Positions 1 to 64,000 of a stretch of DNA of 64,000 nt are shown here, piece after piece. Under the pieces are notes generated by a model. The model was given only the letters and a program-made list of their open reading frames with translations. It did not search any database and had not been told where the DNA came from. The translations under genes and the position numbers were made by a program. Numbering within the stretch: the stretch's first letter is position 1; every line of letters starts with the position of its first letter. Source of the DNA: Actinomycetes bacterium. Its GTDB lineage: Bacteria; Planctomycetota; Phycisphaerae; JAACET01. The stretch is taken from positions 124,001 to 188,000 of the forward strand of contig JAUXAG010000002.1 of NCBI GenBank assembly GCA_030614915.1. Direction: 5' to 3'.

Positions 1-82
1 TTGTTAGCTCGTTTGGGCGTATGCAAAAGGTGTTGGAAATCGGACGGCTGAAAGATCGGCCAGCCAGAGGGTTTTGCCAGCC
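1..82. other. Upstream flank, possible tail of a preceding gene
   Basis: The window opens inside sequence that has no start of its own. One forward frame is open from base 1 to a TGA at 49-51 and could be the last codons of a gene upstream of rpmF, where a DUF177/YceD gene is often found. Sixteen codons are too few to identify it. Confidence 0.25.
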
Positions 83-268
83 ATGTTGCCAGTACAAAAG
101 AAAAGCAAATCAAAGACCCGCACCCGCCGAAGCCACCATAGGCTCAAGCGGGTCGGCTACGTATTGTGTCCCAAATGCGGCTCAGCTAAGCTGCCGCACG
201 CGGTCTGTGAAAACTGCGGACTCCTCAACCGTCGAGTATCTCTGAAAGTGGCCGAGAAAGGGAAATAG
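83..268 (+). CDS. rpmF: 50S ribosomal protein L32
   Basis: A small zinc-ribbon protein of the large ribosomal subunit, 61 residues. The N-terminus is rich in Lys and Arg and carries the family segment KSKTRTRRSHHRL. Two Cys pairs follow, CPKCG and CENCG, which would bind zinc. I chose the ATG at 83 over an upstream TTG at 74, because it places the basic segment where L32 normally has it and an AGAGGG element lies about 12 bases upstream. The stop is only 4 bases from plsX. The rpmF-plsX-fab order is widely conserved in bacteria and supports both calls. Confidence 0.93.
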   Translation: MLPVQKKSKSKTRTRRSHHRLKRVGYVLCPKCGSAKLPHAVCENCGLLNRRVSLKVAEKGK

Positions 269-272
269 CTCG

Positions 273-1259
273 ATGAAGCTAGCAGTAGATGCCATGGGTG
301 GAGACCAGGCTCCAGGCGAAGTAGTTTGCGGGGTATTGGACGCTCTGGAGTTCCTGGGAGACGACAAGGTGGTCCTGGTGGGCAGAGAAGCATCTATCAT
401 GGAGCAGCTGTCGGGGGATAACGGCTGGCGAGGGCGGGTGGAGATACTCCATGCGGAGGAGGTTATCGAGATGGGGGATTCTCCGATAAGCTCGGTGCGG
501 CAGAAAAAAGACTCATCGATCAATCGGCTGGTGGAGTTGGGGGCATCGGGGCAGGTGGATGCAGTGATTTCGGCGGGGAATACGGGTGCATACGTAGCGG
601 CCTGTCAGTTACGAATGAAGACGCTTCCGGGGGTTTTGCGTCCGGGGATAGCGGTGGCTATTCCGCATGCCAGCGGTGTCAGTGTAGTGGCGGATGTGGG
701 GGCCAACGTCTCATGCCGGCCCCAGAACCTTTACCAATATGCGGTGATGGCTTCGGTGTATTACGAGAAGCTGTTTCACAAGAAAGATCCGCGGGTAGGG
801 CTGCTGTCAGTGGGAGAAGAGGAATCAAAAGGCAACCAGCTGGTGCGGGAAGCCCATGAGCTGTGTAAAGCAGATGAGAAGATGAACTTCGTGGGCAATA
901 TTGAAGGACGGGACATTTTCGGGGGAATCTGCGAGGTGATGATCTGCGAAGGCTTCGTGGGCAATGTCCTGCTGAAGGTTGTGGAAGCTCTGGTGGGTAA
1001 TCTGATGGAAACCGTACAAGCAATAGCCCGGGAGCAGATACCGGAGACGGCGGCGGCTCTTGTTCCCATAACGCGTGGCATACAGTGCCGTTACGACCAT
1101 TCGGAGTATGGTGGTGCCCCGCTGCTGGGCCTGCAGAAACTGAGCATAAAATGCCACGGTTCGAGCAATCGTCAGGCGGTGAAGAATGCGATCCGGGTGG
1201 CTCGAAACTTGGCCTACGACCACTTGAACGAACAAATAGTCGAACGACTCAACAAATAA
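273..1259 (+). CDS. plsX: Phosphate acyltransferase PlsX
   Basis: PlsX converts acyl-ACP to acyl-phosphate, the acyl donor that PlsY uses to start phospholipid synthesis at the membrane. The 328-residue length is normal. It opens with MKLAVDAMGGDQAPGEVV, the family N-terminal signature, followed by a stretch containing SAGNTGA and a C-terminal half with GFVGNVLLKVVEA. It sits 4 bases after rpmF and 13 bases before fabH, so it is almost certainly translated from a shared transcript. There is no sign of truncation. Confidence 0.96.
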   Translation: MKLAVDAMGGDQAPGEVVCGVLDALEFLGDDKVVLVGREASIMEQLSGDNGWRGRVEILHAEEVIEMGDSPISSVRQKKDSSINRLVELGASGQVDAVISAGNTGAYVAACQLRMKTLPGVLRPGIAVAIPHASGVSVVADVGANVSCRPQNLYQYAVMASVYYEKLFHKKDPRVGLLSVGEEESKGNQLVREAHELCKADEKMNFVGNIEGRDIFGGICEVMICEGFVGNVLLKVVEALVGNLMETVQAIAREQIPETAAALVPITRGIQCRYDHSEYGGAPLLGLQKLSIKCHGSSNRQAVKNAIRVARNLAYDHLNEQIVERLNK

Positions 1260-1272
1260 TCAGGCAGGAAAC

Positions 1273-2265
1273 ATGACGGACAAACCGGGTGCGGTGATTG
1301 CCGGGACAGGAAGCTATATACCTGAAAAGGTGCTTACGAATTTTGATCTGACAAAACTGGTGGATACTTCGGACGAATGGATCACGGTGCGGACGGGTAT
1401 CAAAGAGCGACACATCGCCGGTGAGGGGGAAACGACGGCGAGCATGGCGATAACGGCATCAGAGAGGGCTTTGGAAGATGCGGGGGTGGGGGCTGAACAA
1501 ATCGATGCCATAATCTGTGCAACAATTACCCCGGAGATGCCTTTGCCGGCGACGGCGTGTTTTATCCAGGACAAGCTGGGAGCGGAGCAGGCATCAGCAT
1601 TTGACATCGCGGCAGCGTGCAGCGGGTTTATCTATGGTCTAGAGATAAGCAAAATGTTCATCGAGAGCGGGCGGTACGAGCATGTACTGCTGGTGGGCAG
1701 TGAAACGCTGAGCCGGATCACCGATTACCAAGACCGGAGCACGTGCATTCTGTTCGGTGACGGGGCTGGTACAGCCGTGCTAAAGGCGAGCAACAACCGG
1801 CAAGAAGGGATTATCTATACGAACTTGAAATCGGACGGGCATAAATGGGATATGCTGCAATTGCCGGGATGCGGATCACGATATCCAGCCAGCCAAGAGG
1901 TTCTGGACAAGCGGATGCAATACATGAAAATTCAGGGCCGGGCAATATACAAGTTTGCGGTGAACTCGATGCAGGAATTGATAGTTGATGCCATGAAGAA
2001 CTGCGATTTGTCAATAGATGACGTGAAAATGGTGGTGCCGCACCAGGTGAATCGACGAATTATTGACTCGGCCATGAAAAAATTGGGCTTTCCGGCGGAG
2101 AAGGCATACATCAACATAGATCGCTGCGGGAATACATCTTCGGCATCGGTTCCCATAGCTCTGGATGAGGCCCGGCGAGAAGGTAAGCTGGTGGCGGGGG
2201 ATACGATTATCATGGTGGCTTTTGGCGGGGGACTTACCTGGGGTTCGGCAGTAGTGAGATTATAG
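1273..2265 (+). CDS. fabH: Beta-ketoacyl-ACP synthase III FabH
   Basis: FabH starts type II fatty acid synthesis by condensing acetyl-CoA, or a branched acyl-CoA, with malonyl-ACP. The 330-residue protein shows the complete Cys-His-Asn triad: Cys116 in AAACSGF, His257 in VPHQVNRR and Asn287 in CGNTSSASVP. The C-terminus ends with the FGGGLTWGS signature. An AGGAAAC element just upstream of the ATG fits a ribosome binding site. It lies 13 bases after plsX. Primer preference (acetyl versus branched) cannot be read by eye. Confidence 0.96.
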   Translation: MTDKPGAVIAGTGSYIPEKVLTNFDLTKLVDTSDEWITVRTGIKERHIAGEGETTASMAITASERALEDAGVGAEQIDAIICATITPEMPLPATACFIQDKLGAEQASAFDIAAACSGFIYGLEISKMFIESGRYEHVLLVGSETLSRITDYQDRSTCILFGDGAGTAVLKASNNRQEGIIYTNLKSDGHKWDMLQLPGCGSRYPASQEVLDKRMQYMKIQGRAIYKFAVNSMQELIVDAMKNCDLSIDDVKMVVPHQVNRRIIDSAMKKLGFPAEKAYINIDRCGNTSSASVPIALDEARREGKLVAGDTIIMVAFGGGLTWGSAVVRL

Positions 2266-2340
2266 TCCGCACCAACACGGAAGATCGCGGATTCAGGATT
2301 GGAAACTGCTGGCAAGAATTGGCCCAGAGCGTGATGTAAC

Positions 2341-3270
2341 ATGGCTGAGAAAGTAGGCTATATATTTCCGGGTCAAGGTGCCCAAGAGATAGGGATGGGC
2401 CAAGATGTGTACCAAGGTTATGATTGTGCCCGGGAGATCTTCGAGCAAGCCAGCGATCTGAGCGGGATTGACCTGGCAGAGGTGTGTTTCAAGGGCCCGG
2501 CTGATCGGCTCAATGCCACGGACGTCAGCCAGGTGGCTATGCTAACGACGAGCATGGCCTTGCTTCGGGCGGGCGAGGAAAGCGGGGCCCTGGCGGGCGA
2601 TGGCATTGCCGCTATGGGGGGGCTGAGCCTGGGCGAGTATACGGCCCTGTGTGTGGCAGGTGTTCTGGAGTTCGACGAAGCAGTCAAACTGGTTCAGAAA
2701 CGCGGTCAATACATGCAAGCTGCATCTGAGGCGAACCCGGGGACGATGGTGGTACTGCGAGGAGCCGACGAACAAACGGTAGAGGACCTTTGCAGACAGG
2801 CCAGCGACGGTGAGGTGTTATGGCCGGCTAACTACAACTGTCCGGGGCAAATAGTGGCCTCGGGGAGCAAGACGGCCTGCGGGCGCTTGGCGGAACTGGC
2901 CCAACAGCAGCAGATTGCAACCATTGAGCTGCGGGTAGCCGGGGCCTTTCACAGTAAACTAATGAGTCCAGCAAGGGAACGTTTGGCCGAAGCCCTGGCA
3001 GAAGTCAACCTGAAAGAACCACAAATCCCGGTGGCCTGTAACATATCGGGCCGGTATTACCGTAACAGCGAAGAAGTGCGCGAGAAGCTGGCCAGGCAGG
3101 TGGATAACCCAATACGTTGGCAAAAATGCATGGAAACAATGATCGCCGACGGTATCGAACAATACTACGAGATCGGGCCGGGTAAAGTGCTGGCGGGTCT
3201 GGGGCGGAGGATTAGCCGAAAAGTCAAAGTGAAAAGCATTAATGATCCAAGTGGATTTGACAAGACATAG
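2341..3270 (+). CDS. fabD: Malonyl-CoA:ACP transacylase FabD
   Basis: FabD moves the malonyl group from CoA to the acyl carrier protein. The 309-residue protein begins with the family sequence IFPGQGAQEIGMG. The nucleophile Ser96 sits in GLSLGEYTA and the partner His204 in AGAFHSKLM. Length and motif order are normal. It lies 75 bases after fabH and 18 bases before fabG in the same direction. The 75-base gap holds no clear promoter. Confidence 0.95.
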   Translation: MAEKVGYIFPGQGAQEIGMGQDVYQGYDCAREIFEQASDLSGIDLAEVCFKGPADRLNATDVSQVAMLTTSMALLRAGEESGALAGDGIAAMGGLSLGEYTALCVAGVLEFDEAVKLVQKRGQYMQAASEANPGTMVVLRGADEQTVEDLCRQASDGEVLWPANYNCPGQIVASGSKTACGRLAELAQQQQIATIELRVAGAFHSKLMSPARERLAEALAEVNLKEPQIPVACNISGRYYRNSEEVREKLARQVDNPIRWQKCMETMIADGIEQYYEIGPGKVLAGLGRRISRKVKVKSINDPSGFDKT

Positions 3271-3288
3271 GAGACGTAGGAGCAAGAC

Positions 3289-4023
3289 ATGAAAGGTCGG
3301 GTGGCTATTGTAACGGGAGCGGCCCGAGGCATTGGCCGAGAAATATGCCTGAAACTTGCCGGCCGCGGGGCCGACATTGTGGGGGTGGACCTTCTGGAAG
3401 AGGAACTGGCCCAGACGGTCAAGGAGCTGAAGGACAAGGGGATCAAGGCTACGGGCAAATCGACCAATGTAACCGACGCCGGGGCAATGAAGGAAATGGT
3501 GAAAGGGGTGGTCGAAAAATTCGGCAAAGTGGATATAATGGTCAATAATGCGGGGATAACTCGCGACGGGCTTTTATTGACTATGGATGAAAAGCAATGG
3601 GACCAGGTGATAAATGTGAACCTGAAGGGGGTTTTCATCGGTATTCAAGCGGTTTCGCGGCCTATGATGCGTGCGAAGTACGGCCGAATTGTGAATATGG
3701 CGAGCGTTTCGGGGGTGATGGGCAATCCGGGGCAGGCCAATTACGCAGCGAGCAAGGCTGGAGTTATCGGTCTTACCAAGACGGCGGCCAAGGAGCTGGG
3801 TCGGAAGAATATTACGGTAAATGCAGTGGCGCCAGGGTTTATAGATACAGAGATGACTCGGGCCCTTCCGGAACGCCTAACCGAAGCGGTCAAGCCATTG
3901 ATAGCCCTGAGGCGTCTGGGGGAGGCTGAGGAGGTGGCCTCAGTAGTGGCCTTTTTGGCCAGCGACGAGGCCAGCTACATCACTGGGCAGGTGCTGATAG
4001 TGGACGGGGGATTGCGGATGTAA
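3289..4023 (+). CDS. fabG: 3-oxoacyl-ACP reductase FabG
   Basis: FabG reduces 3-oxoacyl-ACP with NADPH in each elongation cycle. It is a classical short-chain dehydrogenase of 244 residues with a GAARGIGREI cofactor loop at the N-terminus, NNAGITRD in the middle and the catalytic Tyr152-x3-Lys156 in NYAASKAG. The C-terminus ends in ITGQVLIVDGGLRM, typical of FabG rather than a generic SDR. It lies between fabD and acpP, the standard position. Confidence 0.95.
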   Translation: MKGRVAIVTGAARGIGREICLKLAGRGADIVGVDLLEEELAQTVKELKDKGIKATGKSTNVTDAGAMKEMVKGVVEKFGKVDIMVNNAGITRDGLLLTMDEKQWDQVINVNLKGVFIGIQAVSRPMMRAKYGRIVNMASVSGVMGNPGQANYAASKAGVIGLTKTAAKELGRKNITVNAVAPGFIDTEMTRALPERLTEAVKPLIALRRLGEAEEVASVVAFLASDEASYITGQVLIVDGGLRM

Positions 4024-4148
4024 TTGTTGTGAGAAAACAGTTGCAGGCCCTGGAGGCGAAGGTTATATTGTCGGGCCTTAGAAATAGCCGTTTGAGGAAT
4101 AGACTGATCTGAAAAAGGGGTTCTTTAGCCGCGACAAGGAGATGGACA

Positions 4149-4400
4149 GTGCCTACAGAAGCAGAAATCGAAGAAAAGGTATATCAAATCGTCAGCGAAC
4201 AGATGGGTATTGATAAGTCTGAGCTGGCTCGGGACACATCGTTTGTGGATGATCTGAACGCCGATTCGCTGGATACGGTAGAATTGGTCATGGAATTCGA
4301 AGACGAGTTCGAGTTGAGTATCCCAGACGAGGAGGCGGAGAAAATCCGCACCATCGGCCAAACCATAGACTACATCGTGGAACACCGTAAAGAGAAGTAG
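4149..4400 (+). CDS. acpP: Acyl carrier protein
   Basis: The acidic 83-residue carrier holds growing acyl chains on a 4'-phosphopantetheine arm attached to Ser40 in the motif [15 protein letters not shown]. The start is GTG at 4149, preceded by AAGGAG at 4136-4141 with a 7-base spacer, which decides the start. The C-terminal extension EHRKEK is slightly longer than in the E. coli protein. The gap of 125 bases after fabG is the largest in the cluster and could hold a separate acpP promoter, though none stands out. Confidence 0.96.
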
Positions 4401-4414
4401 GGGATCCCTAATCC

Positions 4415-5659
4415 ATGCCGCCTCGTCGAGTAGTAATCACGGGTCTCGGGGCAATCACTTCCCTGGGGAAAGAGGTCGAGACCCTGTGGGAGGGGCTCTG
4501 TGCAGGTCGCAGCGGCATTGTGCCAGTACGTCGCTTTGAAGCCGAAAGATACTCCTGCCACATAGGTGGAGAATTGACCGACTTCGAGCCGACGAAATAC
4601 ATGGGCAGTAAGCAGGCCAGGCGGGTCGACCGGGTAACACAGTTTGCCTTGATAGCAGCGCGAGAGGCGGTGGCGGATTCGGGGCTGGATTTCTCAAAGG
4701 AAGACCCGTTTCGTGCGGGGGTGATCGTAGGGTCAGGGATCGGGGGTCTAGAAGAGCTGGAAACCCAGCACAAACGTCTGCTGACATACGGCCCCAAGCG
4801 GGTTTCACCGTTTACGATACCTCGGCTGATGGTCAACGCCAGTGCGGGGAATATTTCGATAGAATACAGGATCAAGGGTCCGAACTCGGCAACGGCGACA
4901 GCGTGCGCTTCGGGGACCAATGCCATGGGGGACGCGTTGCGGGTAATCCAGCGAGATGAAGCAGATGTCATGATTGCCGGCGGTGCAGAGGCGGCGTTGA
5001 CAGAGATCGGTTTGGCGAGCTTCTGTGCTCTAAAGGCGTTGTCTCGTCGGAATAACGAACCGGCGCGTGCGAGCCGACCTTTTGATTCGGATCGGGATGG
5101 ATTTGTGCTGTCCGAAGGGGCAGGCATCGTGGTATTCGAGGAACTAGAGCACGCCGAGCGGCGTGAGTGCAAGATCTATGCCGAGGTAATCGGCTACGGG
5201 ATGAGCGGGGACGGATACCACATAACCGCGCCGGACCCGCAGGGCCTAGGGGCTTCGCAGGCCATGCGTCTGGCTCTGGACGACGCTAAGCTTAACTCTG
5301 ACCAGATAGACTACATCAACGCCCACGGTACAGCCACACAGGCTGGAGATATCTCTGAGACCGTCGCTATCAAGAACGTCTTCGGGCCATCGGCCTATAA
5401 GGTGCCAATCAGCTCGACCAAGAGCCAACTTGGACATTTGCTTGGTGCCTCGGGGGGGGTTGAAATGGTGGCCCTTGCTCTGACATTGGAGCGGGGAGTC
5501 ATCCCGCCGACTATTAACCTGGAAACGCCGGACCCTAAATGTGACCTGGACTACGTGCCCTTGACGGCCCGTCAGAAAAAGGTGAAAGTAGGGATGACTA
5601 ACTCGTTCGGTTTCGGCGGACACAACGCGGTTCTAATCATCAAACACTACTCTAGCTAA
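4415..5659 (+). CDS. fabF: Beta-ketoacyl-ACP synthase II FabF
   Basis: FabF elongates acyl-ACP by condensation with malonyl-ACP. The 414-residue thiolase-fold protein shows the Cys-His-His triad: Cys164 in ATACASG, one His in NAHGTATQAGD and one in STKSQLGHLLGASGG. The N-terminus RRVVITGLGAITSLG and the C-terminal NSFGFGGHNA are family hallmarks. It follows acpP by 14 bases. No fabZ, fabI or acc gene follows, so the pathway is completed elsewhere. Confidence 0.96.
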   Translation: MPPRRVVITGLGAITSLGKEVETLWEGLCAGRSGIVPVRRFEAERYSCHIGGELTDFEPTKYMGSKQARRVDRVTQFALIAAREAVADSGLDFSKEDPFRAGVIVGSGIGGLEELETQHKRLLTYGPKRVSPFTIPRLMVNASAGNISIEYRIKGPNSATATACASGTNAMGDALRVIQRDEADVMIAGGAEAALTEIGLASFCALKALSRRNNEPARASRPFDSDRDGFVLSEGAGIVVFEELEHAERRECKIYAEVIGYGMSGDGYHITAPDPQGLGASQAMRLALDDAKLNSDQIDYINAHGTATQAGDISETVAIKNVFGPSAYKVPISSTKSQLGHLLGASGGVEMVALALTLERGVIPPTINLETPDPKCDLDYVPLTARQKKVKVGMTNSFGFGGHNAVLIIKHYSS

Positions 5660-5964
5660 ATATTTTGGCTGGCTTTGACGGTGATTCGGCCATAAGGTCG
5701 CCCAATACCTGTCCTTAGGCCGGGCAGAGCTCTATGGCAAAGCGTCCGCGAGGGACTCGGGCTTGACCAGCAGGGCAAAAGCGTATATGCTTAAGGGGGC
5801 CAATCCTGTGAGCCGATAGGCCTTTCGGCACGGTTTTATCAAGCGGCAGGGTGGTTTTTCGGCTGGTGGAGCCGGAGGTTGGCTGTAAGGACTAGGAAAG
5901 TGTAAGCTCTTATTTTAGCGTCACTTGCTGAGGTCCAGAGCTATCTGGCAAACAAAAAGCACCT
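5660..5964 (+). other. Intergenic region with GC-rich hairpins
   Basis: About 305 bases without a gene separate fabF from the first PilB-type ATPase. Several potential hairpins are visible, for example GTCC with GGAC around 5745-5757 and CCGA with TCGG around 5813-5827, the latter followed by a T-rich stretch that might end the fab transcript. It could hold the fab terminator and the leader of the pilus cluster. I could not match it to a known riboswitch by eye. Confidence 0.4.
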
Positions 5965-7716
5965 ATGGCTAAGCGAAAAAAACGTTTAGGGGAGATTATG
6001 GTCGACTGGGGGCTGGTAGAGCCTTCAGCGATAACGGCGGCTCTGGAGTACGCCTCGCGTAACCAGATGCGACTGGGAGAGGCCCTGGTAGCCCTGGGGA
6101 GCGTTTCGGAGGATGACGTTGCCAAGGCGCTGGCCAGCCAGTTTGACCTGGAATATAGGGACCTGGAACGCCATCCAATCGACGCGTCGGCCATTTCGCT
6201 GATACCGGAGGATATCATCAGGCGCCATTTCGTCCTTCCCGTGGAACGACGTGACAGCCACCTCAAGGTGATTATCACAGACCCGCTGGACCTGGAAACC
6301 CTTGATTCACTGAGGTTTAGGCTGAATGTTGACCTGGAATGCTCGCTGGCAGCGCTGTCCAAGGTCAAGGCGGTGGTCCAGGCCCACTTTCAGGATCAGC
6401 AAAAAGATACCCTGGACGGGACGATTTCGGACCTGACTCAAATGGGCACCCAGATGAGCGAAACGCTGATGGGGGCTGACGTGCAGTCTGCGGGGCGGCT
6501 GGGGATGGGCGAAGAGGAGTCGTCAGCACCAATCGTGAAGCTGGTGACGGCAATTATCAGCTCGGCGGTGCAGTCGCGGTCGTCCGATATTCACATTGAA
6601 CCGATGGCTGACAGGGTGCGGGTTCGCTACCGTATCGATGGAGTCTGTCTGGAGCGGGAGAGTATTCCCAAACGGATGCAGAACTCGGTTATCAGCCGTC
6701 TGAAGATTATGTCAGGTATGGACATAGCGACCAAGCGGCTACCCCAGGACGGGCGAATTAAACTGGCGGTTGGGGCCGAGGAGATAGATTTCCGCGTTTC
6801 GGCACTGCCCGGCTATCACGGTGAAAGCCTAGTACTTCGTATTTTGCGTCCCGAGACGGCTCAGCTGGGCATTGAGGCCCTGGGCTTCGAGCCTGACGAC
6901 CACGAGCGTTTTGAGCGGATTATCCGCCGACCCAATGGGATATTTCTGGTTACCGGACCCACCGGTTCGGGCAAGACGACAACCCTTTATGCGGCCTTGA
7001 ACACCCTGAACCGTCCTGACGTAAAGATTATTACCGCCGAGGATCCGGTGGAGTACAACTTCCCGGGGATGAACCAGTGCGAGGTGCAGGAGGAAATTGG
7101 CCGGACTTTTCCGATAATTCTCAGGTCAATGCTTCGGCAGGCGCCAAACATCATTCTCGTGGGCGAAATTCGTGATTATGAAGTCGCGGATGTCGCCATG
7201 GCCGCCGCATTAACTGGACACCTGGTTTTCAGTACGCTACATACAAACGATGCTCCCAGTGCCATAACTCGTTTGCTAGACATAGGTATAAAGCCGTTTT
7301 TGGTCTCTTCGGCGGTGCAGGCGATCATGGCCCAGCGTCTGATTCGGAAGATTTGCGATAATTGCCGGGAAGAATATAAAAACCCGGACCCGAAGTTCCT
7401 GAAAGTGCTGGGGTTTTCAGAGCAGGAGGTGGCAACAGGGAGATTTCAACACGGGGCGGGCTGTGAGAAGTGCAACAATAGCGGCTACCATGGGCGTCAG
7501 GGGATATTCGAACTATGTGCCATGAACAGTGAGCTGCGGGAACTGGCCTTCAACCGGGCGCCTCTAAGCGAGCTCAAACGGGCAGCAAAGGCCACGGGGA
7601 TGAGAACGCTGCTGGATGACGGGCGACGGAAAGTGGTCAGCGGTGTAACGACGCCCGAGGAAGTGACCAGGGTTACCGTGCAGGATATAGAAGTGGTAGA
7701 GAGCGAAACGGACTGA
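5965..7716 (+). CDS. PilB/GspE-family assembly ATPase with MshEN-like N-terminus
   Basis: A hexameric cytoplasmic ATPase that powers pilin or pseudopilin assembly. The 583-residue protein starts with two MshEN-type repeats (RLGEIMVDWG about residues 7-16, RLGEALVALG about 33-42). Some MshEN domains bind cyclic-di-GMP. The ATPase core has Walker A GPTGSGKTT from residue 331, an Asp box with EDPVEY, Walker B ILVGEIRD and a His box with STLHTND. A tetracysteine zinc element follows (CDNC and CEKC). It heads a run of pilus genes and a paralogue lies two genes downstream. PilB and GspE cannot be separated by sequence alone. Confidence 0.9.
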   Translation: MAKRKKRLGEIMVDWGLVEPSAITAALEYASRNQMRLGEALVALGSVSEDDVAKALASQFDLEYRDLERHPIDASAISLIPEDIIRRHFVLPVERRDSHLKVIITDPLDLETLDSLRFRLNVDLECSLAALSKVKAVVQAHFQDQQKDTLDGTISDLTQMGTQMSETLMGADVQSAGRLGMGEEESSAPIVKLVTAIISSAVQSRSSDIHIEPMADRVRVRYRIDGVCLERESIPKRMQNSVISRLKIMSGMDIATKRLPQDGRIKLAVGAEEIDFRVSALPGYHGESLVLRILRPETAQLGIEALGFEPDDHERFERIIRRPNGIFLVTGPTGSGKTTTLYAALNTLNRPDVKIITAEDPVEYNFPGMNQCEVQEEIGRTFPIILRSMLRQAPNIILVGEIRDYEVADVAMAAALTGHLVFSTLHTNDAPSAITRLLDIGIKPFLVSSAVQAIMAQRLIRKICDNCREEYKNPDPKFLKVLGFSEQEVATGRFQHGAGCEKCNNSGYHGRQGIFELCAMNSELRELAFNRAPLSELKRAAKATGMRTLLDDGRRKVVSGVTTPEEVTRVTVQDIEVVESETD

Positions 7717-7768
7717 ACGAGTAAGCCGGGCTGGGGGGGGACGGCAGGGCTGTTGCTGGGAGAAAAAG

Positions 7769-8899
7769 ATGGCTATTCACATAGACCGACTTTTGGAGAC
7801 GTGCGTAAAACGAAATGCCTCCGACTTGCACCTTCACGTTGGGCGACCGCCAACCCTGAGAATACACGGCCGGCTGCGAGCACTGAAGACCCAAGTGCTG
7901 GAACCGGCTGACACGGTGGCCCTGATGAAGAGCGTGGCCCCGGAACGGTGCCAACAGGAACTGCAGGAGGAAGGAGGTTCGGACTTCGGTTTTGCCTTTG
8001 GAGACAAGGGGCGATTCAGGGTCTCGATCTACCGGCAGCGAGGCAATGTATCTCTGTCGTTGCGGCTGATCCCTTCGCGGTTGATGAGTTTCGAGGAAAT
8101 CGGGCTGCCGGCAATCGTAAAGGACCTTTTACGGCGTCCAAGGGGGCTTTTTCTGGTTACTGGGCCAACCGGGTCGGGTAAGACGACGACTCTGGCAACG
8201 ATGATTAACTTTATAAACGAGCAGATAGATCACCATATCATTACGATTGAAGACCCGATCGAATACTACCACGCCCACAAGAAATCGATAGTGAGCCAGC
8301 GTGAGGTGGGTGTTGACGTTCCCAGTTTCGCGGAGGCTCTGCGTCGGGTACTGCGTATGGACCCGGATGTAATCCTGGTGGGTGAGCTGCGTGACCTAGA
8401 GACGATGGAGGCAGCGGTTCGAGCGGCAGAGACCGGGCACCTGGTGTTCGGAACGGTGCACACTACGGGGGCTCAGGGAACGATTAACCGAATCATCGAT
8501 GCCTTTCCGGTGAATCAGCAGGAGCAGATGCGGGTGCAGTTGAGCACTTCGCTGATCGCGATACTGAGCCAGTTACTGCTGACGAACCAGAGAGAAGTCG
8601 GGCGGATAGCGGTGTTCGAATTTCTGGTGATGACTCCGGCTATCGCCAATTTGATCCGGGAGAACAAGACCTTCCGGATAGACTCGAATATTCAGACCGG
8701 CAAGCGTTATGGGATGCAGTTGCTGGACGATCACCTCTGGGAGCTTTACAACGAGGGGGTGGTATCGCTAGAGGACATGATGGACGTGGTCCGGCACCCG
8801 CTGAGCGTGCAGGAGCGACTGGACCGCGCACAGGCGGGGATACCGGAGGTGCTGACAGCAGTTGCAGATGAAGAGGAGCCGGCACGGCCAGCCCAGTAG
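7769..8899 (+). CDS. pilT: PilT-family twitching/retraction ATPase
   Basis: PilT depolymerises type IV pili, pulling the cell or retracting the filament. The 376-residue protein has the short PilT N-terminal domain (SDLHLHVGRPPTLRIHG), Walker A GPTGSGKTT from residue 132, Walker B VILVGELRD and the PilT segment AAETGHLVFGTVHT. It lacks the tetracysteine element and the MshEN region, which separates it from the two PilB-type neighbours. It is about 30 residues longer than typical PilT, with a low-complexity acidic tail. Its presence argues for retractable pili rather than a pure type II secretion system. Confidence 0.9.
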   Translation: MAIHIDRLLETCVKRNASDLHLHVGRPPTLRIHGRLRALKTQVLEPADTVALMKSVAPERCQQELQEEGGSDFGFAFGDKGRFRVSIYRQRGNVSLSLRLIPSRLMSFEEIGLPAIVKDLLRRPRGLFLVTGPTGSGKTTTLATMINFINEQIDHHIITIEDPIEYYHAHKKSIVSQREVGVDVPSFAEALRRVLRMDPDVILVGELRDLETMEAAVRAAETGHLVFGTVHTTGAQGTINRIIDAFPVNQQEQMRVQLSTSLIAILSQLLLTNQREVGRIAVFEFLVMTPAIANLIRENKTFRIDSNIQTGKRYGMQLLDDHLWELYNEGVVSLEDMMDVVRHPLSVQERLDRAQAGIPEVLTAVADEEEPARPAQ

Positions 8900-8968
8900 A
8901 GCGTTTGCATGGTCCCGGCCCGCCTTGGCTATTGACCCTAAGATATAATGTAAAGGAAGGAGCTTGGT

Positions 8969-10711
8969 ATGGCGCTGTCACAGTCCGCTCTGGAACAGCT
9001 TAGAGGCAGGCCCATTGGCCGGATTCTGGTCAAAATGGGCAAGCTAACACGTGATAAGGTCCACGAGGCTTTGGAGATACAGAAGAAGAGGCCGGAGCGA
9101 ATCGGGCAAATCCTGATAGATTTGAAATATATTACCGCCGATGCTCTTCGGGAGGGTTTGGCGGCCCAGCGGGGGATGTGTTCGGTGGACCTGCTTGATC
9201 TGGAGGTGGACACCGAGGCCTTGAAGCTGATACCGGCGGAGATGGCCAACACCTACAAGGTTTTCCCGGTCAGCTACGTCAAAGAAGACAACCTGCTGAC
9301 GGTGGCGGTGACCGACCCGGACAACTTCCAAGCAACAGACTCGCTGAAAACGCTGATGGGCTTCAACATCGAAACGGTGCTGGCGGAGGAGGGGCCCCTG
9401 GAAAAGATGTTATCCAAACATTACCAGCAGGCGGAGGAGTCGGTAGGGGAGTTGATCCAGGAGATCAGCAGTTTAGGTGAGCTGAGCGAATTTGCGGATC
9501 GCGGGGAAAGCATCGACCTGGACCAGCTGATACAAATGGCCGAGTCGAATCCGATCAAGAAGCTGGTGAACATGGTTCTAATGCAGGCGATTCGAGAAAG
9601 GGCTTCGGACATTCACTTTGAGCCGTTCGAGAACGAGTACAAGATGCGTTACCGCATTGATAACGTGCTGTACGAGCTTGTTCCTCCGCCACGGCACATT
9701 GCCATGGCAATTTCCTCGCGTATTAAGGTGATGGCCAAGTTGAACATTGCCGAACGACGGATGCCTCAAGACGGGCGAATAGCGCTGACCGTGGGTAACA
9801 GGCCTGTGGACTTGCGGGTGTCGGTACTGCCGACCATGTTCGGCGAAAGCGTGGTGATGCGGGTGCTGGACCGCAGTAATCTGGCCTTGGACCTGGAAAA
9901 ACTGGGGATGCGAGATGACGACCTGCACGTATTCCGGCAACTGACGCACCGTCCGAACGGGATTATCGTGGTGACCGGTCCGACGGGCAGCGGCAAGACG
10001 ACGACACTGTATGCGGCTCTTTCGGAGCTGAACAACGTGGGGGTGAAAATCATCACCACGGAAAACCCGGTGGAATACGATATCGACGGCTTAATCCAGG
10101 TGAACATCAGGCCGGAGATAGGTCTGACGTTCGATCGTTGTCTGCGCCACATTCTCCGGCAAGACCCGGATATCGTTCTGGTGGGGGAGATTCGCGACTT
10201 AGTAACAGCGGAGATGGCTGTGCAGGCTTCTCTGACCGGTCACATCGTATTTACGACCGTTCACACGACGGATTCTCCGAGCACCATTGCCCGTCTGCTG
10301 GATTTGGGGCTGGAATCGTACCTAATCGCCGCGACCATGGAAGGTGTAGTTGGCCAACGTTTGATCCGCAGGATCTGCCCCAAATGCAAGGAAGAATTCA
10401 CACCCACCGAAGAGATGCTGATGGAGCTGGAACTGACTCCTGAGGACGTAGAGGGCAGGACTTTTTACCGGGGGCGAGGTTGTGATAATTGCATGAACAG
10501 CGGGTACCGGGGGCGAATGGCGATTTTCGAGATAATGCTGCTCAATGACGATCTGCGGGACCTGGTAATTAGGCAGGTCTCAACGAACGTACTTCGCAGC
10601 GAAGCCCGGAAGATGGGGATGCGAACACTGAGAGAAGGCGGGTTACTGAGTATCTACGACGGGGTGACGACCATCGACGAGGTGGTCCGAGCAACGGTAA
10701 TGGAGACTTAG
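8969..10711 (+). CDS. Second PilB/GspE-family assembly ATPase
   Basis: A paralogue of the ATPase at 5965, 580 residues, with the same architecture. The MshEN-like repeats GRILVKMGKLTRDKV and RIGQILIDLKYIT lie in the first 55 residues, Walker A GPTGSGKTT starts at residue 337, Walker B is IVLVGEIRD, and the CPKC and CDNC pair makes the zinc element. An AAGGAAGGAG element lies upstream of the ATG. It is 58 bases before pilC, so this copy is the more likely partner of the pilC/pseudopilin operon. Two assembly ATPases plus PilT suggest either two filament systems or a division of labour. Confidence 0.9.
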   Translation: MALSQSALEQLRGRPIGRILVKMGKLTRDKVHEALEIQKKRPERIGQILIDLKYITADALREGLAAQRGMCSVDLLDLEVDTEALKLIPAEMANTYKVFPVSYVKEDNLLTVAVTDPDNFQATDSLKTLMGFNIETVLAEEGPLEKMLSKHYQQAEESVGELIQEISSLGELSEFADRGESIDLDQLIQMAESNPIKKLVNMVLMQAIRERASDIHFEPFENEYKMRYRIDNVLYELVPPPRHIAMAISSRIKVMAKLNIAERRMPQDGRIALTVGNRPVDLRVSVLPTMFGESVVMRVLDRSNLALDLEKLGMRDDDLHVFRQLTHRPNGIIVVTGPTGSGKTTTLYAALSELNNVGVKIITTENPVEYDIDGLIQVNIRPEIGLTFDRCLRHILRQDPDIVLVGEIRDLVTAEMAVQASLTGHIVFTTVHTTDSPSTIARLLDLGLESYLIAATMEGVVGQRLIRRICPKCKEEFTPTEEMLMELELTPEDVEGRTFYRGRGCDNCMNSGYRGRMAIFEIMLLNDDLRDLVIRQVSTNVLRSEARKMGMRTLREGGLLSIYDGVTTIDEVVRATVMET

Positions 10712-10769
10712 CTAATGATTGATAAGCAACCACCGTCGTTATTCGACGGTCATCCGGCAGGAGGTCGTT

Positions 10770-12026
10770 ATGCCTACTTACAAATATGAATCGATGAATG
10801 CCAGCGGTCAGGAAGTCAAGGGGGAAATCCAGGCGACTTCGGGCGAGGAAGCAATCAGCAAGGTGCGGAACATGGGCCTGTTCCTGACCAAAGAACCGCA
10901 GCAGGTTTCGGCGCGGAAGGTGGAGGCCGTGGCTGGGGTGCCTACCAAGAAGGTTTCGACCCCCATGGGTCGAGTCTCACAGAAGCAACTGACGCAGTTC
11001 ACGCGGCAATTGTCAACTTTGATCGATGCCGGTTTACCGATTCTGCGGTGTCTGACCATTCTGGAACAGCAGCAAAAGCCGGGGGTACTTCGGGTAACGC
11101 TACGGCGGACGCGGGAAGACGTGGAAGGTGGTGCGAGCTTGTCCGAAGCAATGGGTCGGCATCCGAAAGCTTTCGACCGTTTGTACGTGAACATGGTAGC
11201 GGCTGGGGAGACCGGCGGAGTGCTGGACACGATTCTCTCGCGTCTGGCTGATTTTCTGGAAAAAGCCCAGTGGCTCCGTCGGCGGGTAATCGGGGCGATG
11301 ATCTATCCCATAGCGGTGATCGTGGTGGCGGCGTTGATCGTTACGGGGATCATGGTCAAAGTGATTCCGGAGTTTGAGTCGATTTTCGAGGATATGGGAA
11401 CGGATCTGCCAAAGGTCACGCTAATGCTGCTGGGTATGTCTCGGTGGTTTGCCCGTGGCGGTTGGCTGGTGGTGTTATTTGCGCCCTTGGGGGTTTTTAT
11501 TCTTTCACGGATTTTGCGTTTGAGCCGGGGCGGGCGAATGCTGACCGACAAGATAAAGCTGCGGATTCCGCTGGTGGGCAAGATTCTGTCCAAGACAGCC
11601 GTAGCCCGTTTTACGAGAACTCTGGGAACGCTGATCGAGGCTGGTGTTCCGATCCTGGAGGCTTTGAACATCACCCGGAACACATCGGGCAACGAAGTTT
11701 TCGCCCGGGCGATAGGTGAAGTGCACGACTCTGTGCGTGAGGGTGAGACCTTTGCGGATCCTTTGCGTGCTTCGAAGGTCTGCGATCCTATCGTGGTCAA
11801 CATGGTGGACGTGGGGGAAGAAACGGGGGATCTGGATAAGATGCTTCTGAAAGTGGCGGACAACTACGACGAAGAGGTTGACGCAACAGTAACGGCGATG
11901 GTTTCGGTGATTGAGCCGATTATGGTGGTGGCGCTGGGGGTAATCGTGGGTTTCATCGTGCTGGGCATCTTTTTACCGCTGCCGAAGATGATTGAAGGCG
12001 CCACCGGCGCGGCTGGTGGTAGATAG
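10770..12026 (+). CDS. PilC/GspF-family inner-membrane platform protein
   Basis: The inner-membrane platform on which the assembly ATPase acts. The start ATG at 10770 is fixed by CAGGAGG at 10757-10763, giving 418 residues beginning MPTYKYESMNASGQEVKGEI, the family opening. Two GspF domains are visible: the first begins near QLTQFTRQLSTLIDAGLP and the second near ARFTRTLGTLIEAGVPILEAL, each followed by hydrophobic segments (about residues 155-190, 225-245 and 375-405). It joins the ATPase upstream to the pseudopilins downstream. Confidence 0.92.
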   Translation: MPTYKYESMNASGQEVKGEIQATSGEEAISKVRNMGLFLTKEPQQVSARKVEAVAGVPTKKVSTPMGRVSQKQLTQFTRQLSTLIDAGLPILRCLTILEQQQKPGVLRVTLRRTREDVEGGASLSEAMGRHPKAFDRLYVNMVAAGETGGVLDTILSRLADFLEKAQWLRRRVIGAMIYPIAVIVVAALIVTGIMVKVIPEFESIFEDMGTDLPKVTLMLLGMSRWFARGGWLVVLFAPLGVFILSRILRLSRGGRMLTDKIKLRIPLVGKILSKTAVARFTRTLGTLIEAGVPILEALNITRNTSGNEVFARAIGEVHDSVREGETFADPLRASKVCDPIVVNMVDVGEETGDLDKMLLKVADNYDEEVDATVTAMVSVIEPIMVVALGVIVGFIVLGIFLPLPKMIEGATGAAGGR

Positions 12027-12046
12027 GGGCCAAGAGTTTTTGGCGT

Positions 12047-12601
12047 ATGGGAAAGACAGCAATGTCTGGAAAAAGCCGACAAGCTTGGGGCCGGAACTGC
12101 AAAGGGGCTCTTGCGGCCGAGGAGCCGGAGCCAAGGGGTTTGGGTCTGCTGGGGCTGATGGGATGGCTGGGCTTTTTGGTTATTCTGCTGGTGGGGGTAG
12201 TGGCAGCGGCGAACTGGGCGAGGCAATCGGGCCGGCAGAAGTTGACCCGCCAATGCCTAAATGCCCTGGGGGAGGCATTGGTTGCCTACAGACAGGCGGA
12301 GGGAGAATTTCCGCCGACGGTTTCCAGCAGTGCCGAGCTGGTGAAATACTTGAAGTCGGTGCCCCCAGCCCAGCAGCGCCTGGAGGAGATGGCAGAGCAC
12401 GTTTTTGATACTACGAGCAGGGGCCCGGAGATATTGGACGGTTGGGGCAGGCCTTTGCGATATGTTTTTGACGGTGGAGCGGGGCAAAGGCCCGAATTGA
12501 AATCGCAGGGCCCAGACCCGGATGATCCGGCAGACGATATCTATGCCGAGGGTCTGCAGGCGGTTTTTATAGGGGACTCGGCTAAAGAGGCAGTGCAATG
12601 A
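12047..12601 (+). CDS. Membrane-anchored GspG-like protein without a prepilin leader
   Basis: A 184-residue protein with one hydrophobic segment (about residues 34-54) and a soluble domain whose C-terminal part, GWGRPLRYVFDG followed by SQGPDPDDPADDI, resembles the C-terminus of GspG major pseudopilins. The usual cleavage motif (G or A, then FTLIELL) is absent, so it is probably not processed by prepilin peptidase in the normal way. It begins 21 bases after pilC and its stop overlaps an alternative start of the next gene. It may be an assembly factor or a degenerate pseudopilin; function unknown. A second ATG at 12062 is possible. Confidence 0.65.
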   Translation: MGKTAMSGKSRQAWGRNCKGALAAEEPEPRGLGLLGLMGWLGFLVILLVGVVAAANWARQSGRQKLTRQCLNALGEALVAYRQAEGEFPPTVSSSAELVKYLKSVPPAQQRLEEMAEHVFDTTSRGPEILDGWGRPLRYVFDGGAGQRPELKSQGPDPDDPADDIYAEGLQAVFIGDSAKEAVQ

Positions 12602-12636
12602 GTTTTTTTGAGGTTCTTTCAAGAAAGGATGAAACT

Positions 12637-13386
12637 ATGTTTGGCAAACAAAATCGAAAAGCATTCACGCTGATTGAGCTGCTGGTGGTGGTGGCGATTA
12701 TCGCCCTGTTGGTAAGCATCATGGTCCCGGCCGTCCAGAACGCCATGAACGTCGCCAAAGACGGGGTGGTCGGAACCCAATTGCATAACATCCAGGTGGG
12801 TCTGGAAATGTTCAAGCATGATACAGTGGCAGGTGCTGGCTATTACCCGCCGAGCGATATTGTGGCTGATAGTCCGGACAAATCGGGGGCCCAGTTATTG
12901 TGCGATTTTCTGATGGGCTTAGACCTCAGAGGCTACGACCCATTATACGATCCAGTATCAGGACTAGGCTTTGATCCAGACAACCCCAGGCGCGGACCGT
13001 ACATCAAGCTGGGAACAGTTGAGTTTGAAGCGTATGGTGGGACCTATATTATGAAGTGTAAGTGGGGCTCGCCTATTCTCTACTACAGGGCTGCGCCCGG
13101 GACGACGCTGAGGGACGGTATAGCCGTTATCTACCGCGCGCGGGACAATGACCAGTTTATTAGGGATTATACGGGACGTACCGGACTGGACACTGATCCT
13201 TTGGCCGACAGTGCCCCCACGCCCGGCTATGGCCAGTATGGCGAATTCTTTGAGTATATCACAGATCCGCAGCTTCCCGGTGCCCCTCTGCCGTATAACC
13301 CGGACACTTTCATTCTGGTCAGTGCCGGCAGGGACGGAATCTACGGCAATGAGGACGATGTGTTTAATTTTGAACAACGAGAGTAG
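12637..13386 (+). CDS. GspG-type pseudopilin
   Basis: A 249-residue type II secretion/pilin-like protein. The leader MFGKQNRK is followed by AFTLIELLVVVAIIALLV, a standard prepilin signal with Ala rather than Gly before the cleavage site, and a hydrophobic assembly helix. The C-terminus SAGRDGIYGNEDDVFNF matches the acidic calcium-binding loop of GspG proteins. I chose ATG at 12637 because AAGGA lies 7 bases upstream; an upstream in-frame ATG at 12598 would place the helix too far in. At 249 residues it is longer than classical GspG (about 140), a size common in planctomycetes. Confidence 0.8.
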   Translation: MFGKQNRKAFTLIELLVVVAIIALLVSIMVPAVQNAMNVAKDGVVGTQLHNIQVGLEMFKHDTVAGAGYYPPSDIVADSPDKSGAQLLCDFLMGLDLRGYDPLYDPVSGLGFDPDNPRRGPYIKLGTVEFEAYGGTYIMKCKWGSPILYYRAAPGTTLRDGIAVIYRARDNDQFIRDYTGRTGLDTDPLADSAPTPGYGQYGEFFEYITDPQLPGAPLPYNPDTFILVSAGRDGIYGNEDDVFNFEQRE

Positions 13387-13477
13387 TTTTCAATCGTGGG
13401 GTTTGGGCGGTGGAGATTGGGCCAGGAGCGATGAAGATGTACCAACGAGCGGACAAGAGGGATTAGAAGCACAAAAC

Positions 13478-14077
13478 ATGCGAAATTCGAAACTCAAAAT
13501 TCGAAATTCGAAATCAACCGGCCTAAAGCCTGCTTTCACTCTGGTAGAAGTCCTGATAGTAGTGGCTATCCTGGCGGTGGTGGCGGTTGGGCTGGTGGGA
13601 GTGAGCGGCTATCTGCAGACCCAAAGCAGCATTGCCCTGACAGAAAAATGCGTGGAGCTTCTGAGCACAGCCGTGGCGGAGTTTTATGATATTACGGGAC
13701 ATTATCCGGTAGATAACTGGACTGTCACTAGCACGGATAGCACTTGCCGTATTTATAATGCTGTCAAAACCGGTGGGACCAGGAATCCGGCTCCGGACGA
13801 ACTCCTGTATTTGCAGTTGAGTCTTTTGCCGCAGACGCGGGAGATCATTTCCAAGCTGCCGAATCAACTGCTGGCCAAGCCCCTCGATCCCAGCAACAAC
13901 CTAATCACGGTTACATTGGCTGGTCAGACGAACCCTACGCCTTATCTGCGCTCAATTGTGGACCCATGGGGCGAGCCGCTCGATTACGACACGTCGGGTA
14001 GTTATCCGGTAATTCAATCCGGTGGGCCGGATGGTGATCTTGCGACCACAGAGGATAACATAAGCAATGCAGACTAG
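13478..14077 (+). CDS. GspG-like pseudopilin with repeat-encoded leader
   Basis: A 199-residue pseudopilin. The hydrophobic signal PAFTLVEVLIVVAILAVVAV starts at about residue 18, and the C-terminus DPWGEPLDYDTSGSYPVIQ followed by GGPDGDLATTEDNISNAD again resembles the GspG calcium loop. The basic leader is read from an AT-rich direct repeat (see 13481-13515). The start ATG at 13478 gives a leader of reasonable length; the frame is open further upstream but overlaps the preceding gene. The 3' end overlaps the next gene by 11 bases, so the two are translationally coupled. Confidence 0.75.
   Translation: MRNSKLKIRNSKSTGLKPAFTLVEVLIVVAILAVVAVGLVGVSGYLQTQSSIALTEKCVELLSTAVAEFYDITGHYPVDNWTVTSTDSTCRIYNAVKTGGTRNPAPDELLYLQLSLLPQTREIISKLPNQLLAKPLDPSNNLITVTLAGQTNPTPYLRSIVDPWGEPLDYDTSGSYPVIQSGGPDGDLATTEDNISNAD
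13481..13515. repeat. AT-rich short direct repeat inside a coding start
   Basis: Three imperfect copies of an AAATTCGAAA-type word lie immediately after the start codon of the pseudopilin gene and encode its basic leader (RNSK twice). The pattern is like small low-complexity repeats often seen between genes, here inside a coding region. Confidence 0.7.
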
Positions 14078-14696
14078 GCTGAATACATCTTTTTCAGGCC
14101 GGAGGCCGGAGACCGGAGTCTCAAGCCTCAAGCCTTACTACTCTGCGAAGCGGCGCTTCGCTGCGAAGCACGAGCAAGCCTCAAGCCTTCTTAGTTCCGC
14201 TTTTACGCTTGTTGAGCTACTGGTGGTGGTGGGCATTGTGGCGTTGGCTCTGGGGGCGCTTTTGCCGGCCTTGGGGGGCTTCTTCGACAGCGCCCGGGGC
14301 CCTGACGCCCGCAATCTGATATCGGCTCATCTGGCCGGGGCCAGAAATTATGCGGTGGCGAATAATGTAACTACGGCCCTGGTGTTCAGGGGGGATGATA
14401 AAGGTAAGCTTGTGCGGACATCAATGGTCCTGATCGAGCATACTCCCAGCGCGGCCTGGGAAACTACTTCCGTACCCGGCCGAAAGACTACGCACCTACC
14501 CGATAATATAGTCATCCATCCGCCTCTTTTAGGTACTCGCTCGGTGGAGATGTGTTTCTTGCCGACAGGTCAACTGACCACAATGGATGGCTCGGTGACG
14601 GAGTTCTACATTTATGATTATGTTGACAGCGACAATCCCAAAGAGCTGGACCATCTATCTATTAACTATTACACGGGGACGGTGATAGAACAATGA
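14067..14696 (+). CDS. GspH-like pseudopilin with long leader
   Basis: A 209-residue minor pseudopilin. The processing site is in SSAFTLVELLVVVGIVAL. About 45 residues precede it, far longer than the usual 6-25, and this leader is encoded by a low-complexity repeat block. The body (DARNLISAHLAGARNYAVANN) resembles the helix region of GspH minor pseudopilins. It overlaps its upstream neighbour by 11 bases and the downstream gene by 4 bases (ATGA). An alternative start closer to the hydrophobic helix is not obvious, so the long leader may be real or the true start may be a non-standard codon. Confidence 0.7.
   Translation: MQTRLNTSFSGRRPETGVSSLKPYYSAKRRFAAKHEQASSLLSSAFTLVELLVVVGIVALALGALLPALGGFFDSARGPDARNLISAHLAGARNYAVANNVTTALVFRGDDKGKLVRTSMVLIEHTPSAAWETTSVPGRKTTHLPDNIVIHPPLLGTRSVEMCFLPTGQLTTMDGSVTEFYIYDYVDSDNPKELDHLSINYYTGTVIEQ
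14096..14190. repeat. Low-complexity repeat block in a leader sequence
   Basis: The block contains GGCCGGAG-type words, two copies of TCAAGCCTCAAGCCTT (near 14120 and 14175), and a perfect 8-base inverted repeat GCGAAGCG/CGCTTCGC near 14145-14161. It encodes most of the leader of the pseudopilin starting at 14067. The reverse complement of the TCAAGCC word recurs near 16375. Confidence 0.7.
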
Positions 14697-15484
14697 CTAG
14701 CGAATCTCACAGACAATTACCTTCCCTCCGCCTTTCGCCTTTCTTGCTGCAGCCTACGGCCTACAGCCTAAAGCCTGGTCTTAGTTTAGTGGAGCTGCTG
14801 ATAGCTATTGGGATTCTGGGGGTAACGATGATGCTGATCGGGGCGGCCTTTCCGGCAGGCGTGGCCATGAGTATAGCCGTCAGCGATGAGACCACATCCC
14901 AAGCAGTTTTCCAAAAGGCCCTGGCAGAGATCAAAGCCAATCTGAGCAGCAGTGGTATTGCTGCCGTTGCGCCTAACCCGTTAACCGTTGTTGACTATAA
15001 TGTACTTGGAACGACCGAGGAGGAAATCCTGGAGTCGCGGCAGTTGACTGATACGAGTCCGTTTTCCTGGGCGGCCCTAGTGCGGCCGCTTGACGACAGC
15101 AATACAGGCCCGATGGGGAATCTCTGCCAAGTCGTCGTAGTTGTTTCCCGCCAGAAAATCAAAAAAGATACCAGTGGCAATGTGCTACTTCCAGACTTAC
15201 AAAGCGTGAATTGTACGGGCTCGGAGCCTGATGCTCGGACACTGACAATAGGCACAGGTTCTAGCATGGTGCCGAATGGCGGCTACATAATCGATGAAAC
15301 TACTGGGACGGCTTATATCATAGTCTCGTGGGATGAAGGCAGCAAGAAGGTTATGACTTTGAGTACTCCGCCGAGCGGCGCAACGGGAAACTTCTGGGTG
15401 GTTCCGGGGCCTTATGACGGGACCAATTACGGTCGGAAGTCGCCGGCGATTCGGGTTTTTCAGGCCATGCTGTATTTGCCGTGA
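14693..15484 (+). CDS. GspI-like pseudopilin
   Basis: A 263-residue pseudopilin. The processing site is in LKPGLSLVELLIAIGILGVTM, with Gly before and the conserved Glu at position 5 of the mature protein. The soluble part (ETTSQAVFQKALAEIKANLSS) shows no recognisable enzymatic motif. The start overlaps the preceding stop as ATGA. The roughly 30-residue leader is again encoded by a repeated GCCTACAGCC-type sequence. GspI is assigned by gene order and signal type only. Confidence 0.68.
   Translation: MTSESHRQLPSLRLSPFLLQPTAYSLKPGLSLVELLIAIGILGVTMMLIGAAFPAGVAMSIAVSDETTSQAVFQKALAEIKANLSSSGIAAVAPNPLTVVDYNVLGTTEEEILESRQLTDTSPFSWAALVRPLDDSNTGPMGNLCQVVVVVSRQKIKKDTSGNVLLPDLQSVNCTGSEPDARTLTIGTGSSMVPNGGYIIDETTGTAYIIVSWDEGSKKVMTLSTPPSGATGNFWVVPGPYDGTNYGRKSPAIRVFQAMLYLP
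14720..14778. repeat. Pyrimidine-rich repeat in a leader sequence
   Basis: Reiterated CCGCCTTTCGCCTTTC and GCCTACGGCCTACAGCC words lie just after the start codon at 14693 and encode the leader of that pseudopilin. Confidence 0.65.
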
Positions 15485-15493
15485 AAAGAAAGA

Positions 15494-15515
15494 CCTCACC
15501 ACGAAGGACACGAAG
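15494..15515. repeat. Short repeat providing a ribosome binding site
   Basis: A CACGAAGGACACGAAG-type word, similar to short intergenic repeats found in many planctomycete assemblies, sits in the 30-base gap. It carries AAGGA 6 bases before the GTG at 15515. Confidence 0.5.
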
Positions 15516-16369
15516 TGAAAATAATGGGCAATTCATACAGAAATTTTAACTCAGGCAGGGCGAGTGGTTTTACGCTGGCGGAGATGCTGGTGGCTGTGGG
15601 GATGGGGGTGATGCTGGTGGTAGCGGCCGCGGGGGTTTTCTCGCTGGCTACGCAGGCCGTGGGCAGCTCCCAGGCCAATACCCAAATCAACAGCAAGCTG
15701 CGGGTTTTATACTCCTGGCTGGATCGGGACTTCGCCCGCATCCGACTCGATGGACCTTTGGTTTTGTATCCACAGGAAAAAAACTTTGGCGGGGGGAACA
15801 CGAGAATTGATCAGGCGTGTTTTCTAATTTCCGGCGACATACCCTCCATGCGTACATCCAATAGCGCCAGTCTGGCTATCATTCTGTATGGCCCTGACAG
15901 TATTACTAATAATGCTTCCCTAAATGATCCCTACGAATGGGTCTTTACTCGCCGGGGCACACTCATCGTAGGCGATTCAACTGGTGGAGCAGATATTAAG
16001 CAGTCTTCCTTTGCTGGCCTGATAGCTAATGATGTAGCGGGACAAGCGGCATGGAACGCAGGTTGGACCAAACCTGACTTTTACTATGATTCAGCCTCTG
16101 GCCGCTACTTGTTCACTGACGCAACTCAACTGCCTACTTATTTGGTGGGTAATGTTACAAGCTTTAAGATTATCCAGTATTACATGGCTGGCGATACCGA
16201 GCCAATCGAGTATGACTCGACCGAATGGCCTGCGGGAACGCATATGACATTTACTCCTACGGATCCCAAGCCGGCGTGGATAGAGTTTGAGATAGTGCTG
16301 CGGGATTCGAACAATCGGCTGCAAGAAGGATATACGAGTAGATATCGGGTGAATTTGCCGAGCCGATAA
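15515..16369 (+). CDS. GspJ-like pseudopilin
   Basis: A 284-residue minor pseudopilin. The processing site is in SGFTLAEMLVAVGMGVML, with Gly-Phe cleavage, after a leader of about 18 residues. The region that follows (SKLRVLYSWLDRDFARIR) resembles GspJ proteins, which have a conserved helix with a D-x-R pattern. The GTG at 15515 has AAGGA 6 bases upstream; an ATG at 15524 is the alternative. It would cap the pseudofilament together with the GspI-like and GspK-like proteins. Confidence 0.72.
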   Translation: MKIMGNSYRNFNSGRASGFTLAEMLVAVGMGVMLVVAAAGVFSLATQAVGSSQANTQINSKLRVLYSWLDRDFARIRLDGPLVLYPQEKNFGGGNTRIDQACFLISGDIPSMRTSNSASLAIILYGPDSITNNASLNDPYEWVFTRRGTLIVGDSTGGADIKQSSFAGLIANDVAGQAAWNAGWTKPDFYYDSASGRYLFTDATQLPTYLVGNVTSFKIIQYYMAGDTEPIEYDSTEWPAGTHMTFTPTDPKPAWIEFEIVLRDSNNRLQEGYTSRYRVNLPSR

Positions 16370-16374
16370 CAAAG

Positions 16375-16434
16375 CAGGCTTGAGGCTTGAGGAAAAGAAG
16401 GTTTCGAATCGCGGATTGCGAATTGAAAAACAAA
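16375..16434. repeat. Low-complexity repeat between pseudopilin genes
   Basis: AGGCTTGAGGCTTGAG, the reverse complement of the word at 14120 and 14175, is followed by a TCGAATCGCGGATTGCGAAT-type stretch. It fills most of the gap before the GspK-like gene. Confidence 0.65.
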
Positions 16435-16441
16435 AGCATCT

Positions 16442-19204
16442 ATGAACGGATCATACATGATTAGCCACAAAATACATCCAAAGAAAGAGCCTCGGGGGAC
16501 GGTGCTGATTCTGTGCGTGGCCCTGCTGGTGATCCTGGGGCTGGTGGCCTCGACCTTTGTGATCCTCAGCCATACCCAAAGGGCCAGCTCGCGAGCGCTG
16601 AGCAGAGCCGATCAGCTCGAGCAGGTCAGGCAGATGAGCCTGGCCTACGTCCGCACGCTGCTGCTGGAAGACATTGTCACGGCTGATGTTTCCGGCAACG
16701 CCCAATTCCTGACCGGCAGCGCCGAGCCTTACGACTCCCCCGGCATTGACCCTGTAGTGGGCATACGCCTGGACCCCTGGCTAGGCTCCCACTGGGATTC
16801 CGGAATTGCTGGCTGGCGGTATCTGTCCAACATAACCGGCGATTCCGATCCAACGAGGCCTTACCAAAACGTTACTCCAGCCATTCTTGTCGGTATCCCT
16901 GACGATAGCACGGATACCGATGGTGACCGTGTACGTGACGCCTGGTGGATACCAGCCAATTCCAGTTTTCCATTTACCAACATAACCGCCCCCGATGGCA
17001 CTCAATACCGCGTTGCCATTCGCATTGTCGACACCAACGCCCTGGCGAACATTAACATCGGGGCAGCCAGTGTTGATGGCTCGTGGCCAGAACAGAATAC
17101 TCGTTTGTGGGACAGTCAATATCCGTGCTACTTGGATTTGCGTGGCATGGGCGCAGGATCATCTCTGGACAGCGGAGGTGCTGTACCTGGGCGGATCTCG
17201 GGGCGATCTTCCGATCCGTTTACAGCCTTGACTTATGAGCTATATCCACATTTGGCAAACAATAATTACACTGATTTGGGCAGTCTCGCGCCGCCACAGG
17301 ACTACATTCGGCCATTTGATGCGGCGGAGGAGTTGGCCCTGCGAATGATGGCTGGGCCGGGCACAGATTTGAACGGGCGATTGGGGAGCCTGTTGGCTTC
17401 GTTTAGCACTAATAGCAGGCTATTGACGGCTTATTCCTGGACGATGCAGATTCGACCATCTAGCAGTCAAGCTATTGAGGATGAGCTAACGGCTCTCGGC
17501 TTTCCCGGCCCATGCAAAATACCACTTGAACATCTTTTCGACAGCGATGCGCTGGTTAGGAAAAATGCTCGCCGGGCCGTCTATTTGGGTCTAGTTGCTG
17601 CATTGTTAGATAGCGGTATGAACTTAGTTAACGCGGAAGACGACGCAACTGAGTTTTTCGTCAGTCTGATGGACTATATCGATTACGACGATTTCTCAGA
17701 TGATCTTCCGGATATTTCGGTAATCGACTCGAGTGCTAATAGCCTAATAGATTTTGGAGCATGGCCTACAGCCCCCGCCAAACCTTTTGCAGCCAAAATT
17801 GCTTACGGTACGGATAGCCAGCCCATCATCTCGGAAGTCTATAGCTATAGATACTATGATTGGACGGAAGTACCTCCAGGTAGCGGCAATTACACTTTCG
17901 TAATAAATGATAACGAAAGCAGATATGCCGTCGAATTGTATAATCCTACGGGAGTGGATATTAACCTAAGCGGCTGGGTATTGGATCTTCAAACTACTTC
18001 TTATGATCTCAGTGGAACCATAGCAGCAGGCGGATTCTGGACCATAACTTCTCACGATGCTGACCACTTACCTAATAGCATCCCGGACCCGAAGCTGGTT
18101 CTCACACCACCAAGTGCTCCTACTCCTTTTGCTATAGGCACGGGCGAACAGCTTATTGAATTGGCGCGCCAGGGCCCGGGAGGTGCAGGGAACCTGGTTG
18201 TAGTAGATAGATGTGAAGAAAATTTCGGCCAGGTGCCACTCTATGTCGGCAATCTTATTGAGACTGTCCTAATGGATTTTCAACGGCCTGGTAATAATTA
18301 TGATGGTGATTTGATACCTGCTATTGCTGTTTTTCAGGATGGTTTGCCAAACATCACTTTGGGAACCTTTCCTACAATTAATAACAGTGGCGCTGGTGGC
18401 CAGCTTGTGTTTCCTGCTATTTCCGATGGCCAACTGCATAGTCTCGGCGAGCTTTTCTATGTACTGCGCGTAGCTTATAACGGGGCCAATGCTTCACTGA
18501 TCCTGGCTATGGAAGCCCAGCCGGACGGTGATTCAACCTATCGCCTGGACCCCAGCGGCGCCGCTGGTCGCAAGATTCTGCAATATTTCACTCTCCGCAC
18601 AGGCCTATATGATAATGCTGACAATGACGGCGACGGCTATAGGGACGACGTTAAGATCATCGACGGCACCTCCGCCACAGCCAAGGAAATTGTCCCGGAG
18701 GCACGCGTACCCGGCCTGATCAATGTCAATACGGCTCCTTATGGAGTTCTCCAGGCACTTCACTACTACTATCAGTCGGCGCAAAACGATATTGCTCAGT
18801 TTATATGGAGAAAACGCCCCTTTACTACTCTGGGTAGTGTAGCCAACAAAATTGCCACTGAAACTTACACTCCCGTACCACCTGATTTACCCATACCCAT
18901 AACACCTGCTGACCTTAGTAAAGATGAAGATTCAACTGTCGGTTCGCCGGACGGTATTACCGTGGACAACGAAGAAAAGCTATTCCACTTTAGAAACGTG
19001 GCTAATCTGATAAGCGTGCGGTCGGATGTGTTTGTGGTGTATATAACCATCCAGGCCAGCGATCGGGATGGGAAGTTTACTAATCCTACGGCTACGCTGC
19101 GGACGATGGCGATTGTGGACAGGTCGTTTTGTCTTCGGCCGCAGGGCACGACTCTGGCGGCTATTCCTTTGCCGAGGATAGTGGCCCAGACGACATTGCC
19201 ATAG
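16442..19204 (+). CDS. Very large GspK-like pseudopilin with lamin-tail-like insert
   Basis: GspK caps type II secretion pseudopili. This 920-residue protein has a short basic N-terminus and a hydrophobic helix (about residues 20-42, GTVLILCVALLVILGLVAS) and ends with the GspK-type segment VPGLINVNTAPYGVLQAL at about residue 755, a helix-hairpin-like element often followed by IxxxR and PF, as here. In between, about residues 486-545 (YAVELYNPTGVDINLSGWVL, then AAGGFWTITSH) resemble a lamin-tail (LTD) domain. Typical GspK is about 300 residues. An acidic repeat DNADNDGDGYRDD near residue 735 may bind calcium. It is the last gene of the operon. Confidence 0.75.
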   Translation: MNGSYMISHKIHPKKEPRGTVLILCVALLVILGLVASTFVILSHTQRASSRALSRADQLEQVRQMSLAYVRTLLLEDIVTADVSGNAQFLTGSAEPYDSPGIDPVVGIRLDPWLGSHWDSGIAGWRYLSNITGDSDPTRPYQNVTPAILVGIPDDSTDTDGDRVRDAWWIPANSSFPFTNITAPDGTQYRVAIRIVDTNALANINIGAASVDGSWPEQNTRLWDSQYPCYLDLRGMGAGSSLDSGGAVPGRISGRSSDPFTALTYELYPHLANNNYTDLGSLAPPQDYIRPFDAAEELALRMMAGPGTDLNGRLGSLLASFSTNSRLLTAYSWTMQIRPSSSQAIEDELTALGFPGPCKIPLEHLFDSDALVRKNARRAVYLGLVAALLDSGMNLVNAEDDATEFFVSLMDYIDYDDFSDDLPDISVIDSSANSLIDFGAWPTAPAKPFAAKIAYGTDSQPIISEVYSYRYYDWTEVPPGSGNYTFVINDNESRYAVELYNPTGVDINLSGWVLDLQTTSYDLSGTIAAGGFWTITSHDADHLPNSIPDPKLVLTPPSAPTPFAIGTGEQLIELARQGPGGAGNLVVVDRCEENFGQVPLYVGNLIETVLMDFQRPGNNYDGDLIPAIAVFQDGLPNITLGTFPTINNSGAGGQLVFPAISDGQLHSLGELFYVLRVAYNGANASLILAMEAQPDGDSTYRLDPSGAAGRKILQYFTLRTGLYDNADNDGDGYRDDVKIIDGTSATAKEIVPEARVPGLINVNTAPYGVLQALHYYYQSAQNDIAQFIWRKRPFTTLGSVANKIATETYTPVPPDLPIPITPADLSKDEDSTVGSPDGITVDNEEKLFHFRNVANLISVRSDVFVVYITIQASDRDGKFTNPTATLRTMAIVDRSFCLRPQGTTLAAIPLPRIVAQTTLP

Positions 19205-19266
19205 CAAAATCAAATTGCAAAAGTCAAATATCAAAATTACAGATAAAAAATCAAAAAGATAAAAAC
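19205..19266. repeat. AT-rich low-complexity repeat at the end of the pilin operon
   Basis: AAATCAAA- and TCAAAAAGA-type words fill the gap between two convergent genes. The composition differs sharply from the GC-rich surroundings. No hairpin terminator was seen here. Confidence 0.65.
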
Positions 19267-19281
19267 CACAGCGGCGAATTA

Positions 19282-20253
19282 TCACTTTTCGAGCGGGCAG
19301 GCGAGGAAGTGGCCGGGGGAGATTTCCTGCAGCGAGGGCCGGTGCACGCGGCAGTGGTCCTGGGATTGTGGACAGCGAGGATAGAAGGGGCAGCCAGCCG
19401 GTGGAGCTGGGGAGATTTCATCGGGCACGCTGAGGCGGTCGCGGCGGATGTGGGGGTCGGGCAGGGGTATGGCTGAGAGCAAGGTGCGGGTATAGGGATG
19501 GGCGGGGTTGCGGTAGAGCTCGTCGGCCCAGGCCCGCTCGACAATTTGGCCCAGATACATGACGGCCACCTGGGCGGAGAAGTGCTCGACGACGGCGAGG
19601 TTGTGGGCGATGAAGAGGTAACTCAGTCCGAGCTGATCCTGGAGGTCGGCTAAGAGGTTTAGTATTTGGGCTTGGATAGAAACGTCGAGGGAGGAGACGG
19701 GTTCGTCGCAGACGATAAGGCGGGGCTCGAGGGCCAGGGCCCGGGCGATTCCGATGCGTTGTCGCTGACCGCCGGAGAACTCGTGTGGATAGCGATTGAG
19801 ATATCGGGGGCTCAGACCGACGCGCTGGAGCAGGTCGGCGACCTTTTGGCGCAAGGCTCGGCCGCGGGCTAGGCGGTGGACCTTGAGTGGTTCGCCGACG
19901 ATGGCCTCTACGGTCATGCGGGGGTTTAGTGAGCCGACGGGATCCTGGAAGATGATCTGCATCTGTCGGCGGAGGTTTCTCAGGCTGCGGCGGTCGGCAT
20001 CGAAGACGGATTGGCCGTCAAAATGGACTTCGCCGGCGGTGGCGGGGATGAGCCGAAGGATGGTTCGGCCGAGGGTGGTCTTTCCGCATCCGCTTTCGCC
20101 GACCAGGCCGAGGGTTTGGCCACGGGGGATGTCGAGGTCGATATCATCGACGGCGCGGACCCAGCCGCGGACGCGAGAAAAGACTCCTCGGCGAATGGGG
20201 AAGTAGGTTTTGAGGCCGCGGATTTGCATGATGTGTCCGTTGGTGTTAGTCAT
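19282..20253 (-). CDS. oppF: Oligopeptide/dipeptide ABC transporter ATPase (OppF/DppF type)
   Basis: The second ATPase of a peptide importer, 323 residues. Walker A is GESGCGKTT, the ABC signature is FSGGQRQRIGIARAL, Walker B is LIVCDEPVSSLD, and the C-terminal oligopeptide-transporter extension has CPFYPRCPQS, a Cys-containing motif of this subfamily. The start at 20253 overlaps the preceding stop by 8 bases and has AGGAGG about 9 bases upstream. A longer open frame extends to 20610 but lies inside the upstream ATPase gene. Opp and Dpp substrates cannot be told apart here. Confidence 0.93.
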   Translation of the reverse strand: MTNTNGHIMQIRGLKTYFPIRRGVFSRVRGWVRAVDDIDLDIPRGQTLGLVGESGCGKTTLGRTILRLIPATAGEVHFDGQSVFDADRRSLRNLRRQMQIIFQDPVGSLNPRMTVEAIVGEPLKVHRLARGRALRQKVADLLQRVGLSPRYLNRYPHEFSGGQRQRIGIARALALEPRLIVCDEPVSSLDVSIQAQILNLLADLQDQLGLSYLFIAHNLAVVEHFSAQVAVMYLGQIVERAWADELYRNPAHPYTRTLLSAIPLPDPHIRRDRLSVPDEISPAPPAGCPFYPRCPQSQDHCRVHRPSLQEISPGHFLACPLEK

Positions 20254-21289
20254 GGGTGGGCACCTCCTCTGAACTTGGCTGCGAAGGGATGTCACAAGGA
20301 GGGGCGTGCTCATAGTCGGGGGCTTTCCAGCAGGCGACGGTGTGGCTGGGCTGGACCTGGCGGAGTTGAGGCTCGGCGGTTTGGCAGCGCTTGTCCTCTC
20401 GGCCGAGCGGGCAGCGGGGGTGGAACTTGCAGCCGGTGGGAAAGGCCAGGGGGTTGGGGACGTTTCCACCGATGGCTTCGAGTCGGCGCTTTTTCTGACC
20501 CAGACGCGGCAGAGAACGGAACAGGCCCTGGGTGTATGGATGGCAGGGTTGGTCAAAGAGGGTTTCGACGGAGGTGTACTCGACGATTTTGCTGGCGTAC
20601 ATGACGGCAACGGTGTGGGCGATCTGGGCGATGACGGCGAGGTCGTGAGTGATCAGCACGATGGCCATCTGCTGAGAGGCCTGGAGCTGGCGGAGAAGGT
20701 CGAGGATCTGGGCTTGGATGGTTACGTCGAGAGCAGTGGTGGGCTCGTCGGCGATAAGCACGGCGGGGCGGCAGGAAAGGGCCATGGCGATCATGACGCG
20801 TTGGCGGAGGCCGCCGCTGAGCTGGTGGGGATAAGCGTAAAGGCGTTGGGCGGGGGCGCGGATGCCGACGCGGCGGAGAGATTCGACGGCCAGCTCGCGG
20901 GCCTGGGCGGTGCTGAGGTTTTGGTGGAGCTTGATGGCTTCGACGATTTGATTGCCGACGGTGAAGACGGGGTTGAGGCTGGTCATGGGCTCCTGGAAGA
21001 TCATGGCGATTTCGTTGCCGCGAATTTGGCGCATTTGTCTTTGGGGGAGTCTGAGCAGGTCCCGGCCTTTGAAGAGGACTTGGCCAGCGACGATTTTTCC
21101 GGGCGGTGAAGGGACCAGGCGCATAACGCTCAGGGCACAGACGCTTTTTCCGCAGCCGCTTTCACCGACGATGCCGAGGGTTTGTGCAGGGTTAACCTGC
21201 CAGCAGACGTCATCGACGGCCCGGACTAGCCCGTTCTCTGTGCGAAAGTGGGTGGAGAGATTTTTTACTGTGAGTAGAGACTCATTCAT
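20246..21289 (-). CDS. oppD: Oligopeptide/dipeptide ABC transporter ATPase (OppD/DppD type)
   Basis: The first ATPase subunit of the importer, 347 residues. It shows Walker [10 protein letters not shown], signature [15 protein letters not shown], Walker [13 protein letters not shown], and the C-terminal [10 protein letters not shown] that marks peptide-transport ATPases and may coordinate a metal cluster. Its start overlaps the oppC stop by 4 bases (ATGA), so all five genes form one operon. Confidence 0.93.
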
Positions 21290-22194
21290 ATCTGTTTAGT
21301 TTCTTTGGGATCCAGGGCAATGCGCATACCCTCGCCGGTGAGGTAGAAGGCCAAGGTGGTGATAAAGATAGCCATGCCGGGGAAGACAATGAGCCACCAG
21401 GCATCAAGAATGTATTGTTTTCCGCCGGCAATGATATTTCCCCAACTGGGGTCTGGTGGCTGAACGCCAAAGCCAAGATAACTCAGCGAGGCCTCGTACA
21501 GAATTGCTCCGGCCACGCCGAGGACGGCACTGACGAAGACGGGCGGCAGGGCATTGGGCAGGATGTGTCGGAAAATAATGCGCAAGTGGGGGGCGCCGGT
21601 GGCCCGGGCGGCCTGGACGTAATCCGTTTCCCGAAGGGTGAGAAATTCAGCGCGAACCAGACGACTGGTGGCCATCCAGCGGGTTAGGCCTATGACAATA
21701 GCAATATACCAAATATTCGGTCTAACCAGAGCTGCGACGGTCAATACCAGAAAGAATGTGGGGATGGACAACATGATGTCCACAAATCGCATAATGATTG
21801 CATCTATCCAACCGCCGAAGTAGCCGCTTATGCTGCCCAGGGTAACACCAATAACTACGCTTATGCCGACGGCTATAAATCCGATCAGCAGAGAAATGTG
21901 GGTGGCCAACAGAACTCGAGCCAACACATCGCGACCTAAATCGTCAGTGCCCAGAGGGTGTCCGACTGATGGGGGCGTAAATTGTGCAGGAGGGTCGGGT
22001 TGATTCGGATCGGCGGGCCAATGTACTCCGGAAAGATGTAAAATCCAATAACTCAGACCCACGGCGAACAACAGGATCAAAACCACCAAAGCAATAAGGC
22101 TCGGAATGTTCTTTCGAAAGCGCCGCCAGAAACTCGAACCCACGACTGTGGGCACAGGCGTTGATTCAGACGTGTCAATAGTTGCTTCTGCCAT
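21286..22194 (-). CDS. oppC: Oligopeptide/dipeptide ABC transporter permease (OppC/DppC type)
   Basis: The second membrane subunit, 302 residues from the start chosen at 22194 (AGGA 8 bases upstream); a longer frame starting at 22248 overlaps oppB. An N-terminal hydrophobic helix (LIALVVLILLFAVGLSYWIL) is followed by the PGTDDLGRDVLAR-type segment (here HPLGTDDLGRDVLARVL), the OppC hallmark. The permease core carries the EAA-like motif ARATGAPHLRIIFRHILPNA that contacts the ATPases. About six membrane segments are visible. Confidence 0.93.
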   Translation of the reverse strand: MAEATIDTSESTPVPTVVGSSFWRRFRKNIPSLIALVVLILLFAVGLSYWILHLSGVHWPADPNQPDPPAQFTPPSVGHPLGTDDLGRDVLARVLLATHISLLIGFIAVGISVVIGVTLGSISGYFGGWIDAIIMRFVDIMLSIPTFFLVLTVAALVRPNIWYIAIVIGLTRWMATSRLVRAEFLTLRETDYVQAARATGAPHLRIIFRHILPNALPPVFVSAVLGVAGAILYEASLSYLGFGVQPPDPSWGNIIAGGKQYILDAWWLIVFPGMAIFITTLAFYLTGEGMRIALDPKETKQI

Positions 22195-22204
22195 GGTTAG
22201 AATC

Positions 22205-23173
22205 CTAGCCAAGTCTGACGCGTGGATCGACAACCGCGTAAAGTACATCAGCTATCAAGTTACCCAAAACCACCAGTATCGAGGAAATAGTAAGCGAAAC
22301 CATGATGATGGGCATATCACGCTCCAACAGGGCCTGAAAGGTCAAACGGCCCATGCCGGGATAACCGAAGATCTGCTCGATAATGACAGCGCCACCCAAA
22401 AACTCCGGCAGCAGGTAACCTATATAAGTGATTATGGGCCTTAGGCTGTTCCGAAGAGCATGTTTGTAGGCCACCTTTGATTCGGGCAGTCCCTTAGCTC
22501 GGGCGGTGCGGATGTAATCCTCATTCATGGCCTCGACCATAGAGGCCCGTATATAACGGCTCTGGATGGCAACAAGACTAAGCGACAAGGTCAGAGCCGG
22601 TAAGAAAACGTGCCAAGTAAAATCAACCAAGGCCGTAAAAGGACTGCTAAATTCGACGCCGAAGGTGTGCGTACCAATGACCGGAACATGCCAGAAACGC
22701 ACCAAGAACAAAATCAACATATAAGCTACCCAGAAGGCCGGTAAAGAAATCAGCCCAAAGCTGGCCACGCTTACCAGACGGTCCTGCCATCGGCCGCGAT
22801 GTTGGGAGGCATAGATACCTAGAGGCAACGAGCCACTAAAGCTGATAATAAAGGTCATCAGCCCCAGGGCCAGCGTGGCGGGCAATCGGTCCAGGACCTT
22901 GAGTATAGCGGACTGGTTGTCCTTGAAGCTGACCAGTCGGCCGGTGAACATATCCCGCATGGTCAGAAGGTATTGCACATGCAAGGGCTTATCGAAATGA
23001 AACTGCTTGGCGATCATTTCCTGAACAATCGGGCTTAGTCCGGGATTCATCTCCACACCCGGCAAGGTGGCCTGCCCGCCGGGGGCCAGGTTTATGAGGA
23101 AGAAGGTTATTACCGTAATGCCCAGCAGCAAAGGAATGGATATAAGCAATCGTCGAATGATGAAGGTCAGCAT
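22205..23173 (-). CDS. oppB: Oligopeptide/dipeptide ABC transporter permease (OppB/DppB type)
   Basis: The first membrane subunit, 322 residues. It starts with the OppB signature (FIIRRLLISIPLLLGITVITF) and has about six membrane helices. The EAA-like segment is RTARAKGLPESKVAYKHALR. It is 13 bases downstream of the binding-protein gene and followed after 10 bases by oppC. Confidence 0.93.
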   Translation of the reverse strand: MLTFIIRRLLISIPLLLGITVITFFLINLAPGGQATLPGVEMNPGLSPIVQEMIAKQFHFDKPLHVQYLLTMRDMFTGRLVSFKDNQSAILKVLDRLPATLALGLMTFIISFSGSLPLGIYASQHRGRWQDRLVSVASFGLISLPAFWVAYMLILFLVRFWHVPVIGTHTFGVEFSSPFTALVDFTWHVFLPALTLSLSLVAIQSRYIRASMVEAMNEDYIRTARAKGLPESKVAYKHALRNSLRPIITYIGYLLPEFLGGAVIIEQIFGYPGMGRLTFQALLERDMPIIMVSLTISSILVVLGNLIADVLYAVVDPRVRLG

Positions 23174-23185
23174 ACCAGCAGTTCC

Positions 23186-25336
23186 TTACCGGGCCATCTC
23201 GGGCGCCAGAGAAGCCGGGGCCCACCAGGGCATGTAATGATCATAACCATGATAGCCCGCCCGTGTATTTCGCACCGGTTCAACAATCCAGCTACCATCT
23301 TCAGTCGGGCGCCGCACCACATACATGTTCCTATACAAAGCGCAAGCCCCGTAGCCTTGCAACAAGAATAGGTACGGCTGGTCCCGGTAAATGATTTCCT
23401 GCAGACGCCCACATAGCCTGGCAATCTCCTCCCTATCGAAAGTCGTACGAATCTTAACCAGCAGTTCATCAACTTCGGGATTCACATAGGAGCAGTGGTT
23501 AAACCTTGGGGGCTCAATCTGCGAACTGTGCCATAATTCGAACTCGTCGTAACTGTAACCACTGAACCAGCCAAGTATCATCGCGTCAAACTGACGAGTG
23601 TTCATGTAGTTCTTGAGAAACACCGCCCACTCATACATAGCCGTGTTCACTTTGATGCCTATTTTCTTCAGATCGTCCTGGACCAGTACCTGAATCAAAG
23701 CCCGCTGGACATTGCCGTGGTTGGTTATCAGGTCAAATTCAAATCGTTTCCCATCTTTGTCCAGCCAGCCATCATCATCGGTATCAACCCATCCGGCCTG
23801 GGCGAGCATCTTTCGAGCCTGGTCGGGATCATAGGGGTAGGGCTTGATATCTTTATTAGCAAACCACATTTGTAAGGGGAAGGTCCCGTTGGACGGGCGG
23901 CCGTATCCGTAATAGACGTACTTGATGATTCGATCTATATCCACAGCATGAGCCAGGGCCACCCGCACCCGCCTATCCGCAAAAAGAGGGTTCTTCAGAT
24001 TCCAGCCTATGTAAAGATACCCTTGACTCCACCGTCGAAAGAGCTCGAATCTTTCCGATTCCTGCTGAAAACGTTTTATCTGATAAAAGAGCAGCACAGA
24101 TGTATCAAACCCCTTAGAGTCAAAAGCAATCGAATTGACGAAGGCATCTGGAACTACCCGATAGACCACAGCTGGTAGACTGGGAGGTCCTTCAAAATAG
24201 TCAGGGTTAGCCTCTAAACGCACGTATTCATTGTGTTTCCATTCCGCGAAGCGGAATCGGCCGGTAGCGATAGGCTTGGAATCATAATTATCTGCCCACC
24301 ACTGAGCACTTTTTCCCTCCAAGATGTGCTTTGGAATTAATTGTAGAGGCTCCCAGCTAGACAAACATAGACCGTAGGGCACCCTATAGGTGACGATGAA
24401 AGTATATGGGTCGGGTGTTATCACATGCTTTACTAACCAGTAGTACCCAGCCAGTCGAGAGCGGTACTGCGGATCAACTACACATCGATAAGTAAACTCT
24501 GCATCAGCGGAGGTCAGCGGCGCTCCGTCGTGCCAGCGCACGCCTTTGTGAATCTTGAAGGTGATAACCGGCTCATTCAGAAGGGCCTGGTCAAGATGAT
24601 CTAGTATCTCTCCTGCCGACCCCTCCTCGCCTGTAAAAACCTCGAGAATTTCTGTTCTGAACTTTGTTCCCTTGCCTACTACGGTAACACTCAGCAACAG
24701 GTCGTTGATTACTACTGTCTCAAAAAGCTGCACACCTTCCAGCGACTCAGTTAAGGTGGATAACCTCTCCCTGATCACATCCGTGGTAGCTAATTGGCCG
24801 TCGGTGAGTTTTTCCGTTGGGTCGTGACTGAGCGTCAACACTGTTACCGGCAAAAGCTTTTGGCTATCTATGATGTCAAATAGTTCTCGCTCATAGCTCG
24901 TGCCAGCAGCAACGCCACTTTCAGGGTCTTCGAAGTGCAGCTTAATCGTTTTACCTTCGGCTTTACACGACACCAACTTCATGGCGGGCCATTTTGCTTT
25001 TGCAGCATTAATTTTTTCTAGAGCCTTGGATGCTTCACCGGCTGAAGTAAAAAAGGCTGTAGAATTCTGTGTTATCCAATATTCCTCAGCCAAGTCGCCC
25101 ACAATATTCAGATGTTCGTCATATTTGACCAATGCGTTAAAAACAAACCACTGTACCTCACCAGCGGAGACCGACTGAGAAATGATCGGGTTGAGCGTAT
25201 CCGGCTCGCCGATGCTGCCGATAGTTAGCTGCTCTTTTTTGTTGGCGATGTTGTGCTGGCGGACGACGAAGAAGGCCATGATCATCCAGGCAGCCAATAG
25301 AATGAGCGGCAAAATAAGCAAGCGTTTGATAAGCAC
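23186..25336 (-). CDS. Peptide-binding protein, SBP family 5
   Basis: The extracytoplasmic receptor of the importer, 716 residues, longer than most (about 540). A hydrophobic N-terminal segment (residues 5-26) lacks a lipobox Cys, so it looks like an uncleaved anchor or a non-lipid signal. Family motifs include IGEPDTLNPI near residue 42 and, in the core, VRWHDGAPLTSADAEFTYRC and the C-terminal YRDQPYLFLLQGYG. An extra stretch of roughly 150 residues (about 110-260) without family motifs lies before the VRWHDG region. It is the first gene of the operon and would set substrate choice. Confidence 0.88.
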   Translation of the reverse strand: MLIKRLLILPLILLAAWMIMAFFVVRQHNIANKKEQLTIGSIGEPDTLNPIISQSVSAGEVQWFVFNALVKYDEHLNIVGDLAEEYWITQNSTAFFTSAGEASKALEKINAAKAKWPAMKLVSCKAEGKTIKLHFEDPESGVAAGTSYERELFDIIDSQKLLPVTVLTLSHDPTEKLTDGQLATTDVIRERLSTLTESLEGVQLFETVVINDLLLSVTVVGKGTKFRTEILEVFTGEEGSAGEILDHLDQALLNEPVITFKIHKGVRWHDGAPLTSADAEFTYRCVVDPQYRSRLAGYYWLVKHVITPDPYTFIVTYRVPYGLCLSSWEPLQLIPKHILEGKSAQWWADNYDSKPIATGRFRFAEWKHNEYVRLEANPDYFEGPPSLPAVVYRVVPDAFVNSIAFDSKGFDTSVLLFYQIKRFQQESERFELFRRWSQGYLYIGWNLKNPLFADRRVRVALAHAVDIDRIIKYVYYGYGRPSNGTFPLQMWFANKDIKPYPYDPDQARKMLAQAGWVDTDDDGWLDKDGKRFEFDLITNHGNVQRALIQVLVQDDLKKIGIKVNTAMYEWAVFLKNYMNTRQFDAMILGWFSGYSYDEFELWHSSQIEPPRFNHCSYVNPEVDELLVKIRTTFDREEIARLCGRLQEIIYRDQPYLFLLQGYGACALYRNMYVVRRPTEDGSWIVEPVRNTRAGYHGYDHYMPWWAPASLAPEMAR

Positions 25337-25457
25337 GTCTGCAGCCTAAAAGATCCGGAAGATTTCCAGTCGGCCAGCGAGCAAATTTAACAGCTATATA
25401 CTATCGTCTTGGGCACAGAAGTCCAGGATGGGCCAAGTGGCACAGCAGGGGCTAGAG

Positions 25458-26588
25458 TTATTCTTCTTTGGGCGGGGCTAAGGTGCGATGGGCCTCTTCG
25501 AGCTGTTCGATGATGGGAATGTTCTGGGGGCACTTTTCCAGGCAGTTGCGGCATTGGGTGCACTGGGAGGCATCATGCTGGCCGGAAACGAGCCATCCGT
25601 AGAGGGTTCTAGCCCGGGCGTGGAGGTTGTAAACGCGGAATTCGTTCATGAGGCGAAAGATTCCGGGTATGTCTACGCCCTGTTCACAAGGCAGACAATA
25701 CCGACAGCTGGTACAGTACAAGTCGGCGAGCTTCTCCTTGGCCTCGATCATGGTTTTGATTTTTTTCCGCTCGGCAGGGCTGAGAGGCTCAGCGGAGCGG
25801 GCAGCCTGGATGTTCTGGTTGAGCTGCTGGGAGGAGCTCATTCCGGAAAAGGCCACGTCGATGTCCTGGTTGTCCCAGACGAAGCGCAGGCAAGCAACGG
25901 CCTCGGAACTGCTGCGTTCGAGGAGTCCGTCGGCAAGCTCGTGGGGCCCGGCCAAGTGCCCGCCGGCGACGGGGCCCATGATGCCGACGCCGAGTCCTTT
26001 GCCGTGGGCGTGGGCCAGGACCTTGCTATAGCGGCGGTCAATCATGTTGTACTGGAGGAGAATGCACTCGAATAGGCCGGTGTCAATCAGCTTGATCACG
26101 TTGTCGGGTGTATCGTGGCTGGAAAAGCCTATGTGGCGGATTTGTCCGGCGGCCTTGGCGCTTTCGAGAACGAGCAGGATTTTCTGCCAGTTCCTCTGGA
26201 AGGCCTCCAGGGAGAGCGAATGCATGAGGTAGAAGTCTATGTATGTGCCGAGGCGTTTGAGGGCGAGATCGAGGCGGGTTTGGAAGGTGTCGTCAGGCTT
26301 TTCGTCGGCGTAGAGGCCGACCTTGGTTTGGATGTAGAAGGTTTCGCGGGGGCGTCCGCGAATGGCCCGACCGATGGCCACCTCGCTGTCGCCGTCGTGG
26401 TAGTTAAGCATAGAATCGATAATGTTTATGCCGCCGTCGAGTGCCTGGCGGATAAGCTCGACGGCAGGGTCGAAGTCGACTTTGCCGTCGGGGGTGGTGG
26501 GCAGGCGCATGGCTCCGAGTCCCAGGCGGGAAACCTTGAGGCCGGTTCGGCCGTAATCTCTAAGCGGTATTGCCTGGGGCATGTACAA
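25458..26588 (-). CDS. Aldo/keto reductase with C-terminal 4Fe-4S region
   Basis: A 376-residue oxidoreductase. The aldo/keto reductase barrel holds the tetrad: Asp and Tyr in NIIDSMLNYHDGD, Lys in QTKVGL and His in YLMHSL. The C-terminus adds two cysteine clusters, CTSCRYCLPCEQGVDIP and CTQCRNCLEKCPQN, the pattern of a ferredoxin-like 4Fe-4S domain. Such fused reductases are common in anaerobes and their substrates are mostly unknown. The start could be the Met two codons in (26582). Confidence 0.88.
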   Translation of the reverse strand: MYMPQAIPLRDYGRTGLKVSRLGLGAMRLPTTPDGKVDFDPAVELIRQALDGGINIIDSMLNYHDGDSEVAIGRAIRGRPRETFYIQTKVGLYADEKPDDTFQTRLDLALKRLGTYIDFYLMHSLSLEAFQRNWQKILLVLESAKAAGQIRHIGFSSHDTPDNVIKLIDTGLFECILLQYNMIDRRYSKVLAHAHGKGLGVGIMGPVAGGHLAGPHELADGLLERSSSEAVACLRFVWDNQDIDVAFSGMSSSQQLNQNIQAARSAEPLSPAERKKIKTMIEAKEKLADLYCTSCRYCLPCEQGVDIPGIFRLMNEFRVYNLHARARTLYGWLVSGQHDASQCTQCRNCLEKCPQNIPIIEQLEEAHRTLAPPKEE

Positions 26589-26617
26589 GGTTCCTTGTGA
26601 AAAAAGCGATTGCGAGT

Positions 26618-27769
26618 TTATGTACGTTTCCTGGCCAGGAATCTGGCGCCGGCCAATTGGCGGATAAGGCCCTTCAATTGCAACATGGTCAGGGCGGAGG
26701 AGACCTGGCCAGCAGCGAGCTCAGTAGCGGCGCAGAATTCGTCAACGGTCATGGGCTCATCTGTGGCTGCGGTAAGAATAGCCTTTTCCGCGTCGGAAAG
26801 ATTGGCGGGCAAGGCGGGGGCGGCCGGCGGCTGATCGTCGTGGTCGGTCCCGATGCGCATGGTTTGACCAAGGTCTCCTAATTCATCGAGGATGTCTTCC
26901 AGGGATCTGATCAGGCAGGCGCCGTCTCTTATTAGCTGGTTGGTACCACCGGCGGCGAGATTGTCGACCCGACCGGGCAGGGCAAAAACCTCTCGGCCCT
27001 GCTCGGCGGCTGTGCGAGCAGTAATCATGGCCCCGCTGCGGAGGGGACCTTCAATAATCAGCACACCCAAGGAAAGACCGCTGATGATGCGATTGCGTCT
27101 GGGGAAATTTTCAGACAGGGGCTCGGCGAGCATAGGGAACTCAGAGATAACCGCGCCCTGAACGGTGATGGCTCGATAGAGATCGGCGTTTTCGGGTGGA
27201 AAGACGCGGCCAAGGCCGCAGCCCTGCACGGCGATGGTTCGCCCGCCGGCCTTGAGGGCACCGTGGTGTGCGGCGGAGTCGATTCCCCGGGCCAAGCCGG
27301 ATACGATGGTGAAACCGGCCCTGGCCAAGGCGGCAGCGAATCTTTCGGCCTGCTCGAGGCCGTAACGGCTTGGGCGTCTGGTGCCGACAATGGCTATGGC
27401 CGTGGCATCTTCGGGCTGGAGCTCTCCATCGACGTAGAGGATGGGGGGAGGATCGTAGATATTCTTCAGACCGACGGGGTAAGACGGACTATCCCAGCAG
27501 AGCAGGTCGACTCCGGCCTTGGCGACCAAGCTCAGCTCCTTGTCAACATCCACCTGCCGGCGAGCAGAGACTATCCCGTCGGCTCGGATGCGGCCTATTC
27601 CTTCGACACAGGCAAGGGCTGAACGGTCTGCCTTTAGAGCGGCTGATGCGGAACCGAAGGTCTGCAGAAGCTGCCGAAAAATCGTCGGTCCCACACCAGC
27701 GGTCAAATGCAGGTGCAAATAACTGCTTATAGCGTCGCCATGGGCCATTGGCTCATTGATCTTTGCCAT
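26618..27769 (-). CDS. dprA: DNA processing protein DprA
   Basis: DprA binds incoming single-stranded DNA and loads RecA during natural transformation. The 383-residue protein has a Rossmann-like DprA core (IVGTRRPSRYGLEQAERFA, SGLARGIDSAAHHGAL, EFPMLAEPLSENFPRRNRII) and a C-terminal winged-helix region (TVDEFCAATELAAGQVSSAL) seen in many homologues. AGAGGA lies upstream of the start. Together with type IV pilus genes in the window it raises the possibility of competence, but no comEC or comF is present here. Confidence 0.94.
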   Translation of the reverse strand: MAKINEPMAHGDAISSYLHLHLTAGVGPTIFRQLLQTFGSASAALKADRSALACVEGIGRIRADGIVSARRQVDVDKELSLVAKAGVDLLCWDSPSYPVGLKNIYDPPPILYVDGELQPEDATAIAIVGTRRPSRYGLEQAERFAAALARAGFTIVSGLARGIDSAAHHGALKAGGRTIAVQGCGLGRVFPPENADLYRAITVQGAVISEFPMLAEPLSENFPRRNRIISGLSLGVLIIEGPLRSGAMITARTAAEQGREVFALPGRVDNLAAGGTNQLIRDGACLIRSLEDILDELGDLGQTMRIGTDHDDQPPAAPALPANLSDAEKAILTAATDEPMTVDEFCAATELAAGQVSSALTMLQLKGLIRQLAGARFLARKRT

Positions 27770-28000
27770 ATTCCTCTTTGGGCGTAACGTAGTGCCCTAA
27801 AGGGCGCAACAAAGGCCATTTTAACCTAACAACAGTCTAATAGGCTGGTTACATCGACATGCCCGCTTAGCTTCCGGGCAAGGCCGTCTCTAAACGGGGC
27901 AGATTCGACGAACGCCCAAAAAGAGGAGCGATAGGGTTTTTTAAGTTTATCGAGCAATACACGATATTTCTCATCCGTTTCTAAGCGAATGTATGAACAA

Positions 28001-28029
28001 ATGTTACAGTCATTTCGTATGGTTGTCAA
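28001..28029 (-). promoter_or_regulatory. Sigma-70-like promoter reading toward dprA
   Basis: On the minus strand TTGACA (28024-28029) and TAACAT (28001-28006) are separated by 17 bases. Transcription would start near 27994 and give dprA a leader of about 225 bases, unusually long. The 27770-28000 stretch shows no good gene. Confidence 0.6.
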
Positions 28030-28073
28030 CAGCTAAAAAAGACCTAATGAGGCCGATTTGTAGGAGTAGGGTC

Positions 28074-28101
28074 TTGACATTAGGCTGTTTTCGGCTAGAA
28101 T
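28074..28101 (+). promoter_or_regulatory. folC: Sigma-70-like promoter for folC
   Basis: TTGACA (28074-28079) and TAGAAT (28096-28101) are separated by 16 bases, about 50 bases before the folC ATG. Divergent to the dprA promoter. Confidence 0.65.
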
Positions 28102-28151
28102 TTGCGAAGTATTGTAGTTGAAGCCCTTTTCCCGGTTTTGTGGTCCAGACG

Positions 28152-29546
28152 ATGAGCCCCACAGTCGCCCGAAAAACCCGGCCCGCGCGCTCACGGCGTG
28201 CCCGAGGCCCTTTTCCCACGTATAATTCGGCTCTGAGGTATCTGTTTTCGAGCACAGATTACGAGCAGAGCGGCCCGCCACGGGGATATAACATCGACAA
28301 CTTCAGTCTGGACCGAATGCGACGTCTGCTGGGCAAGTTGGGTGCTCCCCACCGGATGCTCAACGCGGTGCATATCGCGGGGACCAAAGGGAAAGGCTCG
28401 ACAGCGGCTATGCTGGCAGCGATGCTGCAGGGTAGCGGTTTTCGGGTGGGGATGTACACCTCGCCGCACCTGGTGGAACTGCGGGAGCGGATTCAGGTCA
28501 ACGGGCGAATGATCTCCGAACCGGAATTGCGGGTCCTTCTAGGTAAGGTTTTCACGGCAGTAAAGAAACTGGGCAACGGGCGCTCACCGACTTTTTTCGA
28601 AATAATGACCGCGGTGGCCTTTGTGCACTTTGTGGAGAAAGACGTTGACGTAGCAGTGATCGAAAGCGGTCTGGGGGGCCGACTGGACTCGACCAATGTA
28701 CTCAGGCCAAAGGTCTGCGGTATAACCAGTATCAGCCACGACCACTGCCAGCAGTTGGGGGATACGCTGGGCAGCATCGCGTCGGAAAAGGCGGGTATCT
28801 TCAAGCGTGGGGTACCAGTGGTATCCGTGCCTCAGGCAGCGGAGGCTGAACAGGCCCTGCGCAAAGTTGCCAGCGCGGCAGGGACGAGTGTAGCGTTTAC
28901 AGGCAAAGATATTGACTTTTCTCTACGGTTTGAGTCGACCAAGGGGGGCGGACCTCAGACGCGTGTTTGCGTAACTACACCTTTGAGCCGATTCGAGCAC
29001 CTTCGGGTTCCCCTGGCCGGTGAACACCAGGCGGTGAACTGCGGACTAGCGCTGGCGCTACTGGATAAGCTCAAAGAGCTGGGCTACGACATAGATGATG
29101 AGCGAGCTATCCGGGGGCTGTCGCGGACGGTGTTGCCGGGGCGCATGGAACTGCTGCATAGCGATCCTCGGGTAATAGTGGACGGGGCCCACAATCCGGG
29201 CAGTATCGAGGCCCTGATGTTGGCCATTGGGCAGAATATCAGTTACGACTCGATGGTGGTGATTTTCGGGTGCTGCACGGACAAAGACGTGAGCAGCATG
29301 CTGCGGCGGGTAAGGCAAGGTGCAGATAAAGTTATCTTCACCAGAAGCTCGAGCCCGCGCAGTGCGGATCCGGAAGAGCTGGCCAATATGTATTCGTCGC
29401 TGGGGGGGATGTGCCAAGCGACTGATTCTTTCCCGGAGGCTCTGCGTCAGGCCTACGCGGCTGTCTCGCGGGGGGATCTGATCTGCGTAACCGGTTCGTT
29501 CTACTTGGTGGGCGAAGCTAAGAAACACTTCAATCGGCTAGACTAG
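28152..29546 (+). CDS. folC: Bifunctional folylpolyglutamate/dihydrofolate synthase FolC
   Basis: FolC adds glutamate to dihydropteroate and to folates. The 464-residue protein has the P-loop GTKGKGSTAAMLAAML, the omega-loop region TSPHLVELRERIQVNG, ESGLGGRLDSTN and the C-terminal VDGAHNPGS. Start ATG at 28152; a GTG at 28140 is a less likely alternative. The first about 30 residues are Arg- and Pro-rich and not conserved in the family. It stands alone behind its own promoter. Confidence 0.93.
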   Translation: MSPTVARKTRPARSRRARGPFPTYNSALRYLFSSTDYEQSGPPRGYNIDNFSLDRMRRLLGKLGAPHRMLNAVHIAGTKGKGSTAAMLAAMLQGSGFRVGMYTSPHLVELRERIQVNGRMISEPELRVLLGKVFTAVKKLGNGRSPTFFEIMTAVAFVHFVEKDVDVAVIESGLGGRLDSTNVLRPKVCGITSISHDHCQQLGDTLGSIASEKAGIFKRGVPVVSVPQAAEAEQALRKVASAAGTSVAFTGKDIDFSLRFESTKGGGPQTRVCVTTPLSRFEHLRVPLAGEHQAVNCGLALALLDKLKELGYDIDDERAIRGLSRTVLPGRMELLHSDPRVIVDGAHNPGSIEALMLAIGQNISYDSMVVIFGCCTDKDVSSMLRRVRQGADKVIFTRSSSPRSADPEELANMYSSLGGMCQATDSFPEALRQAYAAVSRGDLICVTGSFYLVGEAKKHFNRLD

Positions 29547-29621
29547 GCCGGATATTGGATGAGTCTTGTGCGCCGGCGAGTTCTTTTTGTAAGAAGCCCG
29601 TGCGAAGGCGGCGGACGGTGC

Positions 29622-32600
29622 CTATGGCGGTGGGGGGGCTATGGGCTTGAGTATACCTTCCAGGATTTTTCCGACTTCTCTGGCGGCCTGATTTCGCAGG
29701 ACGCGGGAGATCTGCTCCAAGAGGAGCCCGGGGAAGGCGGCGACGTCGAGCCGGGGCTTGCTGAGAGTGCCGGTTATGGGCAGGTAAATGCGCTGGTCTG
29801 CGAGGAATTTGATGAGCTCGGGGCGGTTGCCCAACATGGAGGGCAAGATGGGGATGCCGACCCGCATGCTTATGCTTTCATCCAAGCCGACCTGGCCGGA
29901 AAATGACAAGTCCAGCAGGTGGCTAAAAACAATGTGCATATCTTTGTAGCTGACGACGCCATCGGAAAGCTCGATACTGACCGGGCGGAGCTCGCCAAGC
30001 TTGCTGGAGAGGTCAAGATCGAGTATGGAAGCCAAATCCGCCATTATCCCCTTTCTGGGCTGGAAGAGAAGGTCTTTGCCGCTGAACAGGCCCTTCATTT
30101 TGGCGGTCTGTCTCCATTTGGCTGGGTCGTCTATGAGCAGGTGGTTGCAGATGAAGCTGACGGTGCCGGAGACTTGGTGGTTATCGGCGAAGACGGGGTT
30201 GATAAACTTCAACAGAGCGTTGGACATTTGGGCGTTGATCTGAACGTCTTCGACAAGGTTGATGGGCTGGGAGATTACGAGAAACGGTTTTGTGCGGGCC
30301 AGAGAAACCTGAGCCTGGAAGTTAATTTTTCCCTTGTTGGCTGGTATGGTGCTGGGGGGAATGGTCAGCAGGCCCTGTTTTACATGCATGTCAATGTCGG
30401 CAGGTCCGAGGGTCACGCCTGCAAGCTCCTGCCGGTCGATGTGCAACGCAGCCGGCCCACTGAGCGAAGCAAGCCAATCCGTGCTGCCTGGTGTGCCGGT
30501 GAGAGTCATATTGGCACTGCCCGAGCCGGTGAGCTCAGGCCAATTGCTAAACCAAGGCTGCATGACGCGACTGAGTCGCTGGAGGTCAGAGTGTACCTGG
30601 AGGGTGATCTTGGCAGGTGAGGCTGGAGAGGAGAGGCCTGTTGTTACTTGAGCATTGACCTGGAGGAAATCGGAAGAGACATCCAAGCGGCTCAGCTCGA
30701 GGGTCTTGGCGGCGCGGTCGGCAGAACCTTCGATCTGCAGAGAGATTTTCGGTTCGGCGAAGACTGGTCGGCCGGGTGGGCGAAGCTTCAGATTGAGAAT
30801 CTGCGAGTCGAGTGTAAAACTTTCCTGCTGAGTTTGCCGGGAATAGGAGGCTTGGCCGGCCAACTGTCCGGCGAGCTCGGTTTTGGGATCGAGCTTGGCG
30901 AAGGTGACCAACCAGGGGTTGAGCCGGCGGAGGTCGCCCTGGAAGTCGGCCTGGGTATGGATGTCAAACTTGCCGTCCGGTTGCCGGGCGAGGGTTAGCT
31001 TTTGGAAGCGGGCGGTCAGGCCAGCTAATTTGAGCTGCGGCAATTCGCCATCCAGGGTTCGAGAGTTGAGATCGTATAGCAGCTTGTGCTCAAGAGTGAC
31101 GCGGGGCTCAAGCAGAGTCCGGCCGTCTTCGTAGGTGATACGAAGGTCCTGGAGGGTGGTTGCTCCATCACAAGCGATGATTTGAGGACGGGGGGCGGCG
31201 AAGGTCAGGGCGCTGTCGAGCGTGCCCTGTAGCTGGAAGTCCTGGGGTGAAGAACCGAAGGCTAGGGTAAGCTCCTGCAATCGGGCCAGGTCGGCTGTGA
31301 TTTGGGCCTGGCCGGTGACGGCCAGTGGCTTGGGATCGATTTGCCCGGAGAATTGAAGCTCGGTGCGGTCGGTGAGGAGCTGGGCTTGTTTGAAGGAAAG
31401 AGCAGCTATTTGATTGTTCTCGGTGCGAGTGAGAGAACCGTCGAGGATTAGTCGAAGGTGGGGCTCGCGAAGGTCGCGCTGGGCCAAGCCAGCAATGAGA
31501 AGATTGTCGGCAGTCAACTCGGTGAGGAAATTGATCCGGTGGTCCTGGGTGGTGATGTCGGCGTTACAGAGGAGCTGGCCGTCGAGGTCGAGTTTGCCGA
31601 GGTCGGCGAATTGGGCCAAATAGGTTTGCAAGGTAGACAAATCACTTTTTAATTTGATTTGGCCGGTGACCGCTAGTGGCTTGGGATCGATTTGCCCGGA
31701 GAATTGAAGCTGAGTGCGCTCGGTTAGGAACTGGGCCTGTTTGAAGGAAAGGGCAGCTATTTGATTATTGTCGGTACGGGTAAGAGAACCGTCGAGGATC
31801 AGTTGAAGGTGTGGCTCGCGGAGATCGCGTCTTGCCAGGCCAGTGATAAAGAGATCGGTGGCGGTCAGGTCGGCCTGGCAGTTTAACCGGCGGTCCTGGG
31901 TGGTGATGTCGGCATTACAGAGGAGCTGGCCGGCGAGGTCGAGTTTGCCGAGGTCGATGAATTGGGACAGGTAGCTATTCGCCCTGGATAAATCGGTTTC
32001 CAATTGCATCCGACCAGAGACGGTCAAAGGCTGGAGATTGCAACTGCCGGCGAATTGAAGCTGGGTCTCGTCGGCGAGGAGTTGGGCCCGTTCAATGGAG
32101 ACCGCAGCGATTTGCTTATCCTGGGCCAAGGTGAGAGAACCTTGGAGGTTCAATCTAATCTGGGGCTCACGAAGGTCGCGGGGTGTCAGCCCGTGGAGGA
32201 AGAGGTCGGTTCCGGTAAGGTCGAGCTGGAAGTCCAAGTGCCGTGGGGCGGTGGTGAGCTTTGCATCGCAGAGGAGCTGTCCGGCGAAGCTACTGTCGCC
32301 AAGGTCTATGAATCGAGCCAACTGAATATTGAGCTTGGCGAGGTCGAGGTCGGCCTGGAGAGTGAGGTCGTTTGCTTTTCCGGTGGCGGAGAGGCTGCCG
32401 AAGCCGCTGTTGGCAGATATCCGGCGAATCTGAAGGTCCTGCTCTTTGGTGCGGACAAGGTCAAAGCTGAATTCGACGGGTTCGTCGAGTTGGATGTTCC
32501 TTTTTGGCGTAGAGCCTTGCATATTCTGCAAGGCAGCGGTGCCGATCAGTTGGGTGCTGCCGTCAGCGGTGGTAATAGTGTAGTTGGCAATTAGATCGCC

Positions 32601-33740
32601 ACCAGTAATTTTTAGCTCGGGTTGAAGGTGCAAGGTAGCCGGCAATTGATTGAGTATCTTGGGCAAGTCGGCACTTAGCCGGCCATCCAAGCGAGCCGAA
32701 CCCAGTTCGGGCAATTTGTCGGTGGAGGCCAAATGCATGGTGCCGCTGGTTTGGATGTTGATTAGGTCGGAGGCCAGAATTAATTCGTCGAGGGTCAGCA
32801 GAGTATCGCGGTGGTGGGCCTGGGCGCTGAGGGAAAAATCGCGCAGATGTAATTCGTCGCTCTTGAAAAGCTTACCGGTGAGTCTAATGTCAGCCGAGTT
32901 AGCTTGACATTCGAGTTTAATATTCTCAAGCCCATCCATTCGGACATGCCCCCGGAGATCCAATAGACCCGCAGTTTCCAGCTTGAGTCCCGCTCGCTGT
33001 AAAAGCGGTGACAACAATCGCAAACCAAGCTGTTTGACACTGACCTTTGCACTTGCCTTTACTAACTCCGGTACAAAGCCACCGTCGTCTCGGCGAGGAA
33101 TGGTTCCCTCAGCCTCGATTTTGCCTTGGCCCCGAGCGTCGGTCAAATCGCAGTTGAGCTTAAAGCTGACCGGCTGCCCAGAGGGGGACACTTGCACGGA
33201 AGCGTCGATATTGTGAATGGATAAGGGGGGGGCGTCGGGTCTGTGGATGCGCACGACACCCTCAGTAATCTGCAGGTCAAAGGAAGGTTGGGTGGAGCTC
33301 GGGCTGGCGGGCCCGCGGGAAGGTGCAGCAATCTTTTCCAGGCTCGTATGCCACTGGCGGTCGAAGCGAATATCCAAGCGAAGGCTGCCCAGATTGATTT
33401 TACCCAGGCGAGGGTTTTGGCCCAGAAGCGAGAAGTAGGACGGATTGAGGGAAAGGTTTTTGATTTCAGCGACGGGCTCCGAGTCTTCGTCTTCGAGAGA
33501 TAGTCCCTGGATATCGACGCCAGTGAACCAGCCGATGGACCAGGAGTCGATGGATAGCCGCCCATTGATACGCTGATTAATCTGCCGCAGGGCTAATTTG
33601 CGGAACGGCGAAGTGGAAACGATGGTCGGACCCAGAGCGATAAGGACCAAGACTGCGGCCAGGGCGATCAGTAAGATTTTGAGCCAGCGGGGGAGCTTTT
33701 TGAGCGCAATGGGTAGTAGTGTTTTTTCTTTTGTGGACAT
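29622..33740 (-). CDS. Giant AsmA-like membrane-anchored protein
   Basis: A 1372-residue protein with one N-terminal membrane helix (about residues 20-42) followed by a very long, beta-rich, Gly/Asp/Leu-rich body, the layout of AsmA/TamB/YhdP-type proteins that bridge the periplasm and move lipids. Early segment RLSIDSWSIGWFTGVDIQGLSL and late segment SGTVSFICNHLLIDDP fit this family. Residues about 477-827 are three tandem 117-residue repeats. The ATG overlaps the mnmA stop by one base, so it is coupled to mnmA. AsmA identity is by architecture, not by a single diagnostic motif. Confidence 0.7.
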   Translation of the reverse strand: MSTKEKTLLPIALKKLPRWLKILLIALAAVLVLIALGPTIVSTSPFRKLALRQINQRINGRLSIDSWSIGWFTGVDIQGLSLEDEDSEPVAEIKNLSLNPSYFSLLGQNPRLGKINLGSLRLDIRFDRQWHTSLEKIAAPSRGPASPSSTQPSFDLQITEGVVRIHRPDAPPLSIHNIDASVQVSPSGQPVSFKLNCDLTDARGQGKIEAEGTIPRRDDGGFVPELVKASAKVSVKQLGLRLLSPLLQRAGLKLETAGLLDLRGHVRMDGLENIKLECQANSADIRLTGKLFKSDELHLRDFSLSAQAHHRDTLLTLDELILASDLINIQTSGTMHLASTDKLPELGSARLDGRLSADLPKILNQLPATLHLQPELKITGGDLIANYTITTADGSTQLIGTAALQNMQGSTPKRNIQLDEPVEFSFDLVRTKEQDLQIRRISANSGFGSLSATGKANDLTLQADLDLAKLNIQLARFIDLGDSSFAGQLLCDAKLTTAPRHLDFQLDLTGTDLFLHGLTPRDLREPQIRLNLQGSLTLAQDKQIAAVSIERAQLLADETQLQFAGSCNLQPLTVSGRMQLETDLSRANSYLSQFIDLGKLDLAGQLLCNADITTQDRRLNCQADLTATDLFITGLARRDLREPHLQLILDGSLTRTDNNQIAALSFKQAQFLTERTQLQFSGQIDPKPLAVTGQIKLKSDLSTLQTYLAQFADLGKLDLDGQLLCNADITTQDHRINFLTELTADNLLIAGLAQRDLREPHLRLILDGSLTRTENNQIAALSFKQAQLLTDRTELQFSGQIDPKPLAVTGQAQITADLARLQELTLAFGSSPQDFQLQGTLDSALTFAAPRPQIIACDGATTLQDLRITYEDGRTLLEPRVTLEHKLLYDLNSRTLDGELPQLKLAGLTARFQKLTLARQPDGKFDIHTQADFQGDLRRLNPWLVTFAKLDPKTELAGQLAGQASYSRQTQQESFTLDSQILNLKLRPPGRPVFAEPKISLQIEGSADRAAKTLELSRLDVSSDFLQVNAQVTTGLSSPASPAKITLQVHSDLQRLSRVMQPWFSNWPELTGSGSANMTLTGTPGSTDWLASLSGPAALHIDRQELAGVTLGPADIDMHVKQGLLTIPPSTIPANKGKINFQAQVSLARTKPFLVISQPINLVEDVQINAQMSNALLKFINPVFADNHQVSGTVSFICNHLLIDDPAKWRQTAKMKGLFSGKDLLFQPRKGIMADLASILDLDLSSKLGELRPVSIELSDGVVSYKDMHIVFSHLLDLSFSGQVGLDESISMRVGIPILPSMLGNRPELIKFLADQRIYLPITGTLSKPRLDVAAFPGLLLEQISRVLRNQAAREVGKILEGILKPIAPPPP
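31260..32312 (-). repeat. Three tandem 351-bp repeats within the AsmA-like gene
   Basis: The FxDLG codons that begin the units lie at 32310-32312, 31959-31961 and 31608-31610, exactly 351 bases apart. Units 2 and 3 share long identical stretches, such as the codons for SGQIDPKPLAVTGQ, while unit 1 has diverged. This points to a stepwise, in-frame duplication, the last step being recent. Confidence 0.9.
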
Positions 33741-34897
33741 TATGCAGTTCCCAAGGAATCGGTCCGTGAGGAGGTCGGGGGGCCATTAAGATAAGTGATA
33801 GTTCCGCCGGCGACAACGGTTTGGCAGTGGTTGTAGAGGACCAGTCGCTGGCCAGGACAAGGGGCAAATTGGGGCTCATTGAATTTGACCATTGTTTGGG
33901 GGCCGACTTGGAGAACGGTGCACGGGCAGGCTTGTCCGGGAGAGCGGATTTGGCCGAACAACTGCCGGCCGAGCTGGAGCTCGTCGGGCAAAAAGGTGTT
34001 TACGCTGCTCATGGATACATGGCGGCGGAGGGCTTCTTGGCGGGTTCCGAGGATAACGCTGTTATCGCCGGGGCAGATGCGGGTTACGTAAAGGGGCTCG
34101 GTGAATGCGATGCCGAGTCCGCGGCGCTGGCCAAGGGTGTAATTGAAGATGCCTTGGTGTTGGCCGAGGACCTTGCCGTCCGAATCAAGTATGGGGCCGG
34201 GATGGGGAACGGCTTCTTGGCCGAGGGCGTCTCGGTAGTTGCCCTGGCCGGCGAAACACAACTCCATGCTGTCGGGCTTGTCGGCAACATTAAGTCCTCT
34301 TGTGCGGGCCAAGCTGCGAACCTTTTGTTTGGTGAGCTCTCCAAGAGGCAGGACGAGCCGGCCGAGGCGGTGGGCAGAGATGCCGTGGAGAAAGTAGCTT
34401 TGGTCTCTGGAGTTGTCATTGGAGCGAACAAGGCAGGAATGACCGTTGGACTGGATGAGGCGGGCATAGTGACCGGTGGCTAAATGGCGGATGCCGAAGG
34501 TAGCTTCCAGGAAGTCCCAGACCAGAGTGAACTTTAGGAAGGTGTTGCAGTCGACACAGGGGCAGGGGGTCCAGCCTTGGTTGTATGCACGGCGGAAGGG
34601 TTCGATGACGAATTTGTGGAAGGCCTGCTCGACGTCGAGGAAATAATGGGGGATGTCGAGTTGGTCACAGATAAAGGCGGCCTGGGTTCCGCAACAGGGG
34701 CTGGGGTGGTTGCACTGTTGGGCGAGGGGGATTTTCATGGTGATCCCAAGGACGTCCCAGCCAGCGTCCTTGAGGAGCATGGCGGTGACGGAGCTATCGA
34801 CGCCGCCGCTCATGAGAACGGCAATTTGTTTGGCGGAGGGCTGGGCAGTCCAGGGCTCAAACGTGGGCGGTAAGAGTTTCAATTGACTATTATCCAT
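33740..34897 (-). CDS. mnmA: tRNA-specific 2-thiouridylase MnmA
   Basis: MnmA thiolates U34 of tRNAs for Lys, Glu and Gln. The 385-residue protein has the PP-loop VLMSGGVDSSVTAMLL, the tRNA/sulfur segment CPCVDCNTFLKF with the nucleophilic Cys, GHYARLI, and the second catalytic Cys in MELCFAGQGNYRD. A preceding segment QQCNHPSPCCGTQAAF is typical of this family. The last domain is the beta-barrel with CPCTV. It is followed without gap by the AsmA-like gene. Confidence 0.93.
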   Translation of the reverse strand: MDNSQLKLLPPTFEPWTAQPSAKQIAVLMSGGVDSSVTAMLLKDAGWDVLGITMKIPLAQQCNHPSPCCGTQAAFICDQLDIPHYFLDVEQAFHKFVIEPFRRAYNQGWTPCPCVDCNTFLKFTLVWDFLEATFGIRHLATGHYARLIQSNGHSCLVRSNDNSRDQSYFLHGISAHRLGRLVLPLGELTKQKVRSLARTRGLNVADKPDSMELCFAGQGNYRDALGQEAVPHPGPILDSDGKVLGQHQGIFNYTLGQRRGLGIAFTEPLYVTRICPGDNSVILGTRQEALRRHVSMSSVNTFLPDELQLGRQLFGQIRSPGQACPCTVLQVGPQTMVKFNEPQFAPCPGQRLVLYNHCQTVVAGGTITYLNGPPTSSRTDSLGTA

Positions 34898-34994
34898 GGT
34901 AGCCCGGTACTAATAGTCCGCTGTGTTGATGTCTTTGAAGCCTCGTTGGCGAGCTTTGCGGACAATGCGTTTTATGAATCTTTTGTGTTTGCGG

Positions 34995-36089
34995 TCAGAG
35001 GTTCTCCAGTCGCTGCTGGCGGTCGTGGGCCTCGAGGGCGTCCAGGAGAGTATCGAGCTCGCCGGTGATGATGCGGTCGAGGCTGTAGAGATCGAGATTG
35101 ATGCGGTGGTCACTGAGGCGGTTCTGCGGGAAATTGTAGGTTCGGATTCGCTGGGAGCGGTCGCCGGAGCCAATCATATTGCGGCGGGTGGATTCGCGCT
35201 GGGCTCGCTTTATGGATTCGAAGTGATCGAAGAGTCGTGATTTGAGGATTCTCCAGGCCTTGGCCCGATTCTTGTGCTGGGATTTTTCATCCTGCATAGA
35301 AACAGTGATTCCGGTGGGCAGGTGGGTGAGCCTGATGGCGGAGGAGACTTTATTGACGTTCTGTCCCCCGGGACCGCTGGCCCGGAAGACATCCTCGCGG
35401 ACTTCGTCGGGCTTGATATCGATATCAAGCTTTTCGGGTTCGGGCAGGACGGCAACGGTGGCGGCGGAGGTGTGGATTCGGCCCTGGGCCTCGGTGACCG
35501 GGACGCGCTGAACACGGTGGCCACCACCTTCGAAGGCTAATCGCTTATAAGCACCTCGACCAGTAACGGAAAAGATGACTTCGCGGAATCCGCCCAGATC
35601 GGTGGGAGAAAAATGGATGAGCTCGGTTTTCCAGGACTGGCTCTCGGCATAGCGAGTGTACATCTGGTAGAGGTCTCTAGCGAAGAGGGCGGCTTCCTCA
35701 CCACCGGTTCCGGCCCGGACTTCCATGATGCAGGAATCGACGTCCAACTGCTCGTCGGTGATCAGGGCTTGCTTGACCTGTTCGGCGGCCTGGGCGGCCT
35801 GAGCTTGAAGCTGGGGCAATTCTTCGCGGGCTAACTGGAGTAGCTCGGGGTCGGGGTTTTCGCTGTCGGTGATTTGGCGGGCCTCTTCAAGGGCCTGGGC
35901 GGCCTGTTTGTAGTTGCGGTAGGACTCGACGAGCTTGTCGAGCCGGCCTCGCTCTTTGGAAAGCTCGATCAGACGGAGATGGTCAGAGGCCACCTCAGGT
36001 TTGGCCATCTGAAGCTCAAGCTCGGCGTGGCGGGCGGATAGTTCTTCCAGGCGAGCTACGAGGTTTTCAGCCAGCAATTCGGTGGTCAT
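34995..36089 (-). CDS. prfA: Peptide chain release factor 1
   Basis: RF1 ends translation at UAA and UAG. The 364-residue protein carries the hydrolysis motif GGQ in [13 protein letters not shown], and the C-terminal signature [15 protein letters not shown] that separates RF1 from RF2. The ATG at 36089 is chosen over a GTG two codons earlier; GGAG lies about 8 bases upstream. Order rpmE then prfA is conserved. The usual next gene, prmC (which methylates GGQ), is not next to it here. Confidence 0.94.
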
Positions 36090-36201
36090 ATCCACACTCC
36101 GATCGAGCAGAAGAGCCCGGTGTCCGGGACATAAGGCAAAACAAAGACGCCACGGTCAGGAGATCAAACCAGAGCCGCGGCGTGAGATAGGGTGACGGTA
36201 T

Positions 36202-36468
36202 CTACTTTTTGTCTTTGGATTGGGCCTTTTCGTCGGTTTTTTCTGGGTCTTTAGCGGCGGGGGAAACACCTTTCCAGTTGTACTTGCGCTGGAACTTTTC
36301 GATCCGGCCGGCGGAGTCAACGTATTTCTGCTTGCCGGTGTAGAAAGGGTGGCACTTGCCGCAGACCTCGATGACAATCTTTTCCTTGGTGGAGCGAGTA
36401 ACGAAAGTCTCGCCACAGCCACAAGTTACGGTGGCTCCTACATACTTGGGATGGATATCTTTCTTCAT
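36202..36468 (-). CDS. rpmE: 50S ribosomal protein L31, zinc-binding form
   Basis: An 88-residue ribosomal protein with the family start MKKDIHPKY, Cys residues in VTCGCGETF and [15 protein letters not shown] for zinc, and the C-terminus [10 protein letters not shown] Lys/Asp/Pro-rich tail of about 20 residues is longer than in E. coli. ATG at 36468 is preceded by GGGAG with a 7-base spacer. It lies 112 bases upstream of prfA. Confidence 0.95.
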
Positions 36469-36657
36469 AATCATACTCCCAGAATCCAAAGGATTCTATC
36501 GGTCAGGCAGACGAAGGTCAAGAGGAAAAATCTTGGGGAGACGGGCGGGTGCGAGCTGGGACGAGGTGCGAGCTTGAGAGTCTCGGCTGGTTAGCCTAGA
36601 ATATGGTCTATATGGCTTGATTTGAGCGGATGGTGGTAACTATTAGAAAAATGAGAA

Positions 36658-37665
36658 ATGAGCAAGGAATCGACCGATAGACTGATGTCGTATACCCCGG
36701 TGGCTCTGCAGATGTACGATGTTCTAGCGGAGGACATTGAGACGGTGCGTGAGCTGTTCGCTGGGGAACTGCTGAGCGATCTGCCGGTGGTCAACGAGCG
36801 GATTGAACAGGTGGGGAAATTTCGGGGAAAGATGCTTCGTCCTTGCCTGGTATTGCTTTGCGGTCGGGCATGCGGGGAAGTGAGTCATAGCCATCATGTC
36901 GTGGCGGCGGCGGTGGAGATGATTCACATGGCGGCCCTAGTTCACGACGACGTTCTTGATGAGTCCCAGGTCCGTAGGCGGGGAGCTACGCTGAATGAAC
37001 TTTACGGCAATGAGACGGCAATATTGGCGGGGGATTTTCTTCTGAGCCACGCGTTCGGGCTTTGCAGCCAATTAAGGTCGCAACGGCTGTGCAGCGTAAT
37101 CGCGTCAACTACCAACATGGTGTGCGAAGGTGAGATAATGCAGGTGGCTCACAAAGGGGACCGCCAACTGACGGAAGAGGAATATCTGGAGATTATCTCG
37201 CGGAAGACGGCGAGCCTGTGTGGGACTTGCTGCCGACTGGGGGTGGAGTGCTCGGCGGGGTCGGGCGAGCTGGCCCGGGCGATGGATGATTACGGCTGTG
37301 CTCTGGGGATGGCATTTCAAATCACGGACGATTTGCTGGACCTGGTGGGCAGCGAACCGGTGGTGGGCAAAACCCTGGGGCGGGACTTTCTGCAGGGGAA
37401 ACTAACCTTGCCGTTAATTAGAGCCCGGGAACGGTTAAACGGTGGTAGCCGAAGGGAACTGCTGGAGCTTCTGCGGCGGGCCCGGGCTGAGGATCTGGAC
37501 CGGATACGCGATATAGTAAGCGATTGCGGGGGGCTGGATTCGGTGTACCAAACGGCGCAGGAATATATTGAGCGGGCTGTGGAAAAGCTGACCGTTCTGC
37601 CGGCCGGGACTGAGAGGGAGGCCTTGAAAAAGATGGCTGGGTTTGTCGTCGAGCGGCACACGTAG
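36658..37665 (+). CDS. Polyprenyl diphosphate synthase
   Basis: A trans-isoprenyl diphosphate synthase that builds the side chain of quinones or other long-chain isoprenoids. The 335-residue protein has both Asp-rich motifs, LVHDDVLDESQVRRRG and FQITDDLLDLVG, and GKTLGRDFLQGKLTLP. The residues before the first DDxxD (AAAVEMIHMA) fit a long-chain producer (hepta- to octaprenyl), an inference only. No clear ribosome binding site is seen before 36658; a Met at 36685 is the other choice. Confidence 0.9.
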   Translation: MSKESTDRLMSYTPVALQMYDVLAEDIETVRELFAGELLSDLPVVNERIEQVGKFRGKMLRPCLVLLCGRACGEVSHSHHVVAAAVEMIHMAALVHDDVLDESQVRRRGATLNELYGNETAILAGDFLLSHAFGLCSQLRSQRLCSVIASTTNMVCEGEIMQVAHKGDRQLTEEEYLEIISRKTASLCGTCCRLGVECSAGSGELARAMDDYGCALGMAFQITDDLLDLVGSEPVVGKTLGRDFLQGKLTLPLIRARERLNGGSRRELLELLRRARAEDLDRIRDIVSDCGGLDSVYQTAQEYIERAVEKLTVLPAGTEREALKKMAGFVVERHT

Positions 37666-37732
37666 CTTGCGCTGATTGGGGTGCAGACATCAAATAGCGG
37701 GGGTTTTCTCAGGAAACGCTGAAAATAACAAG

Positions 37733-37803
37733 AGCGGGCGATGGGAATCGAACCCACATAGCCGGCTTGGAAGGCCGATGCTCTACCATTGAGCTACGCC
37801 CGC
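37733..37803 (-). tRNA. tRNA-Gly (anticodon UCC)
   Basis: A 71-nt cloverleaf on the minus strand: acceptor GCGGGCG pairs with CGCCCGC, D-stem GCTC/GAGC, anticodon arm TCGGC-CTTCCAA-GCCGG with anticodon TCC, T-loop TTCGATT, discriminator T. The 3' CCA is not encoded. It is the only complete tRNA in the window. Confidence 0.95.
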
Positions 37804-37996
37804 AGAGGCCAGATCAACAATTCCGCAGCTACAACGACATTGGAACACAGAGTTTACCCCCCGCTAGCATGCCGGTCAATGGCCTCCTGAGTTACTTGAG
37901 CGAGCCGCCTTTTTGGGGCGTTCGAAAGAGGAAATGCCCAAAGGACGGCTACCCAAAGGGTTTTACTTGGCGGGCGGCCTCTTTTTTTTATGCGCC
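37759..37996. repeat. Repeat copy A: tRNA-Gly 5' half, promoter and downstream stretch
   Basis: This copy is uninterrupted. Bases 37759-37948 match 39426-39615 at a constant offset of 1667, and 37947-37996 match 40962-41012. Copy A joins the two parts at a GACGG/GGCTACCC junction, which in the second copy is split by the XRE-Fic cassette. Confidence 0.85.
37851..37879 (-). promoter_or_regulatory. Promoter of tRNA-Gly
   Basis: On the minus strand TTGACC (37874-37879) and TAAACT (37851-37856) are separated by 17 bases, about 48 bases upstream of the mature tRNA 5' end. The same promoter is duplicated at 39518-39546. Confidence 0.7.
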
Positions 37997-38101
37997 GAAA
38001 TTCAAGGGTTCTATCGTCTTTCGCAAGTCCAGTGGTCCGCCAATAAAGCCTACGACCGACTCTGTTGAGTGCACCACGGTGGCCGGTATCTGTCCATAGC
38101 A

Positions 38102-38131
38102 AAAGGGACCGGCCGTCAAGCCAGCCCCTTT
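38102..38131 (-). terminator. Strong hairpin downstream of the PEP-CTERM gene
   Basis: A 12-bp hairpin (AAAGGGGCTGGC on the minus strand, 6-base loop, then GCCGGTCCCTTT) begins about 38 bases after the stop of the PEP-CTERM gene. The U-tract is short, so it may act as a weak or bidirectional terminator. Confidence 0.55.
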
Positions 38132-38168
38132 GACCAGAATCAGCATTTTCAGATACGCCAAGTCGGCC

Positions 38169-38984
38169 CTACGGCCTCCGCCGCCTTATTATTAGACCCA
38201 AACTACCGGTCACCAGTAGGAACGCCAAGGTGGCTGGTTCGGGAACTAGGGCTCCGAGATCGGTAAGAGGCACTCCCTCCGTGGCTGCCGCGACTTGAGA
38301 TACTTCCGAAAAGTCTGTCGGGTTGAGCTCAAAAACTGTACCTGTGGCGTTTCTTGACCCGTAGAGTTTGCCGCTGTACCACGCAAGACCGTTGTATTTG
38401 GGACCGTCAAATTTGGTAAGAACGCCAGTACCAGAGTCCCATATATAGTTGTTCTTTGTGTCGTAGCCCGCATCAACGTTACCCGTGGTGATATAGAGCT
38501 TATCATCGGGGCTGCAGGAGATGTCTCCAAATTGAAACTGTAGTGTGTTACCGGAAATATCGTCAATCTTCGTCCGCGCACCTGTACCCTTGTCCACGCT
38601 GTATAAATCGTCGGTATTCTCGCCAACCAGTAGAAGATCACCGTCTATGTCCACCGTCGCATTGTGTTCCATGGAGTCTGAGCTGTTTATGAGAGTATGC
38701 GTACCGCTAACGGGATCCCATTTAGCGAAGCCCTGGACTCCTCCAGATCCTGGAAATTCCCAGTAATATAGATCCATTCCGTCAAAGGCTATGCCGGTGG
38801 TCGGAAACAGCGCTGTGGTACTTACGACAGTAACAGTACCTGCCACAGGGTCTATTTGATAGACGTTTGTATTTGATGAACTCATTCCGTACATGTTGTC
38901 CAATAAAGTTGCTTCTACACAGGTGTACCCGCTGACCAGACACATTAGCAGTGCAACAACTGTTGTCTTTGCTAGGCTTTTCAT
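38169..38984 (-). CDS. Exported protein with PEP-CTERM sorting tail
   Basis: A 271-residue secreted protein. A signal peptide (about residues 1-25, MKSLAKTTVVALLMCLVSGY) precedes a body with repeated short beta-like segments (VYQIDPVAGTVTVVST, KWDPVSGTHTLINSS, LYSVDKGTGARTKID), suggesting a beta-propeller. The C-terminus VPEPATLAFLLVTG, then a hydrophobic stretch and RRRRP, is a PEP-CTERM signal, processed by an exosortase and linked to exopolysaccharide. AAAGGA lies before the ATG. It lies between the two tRNA-Gly repeat copies. Function of the body is unknown. Confidence 0.85.
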   Translation of the reverse strand: MKSLAKTTVVALLMCLVSGYTCVEATLLDNMYGMSSSNTNVYQIDPVAGTVTVVSTTALFPTTGIAFDGMDLYYWEFPGSGGVQGFAKWDPVSGTHTLINSSDSMEHNATVDIDGDLLLVGENTDDLYSVDKGTGARTKIDDISGNTLQFQFGDISCSPDDKLYITTGNVDAGYDTKNNYIWDSGTGVLTKFDGPKYNGLAWYSGKLYGSRNATGTVFELNPTDFSEVSQVAAATEGVPLTDLGALVPEPATLAFLLVTGSLGLIIRRRRP

Positions 38985-39425
38985 GGTTTTGTCCTTTCTG
39001 ATTTGAGTTACTTTTGCGTGGTGCCGTCACATTCACGGCCCATCGCGCCGAACTAACCTACAAAAGCTATTTTTTCGCTGCCGCAGACATAGCAAGCATC
39101 CCAGAGCCAGCAGGCCTAGTGTCGCGCTCGCTGAATCTGCTTTTTTCCGCTTCCTTCAAAAAGTTAGACGGGATCAGGATGCTGGGCGTGACGGTTCAAG
39201 CTCGATAAAATTGCATTTTTTTCGTGATATTTGAGAGAACGGTCTTACAGTCGAAGCCGCCCGGCCTGAGCAGCTTCTTTTTTTTAGACGCCTATTGTGG
39301 CGCTATTGTGGCGCACTGGGTGCGATTAGCCTGCTCCGAGAGTGCGCCGCGAGTACCCCGGCAGTGCCACAAGTTCATATATTGCAGATTGTTAGTCTAG
39401 TGCTGGCAAGGGGTTAGAAATGGGG
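38985..39425. other. Gap upstream of the PEP-CTERM gene
   Basis: No credible gene. From about 39275 a T-tract and two copies of CTATTGTGGCGC (39292-39313) resemble the sequence after copy C at 41001-41025, so this may be the original continuation of copy A, displaced by insertion of the PEP-CTERM segment. Confidence 0.4.
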
Positions 39426-39470
39426 TAGTCGGCTTGGAAGGCCGATGCTCTACCATTGAGCTACGCCCGC
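39426..39470 (-). pseudogene. 5' half of a duplicated tRNA-Gly
   Basis: The acceptor 5' strand, D-arm and complete anticodon arm (CTTCCAA loop, anticodon TCC) match the intact tRNA at 37733, but the sequence departs right after the anticodon stem, so T-arm and 3' acceptor strand are missing. The last stem base is A instead of G, which makes the stem fully paired. Confidence 0.9.
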
Positions 39471-39517
39471 GGAGGCCAGATCAACAATTCCGCGGTTACA
39501 ACGACATTGGAACACAG

Positions 39518-39546
39518 AGTTTACCCCCCGCTAGCATGCCGGTCAA
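39518..39546 (-). promoter_or_regulatory. Duplicated tRNA-Gly promoter
   Basis: TTGACC (39541-39546) and TAAACT (39518-39523) with 17-base spacing, identical to the tRNA-Gly promoter. It would transcribe the truncated tRNA into the region upstream of the PEP-CTERM gene. Confidence 0.6.
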
Positions 39547-39789
39547 TGGCCTGCTGAGTTACTCGAGCGAGCCGCCTTTTTAGACTGCCCAAAAGAGAAA
39601 ATTCCCAAAAGACGGTCGGAGTGGCGTTCCTTGTCGGTGGCTGGGAAAACGGTTGCCGCTCTGTCAAACCGCCAGCAGGGTGAGGGGGTATTTACCGGAC
39701 CTTTACTGGATTTAGGGCCAATATAGGGGCTGCTCCGTCTCTGATTTGTGTACACGGCCCTCGGGGTAAAACATAACGCTCTATTCTAT

Positions 39790-39812
39790 AGGCTCTTATG
39801 ACGCAAGAGCCT
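39790..39812 (+). terminator. Hairpin upstream of the XRE-Fic genes
   Basis: AGGCTCTT and AAGAGCCT form a perfect 8-bp stem with a 7-base loop, followed by GTTTT. It could insulate the cassette from upstream transcription or be a regulator site. Confidence 0.5.
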
Positions 39813-39874
39813 GTTTTATAGTTCATATATGACTCATTTTTTAAGAAAAAAAGGTCAAATCTGACACTTTTTTC

Positions 39875-39903
39875 TTGCCGATAGCTCTGATGGTGGCTAT
39901 AAT
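39875..39903 (+). promoter_or_regulatory. Promoter of the XRE-Fic pair
   Basis: TTGCCG (39875-39880), 17 bases, TATAAT (39898-39903). The GGAGGTGAT ribosome binding site begins about 10 bases after. The XRE protein probably represses here, by analogy with other antitoxin regulators. Confidence 0.65.
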
Positions 39904-39926
39904 TGTGGTAGATGGAGGTGATTAAC

Positions 39927-40316
39927 ATGACCAGTATAGACTACATTTCCAGTAAGCTTGATGAGCGCAGGCGTACCTTGGGAATGCCACTAAACGAACT
40001 GAGCAGGCGCGCCAACGTGTCTCTCAGCACAGTCCGACGTGTCCTTGGTGGAGGACATGGGGCACGGCTCGAAGCGGTCACGGCGATAGGGGATGCGCTG
40101 GGAGTGCTATGCCTCAACTTCGACGACGCTCGACCACCAGAGAAAATGCGACAGCTTCAAGCAGCCCTGAAGGCAAGGAAGCTTGTAGGCATGGTTCAGG
40201 GCACTTCGGCCCTTGAGGGCCAAGCTGTCAGTGACCAGTACAAAAAGCTTATGATTGAAACCACAATCAACGAGTTGCTGTGTGGTCCCCGATCTCAATT
40301 ATGGGCGAGTATGTGA
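39927..40316 (+). CDS. XRE-family antitoxin with Fic-inhibitory motif (mobile mystery protein A-like)
   Basis: A 129-residue protein. The N-terminal helix-turn-helix (LNELSRRANVSLSTVRRVLG, about residues 23-42) would bind the operator. The C-terminal part VGMVQGTSALEGQAVS (about residues 87-102) contains TSALEG, a match to the (S/T)xxxE(G/N) motif by which class I antitoxins block the ATP site of Fic proteins. ATG at 39927 has GGAGGTGAT just upstream, better than the ATG at 39912. The end overlaps the fic gene. The pairing with a Fic protein fits the mobile mystery protein A/B families, assigned from memory of those families. Confidence 0.8.
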   Translation: MTSIDYISSKLDERRRTLGMPLNELSRRANVSLSTVRRVLGGGHGARLEAVTAIGDALGVLCLNFDDARPPEKMRQLQAALKARKLVGMVQGTSALEGQAVSDQYKKLMIETTINELLCGPRSQLWASM

Positions 40317-40954
40317 CAACGTGGAAAGCCATACCGGGGGAAACGCCGATAGACCCCTCTGGCCTAAGGCGCAGTTTAAGGGGGAGAGTTCATAACCGAG
40401 ACGAACTCATTCCCTATGAGGCCCAAAACATTAGAATTGTAATTAAGAAGTACTTGGCAAGCATGCCCAGTCGCAGCAAAGTACCGTTCACCGAGAAATG
40501 GGCCTTGAAAGTCCACAAGGAAATGTTCGGCAAGGTATGGACTTGGTCAGGAACATTTCGCACGTTCGATGTGACGATCGGAATACCCGCAGAAAAGGTA
40601 CAGACGGAGTTTCATAAACTCTTTGCTGACATTCATTGTTGGCAAGAATCGAATATGACTTTACTAGAGCAGGCAGCAACACTGCATTACAGGGCTGTCA
40701 AAATACATCCATTTCAAAACGGCAACGGTCGTTGGGCGCGGTTGTTGGCTAACATATGGCTACGACAACACGGCCATGCCTTGACCTACTGGCCCGAAAC
40801 AGGATTGGCTGGCGGTGAGAGTCCAATTCGGCAAGAATATATCGCAGCCCTCAAGGAGGCCAACAAGTATAACCTTAAACCCTTAATCGAGCTTCACGAG
40901 CGATACACCGCTGCCACTGTCAACCACGGCGAAACTGAATCTGACGAAACATGA
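40301..40954 (+). CDS. Fic-family protein (mobile mystery protein B-like)
   Basis: Fic proteins usually transfer AMP from ATP to target proteins. The 217-residue protein has the core motif HPFQNGNGRWAR (about residues 139-150), with the catalytic His and both Arg residues present. The acidic metal-binding residue of the canonical HPFx(D/E)GNGR is Asn, as in the mobile mystery B group. Upstream, GKVWTWSGTFRTFDVTIGI is the flap region of this group. ATG at 40301 overlaps the XRE gene by 16 bases; a GTG at 40280 is possible. With the neighbour it forms a likely toxin-antitoxin pair. Confidence 0.85.
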   Translation: MGEYVTTWKAIPGETPIDPSGLRRSLRGRVHNRDELIPYEAQNIRIVIKKYLASMPSRSKVPFTEKWALKVHKEMFGKVWTWSGTFRTFDVTIGIPAEKVQTEFHKLFADIHCWQESNMTLLEQAATLHYRAVKIHPFQNGNGRWARLLANIWLRQHGHALTYWPETGLAGGESPIRQEYIAALKEANKYNLKPLIELHERYTAATVNHGETESDET

Positions 40955-40959
40955 CAGAC

Positions 40960-41005
40960 GAGGCTACCCAAAGGGTTTTACTTGGCGGGCGGCCTCTTTT
41001 TTTTT
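40960..41005 (+). terminator. Possible terminator after the fic gene
   Basis: GAGGC (40960-40964) can pair with GCCTC (40992-40996) around a long loop, followed by nine T. Copy A at 37944-37990 has a similar structure and could end transcription from the polyprenyl synthase gene. Confidence 0.45.
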
Positions 41006-41012
41006 ATGCGCC
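40962..41012. repeat. Repeat copy C: continuation of copy B after the cassette
   Basis: Matches 37947-37996, the part of copy A that follows the GACGG junction. GACG is found on both outer edges of the cassette (39611-39614 and 40957-40960), possibly a short target duplication. Confidence 0.8.
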
Positions 41013-41085
41013 TATTGTGGCGCTTTAGGTGCTAGTACTATAAGGGTGTATTTCGTGGGTGGTCCATCCAACATAACCGGGATGG

Positions 41086-42543
41086 TCAATGCTCTGTTGG
41101 ATTGTCGGTGTGGAAGTGAGGGTTTTTGACGGAGGGGAAGGTCAGGGTGAAGGTGGTGCCTTGGCCGATCTGGCTGTCGACGCGAAGGGAGATGTGGTGG
41201 GTCTGGGCAATGTGCTTGACGATGGCCAGGCCCAGGCCGGTACACATGGGGTTGTGCTGGGCGGCCTCCTTAGAACGATAATACTCCTGGAAAATGCGGG
41301 GCAAGGCGTCTTCACGGATGCCAATGCCCCGGTCGGTAATCTGCACTCGTCCTGAGCCATCTTCGAGCCGGCGGGAGCTAACCGTTACGGTACCGGCGGG
41401 GTGAGAATACTGCACGGCGTTGGCCAGGATGTTGGCCAACATCATTTCCAACTGATCGGCCACGCCTCGGACAGTTGCTTCGTGCAAGTCGGATTGGAAG
41501 GATATGTCGCGGGCCTGGGCCTGGGCCTGACTGGCAACAACGGCCCGGGACAAGAGCTGAGCCACGTCCAGCTGCTCGGAGGGACGAACACCGGCAGCGG
41601 AACGCAAATTGGCCAACTGAAGCATCTCGCGGATTTGATTGGATAACCTCTGGCTGCGGGCGTCAATCTTGGCCAAGACTTGGCGGGAGTCTTCGGTGAG
41701 CGGGCCGCAGTAACCCTTCATCAAGAGTTGGACATAAGACTGTATGGCGGCAAAGGGGGCTTTGAGCTCGTGGGTGGTGTGGAGCATGTGCTGAGTGCGT
41801 TCGCGATCGGCGGCCAGGAGACGTTCATTGACGACGAGCAACTGGCGATCCCTTTGGCGGACGGCTGAGGAGAGGTTGCTGGCCAAATACCAGACCACCA
41901 GGAATATTCCCACGGCCGAGCCGACGTGGAGGCTGAGCCTAAGCGGCGAATTCAAGAAGTGCGCCCGAAGTGCACGGTTTATCTGCTCGGCATATATGCC
42001 CGCCGGAGGAATAATACCGGTCAACTCGGCCCCGACGCAGCCGATGTAGAGCAGGCAGACCATAAAGGTAACAGCCAAGCTGGATCTGGGGGGGAAAAAG
42101 ATGCAAGCCAAGACGGTGTGAAAGAGGTAGGCGAAACAGATGAAGGTGTTGAGGCTGCCGAGGTAGTGAACGACGATGGTCAAGGTGAACAGGTCGATCA
42201 CGATCTGGGTCCAGATGTTCAAATAGGCGCTAGGCCTGGAGGGGGCACAGGCAGTGAGCTTTCGGGCATGAATGAGAAAACAGAGATTAGCCAAACCGAG
42301 TACCAAGGCGAGGATCCAGGGCCATCGGCTGGGCACCTCGATACCGTAGCGATTCCGCAAACCTGGGCCGATGACTACGGCGGCAATCTCCACGGCCAAA
42401 AAAACGCCCACCACAATCCAGCGCAGGGTAATAAACCAAAGGACACTCCGGACGGCTACCTCCGAACCGATCTGTCCGGGCAAAGTCGCTGGAGGCTCCA
42501 GCTCATCCTTGGGCAGCGATGGGGACAGCTCAAAATGGGCCAT
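41086..42543 (-). CDS. Membrane sensor histidine kinase, orphan
   Basis: A 485-residue kinase. About six membrane helices (roughly residues 33-230) form the sensor, with no periplasmic domain seen. The HisKA region has the H-box TTHELKAPFAAIQSY; the ATPase part has the N-box NILANAVQYS, G1 DRGIGIRE, the F-box and G2 GLGLAIVKHIA. No response regulator gene is next to it. It lies 45 bases after the thioredoxin-like gene and is probably cotranscribed. Input signal unknown; a redox role is a guess from the neighbour. Confidence 0.9.
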   Translation of the reverse strand: MAHFELSPSLPKDELEPPATLPGQIGSEVAVRSVLWFITLRWIVVGVFLAVEIAAVVIGPGLRNRYGIEVPSRWPWILALVLGLANLCFLIHARKLTACAPSRPSAYLNIWTQIVIDLFTLTIVVHYLGSLNTFICFAYLFHTVLACIFFPPRSSLAVTFMVCLLYIGCVGAELTGIIPPAGIYAEQINRALRAHFLNSPLRLSLHVGSAVGIFLVVWYLASNLSSAVRQRDRQLLVVNERLLAADRERTQHMLHTTHELKAPFAAIQSYVQLLMKGYCGPLTEDSRQVLAKIDARSQRLSNQIREMLQLANLRSAAGVRPSEQLDVAQLLSRAVVASQAQAQARDISFQSDLHEATVRGVADQLEMMLANILANAVQYSHPAGTVTVSSRRLEDGSGRVQITDRGIGIREDALPRIFQEYYRSKEAAQHNPMCTGLGLAIVKHIAQTHHISLRVDSQIGQGTTFTLTFPSVKNPHFHTDNPTEH

Positions 42544-42588
42544 GCAAGCATTCCGTTGGGATGTCCACGGTTAAAGGTTCAATCATGG

Positions 42589-43182
42589 TCAATCATTATA
42601 TCTGTGCCGCAAGAGGGGAGCGAGTCTGAGCATGGCCTGGGAGCGTTCAACCAGGTCGAGCCAATCTTGCAAGTCCTGCTTGAGGACATTTTGCTCGGGT
42701 GGGGCAAGGCCGCTGGCGCAGGCAGGACCCAGCTCGGTGGCCAACTTGGCTCGGTAAATCGGTAGGTGCCGATCGCCGAAGCGGCCCAGCTCAAAGAAGT
42801 CTTCGGAGAGGAATACGGCTACGGGGACCTTTGAGGCCCCGTTGATGCGCAGTTCCTCGGCCAATTCGGGATTCTCCTTGTTGTCAATGAAACGCAGATC
42901 AATGAAGTCGTTGGCCTGGGCGATGTGCTGGATGAGCGGGCCCTGGCGAACGCAGTCTCCACACCATATGCCGGACATAAACACGATATTCAACTTGCGA
43001 ACGAAACTCTTAATCAGCTCTTGCTGTTGACCGGTGAGCTGGATGGCCTGGTAGTGCTGGTTCCATCGTTGCTGGTAGGTCTCCTGGCCAGTGGCCAAAT
43101 AATCCTGGTAGTTGAGGGCCTTGGCGAAGTGAGCTTTGAAGAAGTCGGCTCTTTTGTCGTGGTAGTCGGGTAGGTCCGGCAT
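42589..43182 (-). CDS. Thioredoxin-fold protein with CxxC
   Basis: A 197-residue cytoplasmic protein. The redox motif is WCGDC in MSGIWCGDCVRQGPLIQ (about residue 75), and the cis-Pro loop is KVPVAVF, both features of the thioredoxin fold. An N-terminal extension of about 60 residues (HDKRADFFKAHFAKALNY) is absent from thioredoxin. The start at 43182 is set by AAGGAG about 9 bases upstream; a longer frame to 43335 lies in the promoter region. It is close to planctomycete thioredoxin-family proteins, with unknown partners. Confidence 0.85.
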   Translation of the reverse strand: MPDLPDYHDKRADFFKAHFAKALNYQDYLATGQETYQQRWNQHYQAIQLTGQQQELIKSFVRKLNIVFMSGIWCGDCVRQGPLIQHIAQANDFIDLRFIDNKENPELAEELRINGASKVPVAVFLSEDFFELGRFGDRHLPIYRAKLATELGPACASGLAPPEQNVLKQDLQDWLDLVERSQAMLRLAPLLRHRYND

Positions 43183-43308
43183 CGGGAGGTCTCCTTTGCC
43201 AAGGAAGTATTCGGAGTTGGCGGCAAGGTTACAGGATTGCCGTGCCGACATTATGATGAACGGGCAAGAAAGCTGCAAGATGCTTTTGGCGGGCTGGGAG
43301 TTCGACGG

Positions 43309-43336
43309 TTGACACCGACGAGCAAATAGCGACAAT
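43309..43336 (+). promoter_or_regulatory. alaS: Promoter of alaS
   Basis: TTGACA (43309-43314), 16 bases, GACAAT (43331-43336), giving a leader of about 50 bases. Confidence 0.6.
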
Positions 43337-43393
43337 AACCAACTCGCAGCTTATGCTTGATGAGTGCACGAGTAATTGACTTGAGGGTTTGCG

Positions 43394-46108
43394 GTGGCAG
43401 TGGAAGCTACAAGCAAGGCAATCCGGCAAGGGTTTGTGGACTTTTTCGCGGCCCGGGGCCATAAGATCGTACCCAGCGCGTCGGTGGTGCCGGTAGATGA
43501 TCCGACGCTGATGTTCATCAATGCGGGGATGAACCAGTTCAAGGATATCTTTCTGGGGACGCGCAAGCCGGACTACCTGCGGGCAGCCAACAGCCAGAAG
43601 TGTATTCGGGTCTCAGGCAAACACAACGACCTGGAAGAGGTGGGCAAGGACGGGTATCACCACACCTTCTTCGAGATGCTGGGGAACTGGTCGTTCGGGG
43701 ATTACTTCAAGAAAGAGGCAATCGAGTGGGCCTGGGAACTGCTGGTGAAGGAATGGGGCCTGGAGGCGGATCGTATGTGGGCGGGCGTTTTCGGGGGGGA
43801 TGAGAAGGACGGTTTGGCCAGAGATGACGAATCAGCCCAGATTTGGCAGAAGGTAATTGGGCTGCCGAGCAAACGGGTCCTGGCGTTCGGCAAGAAGGAT
43901 AACTTTTGGGAGATGGGGGATGCGGGGCCTTGCGGGCCGTGCAGTGAGTTGCACATCGATCTTGGTGAGGGATCGTGCGAAGGAAAACACCACGGAGCCT
44001 GCGGGGTTAACGTGGAGGACAAGTTGGGCAAGTGTTCACGGTTTCTGGAACTGTGGAACCTGGTGTTCATCGAATTCAACCGCGACCGCCAAGGCAAGCT
44101 ACATGATTTGTCGGCCAAGCACGTGGACACCGGGCTGGGACTGGAGCGCACGGTCAGGGTGTTAGGGGGCAAGGGAAGCAATTACGACACGGATTTGTTT
44201 ACGGAGATCTTTGCGGAGATTGAACGGCTAACTTCCAAGCAATACGACAGCGAAGCCGACGGGCAAACGGAGATAGCCTTTCGGGTGATTGCCGATCACA
44301 TCCGCTCGCTGGTGGTTGCTGCCGCCGACGGTGCCCTGCCGAGCAATGAAGGGCGTGGCTATGTACTTCGGCGGATCCTTCGGCGGGCGGCAAGGTACGG
44401 TCGGAAGCTGGACATGCATGAGCCGTTCATCTATCGGCTGGTTGAGCCGGTGGTGAATACACTGGGGGGGGCGTTTGAGGAGATAACGGCCAAGGCGGAG
44501 TTGGCTGAGCAGGTGATCCGTTCGGAGGAAGAAAGTTTTGGGCGAACCCTTGACCGAGGGATAGAAATTTTTCAAGAGGCGGCGGAGCGGGCGAAGAAAA
44601 AGAATGAGCCCATCAGCGGTGAAGATGCGTTCAAGCTGCACGACACGTTCGGGTTCCCCGTGGACTTGACGAATCTGATGGCCCAAGAGCAGGGCTTGAA
44701 AGTTGACATCGGGGCCTTTGAGAAGCTGATGGCCGAAGCCCGGAAAAAGGCCCGGGCGGCGGGTAAGACGACGCATCTGGTGGCGGTGGAGGCGAGTTTG
44801 CCGCAAACCATCGATACGGACAAGTACGAAGGGCTTTCGACGAGGGGGAACATTCTGGGCTGGGTTAAGGAAGGGACGTTTGTAGATGAGGGCAAGCTGT
44901 CGGGCAAGAAGCAGGTTGGGCTGGTGCTGGACAGGACCTGTTTCTACGTCGAGCAGGGCGGGCAGGTCGGCGATAGGGGGAGCATTCAGACTGAAACGGG
45001 GCGGTTTGCAGTAAGTGACACGCAACTGGCCGCAGGTGGGCTGATACACGTGGGGCAGCTCGAGGGTGGGCAAATATCCGTGGGCCAGCAGGCCAAGCTT
45101 CAGGTAAGCAGCGTGCGGCTGGATACGGCGCGAAATCACACGGCTACGCACCTGCTGCATCAGGCCCTGCGGGAGGTGCTGGGCGAGCAGGTTAGGCAGC
45201 GGGGTTCACGAGTGGGTCCCCAGAGCCTGCGTTTTGACTTCGACCATTTGCAGCCGGTGAGCAAGGATGAGCTGCGGATGGTGGAGCGGCTGGTGAACGA
45301 AAAGGTGCGTTCGGACCTGGCGGTGATTACGCGAGAGATGCCGTTAGCCCAGGCCAAGAACCTGGAGGGACTGCGGGCCTTCTTCGGCGAGAAATACGGC
45401 GATGTGGTACGGGTAGTGGAGTTGGAAGACGGTAACTGCCGGGAGCTTTGCGGGGGAACGCACCTGGAGCGGACGGGTCAGATAGGGCTGTTCAAGATTA
45501 TCGGCGAAGAATCGGTGGCCAAGGGGATTCGGCGGATCACGGCGGTTACGGGGGAAAGGGCCTATGAAGAACTGGTGAGTCTGGAAGAGACTGTAGAACA
45601 GGTGAGCGAGCTGCTGAAGACCGGGCCGGAGAGGATCGCCGAGCGGATAGCGGCTCTGCAGAAGCAGGTAAAGGATTTGAACAGCCGACTGGCCGGCAGC
45701 GGTGGCGGTGGAGCTGGGCCCGTCAAGAGCTTCAGAGCAGAGTTGGCGGCCAATGCGGTGCGGCTAGGCTCTACGGCGGTGGTGATAGCCGAGGCCCCGG
45801 CCAACGAGCGTCCGGAATGGATGCGGACGACAGCGGATTGGCTGCGAAAGGAGCTGGACTCGGTAGCGGTAATGCTGGCCAGCAAGGTTGGGGGCAAGGC
45901 CCTGCTGACAGCGGCCCTGAGCGAGGATTTGGTGAAGCGGGGACTTTCGGCGTCGGAGTGGATCGAGTCGGCGGCGAAGGTGCTGGGCGGTAAAGGCGGA
46001 GGCAAGGCGTCGCTGGCCCAGGGGGGCGGGCCTTCACCGGAAAACATCAGTGTGGCATTGAAGCAGGCTTACAAGGATATCAAGGCACGTCTTAGCGAAA
46101 GCACGTAG
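43394..46108 (+). CDS. alaS: Alanyl-tRNA synthetase
   Basis: Charges tRNA-Ala. The 904-residue protein has the class II core (FINAGMNQFKDIFLG, KCIRVSGKHNDLEEVG), the editing domain with HTATHLLHQ and the zinc/editing CGGTHLERTG, and a C-Ala region near the end. It is about 30 residues longer than the E. coli enzyme. The start is GTG at 43394 after GAGGG. Confidence 0.96.
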   Translation: MAVEATSKAIRQGFVDFFAARGHKIVPSASVVPVDDPTLMFINAGMNQFKDIFLGTRKPDYLRAANSQKCIRVSGKHNDLEEVGKDGYHHTFFEMLGNWSFGDYFKKEAIEWAWELLVKEWGLEADRMWAGVFGGDEKDGLARDDESAQIWQKVIGLPSKRVLAFGKKDNFWEMGDAGPCGPCSELHIDLGEGSCEGKHHGACGVNVEDKLGKCSRFLELWNLVFIEFNRDRQGKLHDLSAKHVDTGLGLERTVRVLGGKGSNYDTDLFTEIFAEIERLTSKQYDSEADGQTEIAFRVIADHIRSLVVAAADGALPSNEGRGYVLRRILRRAARYGRKLDMHEPFIYRLVEPVVNTLGGAFEEITAKAELAEQVIRSEEESFGRTLDRGIEIFQEAAERAKKKNEPISGEDAFKLHDTFGFPVDLTNLMAQEQGLKVDIGAFEKLMAEARKKARAAGKTTHLVAVEASLPQTIDTDKYEGLSTRGNILGWVKEGTFVDEGKLSGKKQVGLVLDRTCFYVEQGGQVGDRGSIQTETGRFAVSDTQLAAGGLIHVGQLEGGQISVGQQAKLQVSSVRLDTARNHTATHLLHQALREVLGEQVRQRGSRVGPQSLRFDFDHLQPVSKDELRMVERLVNEKVRSDLAVITREMPLAQAKNLEGLRAFFGEKYGDVVRVVELEDGNCRELCGGTHLERTGQIGLFKIIGEESVAKGIRRITAVTGERAYEELVSLEETVEQVSELLKTGPERIAERIAALQKQVKDLNSRLAGSGGGGAGPVKSFRAELAANAVRLGSTAVVIAEAPANERPEWMRTTADWLRKELDSVAVMLASKVGGKALLTAALSEDLVKRGLSASEWIESAAKVLGGKGGGKASLAQGGGPSPENISVALKQAYKDIKARLSEST

Positions 46109-46144
46109 AAAAGTCCCCTTTTGAGAAGTTAGTTTCGTGGTTAG

Positions 46145-47509
<1,365 letters not shown>

Positions 47510-47522
47510 CAAGGTTATGCCT

Positions 47523-48110
47523 ATGGTTCTTGAGCGTCGAAAACAAAGGGATATACGAAGGGGAGGTGAGGCGCAGAGGGACTTTTCGCCGGCGGTCTTC
47601 TGGCTGCTGCTTGGTGCGGGAATGGCTGTTCTGGGGGCCTGCATGGTAGTACCGCTATGGATGAACTGTCAGGTTCTGGCGGGTCAGAGCCGAGCACTGA
47701 GCGAGCGGCTGGCAGAGTATCGTTTGGGGGCGATGGCAGACCAGGAAGCCATCGAAGCGGCCCAGCACAGTGTGGCCTTCAACGAGAGGCTGCTCATCGA
47801 GGAGTTGAACTACCAACGGCCGGGCGAGCAAATCCTGTTAGCAAGCTACGTTCAAGAAGGCCAGGCCGAGCCGGCGGCCGCAGAACAAGCTGGCCTCGGC
47901 CCGCCTTGGCTGGGGGCGTTCGTCCAGCGGGATACTCGCAGCATATTGCTGGTGATCTCGGGGGCACTAGTGCTATTTGCCTTCGTTTATTATCCAGCCG
48001 GCGGCCGATCAGCGGGGGCAAAAAAGGTGCCGAAGATACCGGTGCACTCAATGCCGGCTAGATTCATCGGGGCCACGCAGATTCGCCAATCAAACCTCTA
48101 CAAAATGTAA
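47523..48110 (+). CDS. FtsB/DivIC-like protein with an extra membrane helix
   Basis: A 195-residue protein. The first membrane helix (about residues 26-47, WLLLGAGMAVLGACMVVPLW) is followed by a coiled-coil-like stretch (LAGQSRALSERLAEYRLGAM to NERLLIEELNYQRPGEQILL), which resembles FtsB/DivIC septum initiators that end in a YxRPGE-type motif. A second helix (SILLVISGALVLFAFVYY, about 145-163) and a basic tail follow, not usual for FtsB. AAGG lies 9 bases before ATG 47523; ATG 47517 is the other choice. The position after eno supports the call. A role in cell division is an inference. Confidence 0.55.
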   Translation: MVLERRKQRDIRRGGEAQRDFSPAVFWLLLGAGMAVLGACMVVPLWMNCQVLAGQSRALSERLAEYRLGAMADQEAIEAAQHSVAFNERLLIEELNYQRPGEQILLASYVQEGQAEPAAAEQAGLGPPWLGAFVQRDTRSILLVISGALVLFAFVYYPAGGRSAGAKKVPKIPVHSMPARFIGATQIRQSNLYKM

Positions 48111-49144
48111 ACAACCACTACGAAGATAAGATAGATGATCAGCATGCCCAGGCTGAGCCAACGGCTGAGCTGTTTCTTACTGGTCCAGATGTTCAGGTGG
48201 AACAGGGCGATTATTATGAGCATGACGGGGAAATTCAGCCACAAGAAGCGATGTGGTATGGCCAATGGGCCAACTGTAGCTGCGGCACCGAAGACGAAAA
48301 AGACATTGAGGATATTAGCGCCAATAACGTTGCCGACGAGCAGTTCCTTGTGCCCCTTGATTAGACTCATGAGGCCGGTGGCGAACTCAGGGATGGAGGT
48401 GCCCAGAGCGAGAAGGGTTACAGAGACGACGTGAGCGGGGACGCCGAGCTTGAGGGCGAGCTCTTCGATAACCATCACCAGCCCTTTGGCAGCAATAATT
48501 ACCAACACAAAACCTATGACTGTCAGGAAGATGGGTTTGCTGAGCTTGGCCGAAAGAGCCGCCGAGCCGTTTTGCTCATTGTTGGTGGCAGCGCTCTGTC
48601 TGGCCCATTTTATAGAGAACAGGGTGTAAGCAAACAAACCGATGAGCAGGATGATGCCAAAGGTACGGCCAAAGATTCTTGTCCCATCAGCTGCTGTGGT
48701 CTGGCTGGAGAGCAGATAGAGGACGAACAAGAGGACTACGCCTCCGATCTGGAACCAGGCGTTTCGACTCAAGGTGAAGCGGTTGACGGGGAGTCTGGTG
48801 ATGACACAACAGAGCCCGAAGACCAGGCCGGCGTTGCAAATGATAGAACCTACCGCGTTTCCGGCAGCTATTCCGCCCTGGCCTTGTAGGCTGGCAATCA
48901 CCGAAGCGGTGGCTTCGGGTAGGGTGGTTCCGAGGGAAACGACGGTGGCCCCGATGATGATTTTGGGCACGCCGAGATTGCCGGCCAAGCCGACGGCACC
49001 ATCGACCAAGAAGTCGGCCCCTTTGGTCAGGATGATGAAACAGGCTATCAGGGATGCGAAGAGGAAGGCTACGGCCTGGGGATCGGACAAGCCAGTGTAC
49101 CAGGCCTGGAAGTCCTGCGACAAGGATGTAAGCAAACCGAGCAT
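48098..49144 (-). CDS. Sodium/calcium exchanger family protein
   Basis: A 348-residue membrane antiporter with about ten helices. Both alpha repeats are present: GATVVSLGTTLPEATASV then GNAVGSIICN, and LLALGTSIPEFATGLMS then GNVIGANILN, the ion-binding signatures of the CaCA family (YrbG-type). ATG at 49144 gives a normal N-terminus; the frame runs to 49291 with a non-hydrophobic, probably untranslated stretch. The 3' end overlaps the convergent gene by 13 bases. Confidence 0.9.
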   Translation of the reverse strand: MLGLLTSLSQDFQAWYTGLSDPQAVAFLFASLIACFIILTKGADFLVDGAVGLAGNLGVPKIIIGATVVSLGTTLPEATASVIASLQGQGGIAAGNAVGSIICNAGLVFGLCCVITRLPVNRFTLSRNAWFQIGGVVLLFVLYLLSSQTTAADGTRIFGRTFGIILLIGLFAYTLFSIKWARQSAATNNEQNGSAALSAKLSKPIFLTVIGFVLVIIAAKGLVMVIEELALKLGVPAHVVSVTLLALGTSIPEFATGLMSLIKGHKELLVGNVIGANILNVFFVFGAAATVGPLAIPHRFLWLNFPVMLIIIALFHLNIWTSKKQLSRWLSLGMLIIYLIFVVVVYIL

Positions 49145-49655
49145 TTTCCAAACCCGCCAGGAAGCTTTTGACCCCGAGAGCGGCCAATCTACACGGAGTG
49201 CCAGCCAAAGACAAGGCTGCCCTGCCGGGGTCAACAGATCAGGTGAGGCAGAATCGAGCGTCCGGTCCGGTAACCTCGTGGAGCGTAACACAATATGTAG
49301 TTATTCGGACCACAACAGGTTGGGGACCCTCTGTTAGATGGGGCAATTTAGGCAAACTAGGGCGTTTTTTGCCGTCTGCTCGGGGAGAAAAATTTTTCGA
49401 TAATTTTGCCCCCTATCGCGGCGGGCCAAGGTAAGTCCTTTATTGAAAGGGTCCTGCGTAATAGGAGTTTTTGGCGGCAGTTCTCAAGAGATGAAGGCCC
49501 AGCGGTCGATAAGAACAACAGGCAAGCAGGGAAGCAAGCTGCCTAGCAATACTGAAAAGGCCGCGTGCACGGATGCTTGTTTTCCGAGGGCTATACAACA
49601 TCTTGGGGAGGTGCCTTGGCGGGAATTCCTCTCCAAAGGGACAAGGACATCTGAA
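49145..49655. other. Gap between the exchanger and the FlgM-like gene
   Basis: About 510 bases with no convincing gene. An AT-rich hairpin-like stretch flanked by GGGG and GCCCC is near 49380-49412. Likely carries divergent promoters, none clear by eye. Confidence 0.3.
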
Positions 49656-49937
49656 ATGGTGAATGTTGGACCAATACAAGCTCCAGGTGGAATGCAGCCG
49701 ATAAGCGGGCCGAGGCTGGACGGCATAAAACCGGGCGGGGCGATCCCCAACAGTATTCCAGTGGACCGGGTGGAGATCTCTCAGATCGCTCGACTGATGA
49801 GCGAGGTCTCGTTGCTACCGGAGGTGCGAGCTGAGAAGATAGCTCAGGTCAGGGCCCAGATTGAGGCGGGGACATATATCACGCCGGAGAAAATGGATAT
49901 CGCGGTAGAACGGTTGCTGGAGGACCTGCAAATCTAG
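49656..49937 (+). CDS. FlgM-like anti-sigma factor
   Basis: A 93-residue protein with the FlgM C-terminal pattern: VEISQIARLMSEVSLLPEVR, then REKI-like RAEKIAQVRAQIEAGTYITPE and MDIAVERLLEDL. FlgM binds the flagellar sigma-28 factor and is exported on hook completion. ATG at 49656 has AAGGA 9 bases upstream; a longer frame begins at 49443 but is less likely. No flagellar gene is in the window, so its partner is elsewhere. A strong terminator follows. Confidence 0.7.
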   Translation: MVNVGPIQAPGGMQPISGPRLDGIKPGGAIPNSIPVDRVEISQIARLMSEVSLLPEVRAEKIAQVRAQIEAGTYITPEKMDIAVERLLEDLQI

Positions 49938-49946
49938 ACCTAGTGA

Positions 49947-49969
49947 AGACACCTGTGAAGTCGAGGTGT
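49947..49969 (+). other. Small hairpin
   Basis: GACACCT and AGGTGTC form a 7-bp stem directly after the FlgM-like stop, upstream of the main terminator. Confidence 0.5.
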
Positions 49970-49984
49970 CGTTCTTCTAATGCT

Positions 49985-50039
49985 GATGCCGAGCAACCCT
50001 GTTGTATTGGAGCATAACAGGGACTCGGCATCTTTTTTT
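49985..50039 (+). terminator. Rho-independent terminator
   Basis: GATGCCGAG (49985-49993) pairs with CTCGGCATC (50024-50032), with an inner CCCTGTT/AACAGGG pair and seven T after. The clearest terminator in the window. Confidence 0.9.
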
Positions 50040-50124
50040 GCCGGGGACAGATGCCAGAGCTGCGGACAGGAGGTATAATGGCGGCCGAACTAATAGTGTG
50101 GAGCAGATGGAGCGGAATGCAAAG

Positions 50125-51102
50125 ATGACCCGCGGAGAAAAAACTACACCCAGCAGCGAACGGGCGCCCAGACAATACCGGGGGCGGGTGGTGAACCGGC
50201 GAGAGTTTTCGGCGCAGTTCCTGTGGATTGAGCTGGAAGCGGCGGGGTTCGCCGGAGCCGGGCCTGGACAATTCGTAGTAGTCCACTGTGCCGACGAGTC
50301 GGATTACGTGGCAGGGCGGGCCTGGGAGGATTCGGGGGATTGGCCGAGGGCGAAGTCGGCGGAGCTGCGAAACAGAGTAGCCTTGGTACACCGGCCATTT
50401 AGCATAGCTGATATGGTCGACGGAGCCAATGGCTCTCGATTAGCATTGCAATTTCGCGTTCTGGGTCCGGGGACGAGTTGGCTGGCAGAAAAGGCCCAAG
50501 TTGGAGCCCAGCTGCGTTTGGTCGGGCCTTTGGGCAAGGGATTCAGGATGGAGGGTGTTCGACAGGCGGTGCTGGCGGCGGGGGGCATGGGGATGGCCCC
50601 GATGCTGTTTCTGGCCAGGCAGCTCAGACGAATGGGCACCGAGGTGGTGCTGCTGGCGGGGGCTAAGACTAGAGAGCTTCTGCCCTTGGAGATAACCGCA
50701 GGTGCAGTGATAGATGAGGAGGGTGAACCGAGCTTCTGCTGTGAGTCTTTTACCGAGCTGGAGGTAAAGGTTGGTATAGCTACAGACGATGGTTCGGCGG
50801 GCAGATTGGGGCTGCTGAGCGACAGTCTGGCGGATTATCTGTCGCGTCACCGGGAGCTATGCCAAACCGGCAGCGTGGTGTATACTTGTGGGCCAGAAGC
50901 GATGATGAGCAAGGTTGTCCAGACTACTCAAGTCCATCAGCTGCCGTGCCAAGTCTGCATGGAGCGTTATATGGCCTGCGGGGTAGGGGCATGCCAGTCG
51001 TGTGTCTGCAGGCAGAAATCCGAGCGGAGTGAGGACGGCTGGGAGTACAAGCTGGTCTGCAACGATGGGCCTGTTTTCGACGGGCAGAGTATCCTATGGT
51101 AA
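50125..51102 (+). CDS. pyrK: Dihydroorotate dehydrogenase B electron-transfer subunit PyrK
   Basis: PyrK passes electrons from PyrDB to NAD through FAD and a 2Fe-2S cluster. The 325-residue protein has the flavin fold (RPFSIAD, GPLGKGF, AAGGMGMAPMLFLARQL) and the C-terminal cluster ligands in ERYMACGVGACQSCVC and LVCNDGPVF, the family hallmark. ATG at 50125 is chosen; ATG at 50107 is possible. The stop overlaps the pyrD start by 7 bases. Confidence 0.93.
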   Translation: MTRGEKTTPSSERAPRQYRGRVVNRREFSAQFLWIELEAAGFAGAGPGQFVVVHCADESDYVAGRAWEDSGDWPRAKSAELRNRVALVHRPFSIADMVDGANGSRLALQFRVLGPGTSWLAEKAQVGAQLRLVGPLGKGFRMEGVRQAVLAAGGMGMAPMLFLARQLRRMGTEVVLLAGAKTRELLPLEITAGAVIDEEGEPSFCCESFTELEVKVGIATDDGSAGRLGLLSDSLADYLSRHRELCQTGSVVYTCGPEAMMSKVVQTTQVHQLPCQVCMERYMACGVGACQSCVCRQKSERSEDGWEYKLVCNDGPVFDGQSILW

Positions 51103-52061
51103 AAAAACAAGACGTAGATTTACAGGTGAAGCTGGGCTCGGTGGGGCTGGCCACGCCGATTGTTACCTGTTCGGGGACCAGTGGGTACGGTCTGGAGTAT
51201 GCCGGGCTGACGGACTTTTCGGCTGTGGGAGCGTTTTTCACCAAGTCGATCACCCTGGAAGAGCGAAAGGGCAATCCGCCGCCACGCGTGGTGGAGACCC
51301 GGGCGGGGCTGCTCAATGCGATCGGGCTGGCGAACGTGGGCCTGGAGCGGTTCATCGAGGAGAAGGTTCCGCAGTTGAAGCGGATACCTTGTCCAGTGTT
51401 CGTGAACGTGGCGGGGCGGACTATCGACGAATACAGGGAAGTAGCTGAGCGACTGGATGAGGTGGAGGAGATTTCGGGGCTGGAAGTGAATATATCGTGT
51501 CCGAACGTTAAGGAGGGGGGGATAAGTTTCGGCACGGATGCCAAGCAAGTGAGCCAAGTTGTGTCGGCGGTGAGGCAGGTCGTCAAAAGGTGCACTCTGG
51601 TGGTGAAGCTTTCCCCGAATGTTACGGATATTTTAGAGCCGGCCCGTGCGGCGGTGGAGGCTGGGGCCCAGTGTCTGAGCCTGGTGAACACGTTTACCAG
51701 CCTGGCAATCGACATCGAGCAGCAGAAGCCGGTGCTGGCGAATGTTACCGGGGGGTTGAGCGGGCCGGCTATCAAACCAATTGCCTTGTATATGGTGCAT
51801 CGGGTGTACACTGAACTTTGCCGGGATGCAGGCATACCGATTATCGGGATGGGTGGGGTGCAGTTCGGCACCGACGCCATCGAGTTTCTGTTGGCTGGGG
51901 CGACGGCGGTGGGGGTGGGTACGGCTCTTTTTGTGGAGCCGAATACACCGGCGATCCTGGCCGAGGAGTTGAGGAGATACTTGGCAGAGCGGGACATGAG
52001 CGCGCCGGTGGCAATTATCGGCAAATTACAGGTTCCTGAAAAAGGACAGAGCGAATCATGA
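51096..52061 (+). CDS. pyrD: Dihydroorotate dehydrogenase, class 1B catalytic subunit
   Basis: Oxidises dihydroorotate to orotate in pyrimidine synthesis; with PyrK it uses NAD, which suits anaerobic growth. The 321-residue protein has TCSGTSGYG, NAIGLAN, the catalytic Cys in EVNISCPNVKEGG, and the FMN-binding GMGGVQFGTDAIEF. Start overlaps pyrK, end overlaps proC by 4 bases (ATGA). Confidence 0.95.
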   Translation: MVKKQDVDLQVKLGSVGLATPIVTCSGTSGYGLEYAGLTDFSAVGAFFTKSITLEERKGNPPPRVVETRAGLLNAIGLANVGLERFIEEKVPQLKRIPCPVFVNVAGRTIDEYREVAERLDEVEEISGLEVNISCPNVKEGGISFGTDAKQVSQVVSAVRQVVKRCTLVVKLSPNVTDILEPARAAVEAGAQCLSLVNTFTSLAIDIEQQKPVLANVTGGLSGPAIKPIALYMVHRVYTELCRDAGIPIIGMGGVQFGTDAIEFLLAGATAVGVGTALFVEPNTPAILAEELRRYLAERDMSAPVAIIGKLQVPEKGQSES

Positions 52062-52870
52062 GCTACAGGTACAAGCTGGGATTTATCGGGGCTGGGAACA
52101 TGGCCTGGGCAATTGCCTGCGGGGTGGTCAAAGCGGGATTGTATGACGGTTCGGAGTTGATCGGCTCGGATATTGCGGCTGAGAGGCGGGAGCTTTTTGA
52201 CGAGAAACTCAAGGCCGCAGTTGTGGATGATAACCGTCAAATAGTCGAGGAGGCACAGACGGTAATATTGGCCGTCAAGCCGCAGCAGGCGCGGCAGGTG
52301 CTGGAGCCATTGGCTGGGCTGGCGGGCGCGGGGCAGTTGATAGTTTCGATAATGGCTGGGGCGTCGACGGCGAGTGTCGAAGGGATTCTAGGGGCAAATG
52401 TGGCGGTGGTGCGGGCGATGCCGAATTTGGCGCTGTCGGTGGGGGCGGGGATGACGGCTATTTGCCCAGGTGCGCGGGCCAGCGACCAAAATGTAGGTCT
52501 GGTGGAGAAACTGTTCCGGGCCTGCGGTCAAACGGTGCTGGTGGATGAAGAGCAGATGCACGCAGTGACGGCCGTGTCGGGCAGTGGCCCGGCGTACTTC
52601 TTTTACTTTGTCGAGGCCATGATTAAGGCGGCAAAAGAGGCTGGATTGAGCGCCGAGCAGGCGAAGCTGCTGGCGAAGCAGACCTGCCTGGGGGCGGCGC
52701 GGACGCTGTTGGCCAGACCCGAAGAGCCAGCTGAGCTTCGGCGGCAAGTTACGAGCAAGGGGGGGACAACGGAGGCGGCCCTGGAAATAATGGACGAGGC
52801 CAAGCTGGGCGAGATAATCAGGCGGGCAGTGTTGGCTGGGGCTAAGCGCTCGGCGGAATTGGGCAAATAG
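52058..52870 (+). CDS. proC: Pyrroline-5-carboxylate reductase
   Basis: Catalyses the last step of proline synthesis with NAD(P)H. The 270-residue protein has the cofactor loop IGAGNMAWAI, AVKPQQ, RAMPNLALSVGAG, and the signature around GSGPAYFFYFVEAM and VTSKGGTTEAALEIM. It is the third gene of a coupled pyr-pro operon. Confidence 0.95.
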   Translation: MSYRYKLGFIGAGNMAWAIACGVVKAGLYDGSELIGSDIAAERRELFDEKLKAAVVDDNRQIVEEAQTVILAVKPQQARQVLEPLAGLAGAGQLIVSIMAGASTASVEGILGANVAVVRAMPNLALSVGAGMTAICPGARASDQNVGLVEKLFRACGQTVLVDEEQMHAVTAVSGSGPAYFFYFVEAMIKAAKEAGLSAEQAKLLAKQTCLGAARTLLARPEEPAELRRQVTSKGGTTEAALEIMDEAKLGEIIRRAVLAGAKRSAELGK

Positions 52871-52880
52871 TGACAGGACT

Positions 52881-53177
52881 ATGAGTGAAAGATTGAACCA
52901 GTTGCGTGAGAGGCTGCCGCTACCGACGGTGTTTACGGGCCGATCGCTGGTGTGCATCTCGCAGCAGTGGCGAGTGGAAATAAACGAGCAGATATCCAAA
53001 GACTATGCCAAGGGCACGAGCCGCAGCACGTTCTGGGTGAAGGTTTCGGAAAAACTCGAAGACGGTACGTATCAGCCAGGACACGAAGAGGTTTTCGCCA
53101 TCGAGGACATGGGACAGCTGGCAGAGGAGATCGACAGGTTTATCACCCACGCGGTGGGGTATTCGCCCCGGGCCTGA
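52881..53177 (+). CDS. Small conserved-looking hypothetical protein
   Basis: A 98-residue soluble protein starting 10 bases after proC, in the same operon. AGGAC lies before the ATG. It has no signal, membrane segment or known motif; the body reads WRVEINEQISKDYAKGTSR and ends with IDRFITHAVGYSPRA. Base composition matches the neighbours, so it is likely real. Function unknown. Confidence 0.6.
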   Translation: MSERLNQLRERLPLPTVFTGRSLVCISQQWRVEINEQISKDYAKGTSRSTFWVKVSEKLEDGTYQPGHEEVFAIEDMGQLAEEIDRFITHAVGYSPRA

Positions 53178-53194
53178 GAGCCTTCGAATGGCCC

Positions 53195-53950
53195 TCAGCG
53201 GCGTTTGGTCCAGTGGTCCGAGGCATACTTGAGCCTTAGCGAATCAAGCAAAGCCATTTCAGTGTCATTTAGCTGGTCAGCAACTAACTCCAGTTGCAGG
53301 CTGGAGGCCAACTGCTGGGCCCAGGCTGCGGCTAAGGCATCGGCATCAGGTGGATTGGCAAGCTGAAAGTCGGCAATGGTGGCCAGGCCAGGCTGGCCGA
53401 GGGGGTTGTCGAGCATCAACGAACCATGCTGAAGGAGGCTCTTGAGGGTTCTACGCTGGGCGGATCCGGCGATCTTCTTGGCGTTAGCCATTACGTCGGA
53501 GGGGTTGGCCCGCTGGAAGCAGAAGAAAGGCCCGCGCTGGCGGCTGGCCGGAGTAGGTCCCCGGCGAAGCTGGGCCGACAACCCGCACGATGCCAAGACA
53601 ACGACCAAAGCCTCGTGGACAGCCTGGTAAAGGGTGGCGGGCGCACGGTTCTTAACCAAGTGATGGTCAGTGGGGAAGATCAGACTGTAGGTGAGCTCGG
53701 CATGGTGGAGAATTGCCCCGCCACCGGTGATTCGCCTGACGAGGGGCAAGGAGCTGAAAGGTTGGGGAAGCCGGGCAACCTGGGCATGCTTCTGGAAGTG
53801 GCCGAGGGAGATTGTGGGGCCCGACCAACGATAAAAACGCAGGGTGGGCCGGGCCTGGGCGCGGCCTACGGCCGTGAGAATGGCCTCATCAATGGCCATG
53901 TTAGTGGCCCCATCGCGAGGCTGATCAATAATGAGGCGAGTTTGCTCCAT
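53195..53950 (-). CDS. Lipoate-protein ligase A-like protein
   Basis: A 251-residue member of the biotin/lipoate A/B ligase family. Hallmarks: TNMAIDEAIL near the start, RRITGGGAILHHAELTYSLI, and the adenylate-binding Lys in KKIAGSAQRR. Such proteins attach lipoate, or octanoate, to E2 and GcvH subunits. ATG at 53950 has GGA 7 bases upstream; a Met four codons earlier is the other choice. Convergent with the preceding operon. Confidence 0.87.
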   Translation of the reverse strand: MEQTRLIIDQPRDGATNMAIDEAILTAVGRAQARPTLRFYRWSGPTISLGHFQKHAQVARLPQPFSSLPLVRRITGGGAILHHAELTYSLIFPTDHHLVKNRAPATLYQAVHEALVVVLASCGLSAQLRRGPTPASRQRGPFFCFQRANPSDVMANAKKIAGSAQRRTLKSLLQHGSLMLDNPLGQPGLATIADFQLANPPDADALAAAWAQQLASSLQLELVADQLNDTEMALLDSLRLKYASDHWTKRR

Positions 53951-54069
53951 GGCAGCATCCAAAAAGGGCCCTGGGAGAGTCTAAAAAAAGCCCGCTGAGC
54001 TGGCAAGAGTAGTTGCCGGGCCGGCGGCGGGAATCGCAGATTTTTTCTACCTCAATACTGAAAATGTCC

Positions 54070-54098
54070 TTGACTTTGTGGTGCTGAAGCAGTATAGA
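54070..54098 (+). promoter_or_regulatory. Sigma-70-like promoter for the seven-residue-repeat gene
   Basis: TTGACT (54070-54075), 17 bases, TATAGA (54093-54098). The start point would be near 54105, giving a leader of about 235 bases. Confidence 0.65.
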
Positions 54099-54104
54099 TG
54101 ATTG

Positions 54105-54339
54105 CTGCAAATCCCGCATGGGTGTGGGGCTGATTAAGTTCACGCGCGAGTAGCAGCACGAGAGCGGACGCCAAGCTCCAGGGCGCTGTCATTGCGGGCA
54201 GTTTAGTCTGCCGCGCGGCGGGGGCTACCGGCCGAGCAACCACCATCAGCGGCTGGCGACATGCCGGGGGCCAGCACCACTGCCCTGTGCAGTTCCGTTC
54301 GCTCGGGGCTGGCTGCAAGAAGTGCAAGGAGGTGCAAGG
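54105..54339 (+). other. Long GC-rich leader, possible regulatory RNA
   Basis: About 235 bases between the predicted start of transcription and the ATG. GC-rich and able to fold in several ways (for example GCGGGCAG with CTGCCGC near 54197-54213). It holds no convincing gene. No match to a known riboswitch by eye. Confidence 0.4.
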
Positions 54340-55026
54340 ATGAATCTTTGGCATAGTGAGGACGCCAGCGAAATCGCAGGGGCACACGGAAAACTAAGCG
54401 GTAATCTTAATACAATTTCCGGCAATTGTACCAGCGTTTGGGGCCGATCCTTTATCAGCGGCGATGTGACGGGGCTGCAAGGGTGCTTGACGGGCCTGAC
54501 CGGCTCTTGTGAGGGGCTCAGCGGAGAGCTGAGCCGCCTGCGAGGTAACATTTCAGGGATAACCGGTGTGGTCGATGGGAGGTTGATCGGCGATGTTTCC
54601 GGTCTGCGCGGGGACGCAAGCGGCGTGTGGGGAAAAGCCGACCGCCTGCGCGGTGCCATTGGGGAGTTGCTGGAGCAGGGCCTGCTCTGGCGCAAAGATC
54701 AACCGCTGAGCCTGGAGATGTTCGCCAGCCGGTATAACCTGCCGATGGAATTCCTGGACAACTCTGGGCTGCCGGCTCTCATTGCCTTTCACGCGCTCGA
54801 AGGGGTACCTTTGCATTGGGTAACGGTCCGCAACCAGAGCGTGGATGGCTTTACAGTCGGCCCTCTTTCGGCAATTTCGGCGCGTTTTTCGGGACAAGAG
54901 ATCATCAAAGTAGCTGTTCCCGGTGACGCGGATTGGCAGCTGCTGGACGGGTTTGATCTGCTCAGTGCAGACAGGATTTATGCGTTCGAACAGCTAGCAT
55001 CACCGGTTCATGCCATACTCAATTGA
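54340..55026 (+). CDS. Seven-residue-repeat protein
   Basis: A 228-residue protein with no signal peptide or membrane helix. Residues about 18-110 are about thirteen repeats of seven residues, pattern xG(L/I/V)xG(D/N/x)(V/L), as in TGLQGCL, TGLTGSC, EGLSGEL, SRLRGNI, SGLRGDA. Such short glycine repeats may form a beta-solenoid. The C-terminal half (LSLEMFASRYNLPMEFLDNS onward) shows no known domain. AAGGAGG lies 7 bases before the ATG, deciding the start. Function unknown. Confidence 0.8.
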   Translation: MNLWHSEDASEIAGAHGKLSGNLNTISGNCTSVWGRSFISGDVTGLQGCLTGLTGSCEGLSGELSRLRGNISGITGVVDGRLIGDVSGLRGDASGVWGKADRLRGAIGELLEQGLLWRKDQPLSLEMFASRYNLPMEFLDNSGLPALIAFHALEGVPLHWVTVRNQSVDGFTVGPLSAISARFSGQEIIKVAVPGDADWQLLDGFDLLSADRIYAFEQLASPVHAILN

Positions 55027-55076
55027 TCGGGCCGCAGATTCGGGTGGGCGTTTTTTGCCGACCCTGGGGGTTTTGG

Positions 55077-56249
55077 TCAGTGCGTGCCAGGACCACTTCG
55101 GTGCAGCAGGGAGCTGTAGAGTTTCTCGAGCCTGTCCACCATTGGAACCCAGGAAAAGCACTCGGCTAAGCGGGCCCGGGCCTGGTTGGAGAGGGGTTTT
55201 ACCGGCCCTGTAGCGGTAATTGTGGCTTCGATGGTCCCGGCAAGCTGGTCAACTGAGCCAGCCTTAACCAGGTAGCCGGTCTTATCCGGCACAATAACCT
55301 CCCGGGCTCCGTCGAGGTCAAAGGCCGCGACGGGCAGCCCGGCCAATAAGCCCTGCACAAGGACTAAGGGCAGGCCCTCGTGCTCGGAGGCATGCACCAA
55401 CATATCCATGGCCCAGAGCATCTCCCGGACGCGGGCTGGACTGACCAATCCGGCCAGTCGCACCCTCTGGTCGATTCCCATCTGTTTTATCGTGGTCTCA
55501 ATGGCCGATCGAAGCAGGCCGTCGCCGACCAAGAGGCACCAAAGATTCCGGTGTCGTTCCATCAGGGGCCCCAGGGCCTCGAGCAGGAACTGGTGGCCTT
55601 TGTTCGGGGCCAGCCGAGCTACCTTTCCGACAACAAAGGCCTCTGACGGTATGCCCAGCTCCTTGCGAACGCTCGCTCCCCGGCGAGGGTTAGGAAAAAA
55701 TGACTCGGTATCGAACCCGGCGCACACGGTGGTGAACTTCTCCGGTCTGGCTAGGCCAGCAGCCACAGCCTGGCTAACCATGGCCTGGGCAACGGCGACA
55801 ATTCGGTCGGCCTGCGTCGCTGCAAGGCGCTCGGCCAATATGTAGGCCCGATTCACCAGGGTGTTCTGGCCCCTGAAGAACGGCAGGCCATGAATCGTGT
55901 GTATCACGACCGGCACGCCGGCCAGCCGGGCGGTGAATCGACCGAGAATTCCGGCCTTTGAACTGTGGGTGTGAACGATATCGGGCTTCAACCGGCGCAG
56001 GGCCCTGATAAGCTCGGGTATAGCGCATAGGTCCTTGAGCGGTAGTATGTTACGACGTAGGTTATTGACGAGCTCCACACGGATTCCATAATCCTGAGCC
56101 ACATCGAACATGGCCCCTTCGACGCCTGTCTCGGGCCCGGTCAGCAGCGTCACGTCGTGGCCCCGCCGGAGCAGACCGCGACAGGTGAGCAGAACGTTCT
56201 GCTGAGCACCGCCGATGATCAGGCGGGTTATGAGCTGGACTATTCTCAT
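55077..56249 (-). CDS. Glycosyltransferase family 4
   Basis: A 390-residue GT-B enzyme. The N-terminal half has IGGAQQNVLLTCRGLLRRGHDV and HTHSSKAGILGRFTARL; the C-terminal half has VGKVARLAPNKGHQFLLEAL and the donor-binding SEHEGLPLVLVQGLLAGLPVAAFD, the family EX7E region. It probably transfers a sugar to a cell-surface glycan. ATG at 56249; the frame extends to 56321 without good support. It stands alone. Confidence 0.9.
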   Translation of the reverse strand: MRIVQLITRLIIGGAQQNVLLTCRGLLRRGHDVTLLTGPETGVEGAMFDVAQDYGIRVELVNNLRRNILPLKDLCAIPELIRALRRLKPDIVHTHSSKAGILGRFTARLAGVPVVIHTIHGLPFFRGQNTLVNRAYILAERLAATQADRIVAVAQAMVSQAVAAGLARPEKFTTVCAGFDTESFFPNPRRGASVRKELGIPSEAFVVGKVARLAPNKGHQFLLEALGPLMERHRNLWCLLVGDGLLRSAIETTIKQMGIDQRVRLAGLVSPARVREMLWAMDMLVHASEHEGLPLVLVQGLLAGLPVAAFDLDGAREVIVPDKTGYLVKAGSVDQLAGTIEATITATGPVKPLSNQARARLAECFSWVPMVDRLEKLYSSLLHRSGPGTH

Positions 56250-56434
56250 GCTCGATATTTTACGACAGAAACGCAGCCAGAGGAAGTACGCTCGGCTGAG
56301 CATCTTCAGCGGCTCGCACACCCAATCCGCTACCGACTAATAGAAATACCCCTCTAAAGGCCCCGATCTCTCCTCCAGGCGACTGATGTTGGAAATTCTA
56401 AAGCTCCGCAAGGCCTGAGCCGTCTGAATGCGCC

Positions 56435-56854
56435 TCAGTTCTCGGCGCCAATTCCGCCCACGGCGTGGCCTGCGACCTCGGCTGGGGAATGCTCCAAAGG
56501 GGCATCGAACTTCACCGCGACCCGGCGCTGCAACGGCCCGACGGTCTCGTCGCGCAACACGCGTCCGATGGTAGTGAAGGAAGCCATACCAAAGGCCCCC
56601 TCTTCAATAAGTGGATAACTGCTGCGGAGCCAAATCTGATTCCCCTGCTCCGGGTAGGTTCCGGGCGGGGCAAGGAAACTGACGCCTCCGCTGCAGAGAT
56701 CGACCATCCGCCCCTGCTCAATATCGACGCTTCCGTCGGAGCTGTACCAAACGGGCCAGAAATACCTGAGCCTTTGCTCGGATCGCCGTTCCTGCCGCGG
56801 TGAATTCGGAGGCTCGAGCACCTGCTGCCTAGCTGTGCGATTTCTCAAAAACAT
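56435..56854 (-). CDS. PilZ-domain protein
   Basis: A 139-residue single-domain protein. The cyclic-di-GMP motifs are RRSEQR (RxxxR) and DLCSGG, equivalent to (D/N)xSxxG with Cys in place of Ser. GGGAG lies 9 bases before the ATG. With the MshEN-type ATPases it suggests second-messenger control of surface behaviour, an inference. Confidence 0.82.
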   Translation of the reverse strand: MFLRNRTARQQVLEPPNSPRQERRSEQRLRYFWPVWYSSDGSVDIEQGRMVDLCSGGVSFLAPPGTYPEQGNQIWLRSSYPLIEEGAFGMASFTTIGRVLRDETVGPLQRRVAVKFDAPLEHSPAEVAGHAVGGIGAEN

Positions 56855-57205
56855 GCTCTGCTATCTCCCAAGGCTATCCATGGACCGGCGAGAATGCTGG
56901 TTCCGCCGTAGATATCGGCCCAACTAAAGGCCCTCTTTAACTATGGTGCCCCGAAAAAATCGCAGCAACCGGCCAACAATATGACCGCGCCGCCTTCACG
57001 AACCGCCTGGCGATTACCGATACAACAGCAGCAGCGGCCTGGCCAGGCAACGAATTGGGCGGATGTACAAGGCCCGCAGACGGCGGGCGCCCTAACTGCA
57101 GTTGAGACAATTGGTTATGAATTATGTGACCTGTGGCGAGCGCAGAGACTCGCCTGCTCTGCCTATAATAGGATGTAGGCCATGGACGCTTCGAGGAGCA
57201 CACAT
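56855..57205. other. Divergent intergenic region
   Basis: About 350 bases between PilZ and the diadenylate cyclase. TATAAT is at 57164-57169; no good -35 element. Transcription from it would start near 57176 and leave a 30-base leader for the ATG at 57206. Confidence 0.4.
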
Positions 57206-58129
57206 ATGGCAGCGGGTATAAACCAAGCAACATCTTCAGTTATGCTGGCGGCGGCTATTGCCGTAACCACGCAGACCAAAGCCGACGCCCTGCTGGTATA
57301 TGCCGATCTGTGCCAAACAGACAGTGACCTCAAAGCGGGGCCGGGAGAGTCCTATAAAACGATCCTTGTGACCCAGAAAAAGGATCCCAATACGCAACCT
57401 CGCGGCCGAGGCCGGTACCTGGTGCGCCTCCCAAAGGTCAACCTGACGCGAATGGGCCTAGTGAAGATGGCCACGGTGCTAAGCTTTTCCCAGGGTGTCC
57501 TTTTAACTGACGAGCGCTTTGTATTTGTAACCGGGGTTGCAGGGGCCCAACTGGACACGATCGTAGTGATGACCATGGGTAGAGAGTTTGAATTGCTGCA
57601 AACCGTTGGCCAGCCAGCACTTACGGAACATGTCCGCCGCGCAGTTTTTCAGCGGGTTCTCAATCTGGCGACCAGTCTGGCCGCAGAGGGCAGGGAAGGT
57701 AAAGCCATCGGCGGCCTGTTTGTGATCGGTGATACAAGCGAGGTGCTCAAGGCCTCGCAGCAGATGATCCTGAACCCTTTTCACGGCTACTCCGAGAAGC
57801 AGCGTCAGATTCTCGATTCAGACATGGCTGAGACCATCAAGGAATACAGTGCCCTGGACGGGGCCTTCATAATCAAGGGCAATGGCGTGGTCGTCTCGGC
57901 GGGGACGTACCTGCGGCCTGGTGTGGCTGGGGAGGAACTGCCGCAGGGCTTGGGAGCCCGCCACACCGCGGCAGCGGGCATAACGGCCTCAACGAGATCA
58001 ATCGCCATCACAGTGAGCCAATCTACCGGCGCGGTGCGCATATGGCGCGGTGGTAAACTGATCACCGAGATCGAGCGGGCCCAGCGTCAGCCTGGATCGA
58101 GCCTACCGGGACCCAAAACAGAGACGTAA
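57206..58129 (+). CDS. Diadenylate cyclase, DacZ-like
   Basis: Makes cyclic-di-AMP from two ATP. The 307-residue protein has an N-terminal region of about 170 residues (ADALLVYADLCQ, LVKMATVLSFSQGVLLTDE) followed by the DAC domain: Asp218-Gly-Ala in LDGAFIIKGNGVVVSAG, and Arg252-His253 in GLGARHTAAAGITA. The order, an N-terminal domain then DAC, and RHxAAA instead of RHR fit the DacZ class known best from archaea. ATG at 57206 has GAGGAG 7 bases upstream; ATG at 57182 has no such site. Confidence 0.8.
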   Translation: MAAGINQATSSVMLAAAIAVTTQTKADALLVYADLCQTDSDLKAGPGESYKTILVTQKKDPNTQPRGRGRYLVRLPKVNLTRMGLVKMATVLSFSQGVLLTDERFVFVTGVAGAQLDTIVVMTMGREFELLQTVGQPALTEHVRRAVFQRVLNLATSLAAEGREGKAIGGLFVIGDTSEVLKASQQMILNPFHGYSEKQRQILDSDMAETIKEYSALDGAFIIKGNGVVVSAGTYLRPGVAGEELPQGLGARHTAAAGITASTRSIAITVSQSTGAVRIWRGGKLITEIERAQRQPGSSLPGPKTET

Positions 58130-58149
58130 GAAATATAGAAGAAGAGTCC

Positions 58150-59052
58150 TCAGCTCGCGCAGAGCTTGGCAACCAACTCGTCAAACTCATCCAGCGAACC
58201 AAAGTTAATTATGATCTCGCCTTTCTCGCCGGAGGCCCGGGACCGGATGCGGACTCTGCGGCCGAGGCGGCGGGAGAGTCTGTCCTCGAGCTCGCGCAGA
58301 TTGGCCCGCTTGGCCAAGTCTTCCACGCTGACAGGGGTGGGGGAGGAGGTCTGCGTGGTCTGGCGAACGAGGGCCTCGGTGCGGCGGACGGAAAGGTTTT
58401 TCTCGGCAATGAGCCTAGCGAGCTTTCGCTGGTCGACCGGTTCGGACAGGGCTAGCAGGGCCCGGGCATGGCCCATAGAAATCTTGCCCTGAATCAGGAA
58501 CTCGCGAACGTCTTTGTCGAGGTCTAGGAGGCGGACGTAGTTGGCGATGGTGGCCCGGTCCTGTCCAAGGCGGTGGCTGGCCTGGGCCTGAGTGAGGGAA
58601 AGGCCAGACATGTAGGCGGCATAAGCGGCGGCGCGGTCAATGGGGGCGAGGTCGGTTCGCTGGAGATTTTCGATCAGGGCTATCTCGAGCATGTCGCGTT
58701 CGGAGGCCTCGCGGACGATGGCGGGGATGGAGTTGAGGCCGGCCTGCTTGGCGGCACGCCAACGACGCTCGCCAGCTATTATCTGGAAGGCATCGTTATG
58801 CCGGCGGACGAGAATGGGCTGGAGCAGGCCGGAGGTCCGCAAGGAATCGACCAAACCAGCCAGGCTGGCGGGGTCGATGGCTGAGCGGGGCTGAAGGGGA
58901 TTGGGCCTAATCTGGTCGAGCGGAATGAATTGGACAGACCCTGGTCTGGCGGGGGCCTCGGCAGCGGGGAGATGAGCAGGAGCCGGTGCCAAGGATTCGG
59001 CTGAGATGAGGGAATCGAGGCCTCGGCCGAGGCGTGATTTTGGGGAGGCCAT
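58150..59052 (-). CDS. parB: Chromosome partitioning protein ParB
   Basis: ParB is a CTPase clamp that loads at parS and organises the origin region. The 300-residue protein starts with SRLGRGLDSLI, typical for chromosomal ParB, followed by IRPNPLQPRS, the CTP-binding GERRWRAAKQAG and ENLQRTDLAPID, the helix-turn-helix (LSLTQAQASHRLGQDRATIA) and a C-terminal dimer domain. A perfect-looking parS lies 27 bases upstream. No parA is found next to it. Confidence 0.95.
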   Translation of the reverse strand: MASPKSRLGRGLDSLISAESLAPAPAHLPAAEAPARPGSVQFIPLDQIRPNPLQPRSAIDPASLAGLVDSLRTSGLLQPILVRRHNDAFQIIAGERRWRAAKQAGLNSIPAIVREASERDMLEIALIENLQRTDLAPIDRAAAYAAYMSGLSLTQAQASHRLGQDRATIANYVRLLDLDKDVREFLIQGKISMGHARALLALSEPVDQRKLARLIAEKNLSVRRTEALVRQTTQTSSPTPVSVEDLAKRANLRELEDRLSRRLGRRVRIRSRASGEKGEIIINFGSLDEFDELVAKLCAS

Positions 59053-59078
59053 GGTCTTCTCCTATGCTGAGTTTGTAA

Positions 59079-59094
59079 TGTTCCACGTGGAACA
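59079..59094. promoter_or_regulatory. parS centromere site
   Basis: TGTTCCACGTGGAACA is a 16-bp perfect palindrome matching the bacterial parS consensus (TGTTNCACGTGNAACA). It lies between parB and its likely promoter, so bound ParB may also control its own gene. Confidence 0.93.
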
Positions 59095-60098
59095 TTCCGG
59101 GATTAGGTTTCGCTTGCGGATGACCCCAAGCCATCTACCAGCCCGACGCGGGCTAAGGCGCAGCAGGTGTCATCTCATGCGCGCCAAGATAATCCTCACC
59201 CTCAAGCGCGTCCAGAAAAAACTTCCCAATCTTCCGCCTCCTGCCCTCAGCACATCCCCCCTCGGACTTGCCCCCCAGCACGGAATTGATTCCCCGGCCA
59301 CCCCAACCCCCCGGGCACTAGCCTCCACGGTAGGCCTGATCCCATCCTTCCTGTCGCCCTCCAGGCGACCTATCCTAACTCGCGTCCAGCTCCGTCTACA
59401 CCCGATAAGCCCCACTCGCCTCAAGCAGGTATTCCAAAAAACCCCTGAGTTGAAAAGAGCCCTTATATACATTTTCGTATGTGCTAATGAGAATATATCT
59501 CTATTAGAGGCAAGACCCTCTAGCCGGCTGAGCACTCGAAAGGTATTCACGGATGCAAAGACAGCCCCAGCCCTGCGAGGCCATTGGGCAGTCACCTGAG
59601 CTGCCCCGATCCTCCCGGACCTTCTCCCTGACAAAAAGGGAATTTGTGACGTTGTAGGGCACCTTCCGGCCGTCACACAATCCCAGACCCACCTTGGATA
59701 AACATGTCGTTGATAACGCTCCGACAGGCTCAGCACCTCAGATAAAGGCTTGCTTTCTTGGGCGAAAACTGTATAATCTGCTAACACAGTGGCTTAGACA
59801 ACTACAAAGAGACGCCAGGTCCGGGGCCATGGTCCATGATGACCTCATAAGGGTTGGGATTACTGGGAGCTACTGTTCCCATCTGGTGGCTCTGCTTTAG
59901 GTCAGGCAGAGCGGTACTCCAGAGCAGAGCAACACTAAACACAGAGAGAAGAGCATTTGGCCGACCGACTGGCCAATGATGGTTAAGGTGTTGAGCTGGG
60001 ATCGTTGCGGTCTCCGAACCACAGATCCCCTGGCGCCTCACCTTGATACTGGCTTAGGACTTGCGGAATACAGAGCTTATGGAGAAGTAGGCTGTAAT
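59095..60098. other. 1-kb gap between parS and the citrate-synthase-like gene
   Basis: No convincing gene. The left part (59190-59420) is pyrimidine-rich on the plus strand, followed by an AT-rich stretch (59440-59515). Open frames on both strands have non-protein-like composition. Could be a remnant of parA or part of an origin-proximal region; neither can be shown. Confidence 0.35.
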
Positions 60099-61472
60099 AT
60101 GGAACACAACACTAAATTGAACAAGAAACCCAAGTTGTCCGCGGCAGGCGGTGGTTGGGAGTTACAGGAGGTCCCTGAGCCCAATCTGTATCGGGGGACT
60201 TTTCCGTATGAAGAACTCCCGCGGGCATTTTTCGACAATCAGTCGGTACCACTGGACATCCCGGAGGATATCTGGCTAACCGATACGACCTTCCGAGACG
60301 GTCAACAGGCCAGGGCGCCCTATACCATTGAACAAGTGCTGCATTTATATGATCTTATGCACAAACTGGACGGTGGGACGGGCGTAATTCGCCAGTCGGA
60401 GTTTTTCCTGTACTCGCAGAAAGACCGCCAGGCCGTGAGAAAATGCCAAGAAAGGGATTATAAGTTTCCGCAGGTAACAGGGTGGATTCGGGCGGTTAAG
60501 AGCGATTTTCGTCTGGTCAAGGAGATGGGCCTGAAGGAAACGGGGATTCTAACGAGCTGTTCCGACTATCACCTGTTTCTGAAGCTTCGCAAGACGCGCT
60601 CAGCCGCGCTGGCCATGTATCTGGATACGGTCAGGGCCTGCCTGGACGCGGCGGTCCAGCCGAGATGTCATTTTGAAGATGTAACCAGAGCTGACCTCTA
60701 CGGATTTGTTTTGCCGTTGGCCAGTGAGCTGGTCAAGCTGGGACAAAAGTATGACGTGAGAGTCAAGATGCGGATGTGCGATACGATGGGTGTGGGTTTG
60801 CCTTGGGCGCAGGCGGCGCTGCCGCGGAGTGTCCCAAAGATCATCCACGCCTTACGGCACGAGCTGGGCCTAGGGGCAGAGCAACTGGAGTTTCACGGTC
60901 ATAACGATCTGCATAAGGTCGTGGCAAACTCGGTTTCGGCTTGGCTTTACGGCTGCGCGGCCTGCAACTGCAGCCTGCTGGGTATCGGGGAGCGCACGGG
61001 CAACGCCCCGCTGGAGGCCTTGGTGGTGGAGCAGGGGCAATTGATGAGCCAATCGGCCAAGATAGATTACTCGGTAATCACTGAGATAGCCGAGTATTTC
61101 AGCAAGGAACTGGGCCAAGCCATCCCGGCAAATTACCCCCTGGTCGGGCGGGACTTCAATGTTACGCGTGCGGGGATCCACGCCGATGGGCTCCTTAAGA
61201 ACGAGGAGATATATAACATCTTTGATACCAAGAGGTTATTAAAGAGGCCGCCCAGGGTAATGATAACGGACAAGTCCGGTGTGGCCGGCATCAAGCACTG
61301 GATTGAGCAACGCTATGAGGTAGAGCCGCTGAAGAAGAGCGATCATCGCCTGACGAGCATTTACGACTTGATAAAGCTTGAATACGAGCAGGGCCGAACG
61401 ACGGGCATCTCGGATGAGGAAATGGCCCGTTGGGTGGCCGATAAATTCGGGCAACTTCAGGTAAAAAAGTAG
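60099..61472 (+). CDS. Re-citrate synthase-like protein (homocitrate/isopropylmalate synthase family)
   Basis: A 457-residue DRE-TIM metalloenzyme. The metal site is WLTDTTFRDGQQ and the two His are in FHGHNDLHK. The sequence between (GVIRQSEFFLYSQKDR, CHFEDVTRADLYGFV) fits the (Re)-citrate synthases first found in Clostridium kluyveri and other anaerobes, which make citrate from acetyl-CoA and oxaloacetate with opposite stereochemistry. Homocitrate or isopropylmalate synthase is the alternative. ATG at 60099 is chosen; the frame runs on to 59976. No leu genes are near. Confidence 0.72.
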   Translation: MEHNTKLNKKPKLSAAGGGWELQEVPEPNLYRGTFPYEELPRAFFDNQSVPLDIPEDIWLTDTTFRDGQQARAPYTIEQVLHLYDLMHKLDGGTGVIRQSEFFLYSQKDRQAVRKCQERDYKFPQVTGWIRAVKSDFRLVKEMGLKETGILTSCSDYHLFLKLRKTRSAALAMYLDTVRACLDAAVQPRCHFEDVTRADLYGFVLPLASELVKLGQKYDVRVKMRMCDTMGVGLPWAQAALPRSVPKIIHALRHELGLGAEQLEFHGHNDLHKVVANSVSAWLYGCAACNCSLLGIGERTGNAPLEALVVEQGQLMSQSAKIDYSVITEIAEYFSKELGQAIPANYPLVGRDFNVTRAGIHADGLLKNEEIYNIFDTKRLLKRPPRVMITDKSGVAGIKHWIEQRYEVEPLKKSDHRLTSIYDLIKLEYEQGRTTGISDEEMARWVADKFGQLQVKK

Positions 61473-61506
61473 GCGGTGAGGCTCTGGCAGAACGTATCTT
61501 GGCGAG

Positions 61507-62691
61507 GTGCGGGGGAGGTGGGCAGAATTGACCCTGGAATTCTCGAAAAGCTATCCAACGGTGGCGAGCATCTCCGAGGCGGCCCTGCGGGGCAACTTCG
61601 AGGTTTTTCGGAAGCAGTGTGGGACGGGGGTGAAGATATGTCCGGCGGTGAAGGCCAATGCTTACGGGCACGGGGTGTCCATCGTGGCCCCCGTGCTTGC
61701 TGAGGCGGGGGCTGACATGTTTGCGGTGGCTAACATAGCTGAAGCAAATGAGTTGGCCAAGATTGTTCCTGGTAAGGAAATCCTGGTATTCGGCCCGGTG
61801 CAAGGGCAGAGCTGGGCGAGGACAGATCTGTCTGAGGCCCTGCAGGGCAACTATCATCTTACAATTGCGGATCTGAAGGGGGCGAGGGCTTTGGCAGAGG
61901 CAGCCAGAGCAGCTGGGGTCGTGGGGCGGGTACATGTAAAAGTGGATACGGGGATGGGGCGAATGGGGGTTTTGCCTGGGCCGGGGCTGGAACTGGTAAG
62001 ATTCGTCAGCAGGCAGGGCCCGCTGCGCTTGGAGGGTCTGTACACGCACTTTGCGACGGCAGACGAAACGGATGTATCGTTTGCTCGGGAGCAATTGCGG
62101 TGTTTCGAGGAGTTTATACGGGCTGGACAGGATGTGGCTGGTGAAGTGGGCTTGATACACGCAGCCAACAGTGCTGCCCTGCTTAGGATGGCGGATTCAC
62201 ACTTCACGATGGTTCGCCCTGGTATTTCTACCTACGGTTATTGGCCGAGCAGAGACATGGCGGGGATAAAGATTTTGGAAGGCTTGAGGCCGATTCTACG
62301 GGTCGAGAGTCGTATCGTGCTGATCAAGGAGCTGCCGGCGGGGCATACGTGCGGGTATGGGCGGACCTTTGGGGCGCAGAGGCCAACCCGGGTGGGGATC
62401 GTTCCAGTGGGCTACGAAGACGGCTATCGAAGGAGCTTTTCCAATAAGACCGTGATGCTGATCGGGCGTTGTGCTGTGCCAGTGATAGGACGGGTTTCCA
62501 TGGACCAGACGATTGTGGACCTTACGGATCAACCCCAGGTGAAGACAGGAGACGTAGTTACAGTGATATCGGAAAAACGGGAGGATCCGAACTCGGTGGA
62601 GACCTTGGCCCAGATGGCGGATACTATTGCCTACGAGATTACTTGTCTGCTGGGCAGGCGGATTGCCCGAAGGGCGGTGGAGCGGTTTTAG
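61507..62691 (+). CDS. alr: Alanine racemase
   Basis: Makes D-alanine for peptidoglycan. The 394-residue PLP enzyme has the cofactor Lys49 in PAVKANAYGHG, HVKVDTGMGRMGV, LYTHFATAD, the arginine region GYEDGYRR and the Tyr/Met segment RVSMDQTIVDLTD. The start is GTG at 61507; it is 34 bases after the preceding gene. Confidence 0.94.
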   Translation: MRGRWAELTLEFSKSYPTVASISEAALRGNFEVFRKQCGTGVKICPAVKANAYGHGVSIVAPVLAEAGADMFAVANIAEANELAKIVPGKEILVFGPVQGQSWARTDLSEALQGNYHLTIADLKGARALAEAARAAGVVGRVHVKVDTGMGRMGVLPGPGLELVRFVSRQGPLRLEGLYTHFATADETDVSFAREQLRCFEEFIRAGQDVAGEVGLIHAANSAALLRMADSHFTMVRPGISTYGYWPSRDMAGIKILEGLRPILRVESRIVLIKELPAGHTCGYGRTFGAQRPTRVGIVPVGYEDGYRRSFSNKTVMLIGRCAVPVIGRVSMDQTIVDLTDQPQVKTGDVVTVISEKREDPNSVETLAQMADTIAYEITCLLGRRIARRAVERF

Positions 62692-62824
62692 CTCGGTTGT
62701 TACGGGGGAGAAAAAGGCTTGTAAATAGGGACAAAAGCCGGTATTTTTGTTCGGACGGAAGGCTCGGCAATAGCTGGGCCTGTATTTTCAAATAGCTGAA
62801 CAAAAAGGAAGGAAAAAGCTGTAA

Positions 62825-64000
62825 ATGGACGAGATGAACAAACTCAACGGCATGATCGTGGCCATGGCCAAGCATATCGTGAATATGACCACAGCGGCAG
62901 GGTCTGGGCATCCGTCGTCGGCCTTGAGCCTAGTGCATATCGTGGCGGCTCTGATGGGCAAGCAGATGCGCTGGGACCCGAAGGACCCCTGGAATCCGGT
63001 GGCGGATCGGCTGGTGCTTAGCGAGGGGCATTCGGTGCCGGTGGTGTATGCAGCTATGGCGGAGTTGGGGGCAGTAGTAGGCAAAAAGAAGGAGTCGGCG
63101 GAGGTGGTGACGGCCCAGTCGCTGCTGGAGCTGAGGGAAATCGGCTCACCGTTGGACGGGCACCCGAATCCGCGGGTGGGAGTGGCGTTTTTCGACTCGG
63201 CAACGGGCTCTCTGGGGCAGGGGCTTTCGACGGGGGCAGGATTGGGCTTGGCAGCCAGGCTGGACAAGAGCCCGCGAAGGGTATTTGTGCTGGTCGGCGA
63301 CGGAGAGAGCAGGGAAGGGCAAGTATGGGAGGCGTGCGATTTTGTCATCGATCATAAACTGAACAACGTAACGGTGATTTTCAACTGCAATGGGCAGGGG
63401 CAGAGCGACTATGTGTCGGTCCAGCAGAATGCTGCGAGCCTGGCGAAGAAGCTGCGGGCCTTCGGTTTCAAGGTGCTGAGGATTAAAGGACACGATCTGG
63501 AGTCAATACTTTCGGCGCTGGAAGAGGCGGCAGTTTCAGAGGTGCCGGTAGCGATTGTGGCCAAGACGGTCAAGGGCTGGGGGGTAAGGGAACTGAAAAA
63601 GCATACTTATCACGGCAAGCCTTTGACGCAGAAGCAATTGGGCAAGGCTTTGAAGAATATTGAGCGGGAGGCCCAGAAGCTGGGGGTCAGTGGGGAAGCG
63701 GCTGAGCAGATGGTACCGCCGATGCCAGCAGGCGGGGGGATTGGGGAGGGATCGCGGGGCAGCGGCAGGCGGCTGGGCGACCCGGATTTTGGGGCATTGC
63801 TGGCGGGAGATAAGTACCTGTCTAAATTTGAAAATGGGCTGATGAGCACTCGGCGGGCATACGGGCTGGCCCTTCGGGAGCTGGGGAAGATGGACGAGCG
63901 GATCGTGGCTTTGGACGGAGACGTGAAGAACTCGACGTTTACGGAGTATTTCGCGAAGGAATTTCCTGAACGTTATTTTGAGGCCCGGATTGCCGAGCAG
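62825..64000 (+). CDS. tkt: Transketolase, N-terminal two thirds
   Basis: A thiamine diphosphate enzyme of the pentose phosphate pathway. The 392 codons seen run off the window. GSGHPSSALSLVHI, LSEGHSVPVVYA, the cofactor motif GDGESREGQVWE and the pyrimidine-domain start with LDGDVKNST and ARIAEQ identify it. ATG at 62825 is preceded by AAGGAAGG. A Gly/Arg/Pro-rich linker (GGGIGEGSRGSGRR, near residue 305) joins the two domains. Both halves are fused, unlike in some anaerobes with split transketolase. Confidence 0.92.
   Translation, partial: MDEMNKLNGMIVAMAKHIVNMTTAAGSGHPSSALSLVHIVAALMGKQMRWDPKDPWNPVADRLVLSEGHSVPVVYAAMAELGAVVGKKKESAEVVTAQSLLELREIGSPLDGHPNPRVGVAFFDSATGSLGQGLSTGAGLGLAARLDKSPRRVFVLVGDGESREGQVWEACDFVIDHKLNNVTVIFNCNGQGQSDYVSVQQNAASLAKKLRAFGFKVLRIKGHDLESILSALEEAAVSEVPVAIVAKTVKGWGVRELKKHTYHGKPLTQKQLGKALKNIEREAQKLGVSGEAAEQMVPPMPAGGGIGEGSRGSGRRLGDPDFGALLAGDKYLSKFENGLMSTRRAYGLALRELGKMDERIVALDGDVKNSTFTEYFAKEFPERYFEARIAEQ

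Follow-up and report, generated by a model that had tools for sequence, protein, structure and literature searches.

The window (the whole stretch of 64,000 nucleotides analysed here) carries an operon of the type II secretion or pilus-like kind, with genes for an ATPase, a T2SSF protein, a T2SSG-like protein, five prepilin-type proteins and a GspK-like protein (Table 1). The GspH/I/J/K names were taken from gene order and N-terminal motifs, without family matches. The N_methyl cleavage motif, PF07963, scored above its cut-off in genes 1 and 2, just below the 21.2-bit cut-off in genes 3 (20.2 bits) and 4, and more weakly in gene 5. The ATG of gene 3 overlaps gene 2 and that of gene 4 overlaps the stop codon of gene 3 (ATGA); both genes begin inside the end of the preceding one, and there is therefore no spacer at these two junctions.

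Table 1. Genes and repeats of the prepilin operon, in window coordinates. G000 is the genome of the window; G001 and G002 are congeners.
Feature	Position	Strand	Remarks
Gene 1, N_methyl prepilin (GspG-like)	12598..13386	+	ORF; PF07963 1e-7; leader free of these repeats
Gene 2, prepilin	13478..14077	+	PF07963 3.8e-6; leader MRNSKLKIRNSKSTGLKPA from AAATTCG and GCCTAAA repeats
Period-7 array AAATTCG	13481..13514	+	in-frame, gene 2 leader; TRF score 54
Gene 3, GspH-like prepilin	14067..14696	+	ORF; 45-aa leader MQTRLNTSFSGRRPETGVSSLKPYYSAKRRFAAKHEQASSLLSSA made of two heptamer arrays and E
Period-7 array AGGCCGG	14096..14118	+	codes within gene 3 leader
(CTCAAGC)n array, left half	14120..14135	+	register resumes at 14175 without E
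Element E, dispersed palindrome	14136..14174	-	39 nt, 13 in-frame codons YYSAKRRFAAKHE; genome-wide copies
(CTCAAGC)n array, right half	14175..14190	+	
Gene 4, GspI-like prepilin	14693..15484	+	leader MTSESHRQLPSLRLSPFLLQPTAYSLKPG from CGCCTTT and CAGCCTA arrays
Period-7 array CGCCTTT	14729..14743	+	coding, gene 4 leader
Period-7 array (CAGCCTA)n	14750..14776	+	coding (TAYSLKP), gene 4 leader
9-bp repeat CACGAAGGACACGAAG	15500..15515	+	period 9, not 7; 5′ of gene 5; also in orthologous G002 spacer
Gene 5, GspJ-like prepilin	15524..16369	+	ATG 15524 gives 15-aa leader as in G002
(AGGCTTG)n array	16376..16392	+	spacer 5′ of gspK-like gene, non-coding
GspK-like protein	16442..19204	+	orthologue in G002, 59% identical
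AAAATCA-type heptamer array	19206..19257	+	3′ of gspK-like stop

The simple repeats that a preliminary description had listed for these junctions (13478-16441) were recovered to within a few bases, together with two arrays that it had not listed, AGGCCGG and CGCCTTT. The repeat before gene 5 exists but had been placed at 15494, and two CAAGCCT tracts that had been treated as separate repeats are the halves of one array, split by a palindrome that we call E. Within these 2.96 kb four period-7 arrays score at least 10, where 400 Markov shuffles predict 0.0075 (maximum 1), and of the 459 segments of equal length in the 1.43 Mb analysed, 421 hold no such array. Genome statistics throughout cover 1.43 of 2.56 Mb, with genes called by a home-made caller. 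The 7-bp unit recurs in phase every 21 nt, or seven codons; (AGCCTCA)n translates as SLKPQAS, giving SLKP before the gene 4 cleavage site and LKP in gene 2.

It had also been claimed that the repeats encode the residues ahead of the processing site. They do so in genes 2, 3 and 4 but not in gene 5, whose leader in G002 starts downstream of the repeat; at gene 5 and the gspK-like gene the repeats lie outside the coding leader only. That the true starts lie downstream, leaving the repeats as ordinary untranslated spacer, holds for gene 5 (ATG 15524), but as a reading of these junctions we consider it highly improbable. Between repeats and processing site there is no in-frame ATG, GTG or TTG in genes 2 and 3, and gene 4 has a single in-frame TTG, which is within the repeats, so that genes 2-4 offer no usable start downstream of them. 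The overlaps of genes 3 and 4 with their predecessors likewise speak against untranslated spacer.

The operon copy in G002 is split over two contigs. Its gene 2 orthologue (60% identity) retains the AAATTCG leader, MRNSKCEIRNARSRAA, and there the start codon falls inside a heptamer unit, AATGCGA, that alternates with AATTCGA; donation of start codons by repeats, which had been proposed for these genes, is on this ground plausible for gene 2 only. The companion proposal that repeats supply ribosome binding sites is unsupported, as the arrays are not significantly biased in orientation (AGGC strand 10 sense to 5 antisense, A-rich strand 9:9). Gene 5 of G002 has an equal 15-aa leader from the ATG equivalent to 15524, and the CACGAAGG repeat stands upstream in both genomes. 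Operon junctions in G002 (L247 6457-6664 and 7526-7815; L268) hold other modules, namely CACGAAGG, AGACGCAGATTACGCGG and GGCAAAGGCACAGAGGCAC, from which we conclude that the repeat content of a given border turns over between species.

Heptamer arrays are a general feature of gene borders in this genome: 37 of 47 are intergenic, and the whole set of 47 lies at a median of 20.5 bp from a gene boundary, versus 244 for random positions. Similar repeats are also translated as the ends of unrelated proteins, N- as well as C-terminal, among them the C-termini of a CimA-like (...KGTQAQRHKGTK) and an RsgA-like (...KGTKAQRHKGTK) protein, both named by sequence resemblance. A link specific to pilin genes, as had been suspected, finds no support; similar arrays also flank unrelated genes. 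By inspection, prepilin-type genes of this genome outside the operon have no leader repeats, and AAGCCT occurs within 30 nt of FTLVE in 29 of 150 genomes of the class, mostly as single matches, which gives no pilin-specific enrichment. Elsewhere in the window, at 31309-32180, a 351-bp unit is tandemly duplicated in about 2.4 copies.

A protein search with gene 3 matched, at its leader, non-pilin places in its own genome, and excising E (14136-14174) with its trailing TA puts the flanking CAAGCCT array back in register. E, which is open in five of six frames, is dispersed, with E-like DNA at 53 places in G000. A strict pattern found 24 copies in G000, 11 in G001 and none in G002; the backward control found none. 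Most copies lie between genes (21 of 23), and settings include AGGCTTG arrays, CACGAAGG and GTGCCTTT arrays, the loops of CCCCCAGG...CCTGGGGG hairpins, and nests with other palindromes. The ends, CTCGTGCT ... CGCAGAGTAGYA, are conserved from one unrelated locus to the next, distant bins included. The 62 distinct E sequences mostly fold as a bulged hairpin with a TAGYA (TAG[TC]A) 3′ tail; across them an inner hairpin pair covaries (T-A 44, C-G 13, T-G 4, other 1), and single-sequence folds are only weakly better than those of shuffles. The context of E is non-random: 16 of 78 distinct sites lie in inverted repeats of at least 7 bp (shuffled mean 1.6, maximum 5) and 11 of 78 in direct repeats of at least 8 bp (shuffled mean 1.0, maximum 5). 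Rfam gave no credible match, and sequence strings led to nothing relevant in open-licence literature. A second palindrome family (CCAGCCTTCGCAG ... CGGAGTAGGC) is nested in E at L120, L122 and L121 (G000 C13, C18), occupying an equal internal position of E in L120 and L122.

Copies of E also lie in-frame within other proteins. The mnmE gene of G000 carries one (ARASQRSAASQSS), and its orthologue in G001 (88% nt identity) presents the empty site, exactly 39 nt shorter, with flanks GGATAAG^TAAAGGGC; mnmE of G002 likewise lacks the 39 nt. No duplicated target of at least 3 bp is seen at the empty site, which leaves the exact ends of E ambiguous by 2 nt. The arrangement TCCGCAA[E]TCCGCAA at L204 had raised the idea that the heptamers are 7-bp target duplications of E, which we reject because the MnmE empty site shows none. 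Intergenic E sites too are polymorphic, present or absent between G000 and G001. A RecA-like protein, so assigned from its sequence rather than a family search, has an N-terminal extension partly encoded by E (TRATQRGDASQSSKRGD) in G000 (C21; L338 1480-1560) and in G001 (L334), and at some sites such as this one E may be older and vertically retained.

Two further leaders, both in other genomes, contain independent insertions of E. At L204, in an N_methyl gene (3.6e-6), the leader holds two in-frame copies within a TCCGCAA array; at L153 E is in-frame in a prepilin-type leader and its removal restores MKKPRQKGFVLILV, the product being apparently pilin-like, with a sub-threshold DUF2393 hit as its only Pfam match. 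These leaders and those of genes 2-4, which consist of repeat DNA, support the earlier suggestion that a leader that is cut off tolerates insertions. An enrichment of E in prepilin leaders specifically is not proven by three post hoc cases.

In a GTDB scan, E was found, patchily and among the matches listed, in bins labelled Planctomycetota, Armatimonadota, Verrucomicrobia, Lentisphaerae, Kiritimatiellaeota, Deltaproteobacteria, Coatesbacteria, Uhrbacteria and others; no cyanobacterial records with E were among those matches. Phylum labels are the depositors' and bins may be contaminated: L198, labelled Actinomycetes, has the contig position and flanks of the G001 copy. In one Armatimonadota bin the contigs with E are many and reach 416 kb, and in the window's own phylum it was found in one of 392 sampled genomes. 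Two loci of a Deltaproteobacteria bin, JACRCP (L175 282-318, L206 206-242), which by eye resemble Y1-type transposase genes, are interrupted by E just before MNSHAHLVIE.

REP/REPIN sequences are hairpins of 20-40 nt, tagged at one end; they are scattered through the genome, chiefly outside genes, and carry no gene of their own (PMC3116915, which also cites small dispersed repeats (SDR), and PMC3733652). E resembles them as a short imperfect palindrome that is dispersed and mostly extragenic, but its TAGYA tail, next to the hairpin, seems to differ in arrangement from the usual GTAG or CGTC tag, and no Y1/RAYT transposase was found in its host genome: a PF01797 search of G000 (95.8% complete) gave no match while positive controls matched. 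On this search RAYT was rejected as mobiliser of E. A single reverse transcriptase is present (L363 898-2382, G000 C35; best PADLOC matches RT and RT_UG17), with no link to E. The Rickettsia palindromic elements (RPE), about 150 bp long, are palindromic and lie in-frame in unrelated protein genes (PMC10969869). E shares this habit (gene 3, MnmE, RecA, L204, L153) but is 39 nt long, mostly intergenic, and found in genomes not labelled Rickettsia. The SDR of Nostoc were reportedly described by Elhai et al. in 2008 as very short dispersed elements (21-27 nt) that have predicted stem-loops, sit inside tandem heptamers and can be nested; they are reportedly confined to a group of cyanobacteria and presumed mobile without a known enzyme. 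E is like the SDR so described in being nested and embedded in tandem heptamers, and is set apart by description in being 21-39 nt long (more when nested), in lying in bins of several phyla and in being in-frame in proteins. Heptameric simple sequence repeats, 7-bp tandem units over-represented between genes, are known from Xanthomonas and Nostoc (PMC4692102); the arrays here differ in comprising several AT- or GC-rich unit classes, not of the G-quadruplex type, and in being partly translated into leaders. E is thus SDR-like in size and setting, RPE-like in coding, and REP-like in shape without RAYT.

We think it likely that the leaders of three prepilin genes were rebuilt from dispersed border repeats, namely heptamer arrays and the mobile E, which the leader tolerates. 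The heptamer arrays, short, imperfect and drawn from few unit classes, would accumulate at gene borders genome-wide, presumably by slippage. E, a bulged hairpin of about 39 nt, would insert without target duplication, favouring inverted-repeat loops and tandem arrays, and in gene 3 would have entered the CAAGCCT array and, with its 39 nt and five open frames out of six, added 13 codons. The repeats probably survive in prepilin leaders because the leader is removed and its requirements are limited to the cleavage site and a short basic stretch, which fits as one example of repeats coming to rest under weak selection. Outside pilins, E would persist chiefly in intergenic DNA, with an occasional copy in a protein region that is permissive (MnmE, the RecA N-terminus). 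A mobile E acted on in trans, presumably by a putative enzyme, is supported by the covariation in its hairpin and by its bias towards tandem arrays and the loops of inverted repeats.

Two other accounts need weighing. The repeats might have a selected function, regulating or phase-varying pilin expression through slippage frameshifts or the supply of ribosome binding sites and starts. A change of one 7-bp unit does shift the reading frame, and the AAATTCG leader of gene 2, with its ATG inside a unit, is retained in G002 at 60% protein identity. The arrays, however, are short (2-5 units) and imperfect, so that slippage should be rare, and their lack of significant orientation bias, the prepilin leaders that by inspection are repeat-free elsewhere in the genome and the similar arrays flanking unrelated genes all count against such a function, which we regard as improbable. 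Alternatively, arrays and E might both be neutral products of slippage and fold-back, with no trans-acting mobility and with likeness across genomes due to convergent palindrome growth. This is in keeping with the general bacterial heptamer excess, attributed to polymerase slippage (PMC4692102), and with the failure to find a transposase by the PF01797 search; for the heptamers alone it is possible. For E it is disfavoured by the clean empty site, and a fixed sequence of 37-39 nt whose ends recur at unrelated loci, also in distant bins, is likewise hard to reconcile with it, so that as an account of both we find it unlikely.

For annotation, the repeats carry a warning: tails and leaders like SLKPQAS or GTKAQRHKGTK are translated repeats. 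Repeats may also end contigs, as in the operon copy of G002. More broadly, and more tentatively than the rebuilding of the three leaders, we suggest that E could be among the smallest mobile elements, spread horizontally across phyla by a putative enzyme targeting single strands or hairpins, creating in-frame segments and landing recurrently in prepilin leaders. With its conserved ends, its presence in bins of several phyla, its clean empty site and its in-frame copies in RecA and MnmE, E brings two questions within reach of testing: by what means an element too short for any gene of its own can move, and with what frequency protein sequence originates from selfish palindromes.

What the first reader, a model, noticed from the sequence alone, without database searches (positions are those of the whole stretch)
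39875..41012. XRE-Fic pair in which the DNA-binding partner carries the Fic-inhibitory motif
The 129-residue helix-turn-helix protein contains TSALEG, a match to (S/T)xxxE(G/N), just before the end of its coding region. The next gene is a Fic protein with HPFQNGNGRWAR. In class I Fic systems such as VbhA/VbhT the antitoxin supplies this motif. Here one protein seems to both repress transcription and block the Fic active site. The Asn in place of the acidic metal ligand raises the question whether AMP transfer is the reaction.
Basis: partly seen in the sequence, partly recalled or inferred. Interest (0 to 1): 0.7.

Follow-up and report, generated by a model that had tools for sequence, protein, structure and literature searches.

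The report
Fic toxin with DNA-binding inhibitor partner
Two overlapping genes encode a protein-modifying Fic enzyme and a DNA-binding partner that carries an invariant glutamate where known Fic antitoxins carry the residue that plugs the active site, which suggests that the widespread, never-explained 'mobile mystery protein A/B' pairs are Fic toxin-antitoxin systems whose antitoxin could also act as the operon's repressor.

Summary
ATG 39927-40316 encodes a 129-aa XRE-type HTH protein with T93-SAL-E97-G. The overlapping next gene (to 40954) encodes a Fic protein with HPFQNGNGRWAR. By itself the motif is weak: 10% of shuffles of the protein contain it. Conservation makes the case. In 92 distinct upstream partners of homologous Fic genes, from many phyla, the Glu is the most conserved residue (91 of 91 scorable). 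S/T at E-4 holds in 77 of 91, Leu at E-1 is 96% and Gln at E+2 is 95%. E+1 is not conserved, so the strict (S/T)xxxE(G/N) form holds in only 11 of 91. The Fic protein passes TIGR02613 (mobile mystery protein B), keeps H1, R9 and R12 (92 of 92), and has no inhibitory motif of its own. The HTH protein is TIGR02612-like, below cut-off. Best reading: a class I Fic toxin-antitoxin operon whose antitoxin is an XRE repressor with the inhibitory helix in its C-terminal half. Docking of Glu on R12 is inferred; AlphaFold2 read-through models of a homologue do not settle it. Asn at motif position 5 is family-wide (91 of 92) and occurs in CccR, a proven AMPylator, so it does not by itself argue against AMP transfer.

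The parts
39875..39903 (+). sigma-70-like promoter TTGCCG-N17-TATAAT
   Evidence: 10 of 12 consensus matches; 4 promoter-like sites found in the region against 1.5 expected in shuffles
39927..40316 (+). XRE/HTH protein, 129 aa, proposed antitoxin and repressor; divergent TIGR02612-like
   Evidence: TIGR02612 27.8 bits, cut-off 122.6; HTH_31 27.3 bits, cut-off 27
40203..40220 (+). TSALEG, residues 93-98; E97 is the invariant proposed inhibitory glutamate
   Evidence: sequence; conservation
40302..40304 (+). codon of W126, the second most conserved residue of the partner family (99%)
40313..40954 (+). Fic protein (mobile mystery protein B family); GTG start overlapping the HTH stop, alternative ATG at 40301
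   Evidence: TIGR02613 128.4 bits, cut-off 124.4; PF02661 59.9 bits, cut-off 24
40709..40744 (+). Fic active-site motif HPFQNGNGRWAR (H1, N5, R9, R12)
   Evidence: sequence; columns
40960..41004 (+). intrinsic terminator of the operon (hairpin plus U-tract)
   Evidence: -17.7 kcal/mol, z -2.5; repeat D2

Best explanation
The locus is a two-gene class I-type Fic toxin-antitoxin operon. The first protein is an antitoxin made of an N-terminal XRE HTH domain (probably a dimeric repressor of the operon's own promoter) and a C-terminal helical part that carries the inhibitory glutamate E97. E97 is proposed to enter the active site of the co-translated Fic enzyme and bind R12 of HPFQNGNGRWAR, as VbhA E24 and EcFicA E28 do, which keeps the nucleotide in a non-productive pose. 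Loss of the antitoxin would both free the enzyme and derepress the operon. Shown here: gene order, overlap, signals, invariant Glu, invariant H1/R9/R12, and obligatory pairing with Fic. Inferred: Glu-R12 contact, inhibition, autorepression, AMPylation as the reaction, toxicity.
For: Of 99 Fic loci gathered by Fic sequence, 96 have the HTH partner directly upstream; in two of the other three no upstream ORF was recovered (the Fic match begins at or near the contig end) and in the third the Fic reading frame is broken. Glu is invariant (91 of 91) and is the top column by information, ahead of the HTH core itself. A partner-first search of 40 whole genomes gives full-length matches at E <= 3e-26, plus one fragment (the HTH-less partner locus in G414, E 1.3e-7), and then only generic XRE domains (E >= 1e-13). 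All four additional full-length matches, not chosen by Fic, are also followed by a Fic gene and keep L-E-x-Q. The one partner found in a genome without such a Fic (G295, locus L158) has lost the otherwise conserved Leu and terminal Trp (TSAPEAQ, RRLRAD). Fic H1, R9 and R12 are 92 of 92 and no (S/T)xxxE(G/N) is conserved inside the Fic protein, as expected for class I. Partner and Fic distance matrices agree (r 0.855; maximum of 2000 permutations 0.07). In both AlphaFold2 models of a natural in-frame homologue the long helix (68-92/93) ends just before L93-E94, as SRRLEG sits at a helix C-terminus in EcFicA (PMC5033356). Foldseek query TM rises from 0.41-0.44 (Fic core) to 0.50-0.52 when the match extends into the N-terminal part of FICD.
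Against: E+1 (G/N) is not conserved and S/T at E-4 is His, Asn, Met or Ile in 14 of 91. Motif block pLDDT is 64 and no residue contacts were returned. Inter-protein covariation shows no enrichment of the motif region. Asn replaces the metal-binding acid, and in Fic-1 that residue is needed for AMPylation (PMC13327609). No operator was shown.
Confidence: 0.78

Rival explanations
1. The HTH protein is a conventional antitoxin or repressor that binds the Fic enzyme, but the invariant L-E-x-Q and Trp serve its own fold or dimerisation; the resemblance to the inhibitory motif is incidental.
For: L at E-1, Q at E+2 and the C-terminal W are nearly as conserved as E, which fits a structural element; strict motif in only 11 of 91 and found in 10% of shuffles; docking unresolved.
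Against: A charged residue as the single most conserved position, S/T at E-4 in 85%, helix end at the motif, absence of an inhibitory motif in the Fic protein, and obligatory Fic pairing.
Confidence: 0.15
2. The pair is chiefly a deAMPylase or another transferase: Asn at position 5 lowers AMP transfer, and the partner Glu activates water for AMP removal as in Fic-1-AntF. (This rival concerns the reaction and can hold together with the class I anatomy.)
For: Asn5 is fixed in the family (91 of 92). In Fic-1, E139 is needed for AMPylation but not deAMPylation, which needs the antitoxin Glu (PMC13327609). Other Fic reactions exist (PMC5033356).
Against: R9 and R12, needed in Fic-1 for AMPylation only, are invariant here. 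CccR with Asn5 AMPylates FtsZ (PMC9755527).
Confidence: 0.15
3. A decayed or silent locus with no active enzyme.
For: Only Fic in this genome; next to truncated repeats.
Against: Both ORFs intact, all catalytic residues and the Glu kept, promoter, Shine-Dalgarno and terminator present.
Confidence: 0.05

Closest known systems
TIGR02612/TIGR02613 mobile mystery proteins A and B
   Same: Same gene order; Fic passes the TIGR02613 cut-off; HTH partner aligns over profile positions 34-149 of 150. A TIGR02612 neighbour of a Fic gene in Geobacter has already been called an antitoxin (PMC3936711).
   Different: HTH partner is far below the TIGR02612 cut-off (27.8 against 122.6) and lacks the N-terminal extension.
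Class I FicTA: VbhA/VbhT, EcFicA/EcFicT, AntF/Fic-1
   Same: Antitoxin gene upstream, inhibitory-helix Glu on a separate protein, R12 kept; Fic model matches VbhT (TM by target 0.72) and EcFicT (0.67).
   Different: Known FicA proteins are short (AntF residues 5-47 are resolved in the complex) and no DNA-binding domain is mentioned in the papers read; here the antitoxin has an XRE domain, the E+1 G/N is not conserved, and Asn is at motif position 5.
CccR of Yersinia pseudotuberculosis and CbFic2 of Coxiella (class II Fic with HTH)
   Same: Combine Fic, inhibitory (S/T)xxxEG and HTH; CccR has Asn at position 5, AMPylates FtsZ and represses its own promoter (PMC9755527; PMC10628234).
   Different: All in one polypeptide with the HTH at the C-terminus of the Fic protein; here HTH and inhibitory motif form a separate protein.
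Phd/Doc
   Same: Antitoxin N-terminus binds the operon DNA and its helix completes or blocks a Fic-fold toxin (PMC2686095).
   Different: Doc and Phd are different families; no Phd fold or Doc motif here.

Membership tests
TIGR02613 mobile mystery protein B | score at or above curated cut-off 124.4 bits | tested here: met
   128.4 bits, profile positions 2-184 of 186
TIGR02612 mobile mystery protein A | score at or above curated cut-off 122.6 bits | tested here: not met
   27.8 bits over positions 34-149 of 150; related and in the same place, but not filed as a member
Class I Fic toxin-antitoxin | inhibitory motif (S/T)xxxE(G/N) on a separate, adjacent protein | tested here: met
   TSALEG in the window; in the family Glu 91 of 91, S/TxxxE 77 of 91, strict form 11 of 91
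Class I Fic toxin-antitoxin | no inhibitory motif in the Fic protein itself | tested here: met
   no conserved Glu column has both S/T at E-4 and G/N at E+1
[quoted passage not shown]
   HPFQNGNGRWAR: Asn at position 5; all other positions met; Asn in 91 of 92 of the family. So 'works like a class I pair' rather than a strict member
Class I Fic toxin-antitoxin | antitoxin Glu forms a salt bridge with R12 of the Fic motif | tested here: inconclusive
   single-chain read-through models; motif at a helix end, pLDDT 64, no contacts available
Class I Fic toxin-antitoxin | Glu to Gly change releases enzyme activity | not testable with these tools
   bench experiment
DNA-binding, autoregulatory antitoxin (Phd-like behaviour) | HTH domain in the antitoxin | tested here: met
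   HTH_31 27.3 bits at cut-off 27; family profile matches HipB, HigA and C2 repressor structures
DNA-binding, autoregulatory antitoxin (Phd-like behaviour) | binds an operator in its own promoter | not testable with these tools
   a 5-bp inverted repeat ATAGC-N10-GCTAT lies between -35 and -10 but is not beyond chance by a rough estimate

The most novel reading that the evidence does not exclude
The antitoxin couples DNA binding to Fic chemistry: bound to Fic it represses the operon and, through the same glutamate, turns the Asn5-type enzyme into a deAMPylase, so that transcription state and the modification state of the target are switched by one protein.
Probability: 0.12. Interest if true: 0.75.

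Novelty: new variant of a known kind. Interest (0 to 1): 0.5.

Why it matters
Mobile mystery proteins A and B are annotated on many plasmids (233 plasmid records match the Fic protein) and in many phyla, with no mechanism given in the open papers found. An invariant glutamate in the HTH partner gives a direct, single-residue test of what the pair does. It would extend class I Fic antitoxins from small, apparently non-DNA-binding proteins to XRE repressors, and would parallel, in split form, the Fic-HTH protein CccR and the Phd/Doc logic.

Tried and rejected
Motif by itself as evidence: rejected, 10% of shuffles contain it. MAFFT of fused, HTH-only and Fic-only homologues together misplaced the HTH rows (A2), so smaller balanced sets were used (A3, A8). 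Inter-protein mutual information on 88 pairs: the top pair is next to the motif (E-5 with Fic H1+29, z 6.7), but motif plus preceding helix make 23 of the top 100 pairs, as expected from their share of columns; phylogeny confounds, so not used. A frameshifted fusion of the window's own two proteins was not attempted because they are in different frames; the natural in-frame homologue L063 (one TAG between the genes, read as Gly) was folded instead. An operator search by eye found only a short inverted repeat, not significant. The partner family has no PDB match beyond its HTH domain among the hits shown. Phage-type integration at the tRNA was considered for the flanking repeats and not supported: the repeat carries the 5' half of the tRNA plus upstream DNA, and no integrase was seen in the neighbouring ORFs that were examined.

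Full report
What is there. The interval is a compact operon: promoter-like TTGCCG-N17-TATAAT at 39875-39903, a GGAGG Shine-Dalgarno and ATG 39927 for a 129-aa XRE-type HTH protein, a Fic gene that starts inside the last codons of the HTH gene (GTG 40313 in a GTGA overlap, or ATG 40301) and ends at 40954, and a terminator hairpin with a U-tract at about 40960-41004. It is the only Fic gene of this genome.

Families. The Fic protein scores 128.4 bits against TIGR02613 (mobile mystery protein B; cut-off 124.4). The HTH protein aligns over most of TIGR02612 (mobile mystery protein A) but at 27.8 bits against a cut-off of 122.6. The window pair thus belongs to a divergent branch of the A/B pairs. 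Nearby relatives are mostly planctomycete and Campylobacterota contigs. The Fic protein also resembles PADLOC's phage-defence candidate PDC-S04 (E 1e-20).

Is the motif meaningful? Not by itself: 10% of shuffles of the protein contain a match. I therefore collected homologues by the Fic sequence: 99 loci from genome, viral and plasmid collections. In 96 the HTH partner lies directly upstream; for two of the others no upstream ORF was recovered because the Fic match begins at or near the contig end, and in one the Fic frame is broken. In 92 distinct partners (effective number 74 at 70% identity; median pairwise identity 24%) the Glu is the most conserved column of the protein, 91 of 91. Then come the C-terminal Trp (99%), an Ala in the preceding helix (97%), Leu at E-1 (96%) and Gln at E+2 (95%). 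Position E-4 is Ser or Thr in 77 of 91. Position E+1 is variable, so the textbook form (S/T)xxxE(G/N) holds strictly in only 11 of 91. The family signature is (S/T)-(M/S)-x-L-E-x-Q.

A test from the other side. A profile of the partner family was run over 40 whole genomes in which relatives lie. Full-length matches have E <= 3e-26. Below them come one fragment (the HTH-less partner locus of G414, E 1.3e-7) and otherwise only generic XRE domains matching the HTH part (E >= 1e-13). Four of the full-length matches were new; all four are followed by a Fic gene and keep L-E-x-Q. One partner was found in a phylum relative without a Fic of this family (G295, locus L158). There the invariant Leu has become Pro and the terminal Trp region reads RRLRAD. 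This is a single case, but it is what relaxed selection after loss of the toxin would give.

The Fic side. H1, G6, N7, G8, R9 and R12 are 92 of 92; position 5 is Asn in 91 and Gly in one. No conserved Glu in the Fic protein has S/T at E-4 together with G/N at E+1, so the enzyme has no inhibitory motif of its own, as in class I. Fic and partner distance matrices correlate at r 0.855.

Structure. The tool folds single chains only. In L063 (Sulfurovum) the two genes are in the same frame with one TAG between them, so the natural DNA was translated with TAG as Gly and folded with homologues. Two runs gave mean pLDDT 79 and 86, pTM 0.71 and 0.74. The long helix 68-92/93 ends immediately before L93-E94. 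In EcFicA the motif likewise sits at the C-terminal end of a helix and protrudes into the active site (PMC5033356). The Fic half matches VbhT and FICD. Matches to FICD, whose inhibitory helix is N-terminal, rise in query TM from 0.41-0.44 (about 175-185 columns, Fic core) to 0.50-0.52 (272-294 columns), which I read as some 25-30 residues outside the Fic core superposing in the same frame. That is compatible with docking at the inhibitory-helix site but is indirect: the motif block has pLDDT 64 and no coordinates were available. Inter-protein covariation was inconclusive.

Mechanism, with status. Shown: operon layout, invariance of the Glu, invariance of H1/R9/R12, obligatory pairing. Inferred from class I systems, in which the antitoxin Glu bonds R2 of the motif and its loss releases activity (PMC3667792, PMC5033356): Glu97 blocks the Fic pocket. 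Inferred from the XRE domain: repression of the promoter. Unknown: target and nucleotide. Asn at position 5 is not a peculiarity of this copy. CccR carries HPFGNGNGRTVR, AMPylates FtsZ at Thr8, has its own SARIEG helix whose S59 and E63 bond R203, and represses its own promoter through an HTH domain (PMC9755527): a one-chain version of what is proposed here. Against simple AMPylation, Fic-1 needs its E139 at this position (PMC13327609); but it also needs R143 and R146, whose counterparts are invariant here.

What is known and what is new. Pairing of TIGR02612 with Fic and the word 'antitoxin' for it are already in print (PMC3936711), and TIGR02613 has been listed among defence cargo (PMC8649781). 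In the open papers searched I found no statement that the HTH partner carries the Fic-inhibitory glutamate. Subscription literature could not be read. I rate it a new variant of a known kind: a class I-like Fic antitoxin with an XRE domain.

Noticed in passing
window 37759-37948 and 39426-39615: A 190-bp direct repeat (92% identical) that contains the 5' 45 nt of the tRNA-Gly gene (37732-37803, minus strand) plus its upstream flank; the second copy lies just upstream of the HTH-Fic operon.
   Followed up: partly
window 37947-37989 and 40962-41004; G000:C35:118902-118942 (L165): A 43-bp repeat that is the terminator of the HTH-Fic operon. In the first copy it adjoins the 190-bp repeat directly, while in the second the HTH-Fic operon lies between the two, as if the operon had been inserted into a duplicate. 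The same element with GCGCCTATTGTGGCGCT behind it follows a HicB/HicA-like pair (Pfam hits below cut-off) on another contig.
   Followed up: partly
L124-L126 (IMG/VR contigs): An HTH-Fic pair of this family on three viral-collection contigs, just downstream of a long ORF that looks like a phage tail tape-measure protein (not tested).
   Followed up: no
L158 (G295:C75): An orphan partner protein without Fic, with decayed L-E-x-Q and Trp positions.
   Followed up: yes
L059 (Omnitrophota): The one family member with Gly instead of Asn at position 5 of the Fic motif (HPFNGGNGRWAR).
   Followed up: no
window 38169-38984, minus strand: A PEP-CTERM protein gene (hit just below the Pfam cut-off) between the tRNA-Gly gene and the truncated tRNA copy.
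   Followed up: no
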